A stretch of 64,000 nucleotides of DNA from assembly GCA_900079685.1 (NCBI GenBank), contig LT599019.1:592868-656867 (forward strand), written 5' to 3'. The position numbers and the translations under genes are program-made. Under the pieces are notes generated by a model. The model was not told where the DNA came from and did no database searches. It saw nothing but the letters and a program-made list of their open reading frames with translations. Below, piece after piece: positions 1 to 64,000 of this stretch (position 1 is its first letter; each line of letters begins with the position of its first letter). Source of the stretch: an uncultured delta proteobacterium (GTDB taxonomy: Bacteria; Desulfobacterota; Desulfovibrionia; Desulfovibrionales; Desulfovibrionaceae).

Positions 1-56
1 AACTTTGTCAACGGCCTCGAGCGCCCGCCGGGCCCGGCGAGCGCTCCTTTTTCCGG

Positions 57-1091
57 CTATATCGCGCCCGAAGCCTTTTTCTCCGCCACGAACGCCTTGT
101 AATAGGCGTAATTCTCTTTAACCAGCGCGGCGGGGTCAAGCTCATAAGGACAGCGGGAGGCGCAATCCCCGCAGTTGATACACTCGTCCGCCTTGGCGTT
201 TTTCGCCTGGGCTTCGGGAGTAATTTCTTTGCGCCAGACGGCGCGTTCCAGGAACAACCGCATGCGGGCGAGCATGGGAATGGGGATGCCGACCGGGCAC
301 GGCAGGCAATAGCCGCACCCGCGGCAGAAATTCTTGCCGAGCGCGTTCCGCTCTTCTTCCACCTGGGCCTGCATGGTTGCATCCCAGGCGGGCGGGTTGG
401 CTTCCAGGGCAAGGAACTCCTCAAGCTCTTCCATCCGCTGGATACCCCAGATGGGCACCACGTTCTCGAACCGGCGCATGAAGGCGTACGCCGCCGGAAT
501 ATGGCGCACGAGCCCGCCGGAAAGGGCTTTCATGGCGATAAACCCGATATCGAGGTCCTTGCACCGGCGGGCGAAATCCTGCTCTTTCAGCGAGGACAGG
601 AGACTGAACGGGTACTGGATCACTTCGTACAGGCCGGAATCCGCGGCTGCCTCCGCCCGCTCGATGCGGTGGTTCGTCAGCCCGATGTGGCGGATTTTGC
701 CCGCTTGCTTCGCGGCGAGCATGGCCTCGTACCGGCCTGTTCCGTCATCGGGCACGGGCACGGTGGACGGGTTGTGGATCTGGAGCACATCAATATAGTC
801 TGTCTTGAGCTTTGCAAGGCTGGTATCGATGTCCTTTGCCACTTCCGCGCCCGTTCCGCTCATGCTTTTGGTGGCGATGATGATGTTATCCCGCAGGCCG
901 GCGAAGGCCACGCCCATTTTTTCCTCGCTGTCCGAATAGACGTGGGCCGTATCGTAAAAGTTGACGCCCGCCTCAAGGGCGCGGCGCAAAATGCGGACCG
1001 CCTCGTCGAGGGAAATGCGCTGGATGGGCAATGCGCCGAAGCTGACGCCGGTGACCTGCAAACCGGTACTGCCGAGCCGGATGGTTCTCAT
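57..1091 (-). CDS. Aldo/keto reductase with C-terminal ferredoxin-like 4Fe-4S domain
   Basis: Protein of 344 residues. The N-terminal ~260 residues form an aldo/keto reductase barrel with the DTAHVY motif carrying the catalytic Tyr and an IHNP strand. The C-terminus has two cysteine clusters, CRGCGYCLPCP near residue 256 and CINCGDCASRCP near 303, which fit 4Fe-4S binding. Proteins with this layout are usually annotated as ferredoxin-linked or NADPH oxidoreductases of unknown substrate in anaerobes. The ATG is preceded by AAGGAG at good spacing. It is divergent from the radical SAM gene at 1326. The stop lies 57 bp from the window edge, next to a GC-rich palindrome. Family is firm; substrate is unknown. 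Confidence 0.9.
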   Translation of the reverse strand: MRTIRLGSTGLQVTGVSFGALPIQRISLDEAVRILRRALEAGVNFYDTAHVYSDSEEKMGVAFAGLRDNIIIATKSMSGTGAEVAKDIDTSLAKLKTDYIDVLQIHNPSTVPVPDDGTGRYEAMLAAKQAGKIRHIGLTNHRIERAEAAADSGLYEVIQYPFSLLSSLKEQDFARRCKDLDIGFIAMKALSGGLVRHIPAAYAFMRRFENVVPIWGIQRMEELEEFLALEANPPAWDATMQAQVEEERNALGKNFCRGCGYCLPCPVGIPIPMLARMRLFLERAVWRKEITPEAQAKNAKADECINCGDCASRCPYELDPAALVKENYAYYKAFVAEKKASGAI

Positions 1092-1325
1092 GAAAAGCTC
1101 CTTGCATTAGGCTGTTGCGGCGCCATACTACGCATTTTTCTCCCGGAGGCATACAAGAAAACCGATCCGGAACGGCGCAATGCGATTCCGGGCACACACA
1201 GTGAGCCACCGGCCCAAAGAGGTGTTTTGCATTTCTCGTCCGGGCGGGGTATACATCGCGTGCGCGCGCCGCATCCTCACGGGCTCTTGCGACCCGTACG
1301 AAGAAGACGCGCAAAGGAGACACGT

Positions 1326-2255
1326 ATGGCGCGGTACTACATGCCCGGCCCGGACGAGGGGCTGTTGCAAAAAATATTCACCTGGGCCAGGACCGGTAAG
1401 CGGTTCCGCCCGTCATTTCCCAGGGCGGTGGAATTCCAGACGCTCTCCACCTGTAACGCCACCTGCATATTTTGCCCGCATTCCCAGAGCCCCAAGGAAA
1501 TTCCCCACGGCCGCATGGACGATTCCCTGATCCACAAAATCATCGATGAATGCGCGAAACATATGGTCGGCCGCATCAGCCCCTACCTGACCAACGAGCC
1601 GCTGATGGACAAGCGCATGCCCGATATCCTGCGGGAAATCAAAAAGAAATGCGTCTTTCCGGTCAAGACCAAGATCAATACCAACGCGGGGCTCCTGACA
1701 GAGGATGTCGCGAAGAAACTTATCGAAGCCAAACTCGACCAGCTCTGGATCAGCGTCAACGGCTACTCCGAAGAAACATACCGTGAGTCCATGGGGCTGG
1801 ATTTTTCCCGGACCATGACGAACATCAACACGTTCCTGGATATGAAGAAAACCATGGGCGCCAAGCGGCCCAAGGTCATCGTCACGACCATCAGAACGAA
1901 ACTGGTGGAAAACGAACTGGAAAAAGCCAGGGAGTACTGGGCCGCGCGGGATGTGGACTTCCGCATCCACAGCCTCGACAACCGCAGCGGCGAGGAAGCG
2001 GCAAGCGCCCTCAGGCCGGAGGCGCGCAAACCCGCGCCCAAGCGCAATTGCGATCTTTTCCTCAAACAGGCTTATATCGTGGAGAACGGGGACATGATTA
2101 TCTGCTGCCACGACTGGCGGCAGACCGTCAAGGTGGGCAACGTCGCCAAAACGTCCATCAGCGAGGTCTGGAACTCGGACTATTTCAAAGGCCTGATCTA
2201 CGAATATTACAGCGAAAAATTCGACAACATCGAAATCTGCCGCAACTGCATGTAG
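1326..2255 (+). CDS. Radical SAM/SPASM domain protein
   Basis: 309 residues from the ATG at 1326, which has AAAGGAGA just upstream; the frame stays open far upstream but nothing supports an earlier start. CNATCIFC near residue 40 is the CxxxCxxC radical SAM cluster motif. A C-terminal region with NCDLF, ICCHDW and ICRNC resembles the SPASM auxiliary cluster domain, and the spacing from CCHDW to the VGN and SEVW motifs is typical of SPASM enzymes. Such proteins modify peptides or mature enzymes; no precursor peptide or partner is visible next to it, so the substrate is unknown. A hairpin terminator follows at 2288. Confidence 0.88.
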   Translation: MARYYMPGPDEGLLQKIFTWARTGKRFRPSFPRAVEFQTLSTCNATCIFCPHSQSPKEIPHGRMDDSLIHKIIDECAKHMVGRISPYLTNEPLMDKRMPDILREIKKKCVFPVKTKINTNAGLLTEDVAKKLIEAKLDQLWISVNGYSEETYRESMGLDFSRTMTNINTFLDMKKTMGAKRPKVIVTTIRTKLVENELEKAREYWAARDVDFRIHSLDNRSGEEAASALRPEARKPAPKRNCDLFLKQAYIVENGDMIICCHDWRQTVKVGNVAKTSISEVWNSDYFKGLIYEYYSEKFDNIEICRNCM

Positions 2256-2287
2256 CCCAACGCCAGGCCTCGGTATTGCTACCGAAA

Positions 2288-2323
2288 AGAACCGGGACCG
2301 CCACGCGGCCCCGGTTCTTTTTT
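2288..2323 (+). terminator. Rho-independent terminator after the radical SAM gene
   Basis: A perfect 9-bp stem (AGAACCGGG with CCCGGTTCT) around a 13-nt loop is followed directly by a run of T on the plus strand. It lies 33 bp after the stop codon of the radical SAM gene. Confidence 0.85.
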
Positions 2324-2336
2324 GACATATCTGCAA

Positions 2337-3287
2337 TTACGTGTTGTTCTGCTTCGCGGCCTGTTTGGTGGTCAGATCCACACACCGCCCGGCACGCAGC
2401 ACGTAACTGTCGCCCCGGTGCCCGAGAAGCGATTCCGCCAGCCTGCCGGTCTCCATGGCCCTGACCAGATCAACCCCCGTGTCCACGTTCATTTCGTGGA
2501 GCATGTGGATAAGATCTTCGGTGGCCACGTTGCCGCTGGCGTCCGGGATGAAGTTGCAGCCGCCGAACCCGGCGAACGCGCCGTCAAACACGGTGATGCC
2601 CGCCTGGAGCGCGGCCGTCGCGCAGGCAAGCGCCATGCCGCGGGTATTGTGCAGATGCAGCACCCAGGTTACCTGCGGGAAGGTTTTGCGCATATACCCG
2701 CCCAATTCATAGATATGGCGCGGGTTCGCCATGCCCGTGGCGTCGGACAGGGAAAGCTCGGTGATGCCGAGATCCAGGAACGCCCGGGTGATCTTCTCAA
2801 TCTGGGCGGCGGGGATCTTGCCTTCCCAGGCGCAGCCCCAGGCGGAGGAAAGCGCGCCGGAAATGGCGATGCCGTTCTTGGCCGCGAACTCCACGCACGG
2901 TTTGAACCCTTCCATCATCTGCAACGGCGTCTGGTTGAAATTGGCCATGCAGTGGGTTTCGCTGACGCTCACCGTGAGCTTGGCCTTGGTGATGCCCGCG
3001 TCATGGGCCCGCTCCAGCCCCTTGAGGTTTGGCACGAGCACGCGGTATTCCACGCCCTCCGCGCGCTTCATGGCCTTGGCCAGTTCCCCGGTGTTCGCCA
3101 TCTGCGGAACGGCTTTGGGGTGCACGAAGGAACCTATTTCAACGACCCTGATCCCGGATGCGACAACGGCATCCAGGAGCGCGAGTTTCTCTTCGACGCT
3201 CAGGATTTTTGTTTCGTTCTGGATGCCGTCCCGCAGCCCGACTTCGCAGATCGTCACCTTCGCAGGCCAAACCATCTTCCCTTCCAT
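2337..3287 (-). CDS. Hydroxymethylglutaryl-CoA lyase-like protein (HMGL family)
   Basis: 316 residues forming a single pyruvate-carboxyltransferase (HMGL-like) TIM barrel. Motifs include EVGLRDGIQN near residue 15 with the metal-binding Asp, HLHNTRG near 210 with the two metal-binding His, and GGCNFIPDASGNVATED near 247, the typical signature loop. Known relatives cleave 3-hydroxy-3-methylglutaryl-CoA or citramalyl-CoA type substrates to acetyl-CoA plus a keto acid. The gene starts 16 bp after a CaiB-type CoA-transferase, so the pair could activate a hydroxy diacid with CoA and then cleave it; that link is inference. GAGGA lies 8 nt before the ATG. Confidence 0.86.
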   Translation of the reverse strand: MEGKMVWPAKVTICEVGLRDGIQNETKILSVEEKLALLDAVVASGIRVVEIGSFVHPKAVPQMANTGELAKAMKRAEGVEYRVLVPNLKGLERAHDAGITKAKLTVSVSETHCMANFNQTPLQMMEGFKPCVEFAAKNGIAISGALSSAWGCAWEGKIPAAQIEKITRAFLDLGITELSLSDATGMANPRHIYELGGYMRKTFPQVTWVLHLHNTRGMALACATAALQAGITVFDGAFAGFGGCNFIPDASGNVATEDLIHMLHEMNVDTGVDLVRAMETGRLAESLLGHRGDSYVLRAGRCVDLTTKQAAKQNNT

Positions 3288-3303
3288 AGCAATGTCCTCG
3301 CGG

Positions 3304-4497
3304 TTAAATAATGCCTTCTTCCCGGAGCTTCGCTATCTCTTCCTTGCCCATGCCCAGGAGCGTGCCGAACACGTCCTCGTTGTAGGCCCCCAAACCCGCT
3401 CCCGCCCACTTGATCGCGCCGGGCGTTTTGGAAAGGATGGGGGTCACGCTCGGCATGCGGATCGTGCCCAGTTCCGGGTGTTCGATTTCCACGATATTTT
3501 TCCTGGCCGCGTAGTGCGGGTCCGCGAAAATATCTTCCATGGTGTACACAAGGTTGACGGGCGCGCCATATTCGTCGAGGTGCTTTTTGATATACTCCCA
3601 GTCGTGTTCCCTGAACCAGTTGATGACGACCTCGTCCACCAGATCGCTGTGCTTCACCCGCTGGCCGTTGGTGCAAAAACGCGGGTCCGCGACCATGTCT
3701 TCCCGGCCGATGGCTTTGGCGAGATACTCGAACGTTTTGTCCGTGCTGCAAACCAGCACGGCCCACTTGCCGTCGCGGGTCTGATACGTGCCGGAGGGGC
3801 TGGCGGAACCGGCGATGGTCGGCGCACGGTCCCTGTTTTCACCCGTTTTGTCAAAATAGCCGATGTTGCCCTCAAGCCAGCGGAACAACCCTTCGTACAG
3901 ACTGACGTCCGCTTCCTGGCCCCCGCCCTTCTTCACGTCGCGGTAGTACAGGCACATCAAGGCCGCGTAAGCGCCGTAGAGCCCGGCCACATAGTCGGCC
4001 AGCGATATCGGGGGGCTGACCGGCGGGCTGTCCGGAAAACCGCTGAGCGCGGTGTACCCGGAAAAGGCCGTGGCCGGCGTGCCGAACCCGGCGAGTTTGG
4101 CGTAGGGACCTGTCTGGCCGTAGCCTGTGACGCGGATCAGAATGATCCCGGGATTGTGTTTTTTCAGCGTTTCGTAGTCCAGACCCCATTTATCGAACGT
4201 GCCGGTACGGAAATTTTCAAAAATGATGTCACTCTTCTCGACCAGCTTGAGGAAGATATTTTTGCCCTCCTCCCGGCGTAAATCCAGCGTGACGGTTTTC
4301 TTGTTGCGCGAAAACGTCGGCCAACGCACGGACTTCCCTTCCCAAAGGGGCCCCATGGCGCGCCCGGTATCGCCCTTGCCGGGCATTTCCACTTTGATGA
4401 CCTCGGCGCCGAAGTCGCCGAGCATGGCCGCGCCGAACGGCGCAGCGATAACAGCCGACGCGTCGAGAACGCGCACGCCTTCCAAGGGTCCCGCCAT
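3304..4497 (-). CDS. CaiB/BaiF family (class III) CoA-transferase
   Basis: 397 residues from the ATG at 4497, chosen because GGGAGAAAATC precedes it and MAGPLEGVRVLD is the standard family start; the open frame upstream is not needed. LEGVRVLD, GAEVIKVE, NKKTVTLDL and a TGYGQTGPYA segment are all family hallmarks. The Asp in SLADYVAG (about residue 168) matches the catalytic Asp that forms the acyl anhydride. Class III enzymes move CoA between carboxylic acids. It is upstream of, and probably co-transcribed with, the HMG-CoA-lyase-like gene, which suggests a CoA-dependent hydroxy acid cleavage route. Exact substrate unknown. Confidence 0.9.
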   Translation of the reverse strand: MAGPLEGVRVLDASAVIAAPFGAAMLGDFGAEVIKVEMPGKGDTGRAMGPLWEGKSVRWPTFSRNKKTVTLDLRREEGKNIFLKLVEKSDIIFENFRTGTFDKWGLDYETLKKHNPGIILIRVTGYGQTGPYAKLAGFGTPATAFSGYTALSGFPDSPPVSPPISLADYVAGLYGAYAALMCLYYRDVKKGGGQEADVSLYEGLFRWLEGNIGYFDKTGENRDRAPTIAGSASPSGTYQTRDGKWAVLVCSTDKTFEYLAKAIGREDMVADPRFCTNGQRVKHSDLVDEVVINWFREHDWEYIKKHLDEYGAPVNLVYTMEDIFADPHYAARKNIVEIEHPELGTIRMPSVTPILSKTPGAIKWAGAGLGAYNEDVFGTLLGMGKEEIAKLREEGII

Positions 4498-4729
4498 GAT
4501 TTTCTCCCGTGGTCCGGCAGCGCGCCGCGTATTCCAAAACCGCGCGCCGCCTGTAAAGGGTTTCGTATGTAAGGTGCCGGAACACATCGCCACGTTCAAT
4601 GGCACCGTAAGCCAAGCATAAGATATGCCAGTTTTACAACGTGGGAGGGATTGCACCACTTTAGATACAATAATTTGAAATAACTATATAAAATAAAAAT
4701 GAGAGACATATGCCGTTTGCCGCCGGCAA
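4498..4729. other. Intergenic region upstream of the CoA-transferase
   Basis: No coding sequence is supported here. The stretch from about 4615 to 4705 is AT-rich against the GC-rich background and probably holds the promoter of the CoA-transferase and lyase pair, but I could not choose a convincing -35/-10 pair. Confidence 0.4.
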
Positions 4730-4789
4730 CAGAAAAGCCCCATGATGCAACACGTAAACCGCATATTGTTGCATAATGGGGCTTTTCTG
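4730..4789. terminator. Strong hairpin, likely bidirectional terminator
   Basis: A 14-bp perfect outer stem (4730-4743 with 4776-4789) continues into an 8-bp inner stem (4745-4752 with 4767-4774) around a 14-nt loop. It lies 47 bp after the stop of the minus-strand gene at 4837 and is flanked by short A/T runs inside the stem arms (AAAA and TTTT). Confidence 0.65.
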
Positions 4790-4836
4790 TGCGCTGCTAC
4801 CGGGCACAGACCCGCCGGAAAACCGCAACCTCCGGC

Positions 4837-5112
4837 TCAGCCGGTCTTCTTCGCCAGAACGGTATTTATCCGTTTCAGCTCGCCGTCAAGCTCCATAGCG
4901 GTTGCCAATTTACGCGCAGAAGCAAGGGCGGGTTTGGAGATCGGCTCGGTTTTCTCCGCAAGGAAGTCCACCAGGGCTTCCATGGCTGCATCAAATTCGT
5001 TCCCGTTGATGTACTCTTCAATCTCCCGGCGCTCCGAAGCGCTGAGATTGGCCTTCACCTGGCCCAGCAACTGGCGCAGCGGCTTCTCCAGTTCATCCCA
5101 ATTGTCACTCAT
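4837..5112 (-). CDS. Small acidic helical protein, possibly MafI-like immunity protein
   Basis: 91 residues, soluble, predicted all-helical and Glu-rich. The block EYINGNEFDAAMEALVDFL followed by an acidic segment and PIS resembles small MafI-type immunity proteins, which share an E-Y-x-x-x-x-E-x-x-x-A-x-E-x-L pattern; this likeness is by eye. GGGAGGAAAGA precedes the ATG, so it is probably translated. No toxin gene lies beside it; neighbours are the terminator at 4730 and the r-protein cluster. It may simply be a conserved protein of unknown function. Confidence 0.55.
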   Translation of the reverse strand: MSDNWDELEKPLRQLLGQVKANLSASERREIEEYINGNEFDAAMEALVDFLAEKTEPISKPALASARKLATAMELDGELKRINTVLAKKTG

Positions 5113-5291
5113 TCTTTCCTCCCTACGGCGTATTTGATGCCGAGACCTATAGTATAGCGCAATAAACCTACAATATGAAGAGGCAAGAGGGGATTAATTT
5201 ACCCTATAAGGTAATCGATCATGCCAGGCGTAAAGCGATTTTCGCCCCCCCTGTCCCTATCCGCCTTGCAAGCGGGCATACTTTGCATAAA

Positions 5292-5327
5292 ACGCAGCAG
5301 CCCGGTTCAAAAAAACCGGGCTGCTGC
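5292..5327 (-). terminator. Terminator of the alpha operon (after rplQ)
   Basis: Perfect 14-bp stem (5294-5307 with 5314-5327) around a 6-nt loop, followed on the minus strand by GTTTTATG. It lies 19 bp after the rplQ stop codon and closes the r-protein supercluster. Confidence 0.8.
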
Positions 5328-5346
5328 AGTAAGACAAGAGCGGCTT

Positions 5347-5919
5347 TTATTCGCCGCCGATTTTCATCTTTTTGGGAGCGGAGGCCTTGGGAGCGGCTTT
5401 GGGAGCTCTGGCAGCCTTGGGAGCGGCGGCCTTGGTGGCACGCGGCTTGGCAGGAGCCTTGGACTTTTTCGCGTCCTCGGCGCCCTCTTCCTTCGGCTTC
5501 GCGGCTTTGGGCTTGGCAACCTTCTTGGGTTTGGCGTCAGCCGCGTCGGCCGGAGCGGGCGTTTCTTTCAAGAGTTCGATCACGGCCATGGGGGCCGCAT
5601 CGCCCTTGCGGGGAAGCGCAAGCTTGGAGATGCGCGTAAAGCCGCCGGGAATGCCGGCATACGCGGGCGCGATGTCGTCAAAAAGACGCTTCACAAGTTT
5701 GTGGCAACCCAGCACGCGGTACGCCTGGCGGCGGGCATGCAGGTCGTTTTGCAGGCCAAGGGTGATCAGGGGTTCAACAACACCGCGGATCTCTTTGGCT
5801 TTTGCTTCAGTAGTCGTAATGCGTCCGTAGGTCAAAAGGGCTTTTGCCATGTTACGGAACAGCGCTTTGCGGTGAGCGGGAGTCCGGCTCAGTTTGCGCC
5901 CGGAATTTCTATGCCTCAT
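5347..5919 (-). CDS. rplQ: 50S ribosomal protein L17 with Ala/Lys-rich C-terminal tail
   Basis: 190 residues. The first ~120 are a normal L17: [24 protein letters not shown], the [14 protein letters not shown] segment and a GGFTRI segment. From about residue 125 to the end there is a low-complexity tail of Ala, Lys and Pro with [10 protein letters not shown] and AAPKAAR repeats that is absent from most L17 proteins, which end near 120-130 residues. The start overlaps the rpoA stop by 11 nt, so translation is probably coupled. The tail is likely disordered and RNA-binding; I infer no extra function. Confidence 0.97.
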
Positions 5920-6958
5920 TTTGCTGCTTCCCCTTCCATTCCTGATATTTCTTTTCGAAATTATCGATCTTCATGCCGAAATCAAGTTTCATCTCGCCCA
6001 GCACCTTGCGGATTTCATCAAGGGACTTGCGGCCGAAGTTCTTGGTTTTGAGCATTTCGCCTTCGGTCTTCTGCACCAGCTCGCCCACGAGGTCAATATT
6101 GGCGCTCTTCAGGCAGTTGGTTGCGCGAACGGAAAGCTCCAGTTCGTCAATGGACTTGAACACGTTCTCGTTGAGGTCGGAAAGGCCGGAACTTGCGCCC
6201 TGGCCCGCGCCCGCGATGCGTTCGTCAAAGTTGATGAATACGGAAATCTGGTCCTTGAGGATCTTCGCGGAATACGCGATAGCGTCCTCGGGGGTAACAG
6301 ACCCGTCGGTCCATACTTCCAGAATGAGCTTGTCGTAGTTCGTCATCTGGCCGACGCGGGCCTGTTCCACGGAATAGGCTACCTTGCGGATCGGCGAGAA
6401 GCTCGCATCAAGGGTAATCAGGCCGATTTCCTCGGCAAGACCTTCGTGCATGTCCGCCGGGACATAGCTTTTGCCCATGCGCGCTTCGAGTTCGATGGAA
6501 AGCTCAATATCCTCAGTCATCGTGAACAGCGGCAGCTCGGGGTTGAGCACCTGCACGTTCTGGTTGACCGCTATCTGCCCGGCCGTGACAAGGCCTTTGC
6601 CTTTCACGTCGAGCGCCAGGCGCTGCGGCTCGTCCGTATCCATGGCGAGGCGCACCTGTTTCAAATTCAGCACCACGTTGGTGACGTCCTCAAGGACGCC
6701 GGGAATGGTGGTAAACTCATGCTGCACGCCGGAAATCTTCACAGCGACCAGGGCAGCGCCCTGGAGCGAGGCAAGCAGCACGCGGCGCAGGGCGTTGCCA
6801 AGCGTTGTCGCGTAACCGCGTTCCAGCGGTTCGCAGACAAACTTGCCATACTGGGTGTCGCCGGGCTCGGAATCGCGAACGATCTGTTCCGGCTTGACCA
6901 GTTCACACCAGTTGCGGGCGTTAATTAGTCTGTCGCCTTGTTTTTTGAGCATGCTCAT
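5909..6958 (-). CDS. rpoA: DNA-directed RNA polymerase subunit alpha
   Basis: 349 residues from the ATG at 6958 ([10 protein letters not shown]), chosen because AAGGAAG stands 5 nt upstream; the frame remains open a further 10 codons. The N-terminal dimerisation domain contains [24 protein letters not shown], the alpha signature. The C-terminal domain has the [15 protein letters not shown] and [15 protein letters not shown] motifs used for UP-element and activator contact. Followed directly by rplQ with overlap. In related genomes rpsD precedes this gene; here a 186-bp spacer with a terminator-like hairpin separates it from rpsK. Confidence 0.98.
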
Positions 6959-7093
6959 ATCCGCTTCCTTGAAGGCATGAGGGTTCACGCCAAAGGCGCA
7001 TCCGGAAGACTGCGCCTGTTATGTATCATCCAGCCGGTAACGGTTCCGTAAAAACCGCGTCCGGGCTTGCTGCCATGCAGCGGCCGCACCCCG

Positions 7094-7133
7094 AAAAAGG
7101 AAGGCCCCGCACCATGGCGGGCCGCCTTTCCTG
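7094..7133 (-). terminator. Terminator-like hairpin between rpsK and rpoA
   Basis: On the minus strand GGAAAGGCGGCCCGC pairs with GCGGGGCCTTCC, with small bulges, and is followed by TTTTTC. It sits 11 bp after the rpsK stop, where rpsD would be expected. It may attenuate transcription into rpoA. Confidence 0.55.
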
Positions 7134-7144
7134 CTTTTCCGCGA

Positions 7145-7534
7145 TTAGACCCGGCGCCGCTTGGGCGGGCGGCATCCGTTATGCGGAATGGGGGTAACGT
7201 CCCGGATGAAAGCCACGCGGAAACCGGCCTGGTTCACGGCACGCATGGCGGACTCACGGCCGGTGCCGGGACCCTGCACATAAATGCCGACGGTGCGCAT
7301 GCCGTTTTCCTGTGCGCGGCGGGCAGCCTGCTCGGCGGCAACCTGTGCGGCAAAGGGCGTCGACTTACGCGAGCCCTTGAAGCCGGCCTGGCCGGCGGAA
7401 GCCCAGGAGACCGCGTTACCGCGGGTATCGGTAAAGGTGATGATCGTATTGTTGAAGGAGGCCTGAATATGCACCAGCCCCACAGGAACGTTTTTCTTCT
7501 CGCGTTTCTTAACAGCACGTTTGGCTTTAGCCAT
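7145..7534 (-). CDS. rpsK: 30S ribosomal protein S11
   Basis: 129 residues from the ATG at 7534 ([14 protein letters not shown]), the standard start. [24 protein letters not shown] and the C-terminal [18 protein letters not shown] are diagnostic of S11, which lines the platform of the small subunit near the mRNA exit. It lies 87 bp downstream of rpsM. Confidence 0.98.
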
Positions 7535-7621
7535 TGTCACACTCTCGCTTGAATGGTTTCTCGGGTCCCGCGTGTGCGGCCGCCCCACGCAATACGGCGG
7601 GCGCGGCAATCACCACGGAGA

Positions 7622-7990
7622 CTATTTTTTCTTGGGCGTCGCGCCTCTGCGCGGGCCTTTGCGGGTGCGCGCGTTGGTATGCGTGCGCTGCCCATGCACC
7701 GGCAGGCCCTTTCTGTGCCTGAGGCCACGGTAGCAGCCGATATCCATAAGCCGCTTGATGTTGCCGGCGACTTCACGACGGAGATCGCCTTCAACTTTAT
7801 GATTTTGTTCGAGTTCTTTACGGATCTCATTGATCTCGTCGGCGGAAAGGTCGTCGATGCCGCGCGTCCAATCAACGCCGGTCACGTCAAGAATCTTCAG
7901 CGCGGTAGCCCGGCCGACGCCATAAATATACGTCAGGGCGATATCCGCGCGCTTGCCTCTGGGCAGGTCAACTCCAGCGATTCTGGCCAC
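7622..7990 (-). CDS. rpsM: 30S ribosomal protein S13
   Basis: 122 residues starting [19 protein letters not shown]. The helix-two-turn-helix segment and the basic tail [20 protein letters not shown] are typical of S13, which sits in the head of the 30S subunit and contacts the P-site tRNA. The start codon is GTG, with AGGAGTTACAC upstream. It follows rpmJ by 18 bp. Confidence 0.98.
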
Positions 7991-8008
7991 GTGTAACTCC
8001 TGGTTCGC

Positions 8009-8122
8009 TTAGCCCTGGCGCTGCTTATGCCGGGGGTTTTCGCAGATTACCCGCAAGACGCCAAAGCGACGGATCACTTTGCATTTCGGGCACAATTTCT
8101 TAACGGAAGGCCTGACTTTCAT
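8009..8122 (-). CDS. rpmJ: 50S ribosomal protein L36
   Basis: 37 residues starting [15 protein letters not shown] and ending [10 protein letters not shown]. The CPKC pair together with the later Cys and His form the zinc site of the C-type L36. It lies in its usual place between map and rpsM. GAGGGAGTAGACC precedes the ATG. Confidence 0.96.
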
Positions 8123-8294
8123 GGTCTACTCCCTCTCCATATACTCTATGCCTGAACGTCAGGCTGATAATGCCGGCATATCCGGCTGCAATGCATCTGT
8201 TCGAAACCCTGGAATTATCGCGATTTTTTCGCAAAACTCCAGATTTGAGCACAGCACTATAGCGCCGAAGATAATCATCGTCAAGCGATGATTA
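8123..8294 (-). promoter_or_regulatory. Spacer between map and rpmJ with a perfect 11-bp palindromic hairpin
   Basis: Positions 8270-8280 pair perfectly with 8286-8296 around a 5-nt loop, and the hairpin overlaps the map stop codon. No T-run follows on the minus strand, so it is not a standard terminator; it may stabilise the mRNA end or act as an operator. The rest of the spacer is AT-rich, and rpmJ-rpsM-rpsK may have their own promoter here, though I could not fix one. Confidence 0.45.
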
Positions 8295-9062
8295 TCACGG
8301 AAGGCTTAATATCTGCGGGCCGTCGTGAGCCACGACGACCGTATGCTCAAAATGGGCGGACATGCCGCCGTCGCGCATCACCGCGGTCCAGCCGTCATCC
8401 TGGATCGCAACCTCGTAAGAGCCGGTCGCGACCATGGGTTCAATGGCGAGCACCATGCCTTCCTGCAAGGGAAGGTCCGGCAGGCCCGGGGCGAAGTAGT
8501 TCGGTATTTCCGGCTTCTCATGCAGGTGACGGCCGATGCCGTGCCCCACAAACCGCCGGATAACCGAAAAACCGTGCGCCTCAACATGCCGCTGCACGGC
8601 AATGCCGATATCGTTCAGGTTATTGCCCACGCGCGCAGCCGCTATCCCCTTGGACAATGATTCGCGCGTCACGTCCATGAGTTTTTGCGTCTGCTCGGAC
8701 ACGGCGCCCACCCCGACAGTGCGGGCCGAGTCGCCGTGAAAGCCGTCGAGGATGACGCCGAAGTCGAAACTGACGATGTCCCCCTCGTTGACCACACGTT
8801 TGTCCGAGGGAAACCCGTGCACGACTTCCTCGTTCACCGAGCAACACAGGGCAAACGGGAAATCCAAGTATCCCAGGAACGAAGGCGTAACCTTATGCCG
8901 CGCGCAAAAGTCGCGGGCTATTTCTTCAAAGAGCATGGTTGTGACGCCAGGGCGCACTGCGGCTTCCATTTCGTTCAGAGCCACGGCAACCAAACGGTTT
9001 GCCTCGCGCATCACAGCTATTTCGTTGGCGTTTTTCAAAAAAACGCCGCGGTATTTCTTCAC
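8295..9062 (-). CDS. map: Methionine aminopeptidase, type I
   Basis: 255 residues. The metal ligands of type I enzymes are visible: Asp in FDFGVILDG, Asp in GDSARTVG, His in FVGHGIGRHLHEKP, Glu in AIEPMVATGS and the last Glu in SAHFEHTV. It removes the initiator Met from nascent proteins in the cytoplasm. It starts 8 bp after secY with a GTG codon (MKKYRGVFLKN); the ribosome-binding site is weak, which suggests coupling to secY. Confidence 0.97.
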   Translation of the reverse strand: MKKYRGVFLKNANEIAVMREANRLVAVALNEMEAAVRPGVTTMLFEEIARDFCARHKVTPSFLGYLDFPFALCCSVNEEVVHGFPSDKRVVNEGDIVSFDFGVILDGFHGDSARTVGVGAVSEQTQKLMDVTRESLSKGIAAARVGNNLNDIGIAVQRHVEAHGFSVIRRFVGHGIGRHLHEKPEIPNYFAPGLPDLPLQEGMVLAIEPMVATGSYEVAIQDDGWTAVMRDGGMSAHFEHTVVVAHDGPQILSLP

Positions 9063-9070
9063 CGGAGTAC

Positions 9071-10387
9071 TCAGCTCCGCCCTTTCAGGCGGGTTTTGCC
9101 CATCAGCCCTTCGTACTGACGTGAAATCAGATGCGATTCAAGCTGACCCATGAAGTCCATGGCGACGCCCACCACAATGAGAAGGCTCGTGCCGCCGAAA
9201 TAAAACGGTACCGCGAACTGGCTCATCAGCACCTGGGGAATCACGCAGACCAGGGAAATATAGATCGCGCCCCAGAATGTAATGCGGGTGAGCACCCTGT
9301 CAATGTACTCGCGGGTTTTGCTGCCGGGACGGATGCCCGGTATGAACCCGCCCTGCTTCTTCAGGTTTTCCGCGATGTCTTTGGGATCAAAGATGATGGC
9401 GGTGTAGAAGAAGCAGAAGAACACGATCAGGGAAACGAACAGCACGTTGTACAGCACCGTCTGCGGCGAGAACCAGCTCGCCACCTGCTGCAGCCAGGGA
9501 GCGGTGGAGAAACTCGCCACCGTCGCCGGGAAGATAAGCAGGCTGGATGCGAAGATCGGCGGAATGACGCCCGCTGTGTTCACTTTCAGGGGCAGGTGCG
9601 TGGTCTGTCCGCCGTACATCTTACGGCCCACCTGGCGTTTGGCGTAGTGGATGGGAATGCGCCGTTGCGCCCGTTCCACAAACACAATGCCCACCAGCAC
9701 CGCCAGCATGAAGACGACCAGGATAATGACCTGGAAAATGCTGAACGTGCCCGCGCCGATGAGTTCGATGGAGTGCACGATCGCGCGGGGAAGCCCCGTG
9801 ACGATGCCCGAGAAGATGATAAGCGAGATGCCGTTGCCGATGCCCCGCTCGGTGATCTGCTCGCCGAGCCACATGATAAGCACGGTCCCGGCGGTCATGG
9901 TGATGACCGTGACCAGCTTGAACGAGAGGCCCGTCATAATCACGAGCGGCGCGTTCGTAATGGGGCTGTGCATGCTTTCCAGCACCGTGGCGAGGCCGAA
10001 GCCCTGCACGATGGTGATAAGCACGGTGCCGTACCGGGTGTACTGCGTCAGTTTTTTACGGCCGGCCTGCCCTTCTTCCTTGGCCATGCGCTTGATGTCC
10101 GGGCTCACCACCTGCAGAAGCTGCATGATGATGGACGCGGAAATGTAGGGCATGACCCCGAGGGCGAAGACCGACAGGTTGGAAAGGCCGCCGCCGGAGA
10201 ACATGTCGAAAATGCCGAAAAGCGTGTTCTGCACGGAGGCAAAAAACTCTTTCAGCGCGACGGCGTCAATGCCCGGCACGGGCACATGCACGCCCAGCCG
10301 GTAAGCCACCAGCAGAAGCGCGGTCCAAAGGAGCTTCTTGCGAAGCTCCGGGACGCGCGCCAGATTTTCTACACCGGAAAGTGCCAC
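9071..10387 (-). CDS. secY: Preprotein translocase subunit SecY
   Basis: 438 residues with ten hydrophobic segments. GVMPYISASIIMQLL near residue 81, the cytoplasmic loops and the final GQLESHLISRQYEGLM match SecY, the channel subunit of the Sec translocon. GTG start with AAGGA upstream, 3 bp after rplO. Placed between rplO and map, as in other deltaproteobacterial spc operons. Confidence 0.98.
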   Translation of the reverse strand: MALSGVENLARVPELRKKLLWTALLLVAYRLGVHVPVPGIDAVALKEFFASVQNTLFGIFDMFSGGGLSNLSVFALGVMPYISASIIMQLLQVVSPDIKRMAKEEGQAGRKKLTQYTRYGTVLITIVQGFGLATVLESMHSPITNAPLVIMTGLSFKLVTVITMTAGTVLIMWLGEQITERGIGNGISLIIFSGIVTGLPRAIVHSIELIGAGTFSIFQVIILVVFMLAVLVGIVFVERAQRRIPIHYAKRQVGRKMYGGQTTHLPLKVNTAGVIPPIFASSLLIFPATVASFSTAPWLQQVASWFSPQTVLYNVLFVSLIVFFCFFYTAIIFDPKDIAENLKKQGGFIPGIRPGSKTREYIDRVLTRITFWGAIYISLVCVIPQVLMSQFAVPFYFGGTSLLIVVGVAMDFMGQLESHLISRQYEGLMGKTRLKGRS

Positions 10388-10390
10388 GGC

Positions 10391-10906
10391 TTATCCTTGC
10401 GTCTTGGTTGCAGTTGCAGCTTTCGCCTTTTTCCCTTTCGGCGCGGCGGGAGCTTCCTCACCGCCAATAACTTTGGCCGTGCCGCCCGCCTTTTGGATTT
10501 TTTCCGCGGCGGAAGCGCTGAACTTGTGCGCTTCAACCGTGAGCGCGGCCGCAAGTTCGCCGTCGCCGAGAATCTTCACGGGATTCCCCGCCTTGGCGAG
10601 GCCGCGTTCGTAGATGTCGTCAATGGATATCGCGCTCTTGCCTTCAAACGCGGCAAGCAGAAGCGCGAGATTGATGACCTCATACCGCATGCGGAAGGGG
10701 TAGTTCTTGAAGCCGCGCTTGGGCAGACGGCGCTGCAGCGGCATCTGGCCGCCTTCAAACCCGGCGGGCACGCCGCCACCGGCGCGGGCGTTCTGGCCCT
10801 TGTGGCCTTTGCCCGAGGTGCTGCCCGAGCCGGAGCCGCCGCCGCGACCGATGCGTTTACGGTTCTTGCGTTCTTCCGGGAAGGGGTACAATTGATGCAG
10901 TTGCAT
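10391..10906 (-). CDS. rplO: 50S ribosomal protein L15 with extended C-terminus
   Basis: 171 residues. MQLHQLYPFPEERKNRKRIGRG and the Gly-rich GSGSTSGKGHKGQNARAGGG identify L15. Usual length is about 145-150; the last ~25 residues are an Ala/Lys tail (EEAPAAPKGKKAKAATATK), like the tail on L17 in this cluster. Its ATG overlaps the rpmD stop as TAATG. Confidence 0.97.
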   Translation of the reverse strand: MQLHQLYPFPEERKNRKRIGRGGGSGSGSTSGKGHKGQNARAGGGVPAGFEGGQMPLQRRLPKRGFKNYPFRMRYEVINLALLLAAFEGKSAISIDDIYERGLAKAGNPVKILGDGELAAALTVEAHKFSASAAEKIQKAGGTAKVIGGEEAPAAPKGKKAKAATATKTQG

Positions 10907-11076
10907 TAGCTTACCACCTCCACCATATGGGGGACTTTGGCTACCATGCCGCGAATGGCGGGGGTATCCTTGAATTCTCTGACCATGTTGGGGCGCTTCA
11001 GGCCGAGCGCGGCAAGGATCTTGCGCTGCGCCGGCGCGCAGCCGACCCAGCTGCGGACGAGTTTGATCTTAATCAT
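10906..11076 (-). CDS. rpmD: 50S ribosomal protein L30
   Basis: 56 residues, MIKIKLVRSWVGCAPAQRK through MVAKVPHMVEVVS. The central AALGLKRPNMV segment and the ending match L30. Start ATG at 11076; the TAA stop shares its last A with the rplO ATG. Confidence 0.95.
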   Translation of the reverse strand: MIKIKLVRSWVGCAPAQRKILAALGLKRPNMVREFKDTPAIRGMVAKVPHMVEVVS

Positions 11077-11160
11077 GACACTACCTTGTCTGCTGCGCGC
11101 GCAAAAAATGCGCGCGGTTTTCGCGCCGGAACCATTTCCGGCACTCGCATTCCGACCCGC

Positions 11161-11655
11161 TTACTTGCGGGGCGTTTCCAATTTTTTGCCGCGGATTTCA
11201 CCCACGTCGTCGGCGCTGCGCAGGGAGGCCAGGCCTTCCACGGTGGCGCGCAAAACGTTGTGCGGGTTGTTCGTGCCGATGGCCTTGGTCAGCACGTCGG
11301 CAACGCCGGCGGCTTCCATGACGGCGCGGACCGGGCCGCCCGCGATGATGCCCGTGCCCTCGGAAGCGGGTTTGAGCATGACGCGGCCGGCGCCGAAGCG
11401 GCCGAGCACTTCGTACGGCAGGGTTCCTTCAACCAGGGGCACCTTAATCATGTGCTTCTTGGCGTGTTCGGAAGCCTTGCGGAGCGCTTCGGGCACTTCC
11501 TGGGCCTTGCCCAGGCCGTAGCCCACGCTTCCCTTGCCGTCGCCAACCACGACCAGCGCGGAAAAGCTGAACCGGCGGCCGCCTTTCACGACTTTCGCAA
11601 CCCTGTTCAGGGACACAATCTTTTCGACAAAACCGGATTCGTTCTGTTGTTCCAT
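11161..11655 (-). CDS. rpsE: 30S ribosomal protein S5
   Basis: 164 residues. [24 protein letters not shown] and the [19 protein letters not shown] loop identify S5, which stabilises decoding near the mRNA entry channel. It follows rplR by 15 bp; an 84-bp spacer separates it from rpmD. Confidence 0.98.
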
Positions 11656-11670
11656 GTTCTTCCCTGCGTC

Positions 11671-12030
11671 CTACAATTTCAGGCCCGCTTCACGGGCGCC
11701 GTCGGCAACCGCCTTGATACGGCCGTGATACAGATACCCGTTACGGTCAAAAACCACGTTGGTGATGTTCTTATCCAAAGCAAGGCGGGCGATTTCCTTG
11801 CCCACCAGGTCGGCACCGGTTTTGTTGCAGTGCCCTTTGCCGTCGCCCTTGTTGAGAACCTGAGTGGAGGTAGCAACAAGAGTGTTGCCGGTCGTATCGT
11901 CCACGATCTGCGCGTAAATATGCACGTTGGAACGGAACACGACCAGACGCGGACGCGCTTCGTCGCCCGAAATCTTCTTGCGGATGCGGATTTTGCGGCG
12001 GCATCTCGCTTCTTCTTTCGTCATAGCCAT
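11671..12030 (-). CDS. rplR: 50S ribosomal protein L18
   Basis: 119 residues. [33 protein letters not shown] and the C-terminal [19 protein letters not shown] are typical of L18, a 5S rRNA-binding protein. A second in-frame ATG lies two codons downstream; the first is used because the AGGTAG element lies closer to normal spacing for it. Confidence 0.97.
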
Positions 12031-12044
12031 TGTATACTACCTGC

Positions 12045-12584
12045 CTATTTCTTGGTGCCGGATTTACCGACTTTACGGCGGATATGCTCGTTTTCGTACT
12101 TGATGCCCTTGCCCTTGTAGGGTTCAGGCTTCCGCAGGCGGCGGATTTTAGCCGCGGTTTCGCCGACAAGAACCTTGTCGATGCCGGAGAGCGTCAGCTT
12201 CTGGCCGTCGACGGCGGCGGTGATGCCTTTGGGCAGATCAATCACCACGGGGTGCGAAAAGCCGAGCGCAAGCTCCACCTGGGAGCCTTTGACAGCCACT
12301 TTGTAGCCGACGCCGATGACTTCCAGGGTTTTGGCAAACCCCGCGGTCACGCCGGTAACGCAGTTGGCGAGAAGGGTCCGGCGCAGGCCGTGCTGGGCTC
12401 TCGCTTCGCGGGAGTCGTCTTCACGGGTGATGGTAACCTGGTTCGCCGCAACGTCGTATTTCAGGAGCGAGTGCAGCGGGGTCGCAAGTTCCCCTTTGGG
12501 GCCCTTTACGACAACTTCCGCGTCTTTTACCGTAACGGTAACGCCGCTCGGGATGGTAATCGGTAATTTTCCTATGCGTGACAT
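12045..12584 (-). CDS. rplF: 50S ribosomal protein L6
   Basis: 179 residues from ATG 12584 (MSRIGKLPITIPSGV), the standard L6 start; the frame stays open upstream into rpsH but without support. The C-terminal PEPYKGKGIKYENEHIRRK is the L6 signature near the sarcin-ricin loop and stalk base. Confidence 0.98.
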   Translation of the reverse strand: MSRIGKLPITIPSGVTVTVKDAEVVVKGPKGELATPLHSLLKYDVAANQVTITREDDSREARAQHGLRRTLLANCVTGVTAGFAKTLEVIGVGYKVAVKGSQVELALGFSHPVVIDLPKGITAAVDGQKLTLSGIDKVLVGETAAKIRRLRKPEPYKGKGIKYENEHIRRKVGKSGTKK

Positions 12585-12594
12585 GAGCAAACCC

Positions 12595-12972
12595 CTACCA
12601 GATTTCACACAAAAGTTCGCCCCCGACCTTCTGCGTCCGGGCGGTCTCGCCGTCGAGCACGCCTTTGGAGGTCGAGAGAATGCAAATACCCAGGCCGTTC
12701 TGTACCTTGGGAATGGCCGAGTGGCCAACGTACTGCCGCCGCCCGGGGGTGCTGATGCGCTTTAAGCCGGCGATGCCGGCGGTGCCTTTGAGGTAGCGAA
12801 GGCTGATGGCTATATCCTTCTCTTCCATGGTGACGGCATCCACATACCCTTCCTGCTTGAGGATGGCGGCGATTGATTCCTTCATCTTCGAGCGCGGCAC
12901 ACGTACTTCCTTGTGAAGGGCCATGTGTGCGTTGCGGATACGCGTGAGCATATCTGCAATAGGATCGGTCAT
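12595..12972 (-). CDS. rpsH: 30S ribosomal protein S8
   Basis: 125 residues from ATG 12972 (MTDPIADMLTRIRNA). The C-terminal ILSTSKGVLDGETARTQKVGGELL is the S8 signature. In the classic system S8 represses the spc operon by binding mRNA at the rplE start; I did not identify such a site here. Confidence 0.98.
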   Translation of the reverse strand: MTDPIADMLTRIRNAHMALHKEVRVPRSKMKESIAAILKQEGYVDAVTMEEKDIAISLRYLKGTAGIAGLKRISTPGRRQYVGHSAIPKVQNGLGICILSTSKGVLDGETARTQKVGGELLCEIW

Positions 12973-13072
12973 AACAAACTCCTTGGGGCGGTGCCCCTCT
13001 GACTGAATATAAACCCGGCTGCCCGCCGCGCGGAAAAAAGCCCGCGCCCGGGAACCGGCTTTGACAACTAAA

Positions 13073-13258
13073 CTACCAGCTCGACTTGCGAACGCCGGGC
13101 AGTTCACCGCGGAGCGACATATTGCGGAAGCAGATACGGCACAGGCCGAACTTGCGCATATAGGCGCGCGGGCGGCCGCAAATGGGGCAGCGGTTATACT
13201 GGCGGCTGCTGAACTTCGGCTTGCGAGCGGCTTTGACTTCCAGTGAGGTACGAGACAA
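13073..13258 (-). CDS. rpsN: 30S ribosomal protein S14, zinc-binding type
   Basis: 61 residues. The short form with CPICG and CRICF (Cys4 zinc site) is the C+ paralogue. The start is TTG, supported by AAGGAGAAGACCC upstream and by the usual N-terminus [11 protein letters not shown] 100-bp spacer separates it from rpsH. Confidence 0.96.
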
Positions 13259-13272
13259 GGGTCTTCTCCTTA

Positions 13273-13812
13273 TTACTTACGGAACGGCATGCCCAGCTGG
13301 TCGAGCAGGAGCTTGCCTTCCTTGTCGGTATTGGCGGTCGTCACGATAGTGATGTTCATGCCCTTGGGGTTGTCCACACGGTCCGCTTCCAGGTCCGGGA
13401 AGATGGAGTGTTCCTTGATCCCCAGGGTGAAGTTGCCCCGGCCGTCGAACCCGCGGTCCGGCACGCCGCGGAAGTCGCGGACGCGCGGCAGCGCGAAGTT
13501 CATCAGTTTATCGAGAAAGTCCCACATTCTCTGCCCGCGCAACGTAACGCGGCAGCCGATGGGCATGCCTTCACGCAGCTTGAAAGCGGCGATGGATTTT
13601 TTCGCTCTGGTGACCACGGCCTTCTGACCGGCGATATTGGAGAGTTCCGCAACCGCTTCCTCCATCAGCTTGTTATTCTGGGAGGCGGCGCCGAGACCGA
13701 TGTTCAGCGAGATCTTTTCCAGTCCGGGAACCTGCATGGGAGATTTGTAGCCAAATTCCGTCTTCAGGGCCGGCACCACTTTCTCGCGATAAAGTTTTTC
13801 AAGACGCGTCAT
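13273..13812 (-). CDS. rplE: 50S ribosomal protein L5
   Basis: 179 residues. [35 protein letters not shown] and the ending [19 protein letters not shown] identify L5, which binds 5S rRNA and contacts the P-site tRNA. Confidence 0.98.
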
Positions 13813-13823
13813 CGTCTTTCACC

Positions 13824-14147
13824 TTAATCCATATTTTCATTGCATTTTTTGCAGAAGCGAACTTTCTTGCCGTCTTCGGTGGTGCGGTAACCAACCCGTG
13901 TCGCTTCCGTGCACTTGTCGCATATCACCTTTACGTTGGAGATATGGATCGGCATTTCCTTTTCCACAATCCCGCCCTGCTGTTTGGCATAGGGGTTGGG
14001 TTTGGTGTGGCGCTTCGCCATGTTGATCTTTTCGACCAGCACGGCGTCCTTCTTTTTAAGGATTTTCAGCACCTTGCCGACTTTGTCCTTATCTTTCCCG
14101 ACGGTGATCTTCACCTTGTCGTTTTTGCGGATACGATACTGTTTCAT
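13824..14147 (-). CDS. rplX: 50S ribosomal protein L24
   Basis: 107 residues from the second ATG (14147), which has the better spacing to AGGAG; another ATG lies one codon upstream at 14150. The KOW motif is in [21 protein letters not shown]. The C-terminal half holds CDKC and CKKC pairs, a zinc ribbon also found in other deltaproteobacterial L24 proteins. Confidence 0.96.
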
Positions 14148-14156
14148 CATAAGCTC

Positions 14157-14525
14157 CTAGAGAACTTCCGGCGCCAGGGAGACGATTTTCATGAAGTTCT
14201 TGGCGCGGAGTTCGCGGGCAACGGGTCCGAAAATACGGGTGCCCACGGGCTCTCCCTGCTTGGTCAGGAGCACGGCCGCGCTGGAGTCGAACTTGATGTA
14301 CGACCCGTCGGCGCGGCGCACTTCTTTTTTGGTACGGACGATAACGGCCTGCATAACGTCGCCCTTTTTCACCTTGGTGTGGGGCATGGCGTCTTTCACG
14401 GAGACCATAATAATGTCCCCGACGGATGCATACCGGCGATGGGAGCCGCCCAGCACTTTGATGCAGGCCACTTCCTTGGCGCCGGAGTTGTCGGCCACCA
14501 TCAATGTAGATTCTACCTGGATCAT
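14157..14525 (-). CDS. rplN: 50S ribosomal protein L14
   Basis: 122 residues. [19 protein letters not shown] and [20 protein letters not shown] are diagnostic of L14, at the subunit interface. 10 bp after rpsQ. Confidence 0.98.
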
Positions 14526-14535
14526 GGCTTAACCC

Positions 14536-14802
14536 CTACACGGCTTTTTCAAGCACGGACACAATATGCCAGCGCTTGTTGCGCGACATGGGACGGAACT
14601 CGATGATGGCCACCTTGTCGCCCACTTTGCCTTCGTTATTCGGATCATGCGCCGTGAATTTCTTGTGACGGCGGATGTATTTTTTCAAAAGCGGATGCTT
14701 TACCAGCGTTTCAACACGCACCACGATGGTCTTGTCGTTCACGTCGGAGACGACGATGCCGGTCAGGGTGCGGCCTTTTTTGTATGTGACAGCCTGGTCC
14801 AT
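14536..14802 (-). CDS. rpsQ: 30S ribosomal protein S17
   Basis: 88 residues. GIVVSDVNDKTIVVRVETLVKHPLLKKYIRR is the S17 OB-fold core. It starts 2 bp after the rpmC stop codon. Confidence 0.98.
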   Translation of the reverse strand: MDQAVTYKKGRTLTGIVVSDVNDKTIVVRVETLVKHPLLKKYIRRHKKFTAHDPNNEGKVGDKVAIIEFRPMSRNKRWHIVSVLEKAV

Positions 14803-14804
14803 TG

Positions 14805-15002
14805 TTAGGCTCCCTTCTTCATGTAGGTCAGGATGCGCGCAACTTCGCGCTTGGCCGCCGGAATCTGGGCGGTCTTCTCAAGCTGACCCGTGGCGTGCTT
14901 GAAGCGAAGATCAAAGAGGTCCTGACGGGCTTCTACCAGGCGTTTCGCCAAGTCTTCGCGGCTCAGGTTGGCCAGTTCTTTTCTTGTATCAGTAGCTTTC
15001 AT
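14805..15002 (-). CDS. rpmC: 50S ribosomal protein L29
   Basis: 65 residues from ATG 15002 (MKATDTRKELANLS). Two-helix protein with LRFKHATGQLEKTAQI, the L29 signature; it lies at the exit tunnel. The start is one base after the rplP stop. Confidence 0.96.
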   Translation of the reverse strand: MKATDTRKELANLSREDLAKRLVEARQDLFDLRFKHATGQLEKTAQIPAAKREVARILTYMKKGA

Positions 15003-15003
15003 C

Positions 15004-15417
15004 TTACAGGCCCTCACGCGTCACGATGCTGGTCTTGATGGGCAGCTTATGCTGGGCGCGGACCAGGGCTTCTTTCGCCAATTCAATGGTGACGCCCTTG
15101 ATTTCGTACAATACGCGGCCCGGTTTCACCGGAGCATACCAACCCGCCGGGGCGCCTTTCCCCTTACCCATGCGGACTTCAAGCGGCTTGGAGGTGAACG
15201 GATGGTCCGGGAAAATGCGGATCCAGACCCGCCCGCCGCGCTTGATGTGGCGCATCATGGCGATACGCGCCGCTTCAATCTGCTGGTTGGTCAGCTTGCC
15301 GTGCTCCAGCGCTTTCAGACCGATGTCGCCGAAAGCAACATAGTTGCCGCCCGTGGCGGGACCTTTAATGCGCCCTTTCTGGCGCTTACGGAATTTAACT
15401 CGTTTAGGGCTGAGCAT
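15004..15417 (-). CDS. rplP: 50S ribosomal protein L16
   Basis: 137 residues. [36 protein letters not shown]-like segment ([16 protein letters not shown]) and [18 protein letters not shown] identify L16. Its ATG overlaps the rpsC stop as TAATG. Confidence 0.98.
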
Positions 15418-16058
15418 TACTGTTCCACCTCGGTGTCAAGGATTTCACCCTTGAAGATCCACACTTTCACGCCGATTTTACCGTACGTGGTGTTCGCTTC
15501 AGCGTACCCGAAATCAATGTCGGCACGCAGCGTCTGCAAGGGCACCCGACCGTCACGGTACCATTCGGAACGGGCGATTTCCGCCCCGGCAAGACGACCG
15601 GCGCAGCCGATCTTGATGCCTTCCGCCCCGAATTTACGGGCCATGGCGACGGTACGTTTCATGGCGCGGCGGAACGCGATACGGCGTTCGAGCTGCTGCG
15701 CCACACTTTCGGCCACGAGCTGCGCGTCCGTTTCCGGGCGGCGGATCTCGTTGACCTCAATGACGAATTCTCTGCCAAACTGCTTCTTCAGGTCGCCGCG
15801 CAGCTTTTCGATTTCCACGCCTTTGCGGCCGATGATGATGCCGGGCCGGGCGGTGGAAAGGATAAGACGCACTTTGCCGCTGGCGCGTTCGATTTCGATC
15901 TTCGAAATCCCCGCGGAGTACAGAAGCTTTTTGACGTGTTTACGGATAGTGTGGTCTTCAAACACAAAGGCCGGGTACTCTTTCTTACTATACCAGCGGG
16001 ACTGCCAGTTCTTGTTGTACCCGAGCCGGAACCCGAAGGGATGGACTTTCTGACCCAT
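15417..16058 (-). CDS. rpsC: 30S ribosomal protein S3
   Basis: 213 residues. [18 protein letters not shown], the KH-domain motif [14 protein letters not shown] and the C-terminal [19 protein letters not shown] are typical of S3. Confidence 0.98.
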
Positions 16059-16066
16059 AGCGTTTC

Positions 16067-16402
16067 CTAGTTGTTCTCGGCAAGAATGACGGTTACATGG
16101 CTGGTGCGTTTGCGGATGCTGGTCGCGCGGCCTTGCGCGCGGGGCATGAAACGCTTCCAGGTGGGGCCTTCGTTGACAAGTATCTCTTTCACGATGAGCG
16201 CGTCCACGTTCATGCCGGTGTTGTGCTCGGCGTTGGCGAGGGCGCTTCTCATGACCGCGCGGATGACTTCGGCACCCTTTTGCGGCGTGAACTTCAAGAT
16301 ATTCAAAGCGTCTTCCACGGGGCGGCCCACGACGTTTTTGGCGACGATGCGGGTCTTGCGCGGGGAAACGCGGATGAATTTGGCAATAGCTTTAGCTTCC
16401 AT
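16067..16402 (-). CDS. rplV: 50S ribosomal protein L22
   Basis: 111 residues from ATG 16402 ([18 protein letters not shown]), the normal L22 start. The beta-hairpin [21 protein letters not shown] lines the exit tunnel. Confidence 0.98.
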
Positions 16403-16409
16403 TACATCC

Positions 16410-16694
16410 TCACTTCTTGCCGGCTTTGGTTTTCTTGTCCCCGGCATGCCCATGGAAGGTACGGGTGGGCGAGAATTCGCCCAGCTTGTGGCCGACCATG
16501 TTCTCAGTGACAAACACGGGGATGAACTTCTTGCCGTTATGCACGGCAAAAGTGAACCCCACCATTTCCGGCAGAATCGTGGACCGGCGCGACCAGGTCT
16601 TGATCACCCGGCGGTCCGAGTTGGCGTTGGCCAATTCCACTTTCTTTTCAAGGTGCCCATCAACAAAAGGGCCCTTTTTCAACGATCTTGGCAT
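16410..16694 (-). CDS. rpsS: 30S ribosomal protein S19
   Basis: 94 residues. [19 protein letters not shown] and [21 protein letters not shown] identify S19. Confidence 0.98.
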
Positions 16695-16707
16695 ATCTGG
16701 CTCCTAC

Positions 16708-17535
16708 CTACTTGCTGCGCCGGGTAACAATGAGCTTGCCCGAAGCTTTCTTACGGTCGCGGGTCTTGTAGCCCTTGGTCGGCTTGCCCCAGGGGGTCAC
16801 GGGATGGCGGCCGCCGGAGCTTCTGCCTTCGCCGCCGCCCAGGGGGTGGTCAACGGGGTTCATGGCAACGCCGCGCACTTTGGGGCGGCGGCCCAGCCAG
16901 CGGTTACGGCCGGCTTTGCCCAGAGCGATGTTTTCGTGCTGGATGTTCCCGACCTGGCCGATGGTGGCAAGGCCGGTGGCCAGCACTTTGCGCACTTCGC
17001 CGGAAGGCATGCGGAGAAGCGCGTATTTGCCTTCCTTCGCGACCATCTGGGCGTAGGTGCCGGCGGCGCGGCAGAACTGGCCGCCGCGGCCCGGGTGCAG
17101 CTCGATGTTGTGGATGAGCGTGCCCACGGGAATCTTCGCCATGATGAGCGAGTTGCCGGGCTTGATGTCCGCGCCTTCGCCGGCGATGACGGTATCGCCC
17201 ACATTCAGGCCCACCGGGGCGAGGATGTAGCGCTTTTCGCCGTCCAGATAGTGCAGCAGCGCGATGCGGGCCGAGCGGTTCGGGTCGTATTCGATGGTCG
17301 CGACTTTCGCGGCGATGCCCTGCTTGTCCCGCTTGAAATCAATAATGCGGTACAGGCGCTTGTGCCCGCCGCCTCTGCGGCGGCTGGTCACGCGGCCGTA
17401 GTTGTTGCGGCCGGACTTTTTGGTCAAACCTTCGGTCAGGCTTCTTTCAGGCGTGGTGCGGCTCACTTCATCAAAAGTGGACACCATCTGAAAGCGCCGA
17501 CCGGCGGAGGTGGGTTTCAGCTTACGCACAGCCAT
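16708..17535 (-). CDS. rplB: 50S ribosomal protein L2
   Basis: 275 residues. [38 protein letters not shown] and the peptidyl-transferase-proximal [11 protein letters not shown] with its conserved His are diagnostic of L2. Confidence 0.98.
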
Positions 17536-17537
17536 GA

Positions 17538-17828
17538 TCAGACTCCCTCGAAGAATTCGATCTTCGCGCCTTCAGCCAGGGTCACGTAGGCTTTCTTGTA
17601 GCCGGAAACCCTGCCCACAACGCGGCCCTGGCGCTTTCTGTCGCCGGGCTTTTTGCACACGACGCGCACATCCGTGACCTTCACGTTGAACGCTTTTTCA
17701 ACGGCGTTCTTGATCTCGATCTTGTTGGCGCGAGAGTTGACGAAAAACGCCACCTGGTTGGCTTCGTCCTTCATGGACGTTGCCTTTTCCGACACCAGGG
17801 GCCGGATGATGATTTGCGAATAATCCAT
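17538..17828 (-). CDS. rplW: 50S ribosomal protein L23
   Basis: 96 residues from ATG 17828 ([15 protein letters not shown]) with GAGG upstream. [22 protein letters not shown] is the L23 core; it docks SRP and trigger factor at the tunnel exit. Confidence 0.97.
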
Positions 17829-17837
17829 GACCAACCT

Positions 17838-18458
17838 CTACTTAAGCCGCGCCGTCAGGGGCTCGACCGCGCCCTCGAGGAGGACGAGCTGGGGGTGAAC
17901 AAGGATGGTGTACACGTTGAGCTGGTCCGGCGTAGTTACGGTGATGCCGGGGATGTTCCGGGCGGAACGTTCCAGGGCTTCGTCATACGCCGGGACAACC
18001 ACCAGGGCTTTACCGAGCTCAAGAGCTTTGGCGACGGAGGCGAAGTGCTTGGTCTTCGCTTCCGGCAGCTCAATGGATTTCACCACCATGATATTCTGGT
18101 CGAACTGACGCGCGGAAAGCGCCATTTTCATGGCCAGCGCCCGAACCTTCTTATTGACCTTGAAGGAGTAGTCGCGCGGCTGGGGACCAAAGGTCACGGC
18201 ACCGCCCGTCCAGATGGGCGAGATGTTGGAGCCGGAACGGGCGCGGCCCGTGCCTTTCTGGCGCCAGGGCTTCACGCCGCCGCCCTTCATCATGGAGCGG
18301 GTCAGCGTGGAGTGGGTGCCGGCGCGTTTCGCCGCGCGGATGGACCGCACCACCAGGTTCAGAATTTCGGGGCGGACCGGCACTTCAAACACTTCGGGGG
18401 CCAGGGTCATTTCCCCGGCTTCCTGCTTCGCTTGATCGTATATTTTTACAACAGCCAT
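17838..18458 (-). CDS. rplD: 50S ribosomal protein L4
   Basis: 206 residues. The extended loop KPWRQKGTGRARSGSNISPIW identifies L4. In enterobacteria L4 represses the S10 operon through the leader, which is relevant to the long structured leader found here upstream of rpsJ. Confidence 0.98.
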   Translation of the reverse strand: MAVVKIYDQAKQEAGEMTLAPEVFEVPVRPEILNLVVRSIRAAKRAGTHSTLTRSMMKGGGVKPWRQKGTGRARSGSNISPIWTGGAVTFGPQPRDYSFKVNKKVRALAMKMALSARQFDQNIMVVKSIELPEAKTKHFASVAKALELGKALVVVPAYDEALERSARNIPGITVTTPDQLNVYTILVHPQLVLLEGAVEPLTARLK

Positions 18459-18472
18459 TGTGTCGCCCTCTC

Positions 18473-19102
18473 CTAGTACTTACGCACCATGACCAGGCCA
18501 TTGACGGGACCGGGAACGGGCCCTTTGACCAGGATCAGGTTTTCTTCAGGCCGGACGTCAAGAACCATGATGCTCTCCACGGTGACGTTGCGGGCACCCA
18601 TGTGACCGGCCATTTTTTTGTTTTTCCACACCTTGCCGGGCTCGGTGTTGTTCCCGATGCCGCCCGCGGAACGGTGCGTTTTTTCCGTACCGTGGGATGC
18701 GGATTCGCCCCTGAAGTTCCAGCGCTTCATGGCGCCGGCATAGCCTTTGCCGATGCTCGTGCCGGAAATCTTCACAAAGTCGCCGGGCGCGAAGATACCG
18801 ACGGTCAGGGCATCGCCCACGGCCTGTTCGGCCGCACCGTCGAGGCGGATTTCGCGCAGAACGCGGTATTTTCCTTCACCGGCTTTCGCGAGATGACCCA
18901 GCTCAGGCTTGGTGAGGTGTTTGTCCTTGGCGTCGACGTACCCGATCTGGATGGCGTCGTAGCCGTCTGAATCGCGCCCTTTCACCTGCACGACAGAGCA
19001 GGGGCCGGCGGAAATCGCGGTCACGGCAACGGACACGCCGTCGCCCGTGAACACACGGAGCATGCCGAGCTTGCGGCCTAAAATTCCAAGATTAGCAGCC
19101 AT
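18473..19102 (-). CDS. rplC: 50S ribosomal protein L3
   Basis: 209 residues. [14 protein letters not shown], the [18 protein letters not shown]-type segment and [13 protein letters not shown] are L3 signatures; it is an early assembly protein of the 50S subunit. Confidence 0.98.
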
Positions 19103-19114
19103 GACTCACGCTCC

Positions 19115-19432
19115 CTACAGTTTGATTTCAACGTCAACACCGGCAGGCAGGGAGAGCTTGCCAAGGGCGTCCACGGTTTGCTGGGTCGGCTCAAGAATAT
19201 CCATCAGCCGCTTGTGAATACGCATTTCAAACTGTTCACGCGACTTTTTGTCGACGTGCACAGAGCGGTTCACCGTATACTTATGGATGTTGGTGGGCAG
19301 GGGGATGGGCCCCGCTATGCCCGCGCCGGTGTTCTTCGCCGTATCCACGATTTCGGCCACAGCCTTATCCAGGATGCGGTAATCGTAAGCCTTGAGCTTG
19401 ATTCTGATACGATCACTGCTGACAGTTGTCAT
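19115..19432 (-). CDS. rpsJ: 30S ribosomal protein S10
   Basis: 105 residues from ATG 19432 ([19 protein letters not shown]), with GGAG 9 nt upstream. [22 protein letters not shown] is the S10 signature. First gene of the S10 operon here: no fusA or tuf precedes it, and a promoter with a long leader lies upstream. Confidence 0.98.
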
Positions 19433-19893
19433 TGTTGCATACTCCATTCTCAGGAAAACATTCCGGCTATGCCGGAGCCTCGTTCAAGCACCTGGTGGAC
19501 AAAACGACAAAAGCCGCCTTTTGAGGGGCGGCGGCAATCTTCGTTATTCTTGTTTGGAAAGCCAATAGCCAAACCGGCTGTGTCAGCTTTCACCGCGAAT
19601 GCGAAGATCACCAAGCGTTGTCGCCAGCCTGGCCCCGGTCACGAAGACCGGTCAGGTGGTGCGGCGTTACCGGGGATTGCGGTTCCACGCAATACAGCCC
19701 CAAGTATGCTCTACGCCTTACAGCCTTATGCCAAGGCTGGAACGGCAAGACATTTTCACGGCATTGGTAACGCCTGCAAATGTCAAACCTGGTTGGCTTA
19801 TGTACAACCAGGCGCATCAGGACGGGCTCGACCCGCCCTTCCCCTGGCGCGACAGGGGGAAATTCCCACGCCAAGCCATGGAGCCTGACGCGA
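19433..19893 (-). ncRNA. Long structured 5' leader of the S10 operon (candidate regulatory RNA)
   Basis: No ORF is convincing, but on the minus strand many perfect stems can form. Local hairpins include CAGCCTT/AAGGCTG, ATTGCG/CGCAAT and CCGGTC/GACCGG. Two long-range pairings are striking: GGCGTTACC with GGTAACGCC (9 bp, about 100 nt apart) and ATCTTCG with CGAAGAT. The transcript would begin near 19893 from the promoter at 19900-19928 and runs into a terminator at 19503-19532 about 70 nt before rpsJ. It could be an attenuating leader sensed by L4, or a separate small RNA. It does not show tmRNA or RNase P RNA signatures. Confidence 0.5.
19503..19532 (-). terminator. Terminator or attenuator inside the S10 leader
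   Basis: On the minus strand GCCGCC pairs with GGCGGC across an 11-nt loop and is followed by TTTTGTCGTTTT. It stands about 70 nt before the rpsJ start, so it either attenuates the S10 operon or ends a separate upstream RNA. Confidence 0.65.
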
Positions 19894-19899
19894 GAGGGC

Positions 19900-19928
19900 A
19901 AAATACACACACGCCACCGCGCGGTCAA
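19900..19928 (-). promoter_or_regulatory. Sigma-70 promoter of the S10 operon
   Basis: Minus strand TTGACC (19928-19923), 17-nt spacer, TATTTT (19905-19900). A strongly A/T-rich tract resembling an UP element lies immediately upstream (19930-19962). Confidence 0.75.
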
Positions 19929-20358
19929 GCAGTTTTTTATTTTTTTCCGGCAAAATTTTTCCGGGCCGCAATGCCCTCCCCGCCGGATTAGAAATAAACT
20001 TTGCCGATCCCGGAGACTCCGGACGAAAAAGACTGTACAGTGGCACTCCATATAAGAGAGGTGATGCCCGCAAAGCGGCGGCGCCCCAGAAAGCCGCCCC
20101 GGGTTGCCCTCATGGGCGTTGCGACACTGCGATTCAGGATTCTTCTCAAAACGGTGTTTTTTTGGGGAAAAATTCTTTATTTTTGCCGGCGGGATGTTTT
20201 TTTCGCAAAGAAAAAAACAACTGGATATTTCTTTACCTTTTGGGCTATGGTTCATTGCGAAATGGCACACACTCGAAATGCAGCATCAAATTCGGAATGC
20301 TTACTGGTTTAAATCTGGACCAGAGAAACATTAGCCAGTGTCAATGAAGGGAAGGGCA
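19929..20358. other. Intergenic region between the S10 promoter and the MucR-like gene
   Basis: No gene is supported. AT-rich blocks at 19930-19962 and 20150-20250 suggest divergent promoters; no clear -35/-10 pair for the plus-strand gene was found. Confidence 0.4.
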
Positions 20359-20772
20359 ATGGAAGATCATATTGTGATGGCTCTGGAAATTGTAAAAGCC
20401 CAGGCCGGATTTCGCAGCATGACGGAAGAGGAAATCTGCGCCATGGTCCGCAGCGTTTCCGCCGCTATCAAAAAGCTGCTCGCCGACGGCAAGAGTATGG
20501 ATACCCTGCATGTTGAACGCGCATCCGTTGACAGATCCCCGAAAGACAACTCCATCGTCTGCCTGGAATGCCTGAAGCCGTTCAAGATGCTCACCCACAA
20601 ACATATGGCCACGCACGGGTTGACGCCGGAGGAGTACCGCGCCAAATGGGGATACGCCAAGGACGCCCCCCTCGTGTGCAAGGCCCTGCAGCGGCTGCGC
20701 CGCAAAAAGATGAAAGACATAAAACTCTGGGAAAAACGCCGGAAGTCTCCGGCAGGGGTCGTGCCGGCCTGA
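20359..20772 (+). CDS. MucR/Ros family zinc-finger transcriptional regulator
   Basis: 137 residues from ATG 20359, with GAAGGGAAGGG before it. The zinc-finger core CLECLKPFKMLTHKHMATH near residues 70-88 is followed by GLTPEEYRAKWG, which is the hallmark of the Ros/MucR family (a CxxC...HxxxH finger). Family members bind AT-rich DNA as H-NS-like regulators or repress surface polysaccharide genes. Monocistronic, between the S10 promoter region and a terminator. An AT-rich upstream region would suit autoregulation; not shown. Confidence 0.88.
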   Translation: MEDHIVMALEIVKAQAGFRSMTEEEICAMVRSVSAAIKKLLADGKSMDTLHVERASVDRSPKDNSIVCLECLKPFKMLTHKHMATHGLTPEEYRAKWGYAKDAPLVCKALQRLRRKKMKDIKLWEKRRKSPAGVVPA

Positions 20773-20805
20773 TTCCGCCGCCCTCTTGCGTCCCGAGCAT
20801 GAAAC

Positions 20806-20839
20806 TAAAAATCCGCCGGGATCCCCCGGCGGATTTTTA
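20806..20839. terminator. Bidirectional terminator between convergent genes
   Basis: Perfect 13-bp stem, 20807-20819 with 20826-20838, with A and T runs at the outer ends, so it serves the MucR-like gene on plus and the VOC gene on minus. Confidence 0.85.
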
Positions 20840-20848
20840 GCGTGTCTT

Positions 20849-21169
20849 TTACTTCTTTTCCAGCAGCTCTAAAATGGTATCATCTTTTATGATGAACGCC
20901 ATTCTCGACCCGTCCGGGTTGCTCACCGGGCCGAAAATAATCTGGTCCGCTTCCGCGAGGTAGGGTTCCGCGTCATCCACCTGAAACGCGACATGCGGGT
21001 TCTTGTGCATGATCTCAGGGAAAGGGCCGCCCTCCTCGAATTTCAGATACTCGATTTTGTAATCATAGTCGTCCGGGTTGCTCATCCACAATTTCATGGC
21101 GTCCACGTACACCATGCCCGGCTTTTTGTTGGTGACGGGAATGCCCATATGCAAATACTTCGCGCTCAT
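20849..21169 (-). CDS. VOC (glyoxalase/dioxygenase-like) superfamily protein
   Basis: 106 residues from ATG 21169, with GGAGGAGCT just before. HMGIPVTN at the start, HVAFQVDD near residue 60 and the ending MAFIIKDDTILELL give the paired His and Glu positions of the vicinal oxygen chelate fold. VOC proteins include isomerases, epimerases and lyases. Last gene of the dhaL-dhaK-lsrF-like operon (22 bp after the aldolase gene), which suggests it handles a phosphorylated sugar or ketone intermediate. Function not known. Confidence 0.75.
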   Translation of the reverse strand: MSAKYLHMGIPVTNKKPGMVYVDAMKLWMSNPDDYDYKIEYLKFEEGGPFPEIMHKNPHVAFQVDDAEPYLAEADQIIFGPVSNPDGSRMAFIIKDDTILELLEKK

Positions 21170-21191
21170 AGCTCCTCCTGGATGGCTCTTG

Positions 21192-22073
21192 TCACGAGTG
21201 CAGTAACTCCAGATAAAGCGCATGGGCCTCGGCGGCCGAGAATCCTTCATGCACGACCTTGGCCACCGTCCGGCACATGGCTGCCGGCGATTCCGCCTGA
21301 AAGATGTTCCGGCCCATGTCCACCCCGCGTGCGCCCTCGGCAATGGCGCGGGCGCACATGGCGAGCGCCTCGGCCTCCGGCAGCTTCTTGCCCCCGGCGA
21401 TGACGATGGGGACGGGGCAGGCCGCCGCCACGCGCTCGAACCCGTCGCAATAATAACTTTTAACGAGCTGCGCGCCGTTTTCCGCCAAAAGCCGGGTGGC
21501 CAGAAGGAAAAACTTCTCGTCCCGGACCATGTCCTTGCCCACGGCCACCACCCCGAGGGTGGGGATGCCGTAGTCCGTGCCCGCGTCCACGGTGCGGGCC
21601 AGGAGTTCCAGGGAGTTCTTTTCCCCGGGCGCGCCCACGAAGGTTTGCACGGCCATGCAGTCCGCGTGCATGCGAACCGCGTTCCGGATATCGCAGGCAA
21701 TGCCCCCGCCCACGCTCATATCGTCATACAGCACCGAAGCGTCGTAATTGACGCGTAAACACACGGGCTTGCGCGATGCCGGAGACACGCAGGTGCGCAA
21801 AGCGCCCCGGGTTCCCATCAGCACGTCCACATGGGGGATGAGCGGCGGCACGGTGACGTCGAGCCGCTCAAGGCCCGCCGTTGGGCCCATGATATACCCG
21901 TGGTCAAAGGCCAGCATCACGGTGTTGCCGGAAACCGGGTTGAACATGCGGGCCAGTCTGCTCTTCATGCCCCAGTCGCAATGGGACGCACCTTTGACGA
22001 AAAACGCCTCGTCGTCCCGCGCCACACCCAGGTGGTAGTTTTTGGCAAGCTTGTTGCCTTGGGTATCTGCCAT
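21192..22073 (-). CDS. LsrF-like 3-hydroxy-5-phosphonooxypentane-2,4-dione thiolase / class I aldolase
   Basis: 293 residues, close in length to E. coli LsrF and sharing long blocks: DWGMKSRLARMFNP, TVMLAFDHGYIMGPTAGLER, VGKDMVRD, PVPIVIAGGKKLPEAEAL and GVDMGRNIF. Lys205 in GAQLVKSYY is placed as the Schiff-base Lys of the family. LsrF transfers an acetyl group from phospho-AI-2 isomer to CoA, giving acetyl-CoA and dihydroxyacetone phosphate. Here it follows DhaK and precedes a VOC protein under a SorC/LsrR-type regulator, but lsrK, lsrG and lsr transporter genes are absent nearby. The substrate may be AI-2-like or another ketose phosphate. Confidence 0.85.
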   Translation of the reverse strand: MADTQGNKLAKNYHLGVARDDEAFFVKGASHCDWGMKSRLARMFNPVSGNTVMLAFDHGYIMGPTAGLERLDVTVPPLIPHVDVLMGTRGALRTCVSPASRKPVCLRVNYDASVLYDDMSVGGGIACDIRNAVRMHADCMAVQTFVGAPGEKNSLELLARTVDAGTDYGIPTLGVVAVGKDMVRDEKFFLLATRLLAENGAQLVKSYYCDGFERVAAACPVPIVIAGGKKLPEAEALAMCARAIAEGARGVDMGRNIFQAESPAAMCRTVAKVVHEGFSAAEAHALYLELLHS

Positions 22074-22137
22074 GATCCATCCTTGGTTGCGTCATTACGG
22101 GATGCCTCCGAAGACCAGAGGCATGCTCTTTCCGCGT

Positions 22138-23136
22138 TTACCTCTTGAAATACGGCGTATTGCAGGGCGCGTTCCACAGCCGCAGGAGTTCGTCATCCAT
22201 GCGGGCCATGAACATCTGGAACCCGGCCTGTTCCTGAACCGTCAACAGTTCGCCGACGTAATTGGCGACGATCGTGACGCCCTTTGCCTTGAGCAGCTGC
22301 TCGCAGCGCCGGTACAGGATGAACAGTTCCATCAGCGTGGTGGCGCCGGTTCCGTTCAGGATCAGCATCACCTTTTCGCCGTTCGTGATGGCAAGATCGG
22401 CGAGAAGCCCGTTAATCATGATTTCCGCGGTCTCGTCCGCCGTTTTCATGGACTGGCGCCCGCCGCCGCCCTCGCCGTGCTGGCCCATGCCGATTTCCAT
22501 CTCGTCCTCGCCGAGATCCGCCAGCATGGACCCTGTGGACGGATGGGTGGCGCCGCGCACGGCAACGGCCAGAGTAGCCATGTTGTCGGCAAACCGCTGG
22601 GCGACGGCCGCGACGTCTTCGAGGGATCTGCCCTCGGCAGCGGCGGCGCCGGCTATCTTGTAGGTGGGAATGCAGCCCACGAGGCCCCGGCGGTCATCCG
22701 CATTGTCCCGCGTGGCGTTGGAAACGTCCTCCTGGGTAACGATCTTGACGACCTTAAGGTTTTGCTTTGCCGCTTCCTTCATGGTCAGGTTGCCTGTCAG
22801 CATATCCCCGGCGTGGTTGAGCACGATGTACAAAACGCCCTTGCCCTTGTCCGCCAGCTTGATGGCGTCGACGCAGGCCTGGGGGCCGGGAGCGGCGAAA
22901 ATGTCGCCCACGACCGAGACGTCCACCATGCCTTCACCCACAAACCCGCTGATGGCGGGCTCGTGCCCGGCCCCGCCCTGCGTGACGATGGTGACTCTTT
23001 TGGCGTCTTTGAGCTTGTTGTTCACCACCATCCTGTCGGGCACCAGGGATACGGTATCGCGGTTTGCCGCCACGAACCCTTCCAGAAGTTCGACTGTCAG
23101 GTTCTCGGGCGCATTGATAAATTTCTTCATTTTCAT
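22138..23136 (-). CDS. dhaK: Dihydroxyacetone kinase subunit DhaK
   Basis: 332 residues from ATG 23136 (MKMKKFINAPENLTVELLEG), with GAGGAGG upstream; the frame is open further upstream into dhaL but that is not supported. TQGGAGHEPAISGF holds the capping His, and GMGQHGEGGGG the His that binds the ketone as a hemiaminal. DhaK carries substrate; phosphate comes through DhaL. No DhaM/PTS gene is adjacent, so either an ATP-dependent pair or a phosphotransferase encoded elsewhere. The GEGGGG loop departs from the more usual GEPG, which may reflect a different ketose substrate. Confidence 0.9.
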   Translation of the reverse strand: MKMKKFINAPENLTVELLEGFVAANRDTVSLVPDRMVVNNKLKDAKRVTIVTQGGAGHEPAISGFVGEGMVDVSVVGDIFAAPGPQACVDAIKLADKGKGVLYIVLNHAGDMLTGNLTMKEAAKQNLKVVKIVTQEDVSNATRDNADDRRGLVGCIPTYKIAGAAAAEGRSLEDVAAVAQRFADNMATLAVAVRGATHPSTGSMLADLGEDEMEIGMGQHGEGGGGRQSMKTADETAEIMINGLLADLAITNGEKVMLILNGTGATTLMELFILYRRCEQLLKAKGVTIVANYVGELLTVQEQAGFQMFMARMDDELLRLWNAPCNTPYFKR

Positions 23137-23290
23137 CCGGGCATCCTCCTCGCCGTTGTTTGCGATGATTGTATGAAAGAACGTCTCCGTCCGGAAAGCC
23201 CCTGGCCCGTGCGGACAAAAGACAAGACAGCCCTGATCCCGCGCCGCGCCACGCGGCCGGGAACCGTCACCATGCAGGCGGCCTCCCGTT

Positions 23291-23914
23291 TCACGCGGAA
23301 AATCCTTCGGACAGGCCCTGGAAGAACAGGGCCGTGCTGCACGCGCCCGCATCCCGTGTTCCCAAAGTTTTGTCGCCGTAGCTCCTGGCCCGGCCGAACC
23401 TGGAAACAAGCCCCTCGGTGGCCTCGGCGCCGGCCGCCGCGGCGCGGGCGGCGGCGGCCAGTATCAGCCCGAAATCGTCCTCCGCCGCCACGGCGGCGTC
23501 CACAGCCGGGATAAGGGCGTCCATCATGGTCTTGTCGCCGGTCCTGGCCTTGGTTATGGCAAAAAGCCCGTCCCGGCTCTCGCGCAACATGGCCTTGAGC
23601 ATGGTGGCGTCAATCGCCGCCGCGCCGTCCAGCGGCCCGGCAAGGGAGCCGATGAGCGTCCCGTACAGGGGGCCCGCGCTGCCGCCGCCGATGGCCATGA
23701 TACCGTCGCCCAGCGCGGCGAGGAACTCCCCGACGGGTTGCCCGTCCCAACCGGCGACGCTGGAGTCGATCAGGTTGGCTATTTTGCCGATGGTCACGCC
23801 ATGGTCTCCGTCGCCGAAACGGGAATCGATATCGCTGAGCAACGCCTGGTGCTCACGCCACAGCGCTGCCGCGCGAAGCAGCATTGCCGCCAGTTGTGGC
23901 TTGGATAGTAACAT
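23291..23914 (-). CDS. dhaL: Dihydroxyacetone kinase subunit DhaL
   Basis: 207 residues from ATG 23914, with AGGAGAG at good spacing. DSRFGDGDHGVTI near residue 30 provides the Asp residues for the two Mg ions and the nucleotide. GGGSAGPLYGT, TGDKTMMDAL and the ending SYGDKTLGTRDAGACS are typical of DhaL. A promoter at 23952-23982 and operator-like palindromes lie upstream, so dhaL opens an operon dhaL-dhaK-lsrF-like-VOC. A 154-bp gap lies before dhaK. Confidence 0.92.
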   Translation of the reverse strand: MLLSKPQLAAMLLRAAALWREHQALLSDIDSRFGDGDHGVTIGKIANLIDSSVAGWDGQPVGEFLAALGDGIMAIGGGSAGPLYGTLIGSLAGPLDGAAAIDATMLKAMLRESRDGLFAITKARTGDKTMMDALIPAVDAAVAAEDDFGLILAAAARAAAAGAEATEGLVSRFGRARSYGDKTLGTRDAGACSTALFFQGLSEGFSA

Positions 23915-23951
23915 ATGTAACTCTCCTGAAAAAAATCCTGCCATATGTCAC

Positions 23952-23982
23952 GGTATATGCGTGAGGAAAGATTCGCTGTCAA
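23952..23982 (-). promoter_or_regulatory. Promoter of the dhaL-dhaK-lsrF-like-VOC operon
   Basis: Minus strand TTGACA at 23982-23977, then CATATA at a 17-nt spacing (or TATACC at 19 nt). A perfect 5-bp inverted repeat TTGCA-n6-TGCAA lies just upstream at 23995-24010 and could be an activator or repressor site. Confidence 0.6.
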
Positions 23983-24041
23983 TCGTGAAAATCATTGCAA
24001 AAATATGCAATAATTCTCAAGGCAAGAGAGCATTCAAGGTG

Positions 24042-24055
24042 GTTACAAATGTAAC
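24042..24055. promoter_or_regulatory. Palindromic operator candidate for the SorC-type regulator
   Basis: GTTACAAATGTAAC, a perfect 5-bp inverted repeat around AAAT, lies between the regulator gene and dhaL. The same ACAAATGTAAC core recurs upstream of the regulator gene at 25045-25056 and, inverted, at 25013-25021. Confidence 0.5.
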
Positions 24056-24064
24056 GGGAGGAAT

Positions 24065-25003
24065 TCACGCGTCGGCAATACGCATGGCCTTGTCCAGCAT
24101 GTCGCCGGTTGCGATAAGGTGCGTCAGGAGGCCCGTGCGCAGAGCGCCCGCCAGGGACTTGGGGCTGCAATTGGCCGAGCATACGCCGACCACATGGCGG
24201 CTTCTGGCCAGGGAGGACAGGGGGATCTGAATGGCATAATCCTTGTCGGAGTGTATAATTTCTCCGTCAACGGTGTAATAATAGGCGATAAGGCGCCCCA
24301 CGGCCTGCCGTTCGGCAAGGAGCTTGCCGTACCGGGCGACGGAGGCGAAGTCCGGGCTGGACGGGTGATTGCCGATATTGACGAGCGCGATATCGAGCAT
24401 GTCCCATTGCCGACTGACAGTCTTGTAATTTTCCGTCTGGCGGAGAAGGTCCATTTCCTGGCGGGTTTCGGCAAAAGCCGGGGTATGCAGATAATGGGGG
24501 GAGGCCAGGGTGTGGTGGGCCACGATCCGGACGTTCTCATTGGAGTGGTAGTACCGGATGGACACGCCGCTGTTGCCCACCATGGGGCAGATGTCGGTGA
24601 TAACGCCTCGCTCCGGGGTTCTGGTTTCCAGAATCCGGACAAGCGCGCCGATGACGTGCCCCCAGCCCAGCCCGACGCGGCCGCCGCCCTGGGCGCGGAT
24701 ATAGTCCAACGCCGCCTGGGCCAGCACCTGGTTGGTCCGGCTGTCGTCCCCGGCCGGGGAAAGAAGTGTGCCGTCGCGCAGCCCGAAAAGGTTCTTGGCC
24801 TGTGCCAGCAGGAGATTGTCTTTTTCCTGGGGCGAATGGATGCGGATCTCCACGATGCCCGCTTCCCGCGCCTCGCGCAGCAACCGGCTGATCAAAGGGC
24901 GCGAAACCTTCAGCTCGCGGGCGATTTCGTCCTGTGTCCGCCCCTGCTCATAGTAAAGGCGGGCTATGGCTTCCAACCGTTTGGCTTTTTCCGGCGTCGG
25001 CAT
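24065..25003 (-). CDS. SorC/DeoR-type sugar-responsive transcriptional regulator (LsrR-like)
   Basis: 312 residues. N-terminal helix-turn-helix, YYEQGRTQDEIARELKVSRPLISRLLREA, near residues 17-46, then a SorC sugar-phosphate-binding domain with GLGWGHVIGALV near 112, and an ending with a CSANCSPKSLAGALRTG segment. AAGGAG is well placed before the ATG. LsrR belongs to the same family and senses phospho-AI-2. Here the gene stands directly upstream of dhaL-dhaK-lsrF-like-VOC and probably controls them and itself; palindromic candidates flank the gene on both sides. Confidence 0.9.
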   Translation of the reverse strand: MPTPEKAKRLEAIARLYYEQGRTQDEIARELKVSRPLISRLLREAREAGIVEIRIHSPQEKDNLLLAQAKNLFGLRDGTLLSPAGDDSRTNQVLAQAALDYIRAQGGGRVGLGWGHVIGALVRILETRTPERGVITDICPMVGNSGVSIRYYHSNENVRIVAHHTLASPHYLHTPAFAETRQEMDLLRQTENYKTVSRQWDMLDIALVNIGNHPSSPDFASVARYGKLLAERQAVGRLIAYYYTVDGEIIHSDKDYAIQIPLSSLARSRHVVGVCSANCSPKSLAGALRTGLLTHLIATGDMLDKAMRIADA

Positions 25004-25012
25004 CGAAACTCC

Positions 25013-25056
25013 TTACATTTGCCATGGCAGTGCATCCTAATAATAACAAATGTAAC
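25013..25056 (-). promoter_or_regulatory. Paired inverted operator-like motifs upstream of the SorC-type gene
   Basis: TTACATTTG at 25013-25021 faces ACAAATGTAAC at 25046-25056, the same half-sites as in the 24042-24055 palindrome. They lie 10 to 53 bp before the regulator start, as expected for autoregulation. Confidence 0.45.
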
Positions 25057-25140
25057 CGGACCAGGGCAAGACGGGCAAGGGCCGTGCGGAGCAGCCCCAT
25101 GCGGTGACCCGCACGGCCCTTTCTCCCGCGCGGCATACGG

Positions 25141-25172
25141 AAAAAGCCCGCCGAAAATTCGGCGGGCTTTTC
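25141..25172 (-). terminator. Original chromosomal terminator of tRNA-Leu
   Basis: GCCCGCCGAA pairs with TTCGGCGGGC and is followed on the minus strand by TTTTT. It follows the 3' end of the tRNA-Leu half at 25178 and lacks the element-type AGCTCCC hairpin, so it is the host terminator. Confidence 0.8.
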
Positions 25173-25177
25173 AAATG

Positions 25178-25232
25178 TGGTGCGCTAGGTGGGACTCGAA
25201 CCCACACAGCCTTGCGGCCACAAGGCCCTCAA
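25178..25232 (-). repeat. Chromosomal 3' half of tRNA-Leu(GAG), attR side
   Basis: From the anticodon loop core TTGAGGG (25232-25226) to the CCA end at 25178. Its anticodon stem strand CCTTG pairs perfectly with CAAGG in the 5' half at 29533-29571, so these two are the halves of the original gene. The sequence before the core (GTTTGCACACTACC) is not tRNA and belongs to the element. Confidence 0.8.
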
Positions 25233-25562
25233 GGTAGTGTGCAAACTTTTTTAAAAAAATAAAGCTCCCCAATAGGGAGCTAAATTTTGGTGCGCTAGGT
25301 GGGACTCGAACCCACACAGCCTTGCGGCCATAAGGCCCTCAAGGTAGTGTGCAAACTTTTTTAAAAAAATAAAGCTCCCCAATAGGGAGCTAAATTTTGG
25401 TGCGCTAGGTGGGACTCGAACCCACACAGCCTTGCGGCCATAAGGCCCTCAAGGTAGTGTGCAAACTTTTTTAAAAAAATAAAGCTCCCCAATAGGGAGC
25501 TAAATTTTGGTGCGCTAGGTGGGACTCGAACCCACACAGCCTTGCGGCCATAATGCCCTCAA
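25233..25562 (-). repeat. Three 110-bp tandem units, each an att core plus tRNA-Leu 3' half plus terminator
   Basis: Cores TTGAGGG lie at 25226, 25336, 25446 and 25556, exactly 110 bp apart. Each unit reads, on the minus strand, core, tRNA 3' half ending in CCA, a hairpin AGCTCCC/GGGAGCT with TTTATTTTTTT (terminators at 25251-25281, 25361-25391 and 25471-25501), then GTTTGCACACTACC. The two middle 3' halves (25288-25342 and 25398-25452) carry CCTTA in the anticodon stem. Confidence 0.85.
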
Positions 25563-25594
25563 CCTTACGTGTCTACCAATTCCACCACCAGCGC
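25508..25594 (-). tRNA. tRNA-Leu(GAG), complete copy carried by the inserted element
   Basis: 87 nt including encoded CCA. The acceptor stem GCGCTGG pairs with CTAGCGC, D-loop TGGTAGACACG, anticodon loop TTGAGGG with anticodon GAG, a long variable arm and a GGTTCGAGTCC T-arm. The anticodon stem is TAAGG/CATTA with one G-A mismatch at 30-40. Because the chromosomal copy is split, this copy is probably the working gene unless another isoacceptor covers its codons. A promoter lies at 25606-25633 and an AGCTCCC hairpin terminator follows. Confidence 0.85.
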
Positions 25595-25605
25595 GTGTCA
25601 GAGTG

Positions 25606-25633
25606 GTATAAAGTGAGCCTTGAAGTTTTGCAA
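25606..25633 (-). promoter_or_regulatory. Promoter of the element-borne tRNA-Leu
   Basis: Minus strand TTGCAA (25633-25628), 16-nt spacer, TTATAC (25611-25606), ending 12 bp before the tRNA 5' end; an A/T tract lies directly upstream. Confidence 0.6.
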
Positions 25634-25702
25634 CTAAAAAATAAAAAAAAATTGCAGGCCGTGCAATCGATTGCCTAGCGATTGCACAGCCTGTTTTTCT
25701 TA

Positions 25703-26563
25703 CTACTGCAATGGCATTTCAGGATCACCCCTCTGTACGATTACATCCGGGGGCGGGGCTATGGCGAAACCATCCTCACTCGCATCAGGGGGTGTCGGCA
25801 TAGGTTTGGCCCTCCGAATGATGATATCCGGTGTCTCTGTGTGGGCTTCACCCTCCTCAACGACAACCAGGGGCGCGGGGAGGGGAACGCTCCCGCCTCT
25901 GTACTCTGTCATGCCAGCCATACGCGCCACCCGCGCCCTTTCCATTTCCTTGGCCCGCTTCATGGCGTCGATGCCCTGCATAAGCTGGCCGGGGGCAAGG
26001 TGGGCGTAGCGCATGGTTACGCGCATGTCTTTGTGGCCCATCCAGCGCATTACGTCCGGCAGCGGCATGCCGCCACGGACAAGACGCGAGCAGGCGGTGT
26101 GGCGGCAGGAGTGGCCGGTAAAGCCCCTGTCTTCCGAGAGGCCCATAATGGCGCGTATCAAGTCCCAACCGTTGCGGAACCAGTCTTTGCTCCCCATAGG
26201 CCATAGCGGACCTGTGGGGTAATTCAAGATGCGATCCCGCATTCTTTCCATGACCCGCACGGACATAGGCACGGAACGGGCAGTGCCGTTTTTGGATTTC
26301 CAGATGTGGATATGCCCGGATTCAAAGTTTACAGCCTTCGCATCCACTCGCCAGAGCTCGCTCATACGCAGGCCCGTGTCGATAAGCACCTCAAAGGCGT
26401 CCCGGTGGTCGAGCTTGCCGACATGCTCAAAGAGCTCACTGACGCGGTTTTCCTCTTCCTCGGCGATCTCCCGCCTGATGCTCACGTCAGAGACTTTCCT
26501 GCGGGGCATCTTGACGATGTTGCCCTCTAATTGATTATATTCTTTCGCTATTTCCAGCATCAT
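25703..26563 (-). CDS. Tyrosine recombinase/integrase, 5'-truncated
   Basis: 286 residues with a complete catalytic domain: Arg in DTGLRMSELW, Lys in WKSKNGTAR, HSCRHTAC with the His-x-x-Arg pair, and MGHKDMRVTMRYAHL with the last His and the nucleophile Tyr. The first Met (MMLEIAKEYN) falls inside the core-binding domain: the same frame continues upstream without a start codon to a TAA at about 26687 and reads STINKKLSCIN, a typical core-binding helix. The arm-binding domain is missing, and there is no ribosome-binding site, so it is probably inactive. A Pro/Glu-rich tail of about 65 residues follows the Tyr. Confidence 0.82.
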   Translation of the reverse strand: MMLEIAKEYNQLEGNIVKMPRRKVSDVSIRREIAEEEENRVSELFEHVGKLDHRDAFEVLIDTGLRMSELWRVDAKAVNFESGHIHIWKSKNGTARSVPMSVRVMERMRDRILNYPTGPLWPMGSKDWFRNGWDLIRAIMGLSEDRGFTGHSCRHTACSRLVRGGMPLPDVMRWMGHKDMRVTMRYAHLAPGQLMQGIDAMKRAKEMERARVARMAGMTEYRGGSVPLPAPLVVVEEGEAHTETPDIIIRRAKPMPTPPDASEDGFAIAPPPDVIVQRGDPEMPLQ

Positions 26564-27110
26564 GTTGATGCAGGAGAGTTTTTTGTTGATTGTGCTGTTC
26601 CCGTTCTCCTCGTCATCGATGAGGTGGGTACCCGGTACGCCACCTACCCAGACTTGTGTGCGGTTAATGATTGTAGATAGTTAGGGCATTGATTGCACAG
26701 ACTGATTGCACGAGGGGGGAAAATGTGGGGAAGCGCGGCCGGATTGCTGGCGGATAAAGGAGCGGTTTGATCTGATATAAGGAAGTAAAATCATCTACTT
26801 AGAATGAAAAGGAGGGGGTAAGGGGGAAAATCAAGAAGATAGTATATCGTTAACCCTCTCGGATTTTTGCCGCAGAACATTTTGGTCTGGATCGTGGCCG
26901 TCTCCCTGGACACGCTGGCGCTGCCCGCCGTTACCCTGGACACCCGGCTGTCACCTGCCGTCACGTCTGACACCACCTAAGTGTACTTAAGTAATCTTAA
27001 GGGGGCCTTCCCTTGGTGTTCCCTCTTAAGTGAGCTCTAATTATAACATCCTGTACTGGCAGGAGAAATCGGGGAGAGAGGATATGGGTAATCCCCCCTC
27101 CCCGGATGGT
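26564..27110 (-). other. Phage-remnant region between integrase and terminase
   Basis: From 26564 to about 26687 the integrase reading frame continues without a start codon. Two copies of GATTGCAC lie at 26691 and 26704. A 61-codon GTG frame at 26791-26976 (reading VSDVTAGDSRVSRVTAG) has low-complexity repeats and no clear family. A T3/T7-like promoter candidate lies at 27017-27042. I see no other gene. Confidence 0.5.
27017..27042 (-). promoter_or_regulatory. Candidate T3/T7-like phage promoter downstream of terL
   Basis: Minus strand AATTAGAGCTCACTTAAGAG followed by GGAACA. This closely resembles the T3-type promoter pattern AATTA-n5-CACTAAAGGGAGA with a one-base shift. In T7 a late promoter also lies just past gene 19, which matches its place 70 bp after the terminase stop. 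Confidence 0.5.
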
Positions 27111-28859
27111 CTACACGCTGATCCAGCGGGCGGTGTTGCCCGTCTCGCCGTCAACGAGCCCGAGGCCCACCAAGTAATGCCGCTGAATGCCTAGCTGTAC
27201 GATGGTAGGGTCAAAGGCCATGCCCGACGCGGTGATGTCCGCGAGGAGCTTCTTGTCCGTCACCCGCTGCCGGGCTTCCCCCTGGAAGGTGGCGAGCTCG
27301 GCGAGGAGTTCCTTTTCCTTCCTGGCCTCCACGTTCCGCTGCTCGTCCTGGTTCATGGCCTCGATCCAGTAGGACACGGCGATAGCCAGGGCGTCCAGCC
27401 TGTCGTCCTGGGCCAGGGAGCCACGGTCACGGGTAATGTGGCTGATCTGCCACATAAGCTGGAAGCGGTGCGCGGTTTCCGTGGGGTAGTCCCGCGTTGA
27501 GGTAAAGTCGCTGCGGATCACCCCGGCCGCGAAGACGAGCTTGTGGCCGGATATGACCGGCTCCAGCGTGTCGGTGATGCGGAGCTCTTTCTGCCGGTTG
27601 TGTTTCACTTCTTCCACCTCCACCGGGTAGATGCGGGCAAGGTGGGGTTTGAGCAGTTCCGTATACATGCCGTCGCCAAAGTTGGCTTCTATGATGATCT
27701 TATTGACGCCCTGTTCCTTGGCGATCTGCGCGAGCGCCTTAAGGGTGTCTTCGGAATAGCCGCTCTTGAGGCCGCCCGCCGCTGTGACGAACAGACGGCC
27801 GTTGAGCATCTTGACCACGGCGTAGCCCGTCTCGTCCCGCCCCCGGCCGGATGGGTCAATCGCCATGACGGAGCCGGTGTAGGGCAGCCAGATGCCGGGG
27901 ATGCTCTGCGGCCGGTAGTACCTGTCGCCGTTCAGGCCCACGCATGGGAGTTCGGGCAGAGCGAGATCGGGGGATGCCCCCCATACCAGAGCCTCGGGTG
28001 CCGTCTCGCGGAGATCGGCGTCGAGCACAATGAGATCGCGCAGGCGCAGGGGGTAGCGGTCCGCGTCACTGAGCGAGGTGTCGAGCATGAACTGGAGTGA
28101 AAACCCGGCCCGGCCGTAGGACAATTCCCGCTCCAGCAAGTCGTCGTCACTGAATCTGAGCGGGTCCGTGGAGCGGCCGACAATGGCCTTGCCTTGGGCG
28201 AGCGCCTGGAGAATGACCGGAGCCAGCTTGTCGCCATAGGCGGCGATCTGCGCGTCCGTGGGGTATCTGGCGGGCCAGATGCGGACGGAGTAGCCGCGCT
28301 CGGGCAGGACGTTGTAAAGGCTCTGCTCGCACTGCGGGGTGCCGAGGTAGGTGATGACGCCCCCCGGCTTGAGAATGGCGTCAAATTCTTTCACCGCTTC
28401 AGCGATGCGCTCCCGCATGGCCTGGGTGATGGAGTTGTTGGCTACCTCCACGTCATCGGCGATAATTTCATCAGCGCGAGTGCCGGTAAGCTGGCCGGTG
28501 ATGCCCACGCTTTTGACGCTCGGGGAATGGTCCGGGCTGGCCGGGCCTACGTCAAAGGAGATCATGCTGTCCCGCTGGTCCAGCCTGGGCGCGAGGCTTT
28601 GCAGGATGGGGATTTCTGAGATGAGGCGGCGGGTGAAAATGGTAAAGTTGTTCGCCCTGTCTTTGCTGGCGCTGACCACCAGGAACTTGAGCTCCGGGTT
28701 AAGAAGCAGCCGCCAGACCACGTAGGCGCTCGTGATCCACGACTTGCCTATGCCGCGAAACGCCTCAACAATCTTGCGCCGGGGTCCGTGCTGGAGATAC
28801 CACGCGATCTCCAGTTGTATGGGGGTTGGGTCCGGCAGGCCGAGGATCCACCTCCTCAA
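27111..28859 (-). CDS. T7 gp19-like terminase large subunit, N-terminally truncated
   Basis: About 583 codons of homology, close to the 586 residues of T7 gp19. FRGIGKSWITSAYVVW is the Walker A region, DSMISFDVGPASPDHSPSVKSVGITGQLTG is almost identical to T7, EIIADDVEV is Walker B, and IDPSGRGRDETGYAV, IIIEANFGDGM and HDDRLDALA-like (QDDRLDALAIA) supply the nuclease Asp and Glu residues. The frame is open to 29090, but upstream of about 28850 it reads the RNA polymerase gene out of frame. The start given is a TTG without a good ribosome-binding site; the true N-terminal ~25 residues are missing. Confidence 0.85.
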   Translation of the reverse strand: MRRWILGLPDPTPIQLEIAWYLQHGPRRKIVEAFRGIGKSWITSAYVVWRLLLNPELKFLVVSASKDRANNFTIFTRRLISEIPILQSLAPRLDQRDSMISFDVGPASPDHSPSVKSVGITGQLTGTRADEIIADDVEVANNSITQAMRERIAEAVKEFDAILKPGGVITYLGTPQCEQSLYNVLPERGYSVRIWPARYPTDAQIAAYGDKLAPVILQALAQGKAIVGRSTDPLRFSDDDLLERELSYGRAGFSLQFMLDTSLSDADRYPLRLRDLIVLDADLRETAPEALVWGASPDLALPELPCVGLNGDRYYRPQSIPGIWLPYTGSVMAIDPSGRGRDETGYAVVKMLNGRLFVTAAGGLKSGYSEDTLKALAQIAKEQGVNKIIIEANFGDGMYTELLKPHLARIYPVEVEEVKHNRQKELRITDTLEPVISGHKLVFAAGVIRSDFTSTRDYPTETAHRFQLMWQISHITRDRGSLAQDDRLDALAIAVSYWIEAMNQDEQRNVEARKEKELLAELATFQGEARQRVTDKKLLADITASGMAFDPTIVQLGIQRHYLVGLGLVDGETGNTARWISV

Positions 28860-29247
28860 AGCGGGCAAGCCGGACCTCTGTTTCCAGGGTGGTGGCGAGC
28901 AGGATTGCCGCGTTTTGCAGCGTGATGCGGGCGGACACGAAATTGAGGCAGGACCGCAGCCCCAGGAACGCCGCCACTTCCGGCTCGACCTGCCGCAGGT
29001 ATTTGGCGGCGAGGTGTTTACGGCCAGGGGTGCCTTTGGCCGCTTTCGCCAGAAACTCCCGCACCCCTTCCGCAACCGCTGCAATCGCACGGCGCACCAG
29101 ATAGGAGCCGTGCGCCGTGTTCGCTTCCAGCTTGTCCGCCCTGGCGTCCGCCACCTTTCGGCGGAAGGCGTCAGCGCCCCTCGTTACCATTTCTTTTTCA
29201 AGGGCGATCTGCCGGTCAAAGTTGGGGTGTTGGGTAAAGTCCTGCAT
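28765..29247 (-). CDS. N-terminal fragment of a T7-like single-subunit RNA polymerase
   Basis: 160 codons from ATG 29247 (MQDFTQHPNFDRQIALEKEM). Residues 12-133 align by eye with the T7 RNA polymerase N-terminal domain: LALE-type helix, ADAFRRK, a long basic linker, then GRKHLAAKYLRQVEPEVAAFLGLRSCLN against the T7 segment with FLQEIKPEAVAYITIKTTL, and ETEVRLARFEEV against EDEARFGRI. Homology ends at about 28850, where terminase homology begins in another frame; the last ~25 residues are out-of-frame terminase sequence. The palm and fingers domains are absent, so it cannot be an active polymerase. Confidence 0.72.
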   Translation of the reverse strand: MQDFTQHPNFDRQIALEKEMVTRGADAFRRKVADARADKLEANTAHGSYLVRRAIAAVAEGVREFLAKAAKGTPGRKHLAAKYLRQVEPEVAAFLGLRSCLNFVSARITLQNAAILLATTLETEVRLARFEEVDPRPAGPNPHTTGDRVVSPARTPAQDC

Positions 29248-29277
29248 GCTGTCTTGTCCTCGCTCTGGTTTGGGCAA

Positions 29278-29300
29278 CAAAAAAGGGCGCTTTCGCGCCC
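29278..29300 (-). terminator. Terminator 30 bp upstream of the phage RNA polymerase fragment
   Basis: GGGCGC-GAAA-GCGCCC followed by TTTTTTG on the minus strand. It may be a host-polymerase stop before the early gene or the end of a lost upstream gene. Confidence 0.75.
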
Positions 29301-29405
29301 CTGTGCAATCGGAATTGAGCCGGAAAACCCGGCGAAAATTGTTTCACTCAAGTGTACGAACGGTTGCAGCCATTGTTTGCAAACGATATTGCACTCAACA
29401 CGCTA

Positions 29406-29427
29406 CTTCCACTTTAGTGCAGTAATT
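29406..29427 (-). promoter_or_regulatory. Second candidate T3/T7-like promoter at the element left end
   Basis: Minus strand AATTACTGCACTAAAGTGGA contains the AATTA and CACTAAAG blocks of the T3-type pattern, with a spacer two bases shorter than in T3. It faces the RNA polymerase fragment. Weaker than the 27017 site because of the spacing. Confidence 0.35.
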
Positions 29428-29439
29428 GGGGAAAAGAAA

Positions 29440-29459
29440 AACCGCCCAAACGGGCGGTT
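29440..29459 (-). terminator. Terminator at the element left end
   Basis: AACCGCCC-n4-GGGCGGTT, perfect 8-bp stem, followed by TTTCTTTTCC on the minus strand. It would stop transcripts starting at the split tRNA-Leu promoter before they enter the phage remnant. Confidence 0.6.
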
Positions 29460-29532
29460 CTCTAGGTTTTAATCTCAGGCGGCTCTAGGATGGTGGTTTT
29501 TGTCAAGAGGGACAGGGGGTGTTTACGCCACT

Positions 29533-29571
29533 CCCTCAACCTTGCGTGTCTACCAATTCCACCACCAGCGC
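29533..29571 (-). repeat. Chromosomal 5' half of tRNA-Leu(GAG), attL side
   Basis: From GCGCTGG at 29571 through the D-arm and CAAGG to the core TTGAGGG (29539-29533). After the core the sequence (AGTGGCG) is no longer tRNA. The host promoter upstream is intact, so a truncated transcript is likely made. Confidence 0.85.
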
Positions 29572-29581
29572 GTGAAGTGGG

Positions 29582-29610
29582 TTTATATACGTTCCCGTTT
29601 CCCTTGGCAA
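29582..29610 (-). promoter_or_regulatory. Host promoter of the interrupted tRNA-Leu
   Basis: Minus strand TTGCCA (29610-29605), 17-nt spacer, TATAAA (29587-29582), 10 bp before the tRNA 5' end. Confidence 0.75.
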
Positions 29611-29718
29611 GGGAAACGACGCGTTTGTCCCCAGTTTTTTTCACCCCGCCCCGGCCTGCGCGCATCCGCCGCTTTTCCCGCCCCCCAAGGGCAACCGCAG
29701 CGCCGAACTTGCACCAAC

Positions 29719-29747
29719 TTGCGTAGGCGGGCGGGACAGGATATAAT
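29719..29747 (+). promoter_or_regulatory. Sigma-70 promoter of the gene at 29773
   Basis: TTGCGT, 17-nt spacer, TATAAT. The predicted start site falls about 20 nt before the ATG at 29773. Confidence 0.75.
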
Positions 29748-29772
29748 GCTCAGTTATTAGTAAGGAAGGGCC

Positions 29773-30237
29773 ATGCCGGAAAAGAACGACACTATGCCAG
29801 AGTGGCGGCGTCTCTTGCGCGAGAATGCCCAAGACGGCGTTCCGCCGTCCGACGCCCCGGAATTTCTGTTTTCCGGCGCCGAGGTCCTGCGCGACCTGGC
29901 TCTCGCGCGGGAAATTTTCGAGCGAAGTTTCCGCCGGGGGGTCACCCTGTGCGCCGCCGGGGAAACAGGTCTGACAGTTCTTCTTCTCTGGCGCGGGAAC
30001 ATTTTCGGCGTATACCGGCATACCCTTGCCGCGCGCGGCGTGGACGGCGTTCTCCAGGATCTCAAGGAGTTCCGCCTCGGCTGGCTCCCGGAAGAGACCG
30101 TACGGCAAACGGGCGGCGAGGGCTCGGCCTTCGCCGACCTGCCCCCCGAGGCGGAAGGGTTTCCCGCGGTTTTTTTTGCCGGTGTCAATGCCGGACTGTT
30201 CGCGGGCCACGGGAAAATTTATGAAAAGCAGGCATAA
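29773..30237 (+). CDS. Conserved hypothetical protein
   Basis: 154 residues, soluble, no signal peptide or membrane segment, family not recognised. It has an alternating pattern suggesting a small alpha/beta fold, with RGVTLCAAGETGLTVLLLWRGNIFGVYRH near the middle. AAGGAAGGG precedes the ATG and a good promoter lies at 29719. It is the first gene of a likely transcript with the phenylacetate-CoA ligase gene 81 bp downstream. Confidence 0.7.
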   Translation: MPEKNDTMPEWRRLLRENAQDGVPPSDAPEFLFSGAEVLRDLALAREIFERSFRRGVTLCAAGETGLTVLLLWRGNIFGVYRHTLAARGVDGVLQDLKEFRLGWLPEETVRQTGGEGSAFADLPPEAEGFPAVFFAGVNAGLFAGHGKIYEKQA

Positions 30238-30318
30238 TGCTGTTGCCGGATATCCCGGCACCCTGTACAAAAGGCTCGCGCACGGCGCGCGCAACCGACG
30301 GATACGCGGGAGTAAGGA

Positions 30319-31614
30319 ATGGCTTTTTATGATCCGGCCGAAGGCTGGGACCGGGAAGAAATTGAACGCGTCCAATTGACGCGGCTGCGCAACACGCTGC
30401 AACAGGCGCTGCAATCGCCGCTTTACGAAAAACGGCTGGGAAGCCTCGGCATTACGCCGGAAAGCATGGGCTCCCTGCAATCGCTCCGCGATATCCCCTT
30501 CACCACCAAGGCGGACCTGCGCGCCTCCTACCCCTACGGCCTGCTTTCCGTCCCCCGGGACGAAATCGTGCGGCTGCACGCCTCCAGCGGCACCACGGGT
30601 GCGGCCGTCGCCATCTGCCACACCCAGGACGACCTGAACACCTGGGCCGACCTCATGGCCCGCTGCATGCACATGGTGGGCGTCCGGAAAAGCGACGTGT
30701 TCCAGAACATGGCCGGGTACGGCCTGTTCACCGGGGGCCTGGGCATCCATGCCGGGGCCGAGCGCCTGGGCTGCCTCACCGTGCCGGCCGGCGCCGGGAA
30801 CACCCGCCGCCAGATCAAGCTCATCCAGGATCTCGGCACCACGGTGCTGCACATCATTCCGTCCTACGCCCTGTACCTCGGGGCCACCCTCAAATCCATC
30901 GGGCTCGACCCCCGCGAACTGCCGCCGCGCATCGCGCTCATCGGCGCGGAGCCGCATACCGAGGAAGCGCGCCAGCGCATCGAATACCTGCTCGGGCTCA
31001 AAGCGTACAACTCGTACGGACTTTCCGAGATGAACGGTCCGGGCGTGGCTTTTGAATGCCTGGCCCAGAGCGGCATGCACGTCTGGGAAGACGCCTACAT
31101 CCCGGAAATCCTGAACCCCAAAACCCTGGAACCCGTACCCGACGGGGAAATCGGCGAGTTGGTCATGACCACGCTCTCCCGCCGGGGCATGCCCATTTTG
31201 CGCTACCGCACCAGCGACCTGACGCGGTTCGTCCCCGGAGCCTGCGTGTGCGGCCGCCAGCACCGGCGGATAGACCGCATCCTGGGCCGCGCGGACGACA
31301 TGCTCATCATCAAGGGCTGCAACATCTACCCCATGCAGGTCGAGCAAATTTTGCTGTCGTTCCCGGAAGTCGGGCAAAACTACCTCATCGTCCTGGAAAG
31401 CGAGGACGGCATGGACCAGATGCGGGTCCAGGTGGAAATCCGCGAGGAGCATTTCGTGGAAGACGTGCGCGCGCTCAGGGGGCTGCAACAGAAAATAGCC
31501 CACCGGCTGCACGACGAAATACTCATGACGCCGCGTGTGGACCTGGTCCAGGCGAACAGCCTGCCCAAGAGCGAGGGCAAGGCCGTGCGCGTCGTGGACA
31601 AACGCGGTCAATAA
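30319..31614 (+). CDS. paaK: Phenylacetate-CoA ligase family protein
   Basis: 431 residues, the usual length for PaaK. The adenylation motif ASSGTTGAAVAI near residue 90, YNSYGLSEMNGPG near 232, a YRTSDLTRF segment and the C-terminal LGRADDMLIIKGCNIYPMQVEQ hinge with Lys are all present. It activates an aryl acid with ATP and CoA. No paa oxygenase genes are near, which fits an anaerobe where such ligases often serve indolepyruvate or phenylacetate metabolism. Family is certain; substrate is not. Confidence 0.9.
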   Translation: MAFYDPAEGWDREEIERVQLTRLRNTLQQALQSPLYEKRLGSLGITPESMGSLQSLRDIPFTTKADLRASYPYGLLSVPRDEIVRLHASSGTTGAAVAICHTQDDLNTWADLMARCMHMVGVRKSDVFQNMAGYGLFTGGLGIHAGAERLGCLTVPAGAGNTRRQIKLIQDLGTTVLHIIPSYALYLGATLKSIGLDPRELPPRIALIGAEPHTEEARQRIEYLLGLKAYNSYGLSEMNGPGVAFECLAQSGMHVWEDAYIPEILNPKTLEPVPDGEIGELVMTTLSRRGMPILRYRTSDLTRFVPGACVCGRQHRRIDRILGRADDMLIIKGCNIYPMQVEQILLSFPEVGQNYLIVLESEDGMDQMRVQVEIREEHFVEDVRALRGLQQKIAHRLHDEILMTPRVDLVQANSLPKSEGKAVRVVDKRGQ

Positions 31615-31622
31615 GGACACCC

Positions 31623-32228
31623 ATGTTCCCATCCGGCGGCGCCATACGCGGGCTTTTCCGCTTTCTCCCGGCCCTGGCCCTGGGTCTTTGCTGCGCCGTT
31701 GCGGCCGTTCTGCCGGCCCGCGCCGTGCCGCCGAAATATTTTGACGTGCTGGACGCCACCATCGCGCTTGCGCCGGAAGACATCACGGCCCGGCTCTCGA
31801 TCAACGTCGACAACGTCACCGGCTTATACGAGATGCTCAAAGACGGGGCTTCCGTCGAACTGCTCGTCAACGCCAGGCTCGATCGGGTGCGGACTTTCTG
31901 GACGAACGTCACCCTTGCGGAAATGGAGCTCTTTTCGACCTTGCACCACAACCCGCTGACCCGCGAGTTTTCCCTGTACATGCCGGGGGAAACCAAACCC
32001 ATGCTGGACAAAAACCTGGACCGGCTCCTGGCAGCGACCTGGCAGAAATATGCCGTCCATTTCGGGCCGATCAGCATCCTGGACGGCGAAAAGGACTCCG
32101 AATACCGGATCGTCCTGACGCTGAACCTCCAGCATGCCAAGCCGCCGCCGTGGCTGGGCAAGGATTTCATGCTCTGGTCCAAAAAAATCCTGGACCCGGA
32201 AACGATCATACTGCCGTTCAGGTATTAA
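31623..32228 (+). CDS. DUF4390 secreted/periplasmic protein
   Basis: 201 residues from ATG 31623 with AAGGA upstream. An N-terminal signal peptide (FLPALALGLCCAVAAVLPARA) ends near residue 33. The rest is beta-rich and matches DUF4390 proteins: a YFDVLDATIALA strand, a FWTNVTLAEMELFSTL segment and a TIILPFRY ending. In related bacteria this gene commonly precedes an NtrY-type histidine kinase, as it does here, which suggests a periplasmic partner for that sensor. Confidence 0.82.
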   Translation: MFPSGGAIRGLFRFLPALALGLCCAVAAVLPARAVPPKYFDVLDATIALAPEDITARLSINVDNVTGLYEMLKDGASVELLVNARLDRVRTFWTNVTLAEMELFSTLHHNPLTREFSLYMPGETKPMLDKNLDRLLAATWQKYAVHFGPISILDGEKDSEYRIVLTLNLQHAKPPPWLGKDFMLWSKKILDPETIILPFRY

Positions 32229-32331
32229 TCACGGGCCTTTTGCGTTCCCGGCCCCCTGCCGCGCGTTTCGCGCGGCAAACCGGGGCGGCGTTCCCACCCG
32301 TGCGGAGAGAGCCGTTCCGGAGGCGATATCC

Positions 32332-34539
32332 ATGATTGCATTCCTCAAAAGCCTTTTCATCATCCCCACGGAGGGGATAACCACCCGGGAGCGGGAGCGG
32401 CTGCGCCGCCGGCGGGAGCTTATCTCGGTCTCCGGGGCCCTTGTGCTCGCGCTCGTCCTCACCCGCGTGCTGTTTTATCTGTACGACACGGGCTCCGCCC
32501 TCTTCATAACGGTTTTCAGCCTCAACTTCCTGCTGCTGCTCGCCATTTTCGTGGTTGTCATCCGCAATACGCTCAAGCTCCTCCTGGAGCGGCGGCGCGG
32601 GGTTATCGGCGCGCGGCTGCGCACCCGCATGACCCTTGCGTTCGTCATCATGACGGTTACGCCCTGCCTGCTCATGTTCCTGATAACCTCCAAGTTCGTC
32701 CAGATTTCCGTGGACTTCTGGTTCAAGGACCAGATTTCCGGCTCCATGGAAACCGCCCTGGAAGTGGGCCGCGCCGACCTTGAAAAAACGGAACGGCGCA
32801 TCCTCATCCAGGGCATGAACATCATCGCCGAAGCCTCGGATAAGGGCATTCTGCACCCCAGCCCGGAACTTGACGCGTATTTGCGGGCCGAGCGCCGGGA
32901 AAACGCCCTCCCGCTCATCGGCATTCTTTCGGACGAGCGCCGCGAGACGCTCTGGCACGCCTCCCCGGACGCCATGGAGAGCTGGCGGGCCGGCAAGGCG
33001 ATGTTCAACTGGGACACCCTGGAACAACAGGGATCGCAGACCATCCTCTCCCCCGGTCTTGAGGACGATTACGTGCTGTCCGTGCAGCGGCTGCCGGCGG
33101 GCGGTTTTTTCGTCAGCGCGCAAAGCATGGGGCCGTTCTTCAAAACCAAAATGGACCGGCTAGCGGCCGCCAGCACGGAGTACAAGCAGCTCAGGCAGAT
33201 CCGCAACGAAGTGAAGTGGATGCTCTATTCGGGCCTCAGCGTTCTGACCATGCTCATCATGCTCGGGGCCATCTGGTTCGGCTTCCGGGTCGCCAAGGAA
33301 GTGACCGCGCCGGTTCTTTCCCTCGCGGACGCGGCCCAGCGCATCGCCAAGGGCGAACTTGACGTGCGCCTCGACGGCCACGCCAAGGACGAGATCGGCA
33401 TGCTCATCCGGGCCTTCAACAGCATGGCGGCGGACCTTGAAACCTTCCGCGCGGACCTGACCGGCGCCAACAACCGCCTGGAAGAGCAGAACCGCGAAAT
33501 TGTGCAGCACAGTCAGTATGTCGAGGCCATCCTCAACAACATCACGTCCGGCGTGATTTCCGTCGACCACGAGGGCCACATCAACATGGTCAACACCGCG
33601 GCCTGCGCCATTTTAGGCTCGTCCAAGGACGTCGTGGGCCAGGACCTGGTGCGCTTCCTGCCCGAGGAAATGGGGCGCCAGGCGCGGGCCATGTTCGAGC
33701 AGTTCCGCAACAGGCCCCTCTCCACCTGGCAGCGCCAGATCAACATGCAGTTGTTCGGGCAGGAGCGGCGGCTCATGGTCAGCGCCGCGGGCCTTGTGAC
33801 GCCGGAAGGCGAAAACCGGGGCTTTGTGGCGGTTTTCGAGGATATATCGGAAATGGAACGCATGCAGCGCATGGCGGCCTGGCGGGAAGTCGCGCGCCGC
33901 ATCGCGCACGAGATCAAAAACCCGCTTACGCCCATCAAGCTCTCCGCCCAGCGGCTGCAACGCAAATTCGGCAATGTGGTGAACGATGCGGCCTTCAGCC
34001 AGAGCACGGAACTCATCGTGCGCCAGGTGGAAAACCTGCAAGACATGGTGCAGGAATTCTCCGCCTTCGCGAAACTGCCGGAAGTGGACCCCAAGGCCGG
34101 CGACATCACCCCGCTGCTCACCGAGCTGGCGGAGCTGTTCCGCAACAGCCATTCGCAGATCCAATGGGTGCTGGACCTGCCCGATTCCATCCCTATCCTG
34201 CCCATGGACAAGAACGGGCTGCGCCGGGCATTCCTGAACATCCTGGCCAACGCCGCCGAAGCCGTGGAGCAGACTCCGGCCCCGCAAGTCCGTATCGGCG
34301 CGGCGGTGGATACCGCGCGCTCCGTTCTGCGCATCGCGGTCGAGGACAACGGGCAGGGCCTCAGCGAAAACGAACGGTCGCGGCTTTTCGAGCCGTACTT
34401 TTCACGGAAGAAAGGCGGCACGGGCCTCGGGCTCACCATCGTCCGCTCCATTGTTTCCGACCATAAAGGCTATGTCCGGGCCGATACCTCCACCCTGCTG
34501 GGCGGCGCCATGATTACCATCGAACTGCCCCTCATGTGA
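32332..34539 (+). CDS. NtrY-like membrane sensor histidine kinase
   Basis: 735 residues from ATG 32332 (GGAGG 9 nt upstream). Three membrane segments lie in the first ~120 residues and a fourth near 302-322, with an extracytoplasmic sensor loop between the last two. A HAMP domain (LADAAQRIAKGELDVRL) follows, then a PAS domain from about 390 to 505, the HisKA motif RRIAHEIKNPLTPIKLSAQR, and an ATPase domain with NILANAAEAV, EDNGQGLS and GGTGLGLTI. NtrY kinases usually act with a sigma-54-type response regulator, but none is adjacent. A GC-rich hairpin at 32258-32276 precedes the gene. Confidence 0.92.
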   Translation: MIAFLKSLFIIPTEGITTRERERLRRRRELISVSGALVLALVLTRVLFYLYDTGSALFITVFSLNFLLLLAIFVVVIRNTLKLLLERRRGVIGARLRTRMTLAFVIMTVTPCLLMFLITSKFVQISVDFWFKDQISGSMETALEVGRADLEKTERRILIQGMNIIAEASDKGILHPSPELDAYLRAERRENALPLIGILSDERRETLWHASPDAMESWRAGKAMFNWDTLEQQGSQTILSPGLEDDYVLSVQRLPAGGFFVSAQSMGPFFKTKMDRLAAASTEYKQLRQIRNEVKWMLYSGLSVLTMLIMLGAIWFGFRVAKEVTAPVLSLADAAQRIAKGELDVRLDGHAKDEIGMLIRAFNSMAADLETFRADLTGANNRLEEQNREIVQHSQYVEAILNNITSGVISVDHEGHINMVNTAACAILGSSKDVVGQDLVRFLPEEMGRQARAMFEQFRNRPLSTWQRQINMQLFGQERRLMVSAAGLVTPEGENRGFVAVFEDISEMERMQRMAAWREVARRIAHEIKNPLTPIKLSAQRLQRKFGNVVNDAAFSQSTELIVRQVENLQDMVQEFSAFAKLPEVDPKAGDITPLLTELAELFRNSHSQIQWVLDLPDSIPILPMDKNGLRRAFLNILANAAEAVEQTPAPQVRIGAAVDTARSVLRIAVEDNGQGLSENERSRLFEPYFSRKKGGTGLGLTIVRSIVSDHKGYVRADTSTLLGGAMITIELPLM

Positions 34540-34585
34540 CACAACCCGCCTCCGGGCAAAACGCCTTCACAGGCAACGGACCGCC

Positions 34586-35224
34586 ATGCTCGACATTGCG
34601 ACGACGAAGACTTCGACGATCGAGTCCTTCAAGGACGACTCCCGCCATGATGTGGTCATCGTTCTCCCCTACATCACGGAAGACCGCGCGCGCCGCACCC
34701 AGGCGGTCCTCCGGGAAAGGACAAAGCACGGGGGGCTGCTTGTGCTTGCCAACGACGACAAGCGGCTCGGATTCATCGCCACCGCCAACGCCGTCTACGC
34801 CGGAACGCGTTCCGAGTATTTCTGCTACCTGGCTGAAGACGCATTCCCCGGCTACTATTGGCTGGAGTACGCCATGGATACCATGCGGAAATCCGGCGCG
34901 GGGCTGCTCGCGTTCAGCGACGGGCGATTTTTCGGCAGGATCGCGGCCTTCGGCCTGCTCAGACGGGAATGGGCGCAAACGCTCTATGGCGGCCCGTTCT
35001 TCTACCCCGGCTATGCATCGCATTTCGCCGACACGGAACTGTCCGTGATTGCCGCCCAGACCGACTCTCTGGTTTACAACCCCAATGCGATACTGCTTGA
35101 AGTCGACTATGAGAAGCGCCTGCATCCCAACAACGCCGACGATGAAGCACTGTATACCCGCAGGGCGTCCTCCGGCTTTGACGGGAAAATCCCGCCGTTC
35201 CATCCCCAATCCCCTCCAATATAA
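34586..35224 (+). CDS. Glycosyltransferase-like (GT-A fold) protein
   Basis: 212 residues. DVVIVLPYITEDRARRTQAVL at the start and GLLVLANDDKRLGFIATANAV look like the first strands of a family 2-type glycosyltransferase; YLAEDAFPGYYWLEYA supplies a possible metal-binding Asp in place of DxD. No membrane segment. It begins 47 bp after the kinase gene, so could be co-transcribed. The assignment rests on motif likeness alone; substrate unknown. Confidence 0.6.
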   Translation: MLDIATTKTSTIESFKDDSRHDVVIVLPYITEDRARRTQAVLRERTKHGGLLVLANDDKRLGFIATANAVYAGTRSEYFCYLAEDAFPGYYWLEYAMDTMRKSGAGLLAFSDGRFFGRIAAFGLLRREWAQTLYGGPFFYPGYASHFADTELSVIAAQTDSLVYNPNAILLEVDYEKRLHPNNADDEALYTRRASSGFDGKIPPFHPQSPPI

Positions 35225-35573
35225 GTCTTGCGCGGGCAGGCAGCTCATGCCGCCCCCCATTTCGCGCCTGTATAACGCCGTAATGCGCTCTACACTATTG
35301 TAAAAGTGTTATTTTAATAACTACAACAATTTTACTATATTACCTAACTTTATTTTTAGAAATTATTCCTATTAAGAGGGTTTTTTGATTGACAAGGCCA
35401 GTATCTTTTGACACTTTCTAGAAAAATTCCAGATCTCAATACGTCGAGCATTTTCTTGTAATATCGCACAATTACATAAATTCTTATCGCGAGCCGACTG
35501 TCGGCGTAGGGAAAGAATTTTTTTACGCGGAGAGTTGCCGGGCGATGACGGCAGCGCAGCGGAGAGAAGGGCC
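35225..35573. other. AT-rich regulatory region upstream of nrdD
   Basis: No gene is supported. The region is far more AT-rich than its surroundings. An inverted repeat ACACT-n8-AGTGT at 35292-35309 loosely resembles an NrdR box, but is 2 bp longer than the consensus. TTGACA-like elements occur at 35389 and 35408 without a good -10. Confidence 0.45.
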
Positions 35574-37832
35574 ATGCTCGCAGAAATCATAAAAAGAGAC
35601 GGCAAAACCGTTCCTTTTGACTCCACGAAAATTCTGAACGCCATCAGCAAAGCCAATAAAGCCGTCGGCGAAGAGGAAATGACCACCACGGACCTCCTCT
35701 TCGTCACGGAAAAGGTCTGCAAGCGCCTGGAGTCCGAGGGCCTCAAGCACGTCGAGGAAATCCAGGACGTGGTGGAGGATTCCCTCATCCGGTTCGGGTA
35801 CGCCAGGACCGCCAAGGCCTACATCCTGTACCGGGCAGAGCATGCGAAGATCCGCAACGCGGAATCGTACCTGATGGACATATACAAAAGGCTCACCTGG
35901 TCCTCGGCCGGCGAGGAAGACATCAAGCGGGAAAACGCCAATATCGACGGCGATACCGCCATGGGCACCATGCTCAAGTACGGCTCCGAGGGCTCGAAGT
36001 TCTTCATCGACAACCACGTTCTGCCCAAGGACGCCTCCGCCGCGCACGCCAACGGCGATATCCACATCCACGACAAAGATTTTTACATGCTCACCCAGAC
36101 CTGCTGCCAGATCGACCTGATCCCGCTGTTCAGGAACGGGTTTTCCACGGGCCACGGCTATTTGCGCGAGCCCAATTCCATCGAGAGTTATTCCGCCCTC
36201 GGCTGCATCGCCATCCAGGCCAACCAGAACGAGATGCACGGCGGCCAGAGCGTTCCCAATTTCGATTACGCCATGGCCCAGGGCGTGATTAAAACGTTCC
36301 GCAAGGAATACGGCAAAGCCTTTACCACTTACGTGCAGATCAGCCAGAACTGGGATGCCGAAGCCGCCCGCGACACTGCGGACGCCATGCGCGTGGACGT
36401 CGGTTCCGACATCCGCCTGGGCACGGTTGCGACATACGGCAAAGCCCTGGTGCAGTCCGCCTTGCCCGGCCTGAAGGACCTTGCGCAAAAGGCCCACGAA
36501 TACGCCGTCAAAGAAGCCACGGCCGCCACGGACCGCCGCGTGTACCAGTCCATGGAAGCGTTCATCCACAACCTGAACACCATGAACTCGCGGGCCGGGG
36601 CCCAGGTGCCCTTCAGCTCCATCAACTACGGAACCGATACCTCCGCCGAAGGCAGGATGGTGACCCGCAATATCCTGCTCGCGACACAGGCCGGCCTCGG
36701 CAGCGGGGAAACCTCCATTTTCCCGGTCCAGATTTTCAAGGTCAAAGCCGGAGTGAACTACAACCCCGCGGACCCGAACTACGACCTGTTCACCCTTGCC
36801 ATGGCCACCTCCGCCAAGCGGCTGTTCCCCAACTTCAGCTTCCTGGACGCGCCGTTCAACCTGCCCTACTACAAGCCCGGCGATTACAACACCGAAGTCG
36901 GCTACATGGGCTGCCGCACCCGGGTTCTGGGCAACGCGTACGACCCGGACCGCCAGGTCACCTGCGGCAGGGGCAACCTCAGCTTCACCTCGGTCAACCT
37001 CCCCCGCCTGGGCATCGAAGCCGGTGGAAATATAGAGAAATTCTATACGCTGCTGGACGACAGGATCGACCTGGTCTTCCGCCAGTTGCTGCACCGGCTG
37101 AAAATCCAGAGCGCGAAGAAGGTGCGCAATTATCCCTTCCTCATGGGCGAAGGCATCTGGATCGATTCCAAAACACTCTCCTGGGACGATACCATTGAAG
37201 ACGTGCTCAAGCACGGCACGTTGACCATAGGGTTCATCGGCCTGGCCGAAACCCTGGTGGCGCTTATCGGCAAGCACCATGGAGAGAGCGAGGAAGCGCA
37301 AAAACTCGGCCTTGAAATCGTGGGGCACATCCGCAAACGGGCGGACGAAAAGTCGGCGGAAACCAAACTGAATTTTTCCGTCATCGCCACCCCGGCCGAG
37401 GGACTCAGCGGCCGCTTCGTCGCCATTGACCGCAAGCGCTACGGCGTTCTGCCGGGCGTCACGGACAGGGAATACTACACCAACTCCTTCCACGTGCCGG
37501 TGTTTTTCCCGATCCAGGCCTTTAAGAAAATCCGGATTGAGGCGCCCTACCACGCCCTCACCAACGCGGGCCACATCACCTACGTGGAACTTGACGGGGA
37601 CGCCAGCAAGAACCCCGAAGCGTTTGAGGCCGTCATCCGGTACATGCACGACCAGGGCGTGGGCTACGGCTCCATCAACCACCCGCTCGACCGCGACCCG
37701 GTCTGCGGCTACGTCGGCGTCATACACGACGTGTGCCCGCGCTGCGGCAGGCGGGAAGGGGAACCCATCAGCAGGGAAAAGCTGGAGGAACTGCGCCGCA
37801 AACATCCCGGCGTGCCCTCCTGGGAAGAATAA
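35574..37832 (+). CDS. nrdD: Anaerobic (class III) ribonucleoside-triphosphate reductase, catalytic part lacking the glycyl radical domain
   Basis: 752 residues from ATG 35574 (AGAGAAGGG upstream). The N-terminal ATP-cone is ILKRDGKTV-like (IIKRDGKTVPFDSTKILNAI). The barrel has HIHDKDFYMLTQTCCQIDL, an ALGCIAIQANQNEMHGGQS segment and GYMGCRTRVLG with the likely thiyl Cys. The protein ends soon after a Cys-rich segment (CGYVG and CPRCG) that resembles the zinc site. The usual C-terminal RxxGY glycyl radical loop is missing; it is encoded by the next ORF at 37932. It supplies dNTPs anaerobically. See findings. Confidence 0.93.
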   Translation: MLAEIIKRDGKTVPFDSTKILNAISKANKAVGEEEMTTTDLLFVTEKVCKRLESEGLKHVEEIQDVVEDSLIRFGYARTAKAYILYRAEHAKIRNAESYLMDIYKRLTWSSAGEEDIKRENANIDGDTAMGTMLKYGSEGSKFFIDNHVLPKDASAAHANGDIHIHDKDFYMLTQTCCQIDLIPLFRNGFSTGHGYLREPNSIESYSALGCIAIQANQNEMHGGQSVPNFDYAMAQGVIKTFRKEYGKAFTTYVQISQNWDAEAARDTADAMRVDVGSDIRLGTVATYGKALVQSALPGLKDLAQKAHEYAVKEATAATDRRVYQSMEAFIHNLNTMNSRAGAQVPFSSINYGTDTSAEGRMVTRNILLATQAGLGSGETSIFPVQIFKVKAGVNYNPADPNYDLFTLAMATSAKRLFPNFSFLDAPFNLPYYKPGDYNTEVGYMGCRTRVLGNAYDPDRQVTCGRGNLSFTSVNLPRLGIEAGGNIEKFYTLLDDRIDLVFRQLLHRLKIQSAKKVRNYPFLMGEGIWIDSKTLSWDDTIEDVLKHGTLTIGFIGLAETLVALIGKHHGESEEAQKLGLEIVGHIRKRADEKSAETKLNFSVIATPAEGLSGRFVAIDRKRYGVLPGVTDREYYTNSFHVPVFFPIQAFKKIRIEAPYHALTNAGHITYVELDGDASKNPEAFEAVIRYMHDQGVGYGSINHPLDRDPVCGYVGVIHDVCPRCGRREGEPISREKLEELRRKHPGVPSWEE

Positions 37833-37931
37833 ACGGTACGCGCGGCAAACGCGCAACGGCTCTTGATAGGCAACGTCCCGCGCATCCGGGGCGACGGTTA
37901 CAGATGCAGTATCACCTAAGGAGAACGGAAT

Positions 37932-38108
37932 ATGTTGCTTGACCCGAGACGGAACAATGAAAAAGTGGAAGCCGCCGCGCGCAACGTGGGCGCGAACGTC
38001 GGGTTTGAACGCACCCGCCGCATCACCGGGTATCTTGTGGGCACGCTCGACCGTTTCAACAACGCCAAACGCGCCGAGGAAAAAGACCGGGTCAGGCACG
38101 GTGCCTGA
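37932..38108 (+). CDS. Stand-alone glycyl radical domain of class III ribonucleotide reductase
   Basis: 58 residues. Residues 25-57 read FERTRRITGYLVGTLDRFN and an Ala/Lys/Glu-rich end, which is the C-terminal glycyl radical segment of NrdD, with Gly33 in RRITGY as the radical site. It is separated from the nrdD stop by 99 bp and has its own TAAGGAGA at 8-nt spacing before the ATG. Its stop overlaps the GTG start of nrdG by 8 nt. The order (catalytic subunit, radical domain, activase) is what a three-part class III enzyme would need. It plausibly docks onto NrdD, like GrcA on damaged pyruvate formate-lyase. Confidence 0.88.
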   Translation: MLLDPRRNNEKVEAAARNVGANVGFERTRRITGYLVGTLDRFNNAKRAEEKDRVRHGA

Positions 38109-38592
38109 GATCAGGCTCGGCGGCATCCAGGAAGAATCCATCGTTGACGGGCCGGGGCTGCGCTTTGTCGTCTTCACCCAAGGCTGCCCGCACCGCTGCG
38201 CGGGGTGCCATAACCCCGAAACCCACGACCCGGCGGGCGGCTTTACAATGGATACGCGGGTTCTTCTGGAACGGTTCGGGCAGAACCCGCTCCTGTCCGG
38301 AATAACCTTTTCCGGCGGCGAGCCGTTCATGCAGGCGGCCCCCCTGGCCGCGATAGCGCGGGAAGTCAAAACCGGCGGCAAAACCGTGGTGGTATACACG
38401 GGCTATACTCTGGAAGCGCTCCTCGCCCGCGCCGACACCGCCGCCCGCGACCTCCTGGCCCTGACGGACCTCTTGATCGACGGGCCGTATGTCGAATCCC
38501 TGCGGGACCTTGATCTGACCTTCAGGGGAAGTTCCAACCAGCGCATTCTGGATACCGGCGCCATTGCCCGCGCCATGCGCATCCCGGCCTGA
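38101..38592 (+). CDS. nrdG: Anaerobic ribonucleotide reductase activating protein (radical SAM)
   Basis: 163 residues from GTG 38101 (MPEIRLGGIQEESIVDGPG). CPHRCAGCHNPETHD holds the CxxxCxxC cluster motif and TFSGGEPFMQ the SAM-binding GGE. LTDLLIDGPYVESLRD and FRGSSNQRILD are typical of NrdG. It generates the glycyl radical; here on a separate small protein. The start overlaps the upstream ORF, so translation is coupled. Confidence 0.93.
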   Translation: MPEIRLGGIQEESIVDGPGLRFVVFTQGCPHRCAGCHNPETHDPAGGFTMDTRVLLERFGQNPLLSGITFSGGEPFMQAAPLAAIAREVKTGGKTVVVYTGYTLEALLARADTAARDLLALTDLLIDGPYVESLRDLDLTFRGSSNQRILDTGAIARAMRIPA

Positions 38593-38599
38593 ACATCCG

Positions 38600-38657
38600 C
38601 AAGCCGGGCGGATCATGCCGCCATGCCATTACGGCTTGCCCAACAGCCGCTTTTTTT
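38600..38657 (+). terminator. Probable terminator after nrdG
   Basis: CAAGCCG pairs with CGGCTTG around an inner GGCGG/CCGCC stem, with a run of seven T about 11 nt after the outer stem; the distance to the T-run makes it imperfect. Confidence 0.4.
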
Positions 38658-38698
38658 CTATTTTCAGGAAACACCGGACAACACCACAGGAGTTCCGC

Positions 38699-39100
38699 TT
38701 GGCCAACGCCCTGAAAGATATGACTCACGACGAATTTCTGGCATTTTCACGGACGCCCGAGGGGAAAAACGTCTCCCTCAATACCGGCGCGGCACTTGGC
38801 CTGTGCCGGAGCGGGGCAATCCCGACCAAAGCGCCGCTCGCCTGGCTGAGCCTTTTTTGGCTCTCCCTTATCAGCATCCCCTGCATTTACTTCTGGTCGG
38901 ATTTGCGGTTCATCGCGATCAGCATTTTTCTGGCCTGGCTCGGCGCGCGGCGGTCCAAACGCGCGGCAATCGCGGCCACCTGGCGGGAAGTGAAGGGCAC
39001 GGGAAAACTGAACGCGGACCAGCAAAAAGAAGTTTACGGCGTGCTTGTCCAGCGCGACTGGCTCTACCTGCCGACACCCGACGAGACCAGATTCGGGTAG
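38699..39100 (+). CDS. Small membrane protein of unknown function
   Basis: 133 residues from TTG 38699, preferred because CAGGAG lies 8 nt upstream; an ATG at 38720 is possible. Two close hydrophobic segments, PLAWLSLFWLSLISIPCIYFW and a second near residues 72-84, sit mid-protein and a basic RRSKR follows. The C-terminal half is soluble with NADQQKEVYGVLVQRDWLYL. Family not recognised. It is 8 bp before the next gene, which also encodes a membrane-anchored protein. Confidence 0.65.
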   Translation: MANALKDMTHDEFLAFSRTPEGKNVSLNTGAALGLCRSGAIPTKAPLAWLSLFWLSLISIPCIYFWSDLRFIAISIFLAWLGARRSKRAAIAATWREVKGTGKLNADQQKEVYGVLVQRDWLYLPTPDETRFG

Positions 39101-39108
39101 GATCCGTC

Positions 39109-39936
39109 ATGCAGCACGCCCGCGTCACCCCGGCCATCCTCCTGGCCCTCCTCCTGTTCGCCGCGACGGCCGCCTGGGCCGCGCCCGGAGCGGACGCCCA
39201 AACGCGCGCCCCCGCGCCCGGGGATGCCCCGGTTCCCATCGCGCCGTTCCCTGCCGCGCCCAAGGGGGAAGTGCTCGTGGGGGGCTCCTTCTTCTCCCTG
39301 ACGACGCCTGAAGGGTATGTGCTGGCCGACGAAGAGGATTACGGCAACTTCCTCGAAAACACCTATGATTCCCTGGAAGCGGTGGGCATGACGCTCCAGG
39401 CGGCGTACATTCCCGAAAACATCGACATGCGCGCCAGGAAGGACCCTTCCACCACCGTGGACAAGTATCTCGCGGTGATGACGTATGACGATCTCGACAA
39501 AGAGATCATCACGCCCAAGGTGTTCGAGGAAATGCAGGCCACGTTCCGTGCAAACCCGGATATGCTCGGCAAGGAATCCTCCCCCGGCACCGCCGCCGCT
39601 CCCCGGCGTATCGGCCCCCTGGCCATGACCGGCACGGCCGTTTTTTACAGTTTCCGGACGCAGAACGACGAAGGCAAGGCCGTCGGCGGCGCCATGGCCC
39701 TCGTGCACACGGAAAAGACCCTTGTGTACGTCTGCCTGTATGCGCTGACGGGAAAATCCGAGGCAGAGACCGTCGAGGCGCTCAGGGCCGAGCTGCCGGG
39801 CGTTGTCGCGGGCCTTGCCATCCCGCCCCCGGATACCCGCGACGGCAAGCCCTTTATCTACGCCGGGCTGGCGTGCCTTCTCTTCGCCTTCCTTTTGGGA
39901 CTCTTCTTTCTCTTCCGCGAGCGGAAAGCGCCGTAA
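39109..39936 (+). CDS. Secreted, C-terminally membrane-anchored protein of unknown function
   Basis: 275 residues. A signal peptide (AILLALLLFAATAAWA) ends near residue 25, a Pro/Ala-rich linker follows, then a globular periplasmic domain of about 190 residues and a C-terminal membrane helix (IYAGLACLLFAFLLGLFFLF) with a basic end. This predicts an inner-membrane anchor with a periplasmic domain. Family not recognised. Closely follows the small membrane protein gene. Confidence 0.65.
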   Translation: MQHARVTPAILLALLLFAATAAWAAPGADAQTRAPAPGDAPVPIAPFPAAPKGEVLVGGSFFSLTTPEGYVLADEEDYGNFLENTYDSLEAVGMTLQAAYIPENIDMRARKDPSTTVDKYLAVMTYDDLDKEIITPKVFEEMQATFRANPDMLGKESSPGTAAAPRRIGPLAMTGTAVFYSFRTQNDEGKAVGGAMALVHTEKTLVYVCLYALTGKSEAETVEALRAELPGVVAGLAIPPPDTRDGKPFIYAGLACLLFAFLLGLFFLFRERKAP

Positions 39937-41121
39937 TCATCCCCGCTTCGGCACATAGGCCAGCGTCAGGGCGACAATCCCCGCGGAAAGCGCCATCCCC
40001 AGATAAAACCCCCAGGGAATGCCCCGCGTCACCATGATGAAGCCGAAAGTCACGGGCGCAAGCGTCTGCCCGATCCGCAGCAGCATGCCGTTCGCGGCCA
40101 TGACAGAGGCCCGCTGGGCCGGAGTCGCGGCTGCCAGCAACTGCGCCTGCACGTTGGGAATAATCAGCCCCTGGCCCATGCCGTACGCCAGAATGGGGAG
40201 GATGGCCCACCATAGCCCCGGCACGTTGATGACGGCGGCGAGACTTGCCACGTACAGGACCTGGCTGAACAGCAAAAGGCCGCGCGGGGTGAACCTGCCG
40301 TACAGCCTGCCGAGTTGGGAGGCCGTCAGGGCCGCCCCGACGGAGGAAAAGGCCATGACCAGGCCGATGGCGGCGGGACTCGCGTGGAAATAGGCGTCCG
40401 CCAGCACGGGAAAACTGGTGATGATCGGCCCGTAGAGCAGCACGAAGGTCAGGCCGGTTATGCCCAAAAGCCCCACGATGCGGCGGGTGTGAAAAATACG
40501 GCTGATCTCGGCGACATACTCGCGGCAGGTCCCGGCGGAGCCGGGGTTGGCGAGGGGCGTTTTCAGCGCGACGTAGAGCACGGGCAGCGCGAGCAGCGGC
40601 AGCAGAAAGGGGTAGCGCCAGTCAAAAACGGCCAGCGCCCCGCCGAGACTGGGATAAATGGCCGTTCCCACGCTCAGGATGGTAACGTTGTACCCGATAA
40701 GGGTCGACATGGTCCTGCCGGACCAGGTATCCGCTATGATCGTGGTATTGAGGACCCCGAGCGGAGCGGCGCCGATACCCTGCACAAACCGGAAGAACAG
40801 CAGCATCTCGAAACTGCCGGCAAACGCGCAGGCCGCCCCGGCAAAGCAGAACAGGGAAAGGGAAGGCACGAGTACCGCCCTGCGCCCGAACCTGTCCGCC
40901 AGAAGGCCCGCGAAAAGCGTAAACACAACGCCCGGCAGGGTGAATACCGTGATGACGAGACTGGCCTTGGCGACACTGATGCCGAACACCTTGGCGAGAG
41001 CCGGCACCATGGGCATGATGCCCGAAACCCCCAACACCATGCTCATCGTGGCCCCGAAGGCCAGAACAAGAACGCGCCGCCCGTGGACGGTCGAGGGCGG
41101 CGCGAATGTCTCCGTTTTCAT
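39937..41121 (-). CDS. MFS transporter
   Basis: 394 residues with twelve predicted membrane helices. The loop between helices 2 and 3, GLLADRFGRRAVLVPSL, is the MFS motif A, and a basic central loop separates two halves. Resembles the drug/metabolite exporter branch (LVLAFGATMSMVLGVSGIMPMVPAL at helix 1). Substrate unknown. Convergent with the preceding gene; the stops abut. Confidence 0.88.
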   Translation of the reverse strand: MKTETFAPPSTVHGRRVLVLAFGATMSMVLGVSGIMPMVPALAKVFGISVAKASLVITVFTLPGVVFTLFAGLLADRFGRRAVLVPSLSLFCFAGAACAFAGSFEMLLFFRFVQGIGAAPLGVLNTTIIADTWSGRTMSTLIGYNVTILSVGTAIYPSLGGALAVFDWRYPFLLPLLALPVLYVALKTPLANPGSAGTCREYVAEISRIFHTRRIVGLLGITGLTFVLLYGPIITSFPVLADAYFHASPAAIGLVMAFSSVGAALTASQLGRLYGRFTPRGLLLFSQVLYVASLAAVINVPGLWWAILPILAYGMGQGLIIPNVQAQLLAAATPAQRASVMAANGMLLRIGQTLAPVTFGFIMVTRGIPWGFYLGMALSAGIVALTLAYVPKRG

Positions 41122-41261
41122 GCTCCACCATTACTGGTGTGCCGTAATTTTGTCAAAGCAGCCGCATAGGTAAAACGCCGGTTTCAGCAAACCGGCGGCA
41201 GGCCCGGACGCGCCGGTAAAATACCCTTCCGGGCCGCGCGCTGTTTCTCGCCGCGAGAGGG

Positions 41262-41987
41262 TTATTCCATCCAGATGAGCGCCATCTGCCGCCCGGCATC
41301 TTTCCGGCGGTGGGAGAAAAAGAGGGAGTTCAGGGAATAGGTGCACAAGTCGAGACTGAAAATGTTCTGCGACTTGAGCCCGGCCTCGCTGAGCTGGCGG
41401 CGGGTCAGGGACCAGAGGTCCACGCAGTGGCTGGCCGGGTCGTACCAGGGGGCGAAAACGGGCGGCCATTCCCGGCGGAAATTGACGAATTCCGCGTACC
41501 CCAGGCTGGGGCCGCGCACGGCGCGCACCTCCGCCGGGTCAAGGGCATGGTCCAGGCAAAAGGCGGCCACCGCCGTCTGGACGAGGCGCAAAACGTTCCC
41601 CCGCCACCCTACATGAACGGCGGCCACGTGGCCGGCGGGATGCGCCAGCAAAAGACCCTGGCAGTCCGCCGTCTTGATGCACAGGGCGTGCCGTTTACGG
41701 CCTGTCGCGTGCCCGTCCGCCTCGACGGGCGGCAGCTGGTCGACCGGGGTCGGCTCGGGTTCCTTGATAAAAGTGTCTCCATGGATCTGCTGCAGTTCCG
41801 ACCAGGAATCGACGCCCAGTCTCTCAAACAGGGACTTCCTGGCCGCTACGGCCGTCTCCCGTTCCTCACCTTCCCGTTCGTGCAGGGAAAGGTTGCCCGC
41901 GAACCGGGTCGTGAACACGCACCGGACGTTGGGAAGAGACGGAAACGCAAAAGGAATGCATCCGGCATCATCAAGCATTACAGCCAC
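41262..41987 (-). CDS. pgeF: Laccase-domain (PgeF/YfiH family) purine nucleoside phosphorylase-like protein
   Basis: 241 residues from GTG 41987, chosen because GGAGGG stands 7 nt upstream; an ATG lies three codons later. QQIHGDTF, IKTADCQGLLL and VHVGWRGNVLR hold the Cys and His metal ligands of the family. Relatives act on adenosine/inosine and clear misincorporated peptidoglycan residues. Overlaps the stop of the 5-formyl-THF cyclo-ligase gene by 10 nt. Confidence 0.88.
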   Translation of the reverse strand: MAVMLDDAGCIPFAFPSLPNVRCVFTTRFAGNLSLHEREGEERETAVAARKSLFERLGVDSWSELQQIHGDTFIKEPEPTPVDQLPPVEADGHATGRKRHALCIKTADCQGLLLAHPAGHVAAVHVGWRGNVLRLVQTAVAAFCLDHALDPAEVRAVRGPSLGYAEFVNFRREWPPVFAPWYDPASHCVDLWSLTRRQLSEAGLKSQNIFSLDLCTYSLNSLFFSHRRKDAGRQMALIWME

Positions 41988-42559
41988 GTAAGACCCTCCT
42001 CGGTCGCAACGGCGTGCATGGGGGCATCCCACACTTCCGCCGGCAGGGCATCCACGATTTGGAACGCATAGGCAAGCCCGATGCGGATGGTGTCCTGCAT
42101 TGAATTTTGAGCGAACAACCTGTCGTAATAGCCGCCGCCGGTGCCGAGGCGGTGCCCGTCCCTGTCAAAGGCCAGGCCCGGCACGATGATGATCCCCGGA
42201 ACCCAGATTTCCTCCGGCGGCAGGGGGCATGTCGCGGCAGCGGGCTCGGGAATGCCGAACCGGCTCTCTACCAGCGTCTGGCCGCTGAGGCAGGGCAAAA
42301 GGCACATGACTCCGGGGGTATGCGGCGGCGTATACGGAATGAGCACTTCCTTGCCCGCTTTCCAGGCGGCGTCGGCCAGAAGAGCCGTGTCCATCTCCCG
42401 GCGGACGGCCATGTACAGGCCGACGGAGGACGCGGCGGTCCATTCCGCGGAGGCGAGGATATGCCGCTGCGCCTTGAGCGAGCGTTCAAAAACGTCCTTC
42501 TCCGTCAAGGCGCGCCGTTTGGCGCGCATGAGTTCCCGCAGGGCGGCTTTTTCCGGCAT
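41978..42559 (-). CDS. 5-formyltetrahydrofolate cyclo-ligase
   Basis: 193 residues from ATG 42559 with AAGGAGAT upstream. N-terminal KAALRELMRAKRRALT, the VPGLAFDRDGHRLGTGGGYYDRL ATP/folate site and YAFQIVDALPAEVWDAPM are typical. It converts 5-formyl-THF to methenyl-THF. Likely co-transcribed with the downstream laccase-domain gene. Confidence 0.92.
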   Translation of the reverse strand: MPEKAALRELMRAKRRALTEKDVFERSLKAQRHILASAEWTAASSVGLYMAVRREMDTALLADAAWKAGKEVLIPYTPPHTPGVMCLLPCLSGQTLVESRFGIPEPAAATCPLPPEEIWVPGIIIVPGLAFDRDGHRLGTGGGYYDRLFAQNSMQDTIRIGLAYAFQIVDALPAEVWDAPMHAVATEEGLTWL

Positions 42560-42896
42560 GGGCGATCTCCTTAACCGCACAGTACGGGGATTCTTGCCCC
42601 CTGCCAAGGGAGAAGCGTTTTGGGCGGCGGGGCCGGATACGTCCTTATCCGCGAGCTCCGGCGCGCTTTGCTTGGCGGGCGCAGGTCCGTCAGTACGTCA
42701 TAGCCGCATCGCGCACGCGCCGTCCAGTATAGTTTGTTTTCAATAACGCCCGCGCGCCGGTGACGGCGCCGGGCCGCCTCCTCCCTCACGTCTTGCTTTC
42801 TTGCGTTATTTGGATACATTCGTCCGGCGAGGTAACGATACCCTCCGATATTTCCGCCGGGCATTCCGCCGCAAAAGCGGCTTAAGGATACATGGG
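42560..42896. other. Intergenic region between divergent genes
   Basis: 337 bp between the cyclo-ligase gene (minus) and the dehydratase activase gene (plus). A TATACT -10-like box lies on the minus strand near 42727-42732. I found no gene. A 6S RNA is often encoded beside cyclo-ligase genes, but I could not identify its conserved features. Confidence 0.4.
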
Positions 42897-45800
42897 ATGA
42901 ACACTGATCTTCTGCTCGGGCTTGACGTCGGGTCAACCACGGTCAAGGCTGTCGTGTTGGACAATGACGGCGCCATTCTTTTCTCGCGGTACATGCGCCA
43001 CAACTCCGAAGTCCATGCGACCGTCGCCGCCCTCCTCTCCGAGGTCAATGAAACATTCCCGGAAACAAAATGGCGGATGTCCGTGGCCGGGTCCGGCGCC
43101 ATCACCCTGGCGGAAAAGCTGAATATTTCCTTCGTCCAGGAGGTCATCGCCTCCAGCCTCAGCATCCGTACCAGGCTCCCGGAAACGGACGTGGCCATCG
43201 AACTGGGCGGCGAGGACGCGAAACTTACCTTTTTCCGGGGGGGCCTGGACCAGCGCATGAACGAAACCTGCGCCGGCGGCACGGGCGCCTTCATCGACCA
43301 GATGGCGGCCTTCATCCAGACGGACGCCGCCGGTCTTGACGCCCTGGCCCAAAAACACACGACGATCTACCCCATTGCCTCACGCTGCGGGGTGTTCGCC
43401 AAAACCGACATCCTGCCCCTGCTCAACGAAGGCGGCTCCCGCGAGGATATCGCGGCCTCCATCATGCAGGCCGTGGTCAACCAGACCATCAGCGGGCTCG
43501 CGCGCGGCAGGGCCATTGAAGGCAAGGTGGTGTTCCTCGGCGGGCCCCTGACCTTTCTGCCGTCGCTGCGCGACCGCTTCGTCAAAACCCTCAAACTCGC
43601 TGCGGAAGATGCCCTTTTCCCGGAACACGCGGAATTTTTCGTGGCCATCGGCGCGGCGCTCCACGCCCGGGAAACCGAAGCCCGGCTGCGGCTCGACAAC
43701 ATCCTCTGGGGGCTGGAAACCTATTCCGGCAACGAGGCGGAACATACCCTGCCCGCGCTTTTCCGCGGCCCCGAAGACAAAAAGGAGTTCATCGACCGCC
43801 ACTCCAGGCAGCGGGGGGCCCGGTTGCCCCTCGATCAGGCCCACGGCAGCGCCTGGCTGGGGTTTGACAGCGGCTCCACCACCCTGAAAGCCGTGCTCAT
43901 TGACGCAAAGGGCAGGCTCCTCTACTCCTACTACGGCCCGAACAAGGGCAACCCCTTAAGCGCCGCGATCAAGGTGCTGGAAGAAATTTACGAAAAGAAA
44001 AACCCGGATCTCTTCATCGAGGCCACGGCCGTCACCGGGTACGGCAGCGCCCTTCTGAAAGCCGGTCTCTGCGCGGACATCGACGAGGTGGAAACCGTGG
44101 CCCACCTGACGGCGGCGCGGTTCTTCGAGCCGAAAGTCTCGTTCATCCTGGACATCGGCGGCCAGGACATCAAGTGCATGTACATCAAGAACGGGGCCAT
44201 CGACCAGATTCAGCTGAACGAGGCCTGCTCCGCCGGGTGCGGCTCGTTTTTGGAAAATTTCGCGGCATCATTAGGCATCTCGCTCGCCGATTTCGTGGAC
44301 CTGGCCATGAACGCGAAAAAACCCGTGGACCTCGGCACCCGCTGCACGGTGTTCATGAACTCCAAGGTCAAGCAGGCGCAGAAGGAAGGCGCGAGCGTCG
44401 CGGATATCGCGGCGGGCCTGTGCTACTCCGTCATCCGCAACGCCTGCTACAAGGTCATGAAGATCAGCAACGTGGCGGAGTTGGGCGAGCATATCGTGGT
44501 CCAGGGCGGGTCTTTCTTCAACAACGCCCTGCTCAGGGTCGTGGAGATGGAGATCAGCAAACACGTGACCCGGCCGGGCATCGCCGGCCTGATGGGCGCC
44601 TTCGGCGCGGCCCTGATAGCGTGCGAGCGCGGCAGCGAGCAGCCTCTCTCCAGGCTGATCGGGCCGGAGGAAGTGGCCTCCTTCAGCACCAAAACAGCCA
44701 CGGCCCGCTGCAAGCATTGCAGCAACAGCTGCCTGTTGACCATCACCACCTTCGCGGACAAGCGCCGCTTCATCTCCGGCAACCGCTGCGAACGGGGCAA
44801 CGACGACGCGCCGCAGAACCTGCCCAACATGTACGCTTACAAATACCGCCGCCTTTTCGAGCACTACGTCCCCCTGGACAAGGCCAAGGCGAAACGCGGC
44901 GTCATCGGCATCCCGCGCGCGCTCAACATTTTTGAAAACTATCCCCTGTGGTTCACGCTGTTCACCACCTTGGGCTACAGGGTCGAACTTTCCGCGCCGA
45001 CGTCCAAGAGCCTGTTCTTCAAAGGGTTCGAAAGCATCCCCTCGCAGACGGTCTGCTACCCCGCCAAACTTGCCCACGGGCATATCGTGGACCTTGTCGA
45101 GCGGGGCGTGGACGCCATTTTCTTCCCCTGCATCACCTTCGAACAGAAGGACTTCGACACCCAGACCAACAACTACAACTGCCCCGTGGTTACGGGATAT
45201 CCCGAACTGCTCGCCAGGAACGTCCCGGAATTGGCCCGGGCAGGCATTCCGCTTATCCACGAGTTTCTCCCCCTTTCCAAGGAAATGCTCGGCACGCGGT
45301 TAAAAGGCATTCCCTTCTTCGCCCGCATCAATTCGCATACCCTGGACCACGCCATACGCCGGGGCTTCGACGCCATGGAGGCCTTTAAAAAGGATATACG
45401 CGAGCAGGGGGAAAAGGTTCTGCGCCAGTTGAAGGAAAGCGGCACATTCGGCGTGGTCGTGACCGGGCACCCCTACCACACGGACCCCGGCGTGCACCAC
45501 GGCATCGCGGAACTCATCACCTCCTGCGGCATGGGCGTGTTGACCGAGGATTCCGTGGCCCACCTTATGCCCGACCCCGGCACGCTGCGCGTTGTGGACC
45601 AATGGACCTACCACTCGCGCCTGTACCGGGCCGGGGCGTTTGCCGCCTCCAGGGACAACCTGGCGGTTCTCCAGCTGGTCTCCTTCGGCTGCGGGCTTGA
45701 CGCCATCACCATGGACCAGCTCCAGGAAATCGTCACGGACAGGGGCAGGCTCTACGCCCAGATCAAAATTGACGAAGGCGCGAACCTCGGGCCCGCGCGC

Positions 45801-47108
45801 ATCCGTATCCGCTCGCTTTACGCGGCCTTGCGCGAGCGCAAGGACAAGAAAATGAAGGCGGACACCACCGCGTCGTTCAAGGGGTCCACGGTCTTTACCA
45901 AGGCCATGCGGAAAACCCACACCATCCTTGTGCCCCAGCTTTCGCCGATCCATTTCAACTTCATCGAGACGATCATCGAATCCGGCGGCTACAAGGTCAA
46001 GCAACTGCCCTCGGTGAACCGGGACGCCATCGACCTCGGCCTGCGGTACGTGAACAACGACGCCTGCTTCCCGGCCATCGTGATGATCGGCCAGCTTCTG
46101 CAGGCCGTGCAGAGCGGCGAATATGACCCGAACCGCATCGCCCTGCTCATTTCCGAAACCGGCGGCGGCTGCCGGGCCACCAACTATATTGCGTTCCTGC
46201 GCAAGGCGCTCGCCGATTGCGGCATGGACCACATCCCCATCATCTCGTTTTTCATCAGCGCCGGGGACGCCAAGGAATCCGGCTTCGAATTCACCGGCTC
46301 CATGCTGCGTAAAGCCATCATGGCGGCCTACTACGGCGATGCCCTCATGCGCCTGCTGCACCGGGTGCGGCCCTACGAGGCCGAGGAAGGCAGCGCCAAC
46401 GCGCTCGCCGCGGAATGGACCGAAAAGGGCAAGGAAGCGCTGAAAAAGGGCGGGGTCATCAATTTCGACAAAACCCTCTGGGCCATGATCCGCGCCTTTG
46501 ACAAGCTGCCCCTCGTCGCCGAGGAAAAGCGCAAACCCCGCGTCGGCCTTGTGGGGGAAATCATGCTCAAGTACCACCCGGACGCCAACAACGAGGCGGC
46601 CAAAATCGTGGAGCAGGAAGGCGGCGAAGCCGTGGTCCCGGACATCATGGATTTCGTGCTCTACTGCCTCTACGACCGGGTGTTCGCGTACAAGCAGCTC
46701 GCCGGGCGCTGGAGGCCGTACATCATCGGGCTTCTCAGCATCATGACGCTGGAATTCTGCCGCCTGACCATGCGTATCGGCCTGGGGTTGAGCAAGCGGT
46801 TCACGGCGCCCAGTTCCTTCCGGACCCTGCGTAAAAAAACCAAGGGCCTCATTTCCATGGGCCACCAGACCGGCGAAGGCTGGCTGCTCACGGCGGAAAT
46901 GGTCAAAATGCTGGAAGCGGACGTGCCCAACATTCTCTGCATGCAGCCCTTCGGCTGCCTGCCTAACCACATCACCGCCAAAGGCTGGCTCAAGGAACTC
47001 AAAAACCGGTTCCCCGAGGCCAACATCATGGCCGTGGATTACGACCCCGGCGCCAGCGAGGTCAACCAGATCAACCGCATCAAGCTCATGATGTCCACCG
47101 CGAAATAA
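42897..47108 (+). CDS. Fused acyl-CoA dehydratase activase (double BcrAD/BadFG ATPase with DUF2229 region)
   Basis: 1403 residues from ATG 42897. Two ASKHA ATPase domains come first: GLDVGSTTVKAVVLD at residue 8 with CAGGTGAFIDQ and a GGEDAK motif, then GFDSGSTTLKAVLID near 322 with DIGGQDIK and ACSAGCGSFLENFA. CKHCSNSC near 603 is a likely further Cys cluster, followed by a DUF2229-type region and a 2-hydroxyacyl-CoA dehydratase D-like C-terminal half. Cys residues in the ATPase domains fit a 4Fe-4S cluster at the dimer interface. Such proteins use ATP to push an electron into a partner; the partner of this fused form is unknown. Monocistronic. Confidence 0.93.
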   Translation: MNTDLLLGLDVGSTTVKAVVLDNDGAILFSRYMRHNSEVHATVAALLSEVNETFPETKWRMSVAGSGAITLAEKLNISFVQEVIASSLSIRTRLPETDVAIELGGEDAKLTFFRGGLDQRMNETCAGGTGAFIDQMAAFIQTDAAGLDALAQKHTTIYPIASRCGVFAKTDILPLLNEGGSREDIAASIMQAVVNQTISGLARGRAIEGKVVFLGGPLTFLPSLRDRFVKTLKLAAEDALFPEHAEFFVAIGAALHARETEARLRLDNILWGLETYSGNEAEHTLPALFRGPEDKKEFIDRHSRQRGARLPLDQAHGSAWLGFDSGSTTLKAVLIDAKGRLLYSYYGPNKGNPLSAAIKVLEEIYEKKNPDLFIEATAVTGYGSALLKAGLCADIDEVETVAHLTAARFFEPKVSFILDIGGQDIKCMYIKNGAIDQIQLNEACSAGCGSFLENFAASLGISLADFVDLAMNAKKPVDLGTRCTVFMNSKVKQAQKEGASVADIAAGLCYSVIRNACYKVMKISNVAELGEHIVVQGGSFFNNALLRVVEMEISKHVTRPGIAGLMGAFGAALIACERGSEQPLSRLIGPEEVASFSTKTATARCKHCSNSCLLTITTFADKRRFISGNRCERGNDDAPQNLPNMYAYKYRRLFEHYVPLDKAKAKRGVIGIPRALNIFENYPLWFTLFTTLGYRVELSAPTSKSLFFKGFESIPSQTVCYPAKLAHGHIVDLVERGVDAIFFPCITFEQKDFDTQTNNYNCPVVTGYPELLARNVPELARAGIPLIHEFLPLSKEMLGTRLKGIPFFARINSHTLDHAIRRGFDAMEAFKKDIREQGEKVLRQLKESGTFGVVVTGHPYHTDPGVHHGIAELITSCGMGVLTEDSVAHLMPDPGTLRVVDQWTYHSRLYRAGAFAASRDNLAVLQLVSFGCGLDAITMDQLQEIVTDRGRLYAQIKIDEGANLGPARIRIRSLYAALRERKDKKMKADTTASFKGSTVFTKAMRKTHTILVPQLSPIHFNFIETIIESGGYKVKQLPSVNRDAIDLGLRYVNNDACFPAIVMIGQLLQAVQSGEYDPNRIALLISETGGGCRATNYIAFLRKALADCGMDHIPIISFFISAGDAKESGFEFTGSMLRKAIMAAYYGDALMRLLHRVRPYEAEEGSANALAAEWTEKGKEALKKGGVINFDKTLWAMIRAFDKLPLVAEEKRKPRVGLVGEIMLKYHPDANNEAAKIVEQEGGEAVVPDIMDFVLYCLYDRVFAYKQLAGRWRPYIIGLLSIMTLEFCRLTMRIGLGLSKRFTAPSSFRTLRKKTKGLISMGHQTGEGWLLTAEMVKMLEADVPNILCMQPFGCLPNHITAKGWLKELKNRFPEANIMAVDYDPGASEVNQINRIKLMMSTAK

Positions 47109-47118
47109 GAACCGGGGG

Positions 47119-47760
47119 TTACCCTTGCCTCACCCCTTCCTTGGGGCAGATGTCATTCATTTCGCATGCCGCGCAGGCCGGTTTTCTGGCGTCGCACACA
47201 TCCCGGCCGAACCAGACCATGCGGTGGTTCACATTGCCCCATTCCGCGCGCGGGAAGAGGTTCATGAGGTCCTTTTCGACCGTCACCGGGTCCTTGCTGG
47301 CAGTAAGGCCGAGCCGGAGGGATATGCGGCCCACGTGCGTGTCCACGGCCAGCCCCTCGTTGATGCCGTAGGAACCCCACAGCACCACGTTGGCGGTTTT
47401 CCGGGCCACGCCCGGCAGGGTTATCAATTCTTTCATGGTCTTCGGCACCACGCCGTTAAATACTTCCGTCACGCGCTTCGCCGCGCCGATCAGGTTCTTG
47501 GCCTTGTTGTGATAAAACCCGGTGGAGCGGATAACCTCCTCCAATTCAAGTATGTCCGCTTCCGCCAGGTCGGCGGGTTGGGGCCAGCGGGCGAACAGCC
47601 CCGGTGTAACCGTGTTCACGCGCTTGTCCGTGCATTGCGCGGCCAGAACCGTGGCAACGGTAAGCTCCCAGGCGTCGTGCGCCTCAAGGTGCGTTTCCGG
47701 GTGCGGGTAGCGGGCTGCGAGACGGTGCAGGACATGGGTTGCGCGTTCTTTTTTGGTCAT
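47119..47760 (-). CDS. nth: Endonuclease III
   Basis: 213 residues. Helix-hairpin-helix LPGVARKTANVVL with the catalytic Lys, VDTHVGRI with the catalytic Asp, and the C-terminal cluster CDARKPACAACEMNDIC (C-x6-C-x2-C-x5-C) for 4Fe-4S. It removes oxidised pyrimidines from DNA. Divergent from cutA. Confidence 0.96.
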   Translation of the reverse strand: MTKKERATHVLHRLAARYPHPETHLEAHDAWELTVATVLAAQCTDKRVNTVTPGLFARWPQPADLAEADILELEEVIRSTGFYHNKAKNLIGAAKRVTEVFNGVVPKTMKELITLPGVARKTANVVLWGSYGINEGLAVDTHVGRISLRLGLTASKDPVTVEKDLMNLFPRAEWGNVNHRMVWFGRDVCDARKPACAACEMNDICPKEGVRQG

Positions 47761-47861
47761 TGAATCCTCTCGTTTTCCATTATTTTCCTTGTATAGCGCG
47801 CGTTGCCCTTCGTCGCAAGTTGCGGTACGATGCCACCTTCCATTTGCGCACCGGGGGAGCC

Positions 47862-48188
47862 ATGGACACAGAATGCCTGCTCGTGTACGTCACCATGCCG
47901 GACAAGGATTCGGCCCGGACTTTCAGCGAAACGCTTGTGCGCGAGCGTTTTGCAGCCTGCGTCAACATTCTTGACGGGGCGGAGTCCATTTACTGGTGGC
48001 AGGGCGCGCTGGAAACGGCAACGGAGGCCGTCTGTCTGTTCAAAACCACGCGCGGGCGGTTTCCCGCGTTTTTAGAAAAAGCGAAAGCGCTGCATCCCTA
48101 TGACGTGCCCTGCATCGTCGCCTGGCCGCTCGAACGGGGCAACGCGGATTTTCTCGACTGGATCGGGGCCGAAACCGCGCCCCGCTGA
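47862..48188 (+). CDS. cutA: Divalent cation tolerance protein CutA
   Basis: 108 residues from ATG 47862. VYVTMPDKDSARTFSETLV, RFAACVNIL, a YWWQG segment and the final PYDVPCIVAW match the trimeric CutA1 fold. The role in cation tolerance is an old genetic label; biochemical function is unsettled. Located 27 bp before the PfkB kinase gene. Confidence 0.93.
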   Translation: MDTECLLVYVTMPDKDSARTFSETLVRERFAACVNILDGAESIYWWQGALETATEAVCLFKTTRGRFPAFLEKAKALHPYDVPCIVAWPLERGNADFLDWIGAETAPR

Positions 48189-48215
48189 TCCGGCCCACCT
48201 CAAGGAGTATATTCT

Positions 48216-49145
48216 GTGACGCTATACATCAACGGCTCCATGGCCTATGACCGGATCATGAACTTTCCCGGCTCGTTCTCCGATTCCATCCTGCCGGACA
48301 AAATCCATATCATGAACGTGAGCTTCATGATCGAGCGCCTGGACGAAAAGCTGGGCGGCTGCGCGGGCAACATCGCCTACAGCCTCGCCGTGCTTGGCGA
48401 AAAGCCGGTCATCGTCTCCCGCGTCGGCCGCGATTTCGCCCGCTACAAGGAAAGCCTGGAAAGCCTCGGCCTGCCGCTTGACGGCATCACCCCCCTGGAG
48501 GACGAACTGACGGCCGGGGCCTACATCATCACGGACCGGAACAACAACCAGATTACGGCCTTCAACCCCGGCGCCATGCGCCATCCGGCCCCCTACAGCT
48601 TCGAGAAAGCCGGGCCCGGCGACATCATGATCGTTTCCCCCGGCAACCTGGAGGACATGCGCCGCATCCCGAAACTCTGCCGCGAAAAGGGCGCGCGGTG
48701 CATTTACGACCCCGGCCAGCAATTGCCGGTCCTCACCGGGGAAGACCTTATCAACGCCATTAACGGCAGCTACATGCTGATCTGCAACGACTACGAGTTC
48801 GAACTGATCTGCCAGAAATCCGGCAAAACGCCGGAAGACCTGCTGGCCATGGCGGAAAACATCATCGTCACCCTTGGGGAAAACGGCTCCCGCGTGCAGT
48901 GCGGCGGGAAAACCGAACTGGTCCCGGCGGTCGCGCCCAAACGGATCGCGGACCCCACCGGCGCGGGCGACGCGTACCGCTCCGGCCTGCTCAAGGGGTT
49001 GTCGCTCGGCCTTTCCGTCCTCGAATCCGCCCGCATCGGGTCCACCACGGCCTCTTTCTGCGTGGAGGCGCACGGCACGCAGGCCCCGTTCACCGCGGAA
49101 GAATGCAGAAACCGTCATCGCAACGCCTTTGGCGTCAGTTTTTAA
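48216..49145 (+). CDS. PfkB family carbohydrate/nucleoside kinase (adenosine kinase-like)
   Basis: 309 residues from GTG 48216, with AAGGAG 9 nt upstream. GGCAGNIAYSLAVLG near residue 47 and DPTGAGDAYRSG near 248 are the two PfkB signatures, the latter with the catalytic Asp. The sequence between, with a NDYEFELI segment, resembles bacterial adenosine kinase-like proteins. Exact substrate not determined. glnS follows 12 bp downstream. Confidence 0.88.
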   Translation: MTLYINGSMAYDRIMNFPGSFSDSILPDKIHIMNVSFMIERLDEKLGGCAGNIAYSLAVLGEKPVIVSRVGRDFARYKESLESLGLPLDGITPLEDELTAGAYIITDRNNNQITAFNPGAMRHPAPYSFEKAGPGDIMIVSPGNLEDMRRIPKLCREKGARCIYDPGQQLPVLTGEDLINAINGSYMLICNDYEFELICQKSGKTPEDLLAMAENIIVTLGENGSRVQCGGKTELVPAVAPKRIADPTGAGDAYRSGLLKGLSLGLSVLESARIGSTTASFCVEAHGTQAPFTAEECRNRHRNAFGVSF

Positions 49146-49157
49146 GGAGCCTCGTCC

Positions 49158-50897
49158 ATGACCACCGAGACTACTCCCGACATGACCGGGAACGAGAGCG
49201 GCGCGGGCCCCAAAGACTTTATCCGCGTCAAAATTGAAGAGGACAACGCTTCCGGCAAGTACGGCAAACGCGTGCACACGCGCTTCCCGCCGGAACCCAA
49301 CGGGTACCTGCACATAGGCCACGCCAAATCCATCTGCCTGAACTTCGGCGTGGCCAGGGAATACGGCGGCACGTGCAACCTGCGCTTTGACGATACCAAC
49401 CCGGTGAAAGAAGACGTGGAGTACGTCGAATCCATCAAGAACGACGTGCGCTGGCTCGGCTTTTCCTGGGAAGGGCACGAATTGTACGCCTCCGACTATT
49501 TCGGCAAACTCTACGAATTCGCCGAGACGCTCATCCGGAACGGCAAAGCCTTTGTGGACAGCCAGAGCGCCGAGGAAATCCACGCGACGCGCGGCACCCT
49601 GACCGAACCGGGTAAAAATAGCCCCTACCGGGACCGGAGCGAAGCGGAAAACCTCGACCTCTTCAACCGTATGAAAGCCGGGGAATTCCCCGACGGCGCG
49701 CATGTGCTCCGGGCGAAAATAGACATGGCCTCGCCCAACGTCATGATGCGCGACCCGGTCTTGTACCGCATTCGCCACGCGCATCACCACAGAACCGGCG
49801 ACACATGGTGCATCTACCCCATGTACGACTTCGCGCACTGTCTTTCCGACTCCATCGAGGGCATTACCCATTCCCTCTGCACATTGGAATTCGAGAACAA
49901 CCGCGAGTTGTACAACTGGCTTCTCGCGGCCGTGGGCGTGCCCACACCCCGGCCCGAGCAGACGGAATTCGCCCGGCTTAACGTCACGCACATGGTGCTT
50001 TCCAAGCGCAAGCTCATCCAGCTCGTCCGGGAAGGCCATGTCGCGGGCTGGGACGACCCGCGCATGCCCACGCTCTCCGGCCTGCGCCGCAAAGGGTACC
50101 CGCCGGAAGCCATCCGCGATTTCTGCAACCGGGTGGGGGTGGCGAGAGCCGCCGGCACGGTTGTGGAATACAGCCTGCTGGAATTTTGCGTGCGCGAGCG
50201 GCTCAACGCCATCTGCTCCCGGGTGATGGCCGTTCTCGACCCCGTCAAGATCGTCATCGAGAACTACCCCGAAGACCGGGTGGAATGGTTTGACATGCCC
50301 TATTTCCCCAAGGAAGGCGGCGGCACGCCCGAGGGCCACGCCGGGCCGGAAAGCCGTAAGGTGCCTTTCGGCCGCGAATTGTATATCGAGCGCGAGGATT
50401 TCCTCGAGGACGCGCCCAAGAAATTCTTCCGTCTCGCGCCGGGCAAGGAAGTGCGCTTACGCTACGCCTATTACGTCACCTGCACCGGGGTCGTCAAAAA
50501 CGCGGCCGGGGAGATCACGGAAATACGCTGCACGTACGACCCGGCAACCAAAGGCGGGGACAGCCCGGACGGCCGCAAGGTCAAGGGCACGCTTCACTGG
50601 GTTGCCGCGAGCCACGCCCTGCCCGTGGAAACGCGCTTGTATGAACACCTGTTCGGCGCGTCTGAAGCGGATATCCCCGAAGGCGGCACCTTCCTGGACG
50701 GGATCAACCCGGATTCCCTCCGCGTCGTGACCGCCATGGCCGAGCCCGCCGTGGCCGACGTCAAAGCCGGGGACCGCGTGCAGTTCGAGCGGCTCGGCTA
50801 TTTCCGCGCGGACGAGGATTCCGCTCCGGGCAAACCCGTGTTCAACCGGACCGCCACCCTCAAGGACTCCTGGGCCAAGGAAGCGAAAAAGGAATAA
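49158..50897 (+). CDS. glnS: Glutaminyl-tRNA synthetase
   Basis: 579 residues. [20 protein letters not shown] holds the HIGH motif, [14 protein letters not shown] follows, and [11 protein letters not shown] is the KMSKS-equivalent. The C-terminal anticodon-binding beta barrels run from about 340 on, with a [12 protein letters not shown] segment. This gives direct charging of tRNA-Gln. Followed by an unusual nested palindrome and a long hairpin. Confidence 0.97.
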
Positions 50898-50900
50898 GAA

Positions 50901-50950
50901 CCGGGGGAAGGGACCACAAGGGGCGCGCCCCTTGAGGTCCCTTCCCCCGG
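50901..50950. repeat. Nested perfect palindromes after glnS
   Basis: Outer arms 50901-50915 and 50936-50950 are a perfect 15-bp inverted repeat; inside them, 50918-50933 is itself a 16-bp perfect palindrome centred on GGCGCGCC. It starts 3 bp after the glnS stop and has no T-run. Confidence 0.75.
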
Positions 50951-51085
50951 ACCCCCATCCCCCTTATCCGCGTTTGGGGTTGGGATGCGCGGTTTATCGA
51001 GAGCCTCGCACGTGGTACTCGCGTTCAAGTTCCCGCACTGTATGCGCGTCCCCGATGGGTGCAGGGGTCACCCCTGCCCGCCGGA

Positions 51086-51150
51086 GGCATAAAGCCATAA
51101 AAAAATCGCCCGCAAGCCAGTTGCGGGCGATTTTTTTATGGCTTTATGCC
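51086..51150. terminator. Very long bidirectional terminator (30-bp perfect stem)
   Basis: 51086-51115 pairs perfectly with 51121-51150 around a 5-nt loop. The stem contains a GC core CGCCCGCAA and A7/T7 tracts on both sides, so it can stop transcription from glnS and from the minus-strand lipoprotein operon. Confidence 0.85.
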
Positions 51151-51154
51151 GGGC

Positions 51155-51673
51155 TTACTTCTTGAACAGGGTCAGGTCGTCGGACCACTGGCCCTTGAGT
51201 TCGCCGGAAAGCGTGTACAGCTTCATCACCATGGTATAGTCGACCTTTTTGCGGCCGTCAGGAGCGCGGTTAACGATGCTGGAGATTTCCGGGTTCACGA
51301 TATAGTCGAAGGAGGTGGCGGAAGTATCCAGCACGCGCACCTGGCCGGAATTGAGGAGAACTTCCTGGATGCGGCCGTAGATATCGCTGACGCGCAGGTT
51401 TTCGTCATGCGTGTTCTGGCGGATGTCGCCGAGCACAAGCCGGGGCGGCTTTTTGGCTTTGGCGAAGATCGGGGAAGCCAGCATTTTGTTGGTGAGGTTT
51501 TCCGCGAAGGCGATGATGTCGGAAAGGTCGATGTTGGTGTTCATCTTCGTGCGGTCCGAGGAATCCATGATGGACACGTCGCCCTGGGAGCCGAACATCG
51601 CCGAGTTGCAGCCGGCAAGCCCGAAAACGCCGATCAGGCCAAGAAGAACAAGTTTCGCAAAAGTGTTTCGCAT
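51155..51673 (-). CDS. LpoB-like outer-membrane lipoprotein (penicillin-binding protein activator family)
   Basis: 172 residues. Signal peptide with lipobox LAGC (Cys22). The mature domain has PPRLVLGDIRQNTHDENLRVSDIYG and SATSFDYIVNPEISSIV, matching the CsgG/LpoB-type fold of LpoB. LpoB activates PBP1B in enterobacteria; here the role is inferred from family only. Last gene of the six-gene envelope cluster and 61 bp after the YcfL-like gene. Confidence 0.8.
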   Translation of the reverse strand: MRNTFAKLVLLGLIGVFGLAGCNSAMFGSQGDVSIMDSSDRTKMNTNIDLSDIIAFAENLTNKMLASPIFAKAKKPPRLVLGDIRQNTHDENLRVSDIYGRIQEVLLNSGQVRVLDTSATSFDYIVNPEISSIVNRAPDGRKKVDYTMVMKLYTLSGELKGQWSDDLTLFKK

Positions 51674-51733
51674 CGAAATACTCCTTTTATCGTTTGATCC
51701 CCCGCGCGGCGGCGCCGCGCGGGGAAAGCCGGG

Positions 51734-52186
51734 CTATTTTTTCTCGGCGGGTTTCTGATACAGGGGCGACATCGGCAACTGCACCGTGAATTCAACGGTT
51801 TTGGCTTCCGGCACCTTGGCCATGTTGATGAGTGGCTTCACCGCGTTGGGCGCGAGGGTCACCCGGTTCCAGGCGGGCGTCTGCATGACGGGCATGCCGT
51901 TCTGCTCGAGCCAGCGGAACTGGTACTCCAACACAAAGGTGTCGCTCGACGTGTTCTGCAGGGTGACCGAGCATTTGGCCAGGTTGCCGCTGTCGTCAAG
52001 GGCCTTACGAATGACGTGGACCTTGCTGTTGAGTTCCTCGTTGCCGTAGATGACCATGATCCGGAAATCCGTGTCGTCGACCTGGCCCGTCGCTATCACG
52101 CTGTGCGGGCCGCCGGCCGTTCCGCCGCCGTTGCACCCGGCCACGGCAAGGCAGAGAAGCGTAAGCGCTATGAGTAAATGGCGCAT
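51734..52186 (-). CDS. YcfL-family lipoprotein
   Basis: 150 residues with a lipobox VAGC (Cys18). The domain after it, with ITLQNTSSD-like (VTLQNTSSDTFVLEYQFRWLEQNG) and a WNRVTLAPNAVKPL segment, is typical of YcfL/DUF1425. In E. coli ycfL stands directly upstream of lpoB, and the same pair order is seen here. Confidence 0.8.
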   Translation of the reverse strand: MRHLLIALTLLCLAVAGCNGGGTAGGPHSVIATGQVDDTDFRIMVIYGNEELNSKVHVIRKALDDSGNLAKCSVTLQNTSSDTFVLEYQFRWLEQNGMPVMQTPAWNRVTLAPNAVKPLINMAKVPEAKTVEFTVQLPMSPLYQKPAEKK

Positions 52187-52195
52187 GTCATTCTC

Positions 52196-53638
52196 CTATT
52201 GGGCCAGCCAGGAGTTGTCGTTGGCATAGGCGCGCAGTTGCGTATCGTAGCTCACCGCGTAGATGACCGTGGGACCCTTGGCCGCAAGATCGACCTTCTT
52301 CGAGCTGACGACCCTGCCGGAAGCGTTCCTGGTCTGCAGTTCGATCTGCTTCTGCCCGGCGGGAACGTACATGCGGGCGATAAGCATCTTGCCCGGCAGC
52401 GTGAGCCAGGAGCGGGTATCCGGGTTCTGCATCTTGCTGGTCAGCCCCGCGAGCGTGCTGCCGCCGAGGTAGCTCGCCGCGCCGGAACGCACGGCGGCCG
52501 CCACGAACATCATGTTGCGGAACGGCGCGCAGTCCTGGTCGTCGCGCAGGATGATGGCTTCCATGTCGCTCAGGGGAGCCAGGGTGACGTTACCGGCCTT
52601 GGCGCTCGCGATGGTGGAAGGATACGGGATGGCCTGGGTGTAGTTCACGATGGCCGTGAGTTTGCCCACCTGGTAGCCGGAGGTCTGCACCCGCCGCTCG
52701 GGGGAGAACCCATCGGCAAGAATGACCTGGACCATTTTCTGGCCTTTCGGGGCGGAGCCTTTCTTCAACTGGTCGTGGGCCTGCTTGGCCATGGTGCATT
52801 TGGCGTTGTTTTCCAGAACCTTTTTGTAGGCCAGGGCGGCGTTGTCCCGGATGGTGCGGTCCTGGATGCTGTCGATTTCCATAATCATGCCGTTCATGTA
52901 GTCGGCAAAGGGGTTCACGAAAGCGCTGCTGACGGACGCTGCTTTTTTCTTGGTGTAATCGTCGCGCGTGTCGCCGCTTTCAAGCGCGCCCTTGGAGGAG
53001 CCGCTTTCGGCCAGCTGCTTTTCTTCTTCCGCCTTGGCCTTTTCGACCATGGTCTTGAAGATTTCCCACTCTTCCTGCTGCTTGGTGATGGCCCGGCGCG
53101 TGACGTTGTACGCACGGCGGTCGCCCATCAGCATGTAGCAGAGCGCCTTATAGTTGTAGAGCATGACCTTCTCGTACCCGCGAAGGTTGTAGTCGGAGGC
53201 TTCCTCGGACCCGGTGAGGCCGACCAGGAGCCCTTTGCCGCCGGCGGACGCGCCCTTGGCGAGCATGCCCTTTTCGTCTTCCTGGTCCATCTTGAGCTCG
53301 GCGGCGTCAAAGTAATGGATGGCGCGCCGGAAATCGCCGCTGTTCAGGGTCAGGAGACCGCGTTCCAGAAGGGCGATTTCGCTGTATTCCGCGACCAGCT
53401 TTTCTTTGTGCTCGTCGTCGGTAAGCTTGTTGCCCTCTTTATCCGGGGCGTTTTCCTTCATTTTCGACGCGAGTTCGTCGAACTTGCCGCCAAGGAGCAT
53501 GTCCCGCGCGGGTTTGTAGCTGTCCGCGTAGTTTGTCAGCGTGCCGTCCGCCCCAAGGCCCATGCGGTCGCTTTTACCGCCGATGCAGCCGGAAGAAAGC
53601 AGCGCCGAGGCGCATATCAGAATGAGTAGTTTTTTCAC
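52196..53638 (-). CDS. COG3014-like lipoprotein with TPR-like repeats
   Basis: 480 residues from GTG 53638 (MKKLLILICASALLSSGC) with GGGGGA upstream. Lipobox LSSGC. The first half is helical with TPR-like periodicity (ALLERGLLTLNSGDFRRAIHYFDAAE); the second half is beta-rich. Similar to COG3014 lipoproteins found beside YcfL and LpoB homologues in other proteobacteria. Function unknown. Begins 44 bp after a terminator-like hairpin. Confidence 0.78.
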   Translation of the reverse strand: MKKLLILICASALLSSGCIGGKSDRMGLGADGTLTNYADSYKPARDMLLGGKFDELASKMKENAPDKEGNKLTDDEHKEKLVAEYSEIALLERGLLTLNSGDFRRAIHYFDAAELKMDQEDEKGMLAKGASAGGKGLLVGLTGSEEASDYNLRGYEKVMLYNYKALCYMLMGDRRAYNVTRRAITKQQEEWEIFKTMVEKAKAEEEKQLAESGSSKGALESGDTRDDYTKKKAASVSSAFVNPFADYMNGMIMEIDSIQDRTIRDNAALAYKKVLENNAKCTMAKQAHDQLKKGSAPKGQKMVQVILADGFSPERRVQTSGYQVGKLTAIVNYTQAIPYPSTIASAKAGNVTLAPLSDMEAIILRDDQDCAPFRNMMFVAAAVRSGAASYLGGSTLAGLTSKMQNPDTRSWLTLPGKMLIARMYVPAGQKQIELQTRNASGRVVSSKKVDLAAKGPTVIYAVSYDTQLRAYANDNSWLAQ

Positions 53639-53671
53639 GTAATCCCCCTGCCTCATATATGGTTAAAAGTG

Positions 53672-53709
53672 AAAAACAAAAGCCCGGGAGCACAGAGGCG
53701 CTTCCGGGC
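53672..53709 (-). terminator. Terminator-like hairpin inside the envelope cluster
   Basis: GCCCGGAAGC pairs with GCTCCCGGGC (one mismatch) and is followed on the minus strand by TTTTGTTTTTC. It may lower expression of the three distal lipoprotein genes relative to the proximal three. Confidence 0.65.
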
Positions 53710-53717
53710 GAAATCGG

Positions 53718-55121
53718 TTAAAACGTGTTGATATCCATCTGATCCTGGCCGGTGCGGCCGCCCGGCGTGCCGGACCCGGCCGGAGCGCTCTTGGCGCCGG
53801 AGCCGGTCTGGCGGTTGGCGGCTTCCATATTGGCGAAGCTGTACGTCTTGACGACGCCGACGATCTCATGCCCGTCCGGCGTGGTGTACGTCCAGCGCTT
53901 GAGGGTGGAAGCGCCCTTGAGCAACGCGCTCGTTTTCCGCTTGGCGACTTCCTTGCGGATATCGACGATGCCGGAGGTGGCGTCCGGCTCGATAACGTTG
54001 CCGGAGCGTCCATCCTTGACCAGCGCGCGTTCCATGGCTTCGCCCGTTTCGGAATAATCCTCGCTGCTGAAGTTGGTGTTCAGGAACTCGGAAATCTGGG
54101 CGTTGGCCTGGGTTTCGGCCTGGGCAAAGGCGGTGTTGGTATAGCGCGAGCGCAGCCGCGCGTCGTTGCCGGAATAGCTGTTGGCCCACTGGCCGTAGCT
54201 GACCACAACAACGCCGTTTTCATCGAACAGCACCCGCACGCCCAGAAGGTCGTACAACTTGGCGTTGTCTTCAAGGGGAATCACTTCCCGGAGAGGCGGG
54301 CCCTGTTTGTTCATGGCCGGCTTCTGGCCAAGGCGCAGCGCCTCGGCAACGGCCTGAAGCTTCGGCGAGAACATGATGATAACGCCCACGCTCTCGTTGC
54401 CGTTGCCGTCCTGGCCGATGAAGGTCTGGAGGGGAACCACGCCGCCGAGGCTCTTGGCGGCCCGCTCAGTGGTGACCTTGCGGAAGCTTTCGCTCAGGAG
54501 CACTTTTTTCTTGTCCGGGTCGGCGGCGTTGTATTGATCCGGGTCAATGCCGTGTTCGCGCAGTTTGTCGCTCGTGATGGCGTCGCCGAGAGCGATGACC
54601 TTGTCGATCAGCGCGCCGAGGGTGGATTTGCCGGAAGAAAGCTCTTCCTTGAATTCGCCGGCCTTTGTGCTGGAATCCTGGAAAAACGAGGACACGGTCT
54701 GCGAGGAGACCTGCACGGACTGCGATTTGACGAAAGATTTCAGCGCGTCGCCGTAGGCCTGGTCAAAAGCGGTGGCGCGGAATTTGCCGAAATCCGGGCT
54801 GGCGGTATTCGCCCCGACCGCGCGGATGCCTATTTCAAAGCTCTTGTCCTTGTCCGCGTTATAGCCTTGCTGGATCTTGTTTTTGTCCATGTAGGCGTAG
54901 ATCAGCTCACGCACCACATCGTCCGCGGATTTGGCCCGCTTCTGCTGTTCCGAGGTTTTCACGTCGTCCACTTTGGCCATGTCGTTCATGGCCAGGGCGG
55001 ATTCGTCAATATCGGCGTTGGGCACGGCCCCCACGGCCACGGCGGCCTGCACGGAGTATGCTCCGATGCCGAGCGCCGCGGTCAGTGCCGCTACCATTAT
55101 CAGACGCATTGCGTTTCGCAT
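53718..55121 (-). CDS. DUF6844-like secreted protein of the envelope cluster
   Basis: 467 residues from ATG 55121, with GGAG 7 nt upstream. Signal peptide ends near residue 27 (SVQAAVA). A long soluble region follows with no membrane helix; the central VGVIIMFSPKLQAVAEALR resembles DUF6844 proteins. The C-terminus is Gly/Ser/Ala-rich and probably disordered. Predicted periplasmic. Function unknown; context with CsgG- and LpoB-like proteins suggests an envelope assembly. Confidence 0.7.
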   Translation of the reverse strand: MRNAMRLIMVAALTAALGIGAYSVQAAVAVGAVPNADIDESALAMNDMAKVDDVKTSEQQKRAKSADDVVRELIYAYMDKNKIQQGYNADKDKSFEIGIRAVGANTASPDFGKFRATAFDQAYGDALKSFVKSQSVQVSSQTVSSFFQDSSTKAGEFKEELSSGKSTLGALIDKVIALGDAITSDKLREHGIDPDQYNAADPDKKKVLLSESFRKVTTERAAKSLGGVVPLQTFIGQDGNGNESVGVIIMFSPKLQAVAEALRLGQKPAMNKQGPPLREVIPLEDNAKLYDLLGVRVLFDENGVVVVSYGQWANSYSGNDARLRSRYTNTAFAQAETQANAQISEFLNTNFSSEDYSETGEAMERALVKDGRSGNVIEPDATSGIVDIRKEVAKRKTSALLKGASTLKRWTYTTPDGHEIVGVVKTYSFANMEAANRQTGSGAKSAPAGSGTPGGRTGQDQMDINTF

Positions 55122-55153
55122 GCTCCATCTCCTGTATATGCGGTGTAGGAACT

Positions 55154-56443
55154 CTACCACTTGGGTTTCATGGTTTTCGTGCCCGGAGCGGGCTTGGCCG
55201 TTGCCGCCGGATCCGCCTTGGCTTCACGCAGGATGAACTGGCCTTCCTGGAACGCGCCGGGCGTAACGGAGCCTTCCACAACCTTGGCCTGGGACGTTTT
55301 GGGCAGCACGTCCGTCACTTCCACCACCGCGATTTTCTTTTCTTCCCGGCCGAGCGGTTCCTTGGTGTAGGGATCGCGCAGAATTTCCCCGTACTGGAGC
55401 AGGTTGAAACGCTGCCCCTGTTTCAGGGTGTCGCCGCCCTGGCCGATGGTGATGGTTCCATCCCCGAAGCCGACGGCCATCATGGGATAGATCGTGTCCA
55501 TGGTCCGCACGCCGATGATCCGGGCGGTGGCTTCCGCGAGGGAAGATATGCCGGGGATTTCGTCATCCTTGGTCGTGGCGGTGACCTTCTTGGTCTGGAC
55601 TTCGTTGATGCTGTGGGAAAGCACGGTCATGCCCGTGGGCGCCTCGATGATGCGCCAGGTCATGCGGGCCGTGACCTTGTAAGTCAGCTGGACTTCGTTG
55701 AGGTACGGGACTTTTTCTTCCTTGCGTTCGGCGGTGAGAATATCCACCGCGCCGACCACGATATAGTCCGTGCCGAGCGTGTTGCCGACCCTGGCCTTTT
55801 CGGCCGCCGGGATGTCGTCGCCCTGGAGCAGGTCGAATTCCCTGTACTTTTCCTTGAGAAAGTCCCGGTCCAGCACGGCAAAGCGCCGCGTCTGCGAGAG
55901 GTAGTCCACGACCCCCTGGGCCGCGAGCTGGGCGTAGCGCTGCTCATACGGCTGGGCGCCCTGGCGGACCCGGAACGGCATAACCGCGATGCGCTTGCGC
56001 TGGGTCTGGGCCGAGAGCTGGTATTTGCCCACCGTGACTTGCAAAACCACGTCCACCCAACCTTGTTTGGTGGCGGAAGGCTCTTCGGAAATGACCTCGT
56101 AGCTCTGGACAAGGCCCTTGGTCGCGGTCGCGACCTGCTTCATCTTGGCTTCCTCGATGGAGGCCGCGCTCGCGTTCAGGGAGCCGCTTTTCGTCTGCGC
56201 TTCCACCGAGGAAAGCTGCACGCGGAGCGCGGAAACATCCTGCGAGGAAATGCTGAGTCCGTTCACCTTGGCAACGGCCTCGGCCAGGGCTTCGTTTACG
56301 GCCTCGGCGCGGGTTGCGCCGCTGCCCTTGCCCTCGGCGGTCACGTACTCGAGGCCGGATGCCGCCAGGGCGGCGGCGGGCAAAACCAGCGCCAGGGCCA
56401 GCGCCAGCAGGGCGCGGCGGAAGAAAGAAGAATATGTTGTCAT
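55154..56443 (-). CDS. CsgG-like/penicillin-binding protein activator-like secreted protein
   Basis: 429 residues. Signal peptide ALLALALALVLPAAALA ends near residue 27, with no lipobox. The N-terminal domain has EAVNEALAEAVAKVNGLS, like the LPP20/SIMPL-type flagellar assembly domain; from about residue 150 IAVMPFRVRQ, a VDYLSQTRRFAVLDRDFLKEK segment and LGTDYIVVGAV are classic CsgG-family motifs. CsgG itself is a lipoprotein secretion pore; this non-lipidated relative is more likely a periplasmic or OM-associated factor. Confidence 0.8.
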   Translation of the reverse strand: MTTYSSFFRRALLALALALVLPAAALAASGLEYVTAEGKGSGATRAEAVNEALAEAVAKVNGLSISSQDVSALRVQLSSVEAQTKSGSLNASAASIEEAKMKQVATATKGLVQSYEVISEEPSATKQGWVDVVLQVTVGKYQLSAQTQRKRIAVMPFRVRQGAQPYEQRYAQLAAQGVVDYLSQTRRFAVLDRDFLKEKYREFDLLQGDDIPAAEKARVGNTLGTDYIVVGAVDILTAERKEEKVPYLNEVQLTYKVTARMTWRIIEAPTGMTVLSHSINEVQTKKVTATTKDDEIPGISSLAEATARIIGVRTMDTIYPMMAVGFGDGTITIGQGGDTLKQGQRFNLLQYGEILRDPYTKEPLGREEKKIAVVEVTDVLPKTSQAKVVEGSVTPGAFQEGQFILREAKADPAATAKPAPGTKTMKPKW

Positions 56444-56486
56444 GGTGCACCATAACGGCCGCGCGGGGCGCGGCCACGATTGCTGG

Positions 56487-57377
56487 TTATTTTTTCGCCA
56501 CGGGGCGCCGCAGGATGAAGCCCGCCTTCATGGCGGAGGCATCACCCTTCACGATGTCGAGCACGGTCACCTTCGGGTTCACGCGCGAGACTTTGGCGGT
56601 CCCGACTTCCGTTTCCGTGGAGCCGAGGGATTCGCCGGTCTGCGGGTCTGTCAGCTCTTCACCGGGCTCAAAAATTTCAAAGACTTCGCCCATCTTCATG
56701 CCGGAGTCGTCACCGCGGTTGGCCCAGAGCTTGCCGCCCTTGACCGAGACGACCTGGACCGGGAAAATGGTGTCCGCGACCCGGTTTGCCAGGGCCCCGG
56801 CCACCTTTTCAAGGGTCTTGTCCAAAACGCCGCGGCTCGCGCCGCCGACGCTGTTCACCACGGAAGAGCCGCCGGAAGTGGATTCCTTGAGGGGGAACGA
56901 GGCCAGGATCGAGGTTGTGCGCGTGTCGATGATCTGCACGCTGAGTTCGATGCTGGAAGAGTCGCTCACGGTGTATTTGTTGGGAATGTTGGGAACCTTC
57001 GCGGAACTGCGGCCAAAGGAGAAGCTGAGCACTTCCACGTTCACGATGGCCTGCGCGTTGGAAATCTGCCCGGATTCGGCGGCGTTCCCGGAGGCGAGAT
57101 CGCTCGCCGCCAGCTGCTGCTCCTTGCGGATGGCCGCGAGGGCGGAGGCGCGGCGGGTCAGAACCTCGAACTTACGGCCGTTACGCAAAGCGTTTTCAAT
57201 ATCCGCCATCAGGCTGGATTCGGAAACGGTTTTGGCGGCGCTCGCGCTAAGGGAAGGGCTTATAACCAGATCACCGACGGCGACCCTGAATTTTCCCTCG
57301 TCCTCGGCGGCGGCGGCCTGCCCGCAAACCAGCAGAACAAGCCCCAGAGCCAGACAAAAAACTCTCATTGTACCCAT
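56487..57377 (-). CDS. CsgG-family secreted protein, first gene of the envelope cluster
   Basis: 296 residues from ATG 57377 (MGTMRVFCLALG) with AGAGG upstream; a second ATG lies three codons on. Signal peptide ending near AAAA at residue 24. KFRVAVGDLV, an ENALRNGRKFEVLTRRASALAAIRKEQ segment and the NAQAIVNVEVLSFSF strand resemble CsgG/LpoB domains. The C-terminal ~100 residues form a small beta domain with DSGMKMGEVFEIFEPGEELTDP also found in the preceding relative. Together with the next five genes it forms one cluster. Confidence 0.78.
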   Translation of the reverse strand: MGTMRVFCLALGLVLLVCGQAAAAEDEGKFRVAVGDLVISPSLSASAAKTVSESSLMADIENALRNGRKFEVLTRRASALAAIRKEQQLAASDLASGNAAESGQISNAQAIVNVEVLSFSFGRSSAKVPNIPNKYTVSDSSSIELSVQIIDTRTTSILASFPLKESTSGGSSVVNSVGGASRGVLDKTLEKVAGALANRVADTIFPVQVVSVKGGKLWANRGDDSGMKMGEVFEIFEPGEELTDPQTGESLGSTETEVGTAKVSRVNPKVTVLDIVKGDASAMKAGFILRRPVAKK

Positions 57378-57855
57378 GAAATACCTCTGCTTCGCCCGCT
57401 GGGCCACCCGGCCCGGGCTCTCGATAGAGTTGGTCCAAAAGCTACGTCCACGCAAAAAGGCACGCCCCAAACGGAGCGACCGGGGAAACAAGCAGACACA
57501 AAACCAGAATTTCCCAGCTGTTCGCAGGGAATTCCATGCGCATAAAACGAAAAAACTGCGACAGGACAGCAGGTACGGCGTGACCCCCGTTACGCCGTGC
57601 AGGTTCGCAACCGCAACATACGGCCCGGAACCGGCAAAACCCGCTGCAATCCATTTGCAGCAAGATTAAGGACTCGGAATCTAACACCCGTCTTTAACAA
57701 AGACAACACTTGAATTATAAAAAGATAAAATTACCGAAATGCGTATACCGCGCGGCGTTTCTTTTCAGCCGTGCCGGAACGATGCGGCTCGCGTTGCAAG
57801 CGCCGGAAGAGCGACGCATCCGGAAAGGAACAACAGGGAGCGAATACGTATTGTG
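57378..57855 (-). promoter_or_regulatory. Upstream region of the envelope cluster
   Basis: 478 bp without a supported gene. On the minus strand TTGTCT-n17-TAGATT near 57678-57706 is a fair promoter candidate in an AT-rich block (57660-57740). A CGGCGT/ACGCCG hairpin lies nearer the gene at about 57577-57600. The resulting leader would be about 290 nt long. Confidence 0.4.
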
Positions 57856-58497
57856 TTATATCGGTTTTTCAAGCTTGCCCGGGTTTTTCGCGACCCAGAA
57901 ATCGAACGCGGCCAGCCCCATATAGTAGACGAACGCGAAGCACAGCGCGACGTGCGGCGTTTGGAGCAGCATTCCGTAAGCGTCTCCCGCCCGGCTGTAG
58001 TAGTTCGCGGCAGCGAGGAACGGTTCGGTCAGGCCGAACCGGGGTGGCCGGACCGCCCCTGTGCCCACGAGGACAAAGGCCGCGAAATAGATCATGGCGT
58101 GAAAAAAGGCGCATTTGAACTGCCGCGCGATAACGCCGGCATCAGAACCGAAAAAGCCGCCGAAAAGGCGGCAAAACACGGCGAAGCAATACAGCCGCAC
58201 GATGTTTACGTCCCCTGCCGCAAGGTAAAAGGCCCAGATGAACAGACCGTAAAGCGGCACGAACACCAGCGGAAGAAACCGCGAAAAAGCGCGGGCAAAA
58301 GCCATCATCGCGCCCGAATGCACCATGATGAACTCGACCACCATAATAAGGCAGAGCGTGAGGATGTCGCCAACGTTGTCCTGATTCGGAAAAATCCAGA
58401 GTTTCAGGATGAAAAGGGCTATCCCCAAGCTTACCAGAACATCAACGTAATCAAAAAAGCGGGATATCCCCTTCGATTCCGCCGTTACAGCCGCCAT
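57856..58497 (-). CDS. Integral membrane protein of unknown function
   Basis: 213 residues with about five to six hydrophobic helices (for example VLVSLGIALFILKLWIF, LTLCLIMVVEFIMVHSG, FLPLVFVPLYGLFIWAFYL). No signal peptide beyond the first helix, and a short basic C-terminus. Family not recognised. It lies 42 bp downstream of the Nudix gene on the same strand. Confidence 0.7.
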   Translation of the reverse strand: MAAVTAESKGISRFFDYVDVLVSLGIALFILKLWIFPNQDNVGDILTLCLIMVVEFIMVHSGAMMAFARAFSRFLPLVFVPLYGLFIWAFYLAAGDVNIVRLYCFAVFCRLFGGFFGSDAGVIARQFKCAFFHAMIYFAAFVLVGTGAVRPPRFGLTEPFLAAANYYSRAGDAYGMLLQTPHVALCFAFVYYMGLAAFDFWVAKNPGKLEKPI

Positions 58498-58539
58498 CGT
58501 CCCCCCCTTTCGCTCCGTCCGAAGATGCTCCGGTGCGGT

Positions 58540-59175
58540 TCAATTCCTGACGAGCAGCCCCCGGTCGATCACCCGGTAAAACTCCGCCAGCATCATGGCC
58601 GTGGCTCCCCATATGGTGAACCCCTCGTACAGCCAGGCCGGGGCGGGTTTGGTGCCGCATTCATAGGTGAAGTCGAGCGTGACGGCTTTTCCCGGGTCCA
58701 GCGTCCTGATCGGCACCAGGCGGTATTCCACGACCTCGCGCGGGGCGAGGCAGACCCTGGCCTCGGGGCGGGCCACCGCGACGTAAGGATAAATCACAAA
58801 GTTGCTGGCCGGGATATACGTTTTGGTCAGGGCCCCCACCCTGTTCAGGCAAGCCGCCCCGATCCCCACTTCCTCGCAGGTTTCACGGCAGGCGGTCGCC
58901 CAGAGATCGGCGTCCCCCGCCTCCCGCTTGCCGCCGGGGAAGGAAATCTGGCCCGAGTGCGCGCCGGGATAGCTGTTCCGGCGCAGGAGCAGCACGGACC
59001 AGTCCAGCAGTTCTTCCCGGCTCTTCCCCTCGTTGGCGGGAAAAAGCAGGGCAAGCACGGCGGACTCCAGCGCATCGGGCGGGATATCCTTGAGCAAGGC
59101 GGGCTGCCGGTACAGCGGGGCCATTTCGCTCTGGGCCGCTCTTCCGGGCAGGGGGGTGGTAAGTTTCAACTGCAT
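58540..59175 (-). CDS. Nudix hydrolase, coenzyme A diphosphatase type
   Basis: 211 residues from ATG 59175 (MQLKLTTPLPG); the ribosome-binding site is weak, and the frame is open upstream to 59286. LLLRRNSYPGAHSGQISFPGG is the CoA diphosphatase signature directly before the Nudix box, whose RETCEEVGI end holds the metal-binding Glu residues. It likely cleaves CoA or acyl-CoA to 3',5'-ADP and phosphopantetheine. Confidence 0.88.
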   Translation of the reverse strand: MQLKLTTPLPGRAAQSEMAPLYRQPALLKDIPPDALESAVLALLFPANEGKSREELLDWSVLLLRRNSYPGAHSGQISFPGGKREAGDADLWATACRETCEEVGIGAACLNRVGALTKTYIPASNFVIYPYVAVARPEARVCLAPREVVEYRLVPIRTLDPGKAVTLDFTYECGTKPAPAWLYEGFTIWGATAMMLAEFYRVIDRGLLVRN

Positions 59176-59429
59176 GGCGTTTGACGGGGTTGCTCTCTCT
59201 TCACCGCAACTATAGCCGCAACGTAAAAAAAAGCCAGAGCCCGCGAGGGAAAAAACACCGGGTCCGCGCAAGAAACCATTTTCCATCCTATTGAGGTTTT
59301 TCCTTTTTTTCCATGCATAACCATTTCCTCATGGCAGCATAAGCATACTTATATTTGTACCAAACCACCGGGGAGGGTATGGTTTGTCGTCACCACTCCT
59401 TTTCAGCCCCAGCACCTTGGAGGAACCTT

Positions 59430-60167
59430 ATGAATATCCTGTCCCAGAGCCAATTGGCGGAACTCCAGCAGTTCGACGGCCCCACGGTCTGCAACGCGTT
59501 GGAGGCGTTCAACTGCCGGCCTAAGAACACCGGGTTCATGAAACCGGGCATGCTTCCCCAGATTCCGCTCGACAAGCCCATGATCGGGTACGCGGCCACG
59601 GCCAAGGTCAGCTCCATGAGCCCCGGCCGCCCCGAAAACGCGGAACTGCTTATGGGATATTACGAATCCGTCCTGAACATGGCCGACCCGACCATTTCCG
59701 TCATTCAGGACACGGACCCCGAGCCCTGCGGCAGCTTCTGGGGCGAAGTGCAGGCTACGCTCCACAAAACCATGGGCGTCGTCGGCACCATCTGCACCAG
59801 CGGCGTGCGCGACATCAAGGAAGTCGCCGAACTGGGCTTCGGCTTTTTTTCCAACGAGCTTCGCATCTCCCACGGCTACATCCACGTTGAAAACTACAAC
59901 TGCCCGGTAAACGTTTGCGGCCTTACCGTGACCCCCGGTGACTTGCTGTTCGCGGACCGGCACGGCGTGGTGTGCATCCCGCACGCCGTCGCCCCGAGCC
60001 TCGCGCGGATCTGCCGGGAAATAGCCAACGCGGAACTCCCCATGCTCGAACCCACCCGCGCGCTGCTCAAAACCGGCCAAAAACCCACCATGGACCAGAT
60101 ACGCGCCTGGCGTAAAGGCATGGAAGAGGCCCGGAAAAAAGTCACCAAACTGATCGAGGAAATTTAA
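59430..60167 (+). CDS. RraA-like / 4-hydroxy-4-methyl-2-oxoglutarate aldolase-like protein
   Basis: 245 residues from ATG 59430, with GGAGGAACC upstream. GVVGTICTSGVRDIKEVAELGFGFFS near residue 114 and PGDLLFADRHGVVCIP near 170 are the RraA/HMG aldolase motifs, with the Arg and Asp that bind the metal and the carboxylates. First gene of a set with a 2-hydroxyacid dehydrogenase and a tripartite tricarboxylate transporter, so a role in cleaving an imported hydroxy di- or tricarboxylic acid is likely. RraA-type RNase E inhibition is unlikely given length and context. Confidence 0.85.
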   Translation: MNILSQSQLAELQQFDGPTVCNALEAFNCRPKNTGFMKPGMLPQIPLDKPMIGYAATAKVSSMSPGRPENAELLMGYYESVLNMADPTISVIQDTDPEPCGSFWGEVQATLHKTMGVVGTICTSGVRDIKEVAELGFGFFSNELRISHGYIHVENYNCPVNVCGLTVTPGDLLFADRHGVVCIPHAVAPSLARICREIANAELPMLEPTRALLKTGQKPTMDQIRAWRKGMEEARKKVTKLIEEI

Positions 60168-60193
60168 CCGCAATCCGACCCTTGGAGGTTTGT

Positions 60194-61147
60194 ATGAAGG
60201 TATTGATTCCGCAGGATATCCGCGAAGCCGGAAAAAATTATCTGAAAGAGCGCGGATACACCGTCGTTATCGGCAGCGGGTTCGACGCGGCGACCATCAA
60301 GCGGGAAATCGCGGACGCGGACGCGGTCATCATGCGCACGGCTCTCTACCCGGCGGACGTCATCGCGGCCGGGAAAAAATTGAAAGTCATGGCCCGCTAC
60401 GGCGTGGGCCTCGATAACGTCGACGTGGCCGCCGCCGAAAAACAGGGTGTTTACGTGACCGTGGCCAAGAACTGCAATTTGTACTCGGTCGCCGAGCACG
60501 CCATCATGCTGATGCTTACCCTGGCCAGGAGCCAGGTGTACGTCGACCGGGAAAGCCGCAAGGGCGCCTGGGGCCTGCGGAATTCCCATTCCATTTTTGA
60601 AATGCGCGGCAAGACGCTCGGCATTGTCGGCCTCGGGGCCATAGGGCGGCAGACAGCCAGAATGGCGCATAACGGCCTGGAAATGACGATCGTGGGATTC
60701 GATCCCTACGCGGACGCATCCAAGCTGCCCGCGTACATCACCCTCGCCGGTTTTGAGGAACTGCTCAAAACGGCCGACGTCATCTCGCTCCACATCCCCT
60801 ACACCCCGGAAACCCGTTACATGTTCAACGCCACGACGCTGAAAATGATGAAGCCCTCCGCCTACCTCATCAACTGCGGACGGGGCGGCATCATCAACGA
60901 GGACGACCTGTACGCGGCCCTGAAAAACAACACTATCGCCGGGGCCGGCCTTGACGTGTTCGAGCAGGAGCCCGTCGATCTTTCCAACAAGCTCCTGACG
61001 CTGGACAATTTCACCATCTCGCCGCACAACGCCGGGCTCACCGTGGAAGCGGCGGACGCCATGGCGGTTTCCGCGGCCCAGGCCGTGGACGACGTTTTAC
61101 ACGGCAGGGAGCCCATGTACCCGGTGAACAACCCGAAAAAAGCGTAG
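60194..61147 (+). CDS. D-2-hydroxyacid dehydrogenase (phosphoglycerate dehydrogenase-like)
   Basis: 317 residues from ATG 60194 (GGAGGTTTGT upstream). LGIVGLGAIGRQTARMA near residue 141 is the NAD-binding GxGxxG fold; ARYGVGLDNVDVAAAEKQGV, INCGRGGIINEDDL with Arg, and ISPHNAGLTVEAADAMAV with the catalytic His are present. Lacks the C-terminal ACT domain of SerA. Substrate probably a hydroxy acid linked to the adjacent aldolase and transporter. Confidence 0.9.
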   Translation: MKVLIPQDIREAGKNYLKERGYTVVIGSGFDAATIKREIADADAVIMRTALYPADVIAAGKKLKVMARYGVGLDNVDVAAAEKQGVYVTVAKNCNLYSVAEHAIMLMLTLARSQVYVDRESRKGAWGLRNSHSIFEMRGKTLGIVGLGAIGRQTARMAHNGLEMTIVGFDPYADASKLPAYITLAGFEELLKTADVISLHIPYTPETRYMFNATTLKMMKPSAYLINCGRGGIINEDDLYAALKNNTIAGAGLDVFEQEPVDLSNKLLTLDNFTISPHNAGLTVEAADAMAVSAAQAVDDVLHGREPMYPVNNPKKA

Positions 61148-61211
61148 CGCCCGCCGGAAGCCGGCGCCGCCAAAAGGCCCGGCCCCGGAACGGCGCGAAA
61201 GAGTACCGCCC

Positions 61212-61718
61212 ATGACAATGAACACCCTGCGGAAATACAAAGATATACTGACCGGGGCCTTTCTTTTGGCCTTTGCCGCCTTCTTTTTTTACAACGCGGG
61301 CGGCATACGCCTTCTCGGCAAGCAGATCATCACGGCGCGGGCGTTCCCCAGAACGCTCGCCGTCCTGCTCGGCTTTTTAAGTCTCTGGATGCTCGTCGAA
61401 GGCGTCATGAAGCTCGCGCGGGAAAAAGAACCCTCCCCCAGGGCCGCAGCGCCCGAAACGCCCGGAGACTACAGCGGCGCCGCGCGGATCGGCCTCACGA
61501 TCCTCGCGCTGATCGTGTACATCATGTGCATGCGGCCCGTGGGTTTTTTGCTTTCGACCATCGCCTATACCTTCGCGCAAACGCTGATCCTGACGCCGAG
61601 GGAAAACCGCGATTACCGCATGGCGGCCGTTACCTCCATCGTGCTCCCGACCATTATCTACGTCATATTCCTGTACGGCCTCAGGCTGATGCTCCCGCAG
61701 GGCATCCTGACGTTCTGA
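61212..61718 (+). CDS. Tripartite tricarboxylate transporter small membrane subunit TctB
   Basis: 168 residues with four hydrophobic helices: ILTGAFLLAFAAFFFYNAGG first, the second near ALAVLLGFLSLWMLV-like, then two more flanking the PRENRDYRMAA loop. Matches the TctB family. Followed 48 bp later by TctA. Confidence 0.88.
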   Translation: MTMNTLRKYKDILTGAFLLAFAAFFFYNAGGIRLLGKQIITARAFPRTLAVLLGFLSLWMLVEGVMKLAREKEPSPRAAAPETPGDYSGAARIGLTILALIVYIMCMRPVGFLLSTIAYTFAQTLILTPRENRDYRMAAVTSIVLPTIIYVIFLYGLRLMLPQGILTF

Positions 61719-61766
61719 GGCGCGGACGGATTTTCCGAAACGGTTTGCACAAGGAGGCCGCCTCCC

Positions 61767-63272
61767 ATGTTTATAGAAGGACTCAGCTTGCTGGCCACGG
61801 AACCCATGGCCATTGCATGGATCATCATAGGGACCGCTGTGGGGATTGTGTTCGGCGCGGTCCCGGGGCTTACGGCGACCATGGCCATCGCCATCTTCCT
61901 GCCGATCACCTACGGCCTGTCGCAGGTCTGCGGCCTGACGACCATCATCGCGCTGTACATCGGCGGCGTTTCCGGCGGCCTTATTTCGGCCATCCTGCTG
62001 AACATGCCCGGCACCCCCTCCTCCGTGGCTACCTGTTTCGACGGACGGCCCATGGCGCTGAAAGGCCAGGCGGACAAAGCAATCGGCGGGGGGATCATCT
62101 TTTCGTTCCTGGGGACGCTCTTCAGCATCGCCGCGCTGGTTTTCATCGCACCGAAACTCGCGGAAATCGCCGTGCGGTTCGCGCCGCACGAATACTTCGC
62201 CGTGACGTTTTTCTCCATTTCCCTGATCATCACCCTGTCCTCGGACGACCTTAAAAAAGGCTTCATGGCCGCCATCCTGGGCATGATGCTTTCCTGCGTG
62301 GGGCTGGACAAGGTCACCGGGGTGCCCCGCTACACCTTTGACGTGACGGCCATCCGCTCCGGGTTCAACATTCTCACCGTTCTGGTGGGGTTGTACGCCA
62401 TCCGGGAAGCCTTCGACACGGCGGAAAACGTTAACGCACTCAAAGACGTGAAAAGCGACGACGTCCGCATGCGCGGGACGGGCATCAGCCTGGCTGAATT
62501 CGCGAGCCAGGGCTGGAATGCGCTGCGCTCGGCCGCCATCGGGCTGGTGATCGGCATTCTGCCCGGCATCGGCGGGGGCACGTCCAATATCATCGCCTAC
62601 ACCGTGGCCAAAAACCAGTCCAAGACGCCGGAAAAATTCGGCACCGGCATCCTGGACGGCGTGGTCGCATCGGAAACCGCCAATAACGCCACCATCGGCG
62701 GGGCCATGATCCCGCTCCTGACCTTGGGCATTCCCGGAGACGCGGCAACCGCCATGATGCTCGGCGGCCTCGCCGTGCACGGCCTTTCTCCCGGCCCCAT
62801 GATTTTCCAGAACTACGGCCCGTTTCTGTACTGCATCTTCATCGTCATGGTGCTGTGCAGCATCGCCATGGTCGTTTTGGAGTTCTGGGGGTTGAGAGCG
62901 TTCATCAAGGTTCTCAAGGTCCCGAAAAACTACCTGCTGCCCACGATCATCGTGCTGTGCGCGGTGGGCGCGTTCGGGTTGAACAACCGCATTTTCGACG
63001 TGGGCGCGACCTTGTTCTTCGGCATCATCGGCATGGTGCTGGCGAAGCTCAAATTCCCGCTGCCGCCGCTGATTCTCGGTTTCATCCTGGGCAACACCAT
63101 GGAGAGCAGCTTCCGCCTGGCGCTTATCGCCTCCAGGGGCGACTATCATTCCTTCTTCAACAGGCCCATTTCCGGCACGCTCATTATTTTGACCATTCTC
63201 TTCATCGTTTATTCCCTGTTCAGGATTCATAAAAAACGGTCCAGTCAACCGGCCGCAACGTTTACCAACTAA
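61767..63272 (+). CDS. Tripartite tricarboxylate transporter large membrane subunit TctA
   Basis: 501 residues, about twelve helices. GAVPGLTATMAIAIFLPITYGL near residue 31, GGLISAILLNMPGTPSSVATCFDG near 72, and the repeat AIGLVIGILPGIGGGTSNIIAY near 255 are the TctA hallmark motifs. AAGGAGG precedes the ATG. Uses the ion gradient to import the solute bound by TctC. Confidence 0.93.
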   Translation: MFIEGLSLLATEPMAIAWIIIGTAVGIVFGAVPGLTATMAIAIFLPITYGLSQVCGLTTIIALYIGGVSGGLISAILLNMPGTPSSVATCFDGRPMALKGQADKAIGGGIIFSFLGTLFSIAALVFIAPKLAEIAVRFAPHEYFAVTFFSISLIITLSSDDLKKGFMAAILGMMLSCVGLDKVTGVPRYTFDVTAIRSGFNILTVLVGLYAIREAFDTAENVNALKDVKSDDVRMRGTGISLAEFASQGWNALRSAAIGLVIGILPGIGGGTSNIIAYTVAKNQSKTPEKFGTGILDGVVASETANNATIGGAMIPLLTLGIPGDAATAMMLGGLAVHGLSPGPMIFQNYGPFLYCIFIVMVLCSIAMVVLEFWGLRAFIKVLKVPKNYLLPTIIVLCAVGAFGLNNRIFDVGATLFFGIIGMVLAKLKFPLPPLILGFILGNTMESSFRLALIASRGDYHSFFNRPISGTLIILTILFIVYSLFRIHKKRSSQPAATFTN

Positions 63273-63286
63273 AAGGAGTGCACGCG

Positions 63287-64000
63287 ATGAAAAAACTGTT
63301 GCCGTTACTGCTCATACTGTTTCTTGCCATGACCGGCTCGCCGGCCGGGGCCGCGACCGATTACCCCGCCAGATCCGTCGAAATCGTGGTGCCCTTCGGC
63401 GCCGGCGGCGATACGGACTTCAACGCCCGCGTTCTTGCGAAATACCTTGAGAAAGAGCTCGGCAAGGCCTTCATCATCACCAATATGGCCGGCGGCGGCG
63501 GCACCATCGGCGCGGAAGAGGTGCAGCGTTCCAAGGCGGACGGGTACAAACTCCTGGTCATGCACGTGCAGATCTTCACCAACAAGGCCTTCGGCACCGT
63601 GGACTGGGGCTACGAAGCCATGGACATCGTCAGCGCGTACGGCCAGGGAACCGGCGAAATCGTCATGGTCCGCAAGGATTTTCCGGCCAACAACCTGAAA
63701 GAGATGATGGCGTACCTCAAAAAGAACCCCGGCAAAAACTTCGGCTGCACCCCGAGCGGCGGTTCCCACTACACGGGCGTGGTGCTGAACGACAACGGCG
63801 CGGGCCTCAATATCGTGACCATCGGCGACACCGGCGAACGCCTCGTGGGCCTCAAGAACGGCACGCTGGACGTGATCCAGTCCGCCCTGCCCCCCGCCCG
63901 TGACTATATCCAGAAAGGCGAGTTCAAGATCATCGGCGTGACGCTCTCCAAACGCTACCCCAGCTATCCCGACGTGCCCACCCTGAAAGAACAGGGCATA
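63287..64000 (+). CDS. Tripartite tricarboxylate transporter substrate-binding protein TctC (partial)
   Basis: First 238 residues; the gene runs off the window. AAAAGGAG precedes the ATG. Signal peptide LLLILFLAMTGSPAGA ends near residue 22. YPARSVEIVVPFGAGGDTDFNAR and a VNMAGGGGTIGAEE-like loop (ITNMAGGGGTIGAEEV) are family signatures for carboxylate binding. Order here is B-A-C rather than the more usual C-B-A. Confidence 0.92.
   Translation, partial: MKKLLPLLLILFLAMTGSPAGAATDYPARSVEIVVPFGAGGDTDFNARVLAKYLEKELGKAFIITNMAGGGGTIGAEEVQRSKADGYKLLVMHVQIFTNKAFGTVDWGYEAMDIVSAYGQGTGEIVMVRKDFPANNLKEMMAYLKKNPGKNFGCTPSGGSHYTGVVLNDNGAGLNIVTIGDTGERLVGLKNGTLDVIQSALPPARDYIQKGEFKIIGVTLSKRYPSYPDVPTLKEQGI

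Follow-up and report, generated by a model that had tools for sequence, protein, structure and literature searches.

A class III ribonucleotide reductase with a putative glycyl radical domain supplied in trans

Sequence comparison and structure prediction support a class III ribonucleotide reductase (RNR) in three parts: a catalytic subunit (NrdD), a separable glycyl radical domain and an activase (NrdG). The genes lie together in the window, a stretch of 64,000 nucleotides from an uncultured member of the Desulfovibrionaceae (contig LT599019.1, positions 592,868 to 656,867). The NrdD encoded there lacks the RxxGY loop, which sits in a separate open reading frame (ORF) of 58 codons (Table 1). 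An earlier note on this DNA had proposed such a three-part enzyme, and comparative genomics and structure prediction agree on it. Very probably, the small protein is a radical domain that acts in trans within a three-gene class III RNR, can be exchanged when oxygen has damaged it, and is provided by phages as well.

Gene anatomy and fit to single-chain NrdD

The arrangement of the locus is largely as the earlier note described it, including the spacer with its own ribosome-binding site and the overlap of the small ORF with nrdG. Its statement that NrdD stops just past the Cys-rich segment is right as to position, but a tail of 26 residues follows CPRCGR. The nrdD match to the NF005497/PRK07111 profile covers positions 2–717 of 746 and the small protein matches positions 710–744; the missing loop is the one carried by the small ORF.

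Table 1. Features of the split nrdD locus (window coordinates)
Feature	Position	Strand	Remarks
nrdD	35574..37832	+	752 aa; catalytic subunit without glycyl radical loop; ATP-cone, barrel, finger-loop Cys447, zinc motif
Cys447 codon, in MGCRTRV	36912..36914	+	Column C447 invariant in alignment A5 (63 rows)
Zinc-finger segment H703...C711...C721PRC724GR	37680..37751	+	H703, C711, C721 and C724 invariant in A5 (63 rows)
NrdD tail after CPRCGR, 26 residues	37752..37829	+	In the position of the 6–8 residue linker of fused NrdD
Spacer after nrdD stop, 99 nt	37833..37931	+	AAGGAG ribosome-binding site at 37918–37923
Small stand-alone glycyl radical domain protein	37932..38108	+	58 aa; ATG start; AAGGAG 8 nt ahead
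Gly33 codon, in RRITGY	38028..38030	+	Aligned to P. copri NrdD radical glycine Gly711
nrdG, radical-SAM activase	38101..38592	+	GTG start; 163 aa; 8-nt overlap with small ORF

Assignment of the window NrdD to class III follows from its match to the full-length NrdD model (1059.7 bits against NF005497, cut-off 764; 614.3 bits against Pfam NRDD, cut-off 26.2) and from the invariance of C447, C711, C721 and C724 in A5; the third feature looked for, a C-terminal radical glycine loop on the same chain, is absent. From the roles these residues have in the family, we take Cys447 on the finger loop to be the thiyl-radical cysteine and C711, C721 and C724 to belong to the zinc finger. This zinc-finger segment probably binds metal, judging from the family, and is the last part common to split and fused NrdD. 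The nrdG product scores 138.2 bits against TIGR02491 (cut-off 126.1). Identity as a split class II RNR was rejected since the best matches of the window NrdD are class III models; B12-type models match its cone alone (residues about 2–103).

The small protein matches Pfam NRDD above the family cut-off (E 1.4e-7) and NF011292 with E 1.2e-11, far under the cut-off of that full-length model. At E up to 1, NRDD and one family under its own cut-off were the matches obtained, and the pyruvate formate-lyase (PFL)-type Gly_radical family PF01228 gave none. The small protein was therefore rejected as a member of the GrcA/YfiD family: the likeness to GrcA drawn in the earlier note holds for how the protein would work and not for its descent. 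Comparison with PHROG, NCBIfam and Pfam yielded no dedicated family for it, or for the other small-domain members tested (five, four and four). That the small ORF is more than a chance frame is indicated by the profile E-values, by 84% identity to its counterpart in a congener, by few amino-acid-changing differences (median pN/pS 0.13–0.20) and by the recurring gene arrangement.

Together, the two window proteins tile one Prevotella copri NrdD chain, residues 312–730 of NrdD aligning to chain residues 281–708 and residues 25–56 of the small protein to 707–738. Gly33 falls on chain residue 715, which with an offset of 4 (chain residue 5 is the first Met) is the radical glycine given as Gly711 in PMC11226230. 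AF2 models were computed for NrdD and the small protein joined as one read-through chain by an artificial in-frame linker. One model aligns at 90..843 to 85..735 of P. copri 8p2s_B (Z 43.0, 3.1 Å over 625, with 45% identity over this VIA alignment) and a second alignment pairs 90..842 with 85..734 (Z 47.2, 2.5 Å over 622); both extend through the radical domain of 8p2s_B. The predictions support placement of the small protein at the position of the P. copri glycyl radical domain, which answers the structural check suggested in the earlier note, but this computed docking in the barrel is partly built in because fused homologues were in the alignments and the linker was artificial. Confidence in the radical loop is low in places, with pLDDT <50 at 817–829 in one model and 821–826 in another.

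Recurrence and history of the split

Among 59 genomes (the organism's own and its relatives), nine have a PRK07111-type NrdD above cut-off, and the same nine have the small protein. The wider search beside nrdD that the earlier note called for was fruitful: among the first 80 loci fetched from a longer list of genome matches, a separate small ORF lies immediately downstream of NrdD in 59, and these occur in Desulfovibrionaceae, Clostridia, Bacilli, Fibrobacter and one Campylobacterota contig. NrdG follows within 350 nt in 52 of the 59; of the seven where it does not, one lies at a contig end. The earlier note had also named what would undo its claim, namely continuous homologues together with an assembly error. 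Fused homologues do exist, but the presence of split genomes in several phyla means that the gap in the window is not an assembly error, and the 59/80 split loci and the NrdD tree likewise rule out a single-genome oddity.

The recurrence bears on whether stop read-through, frameshift or ribosome bypass continues to yield a fused NrdD, in which case the enzyme would in effect be a single chain. The two ORFs of the window share a frame, with frame 0 more frequent across the 59 loci than either of the others (26, against 20 and 13). The gap, however, opens with the TAA stop of nrdD and contains one more in-frame TAA, and the frames differ in 33 of the 59 loci. For 58 of the 59 small ORFs, moreover, a start codon equipped with a Shine-Dalgarno-like site is present past the NrdD stop, a count that takes the best among several possible in-frame starts and has no matched random control. 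Such a site also precedes 45/57 stand-alone copies and 41/41 host copies versus 18% of random start triplets, a control that is unmatched since the counts use the best in-frame start. The tail after the zinc motif is 17–52 residues long in split NrdD (80 rows), as opposed to a linker of 6–8 residues in fused NrdD (17/17 measured), and stand-alone copies are often located at a distance from any NrdD. Production of one chain is thus very unlikely. No conserved tail motif is claimed for split NrdD, as a hand-written pattern fits just 25/80 tails.

On an unrooted NrdD tree of 121 rows (LG+G4, no mixture), 10 changes between the split and fused states were counted, without direction of gain or loss, versus a shuffled mean of 34.6, and at least five are forced by the starred branches. 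NrdD thus appears to have changed state about 10 times. The split label on this tree takes in three viral rows (L060, L071 and L116), two of them with the radical domain ~2 kb off, and long-branch warnings attach to L274, L060, L259, L051, L157 and L116, with L060 joining L274. A single inherited split clade was rejected on a tree of 58 rows (p-AU 5.6e-5), a quick tree that leaves out L274, L060, L051, L157 and L116 but keeps L259, and on which the split group is defined by the trait itself.

The same organism has a second, fused NrdD (C1:2611389-2613455) and a class I/II-type RNR large subunit, and the split NrdD therefore need not be essential. These genes lend something to the view that the split gene is a pseudogene in decay whose task has fallen to the fused paralogue, as do broken copies elsewhere, of which L175 has a remnant and L223 one spread over several frames. 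Against this, the barrel of the window NrdD is full-length and keeps the invariant residues of the family, pN/pS in the small ORF is low, and the split state recurs in several phyla. In addition, 93 of 297 class members have a small-domain match, in short frames at all but one place among those listed. Decay is accordingly a most improbable explanation.

Stand-alone copies in phages and prophages

Beyond what the earlier note had described lie the recurrent splitting, the phage-borne copies and the extra copies beside fused NrdD. Phage contigs carry a copy without NrdD in 59 of 80 viral loci with at least 2.5 kb visible upstream (80 of the 274 viral matches), and stand-alone copies are also common in prophages. 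The motif RR[IV]TGY is present in all 57 stand-alone copies among the matches listed in 31 genomes and in 69 of 71 non-fused viral copies, the exceptions being one TGF and one RWITGY. Some Clostridia and Bacilli with a fused NrdD have an additional radical-domain copy of ~95 residues. In the Eggerthella phage EL753P1, no annotated feature lies beneath the matched stretch.

The stand-alone copies of phages and prophages tend to match the version of their host. Of 50 copies, 43 matched (shuffled mean 24.0, p 5e-5) and, within one genus, 12 of 19 (shuffled 5.5, p 0.002); the two motif tests were picked after inspection of the sequences. All seven mismatches fall in g47, the sole tested genus with several differing hosts, and 12/19 is therefore the stricter figure. 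Identity over the whole core is a weak measure of host matching: it averages 0.896 to the own host copy versus 0.861 to those of other hosts, with the own host best or tied in 20/51. The matching could also stem from capture of the host gene and not from selection for fit.

Phage proteins often inhibit host enzymes, and the phage copies might by that precedent be decoys or inhibitors of the host enzyme, or else serve another glycyl radical enzyme. A decoy has no need of the glycine, yet the motif is intact in 57/57 copies among the matches listed and the copies tend to match the NrdD-linked version of the host; with regard to another enzyme, the window protein has no PF01228 match at E up to 1. 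Such roles are unlikely. Most likely, the phage copies serve dNTP supply during infection.

Proposed mechanism and relation to known systems

In the proposed trans mechanism, NrdD would provide the cone, the barrel, the active-site cysteine and the zinc finger, lacking the radical glycine, and the 58-residue protein would fit into the barrel where the C-terminus of fused NrdD lies. The radical would form on the small protein, as the earlier note had it: NrdG, translated from a frame overlapping the small ORF, would take a hydrogen from Gly33, and the radical would move from Gly33 to the finger-loop cysteine for turnover. Oxygen would cut the chain at the radical glycine, so the loss would be limited to a cheap part of 58 residues that can be swapped, and the dose of the small protein could set the amount of active enzyme. 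Phage and prophage copies fitted to the host NrdD would keep up or raise dNTP supply in infection.

Oxygen-sparing exchange and dose control are probably the benefits of the split. A split that serves regulation of active enzyme dose, or is neutral, with no link to oxygen damage, is possible though doubtful. The overlap of the small ORF with nrdG suggests control at the activation step, and the record titles of many named carriers mark them as gut anaerobes. This is opposed by the recurrence of the cut at one seam, beside an oxygen scission site known from PMC3019208, and by the extra copies that occur also beside fused NrdD. On balance we favor, with some reserve, a broader reading in which the radical domain is an exchangeable cofactor that has come apart from NrdD many times at the same seam and travels with phages, giving them command of dNTPs and also serving as a repair part; the last role would belong to the copies that Clostridia and Bacilli have next to a fused NrdD.

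Single-chain NrdD/NrdG systems (P. copri 8p23/8p2s, S. thermophilus 9d3x, phage T4 1h78-1h7b) have the same cone and barrel, finger-loop cysteine, zinc finger and RITGY loop, with NrdG adjoining. In the window, by contrast, a gene of its own encodes the radical loop and C-terminal end, and the NrdD tail after the zinc motif is longer. The split class II RNR NrdJa/NrdJb likewise has its catalytic chain in two genes, but uses an adenosylcobalamin radical (PMC9669993, PMC4520616). Phage nrdD coding sequences are also found in pieces; the breaks reported in PMC3653736 are due to introns, inteins, homing endonucleases or a fragmentation without explanation, and since that text lacks the word glycyl, it describes no free radical domain.

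In open-licence PMC papers, no description was found of a class III RNR whose radical domain is a protein of its own. If the trans reading is true, this would be, in that literature, the first glycyl radical enzyme beyond PFL with trans-acting radical domains, and phages would hijack RNR by means of some 50 residues and not a whole enzyme. A common class of phage genes with a likely job in host takeover is nameless in the family libraries. Split NrdD would also offer a natural two-piece enzyme whose radical domain can be titrated, labelled, mutated and exchanged with the barrel untouched.

GrcA is reportedly treated together with full-length PFL by Kammel and Sawers (2022). The PFL spare parts YfiD/GrcA of E. 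coli and Y06I of phage T4 are likewise small glycyl radical proteins acting in trans, carried by host and phage alike and activated by the host activase (PMC8683613). They differ in their partner, PFL, in size (about 14 kDa) and in being a repair extra beside a full-length enzyme, whereas the NrdD partner in the split form has no radical domain whatever. Andorfer et al. (PMC8683613) describe YfiD and Y06I as the sole validated spare parts and suggest that others may exist for further glycyl radical enzymes; split NrdD is a concrete, testable case for the DNA-precursor enzyme of anaerobes. Where some Clostridia and Bacilli have an additional copy next to a fused NrdD, its use may be nearer to that of YfiD.

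Anatomy of the split reductase

The earlier note claimed an NrdD that lacks the radical loop, followed by a 58-codon ORF that supplies the loop and overlaps nrdG. This was confirmed by the coordinates, by profile coverage and by the position of Gly33, the presumed radical glycine of the small protein. Both proteins match the same profile, NF005497 (746 positions), NrdD at positions 2-717 and the small protein at 710-744. The spacer between them is in frame with nrdD, yet bounded by TAA stops. In alignments to solved structures, residues 312-730 of NrdD correspond to 281-708 of P. copri NrdD and residues 25-56 of the small protein to 707-738; the two proteins thus tile one P. copri chain. Gly33 aligns with the glycine reported in PMC11226230 as radical Gly711 (chain numbering offset by 4).

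Features of the nrdD locus in the window
Feature	Position	Strand	Length	Remarks
nrdD	35574-37832	+	752 aa	
Spacer between nrdD and small ORF			99 nt	AAGGAG 8 nt before the ATG of the small ORF
Small ORF	37932-38108	+	58 codons	ATG start
nrdG	38101-38592	+		GTG start; overlaps small ORF

A structure prediction of NrdD with the small protein, suggested in the same note, was made with AF2 by reading the TAA as Q. This joins the two proteins artificially in a single chain and implies no read-through. From alignments that contained fused rows, model 1 (39 rows) reached pLDDT 83.6 and pTM 0.80, and model 2 (63 rows) 85.9 and 0.82. With VIA-align, where ranges give first and last residues only, residues 90..843 of model 1 were placed on 85..735 of P. 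copri NrdD (8p2s_B; Z 43.0, 3.1 Å, 625 aligned) and 90..842 of model 2 on 85..734 (Z 47.2, 2.5 Å, 622 aligned). The pLDDT falls below 50 in the linker and in part of the radical loop. The alignment of the one-chain model through the radical domain supports, as a prediction, docking of the small protein in NrdD where the fused chain has its radical domain.

Relative to NrdD, the small ORF is in frame 0 in 26 of 59 split genome loci, in frame 1 in 20 and in frame 2 in 13; in 58 of them, a Shine-Dalgarno-like site accompanies a start codon located after the NrdD stop. The linker from CPxCGR to the radical loop is 6-8 residues in all 17 fused NrdDs measured among fetched loci, and longer in G191, a Clostridia genome; the split NrdD tail after CPxCGR has 17-52 residues (80 rows). 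For core codons, median pN/pS is 0.13 between NrdD-linked copies and 0.18-0.20 once stand-alone copies are included.

The tiling, the recurrence of the arrangement and the modelled docking support the proposal of a three-part class III ribonucleotide reductase (RNR) with its radical domain on a separate protein, and the window very probably encodes such a system. NrdG, whose gene overlaps the small ORF, would most likely install the radical on Gly33 of the NrdD-bound small protein. Class III RNR is described as cleaved by oxygen at the radical glycine (PMC3019208; PMC12288474); with a free domain, oxygen damage would fall on the 58-residue part. By analogy, the spare parts validated for pyruvate formate-lyase (PFL), YfiD and T4 Y06I, may be a parallel to the small protein, and their authors raise the possibility of spare parts for other glycyl radical enzymes (PMC8683613). 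The sequence of the small protein does not place it in GrcA. Searches of the open-licence PMC literature found no class III RNR whose radical domain is a separate protein; split class II RNR (PMC9669993) and phage nrdD split by introns or inteins (PMC3653736) are already reported. A class III RNR with a trans-acting radical domain, in all likelihood what is present here, is a variant of a known enzyme class and matters because it is simple to test.

Distribution and repeated change of state

The small protein is present in nine of 59 genomes (the window's own and its relatives), the identical nine with a PRK07111-type NrdD above the curated cut-off. Most others have a lower-scoring NrdD of the fused kind, its match reaching profile position ~741 within a single long frame. 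A wider draw of genomes from the window's class gave matches to the small-protein profile in 93 of 297. Among the places listed, the frame is long (801 aa) only in G532 and does not exceed 348 aa in the others. Both states thus occur inside one genus, since G532 carries the genus code g26, as do the split genomes G026 and G440.

The genome-collection scan gave at least 586 confirmed relatives, of which the best 80 loci were fetched. The search beside nrdD in other anaerobes that the earlier note proposed found 59 of these 80 split, in several phyla, in a set chosen by a split-derived query and hence biased towards split forms. NrdD is a separate ORF directly upstream of 60 of the 81 radical domains (59 loci); eight are fused, nine have no NrdD despite at least 2.5 kb of upstream sequence and four have short upstream sequence. 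NrdG follows within 350 nt in 52 of the 59 split loci; one locus ends first and six show none in that span. The split-locus records are named Desulfovibrio, Lachnospiraceae, Oscillospiraceae, Mogibacterium, Butyricicoccus, Bacilli/Erysipelotrichaceae, Fibrobacter and a Campylobacterota contig. The majority of these records come from metagenome assemblies.

Outside the window's class, the split is a minority in evenly drawn genome samples. In Clostridia, 59 of 196 genomes match. The split ones number four: G271; G104, on which the draw was centred; and G105 and G237, both coinciding with loci fetched earlier. Long frames hold the remaining matches, save for additional short ones in G185, G201 and G248 and for G149 and G191, where NrdD is either broken or truncated at a contig end. 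In Bacilli, 61 of 198 match, and eight, the centre included, have split-type short frames, all beside NrdD.

The split/fused state has changed repeatedly, splitting and re-fusion being alike possible on the unrooted NrdD tree (121 rows: 80 split, 41 fused). With the alignment cut at the zinc motif, which excludes the columns of the trait itself, ten changes are needed, at least five forced by starred branches (shuffled mean 34.6); a 58-row tree under a mixture model needs nine. Placing all split rows in a single clade was rejected, at a cost of 652.65 log units (p-AU 5.57e-5, 58 rows). The window's family includes two separate split lineages, the window's own near Lachnospiraceae and another around G007, G012 and G389 near fused G532.

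Some single loci are unusual. One Clostridia contig has a tandem pair of radical-domain ORFs between NrdD and NrdG (L178 2932-3538). An Anaerostipes MAG carries an NrdD C-terminus remnant, radical domain and NrdG with no barrel upstream (L175 5778-6120), and a Desulfovibrio MAG (L139 4427-5057) a radical domain and NrdG with no NrdD found in the locus, the upstream frame reading like MetE. In G149, class III nrdD lies in several frames adjoining an nrdG frame (L223 2251-4423); a further radical domain of that genome is part of a 776-aa frame.

Stand-alone and extra copies

IMG/VR gave 274 confirmed relatives. In the best 80 loci, the domain is a separate ORF with no NrdD in the locus in 59 with at least 2.5 kb upstream seen and in eight with less; NrdD is elsewhere in the locus in three, adjacent in one and fused in nine. 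The 71 non-fused copies, in open frames of 44-216 aa, comprise 62 different matched stretches; some contigs are therefore near-copies of one another. Many genomes of the window's class hold 2-7 copies. Around extra copies (89 proteins, 16 loci), the top families are integrase, terminase large subunit, baseplate and tail, with portal present; two of the 89 match the phosphoadenosine-phosphosulfate reductase family. Among ten proteins tested singly, five had no family match, and the others are a portal protein (L280), tape measure (L282), head-tail adaptor (L284), baseplate hub (L292) and terminase (L294). It is fairly probable that the radical domain is a phage-borne cofactor for host NrdD.

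The isolated Eggerthella phage EL753P1 (L219 3741-7178) has an nrdD that lacks the radical loop and carries, after the finger-loop cysteine, an insertion that we read as intein-like; the radical-domain frame downstream is interrupted in the record, with no annotation under the matched part. One chromosome carries the same stand-alone gene twice (G393:C1:967000-986000 and 2808000-2826000; L282, L283), perhaps on two near-identical prophages. A prophage-like block near another stand-alone copy (L053, G034:C8, ~7422-8201) includes a frame that we read as phosphoadenosine-phosphosulfate reductase.

Extra copies also accompany fused NrdD. In G201 (L221), fused NrdD, a 101-aa open frame (a short N-domain and a full radical domain) and NrdG lie in one row; G185 and G248 have similar frames and also fused NrdD, as do seven of nine Bacilli genomes with 92-109-aa frames, judged by frame length alone. 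Such frames resemble spare parts for NrdD and point to a possible route to the split, in which the domain would first have been duplicated and then lost from NrdD. The radical domain follows an uncharacterised N-domain at L169, L173, L187, L221, L222, L224 and L227, which share a DGDYVDIxY-like stretch, and at viral L078, L122 and L136; scans of the N-domain part in two examples gave no Pfam or NCBIfam domain.

Host matching was scored in 28 genomes for which an NrdD-linked copy and one or more stand-alone copies had been fetched (50 stand-alone copies; for some genomes a part of those present, e.g., four of seven in G486), after removal of one duplicate and of six copies in three genomes with no host copy seen. 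These copies are stand-alone, with prophage siting established individually for part at most. Both motifs were picked after sequence inspection: the tail motif agrees with the own host in 44 of 50 (shuffled 25.0, p 1.5e-4), and the residue after F-x-R (T, V or I), with a one-residue insertion class, in 43 of 50 (shuffled mean 24.0, p 5e-5). Genus g47, where hosts differ, accounts for every one of the seven F-x-R mismatches; in the stricter test within g47, 12 of 19 agree versus 5.5 when shuffled (p 0.002).
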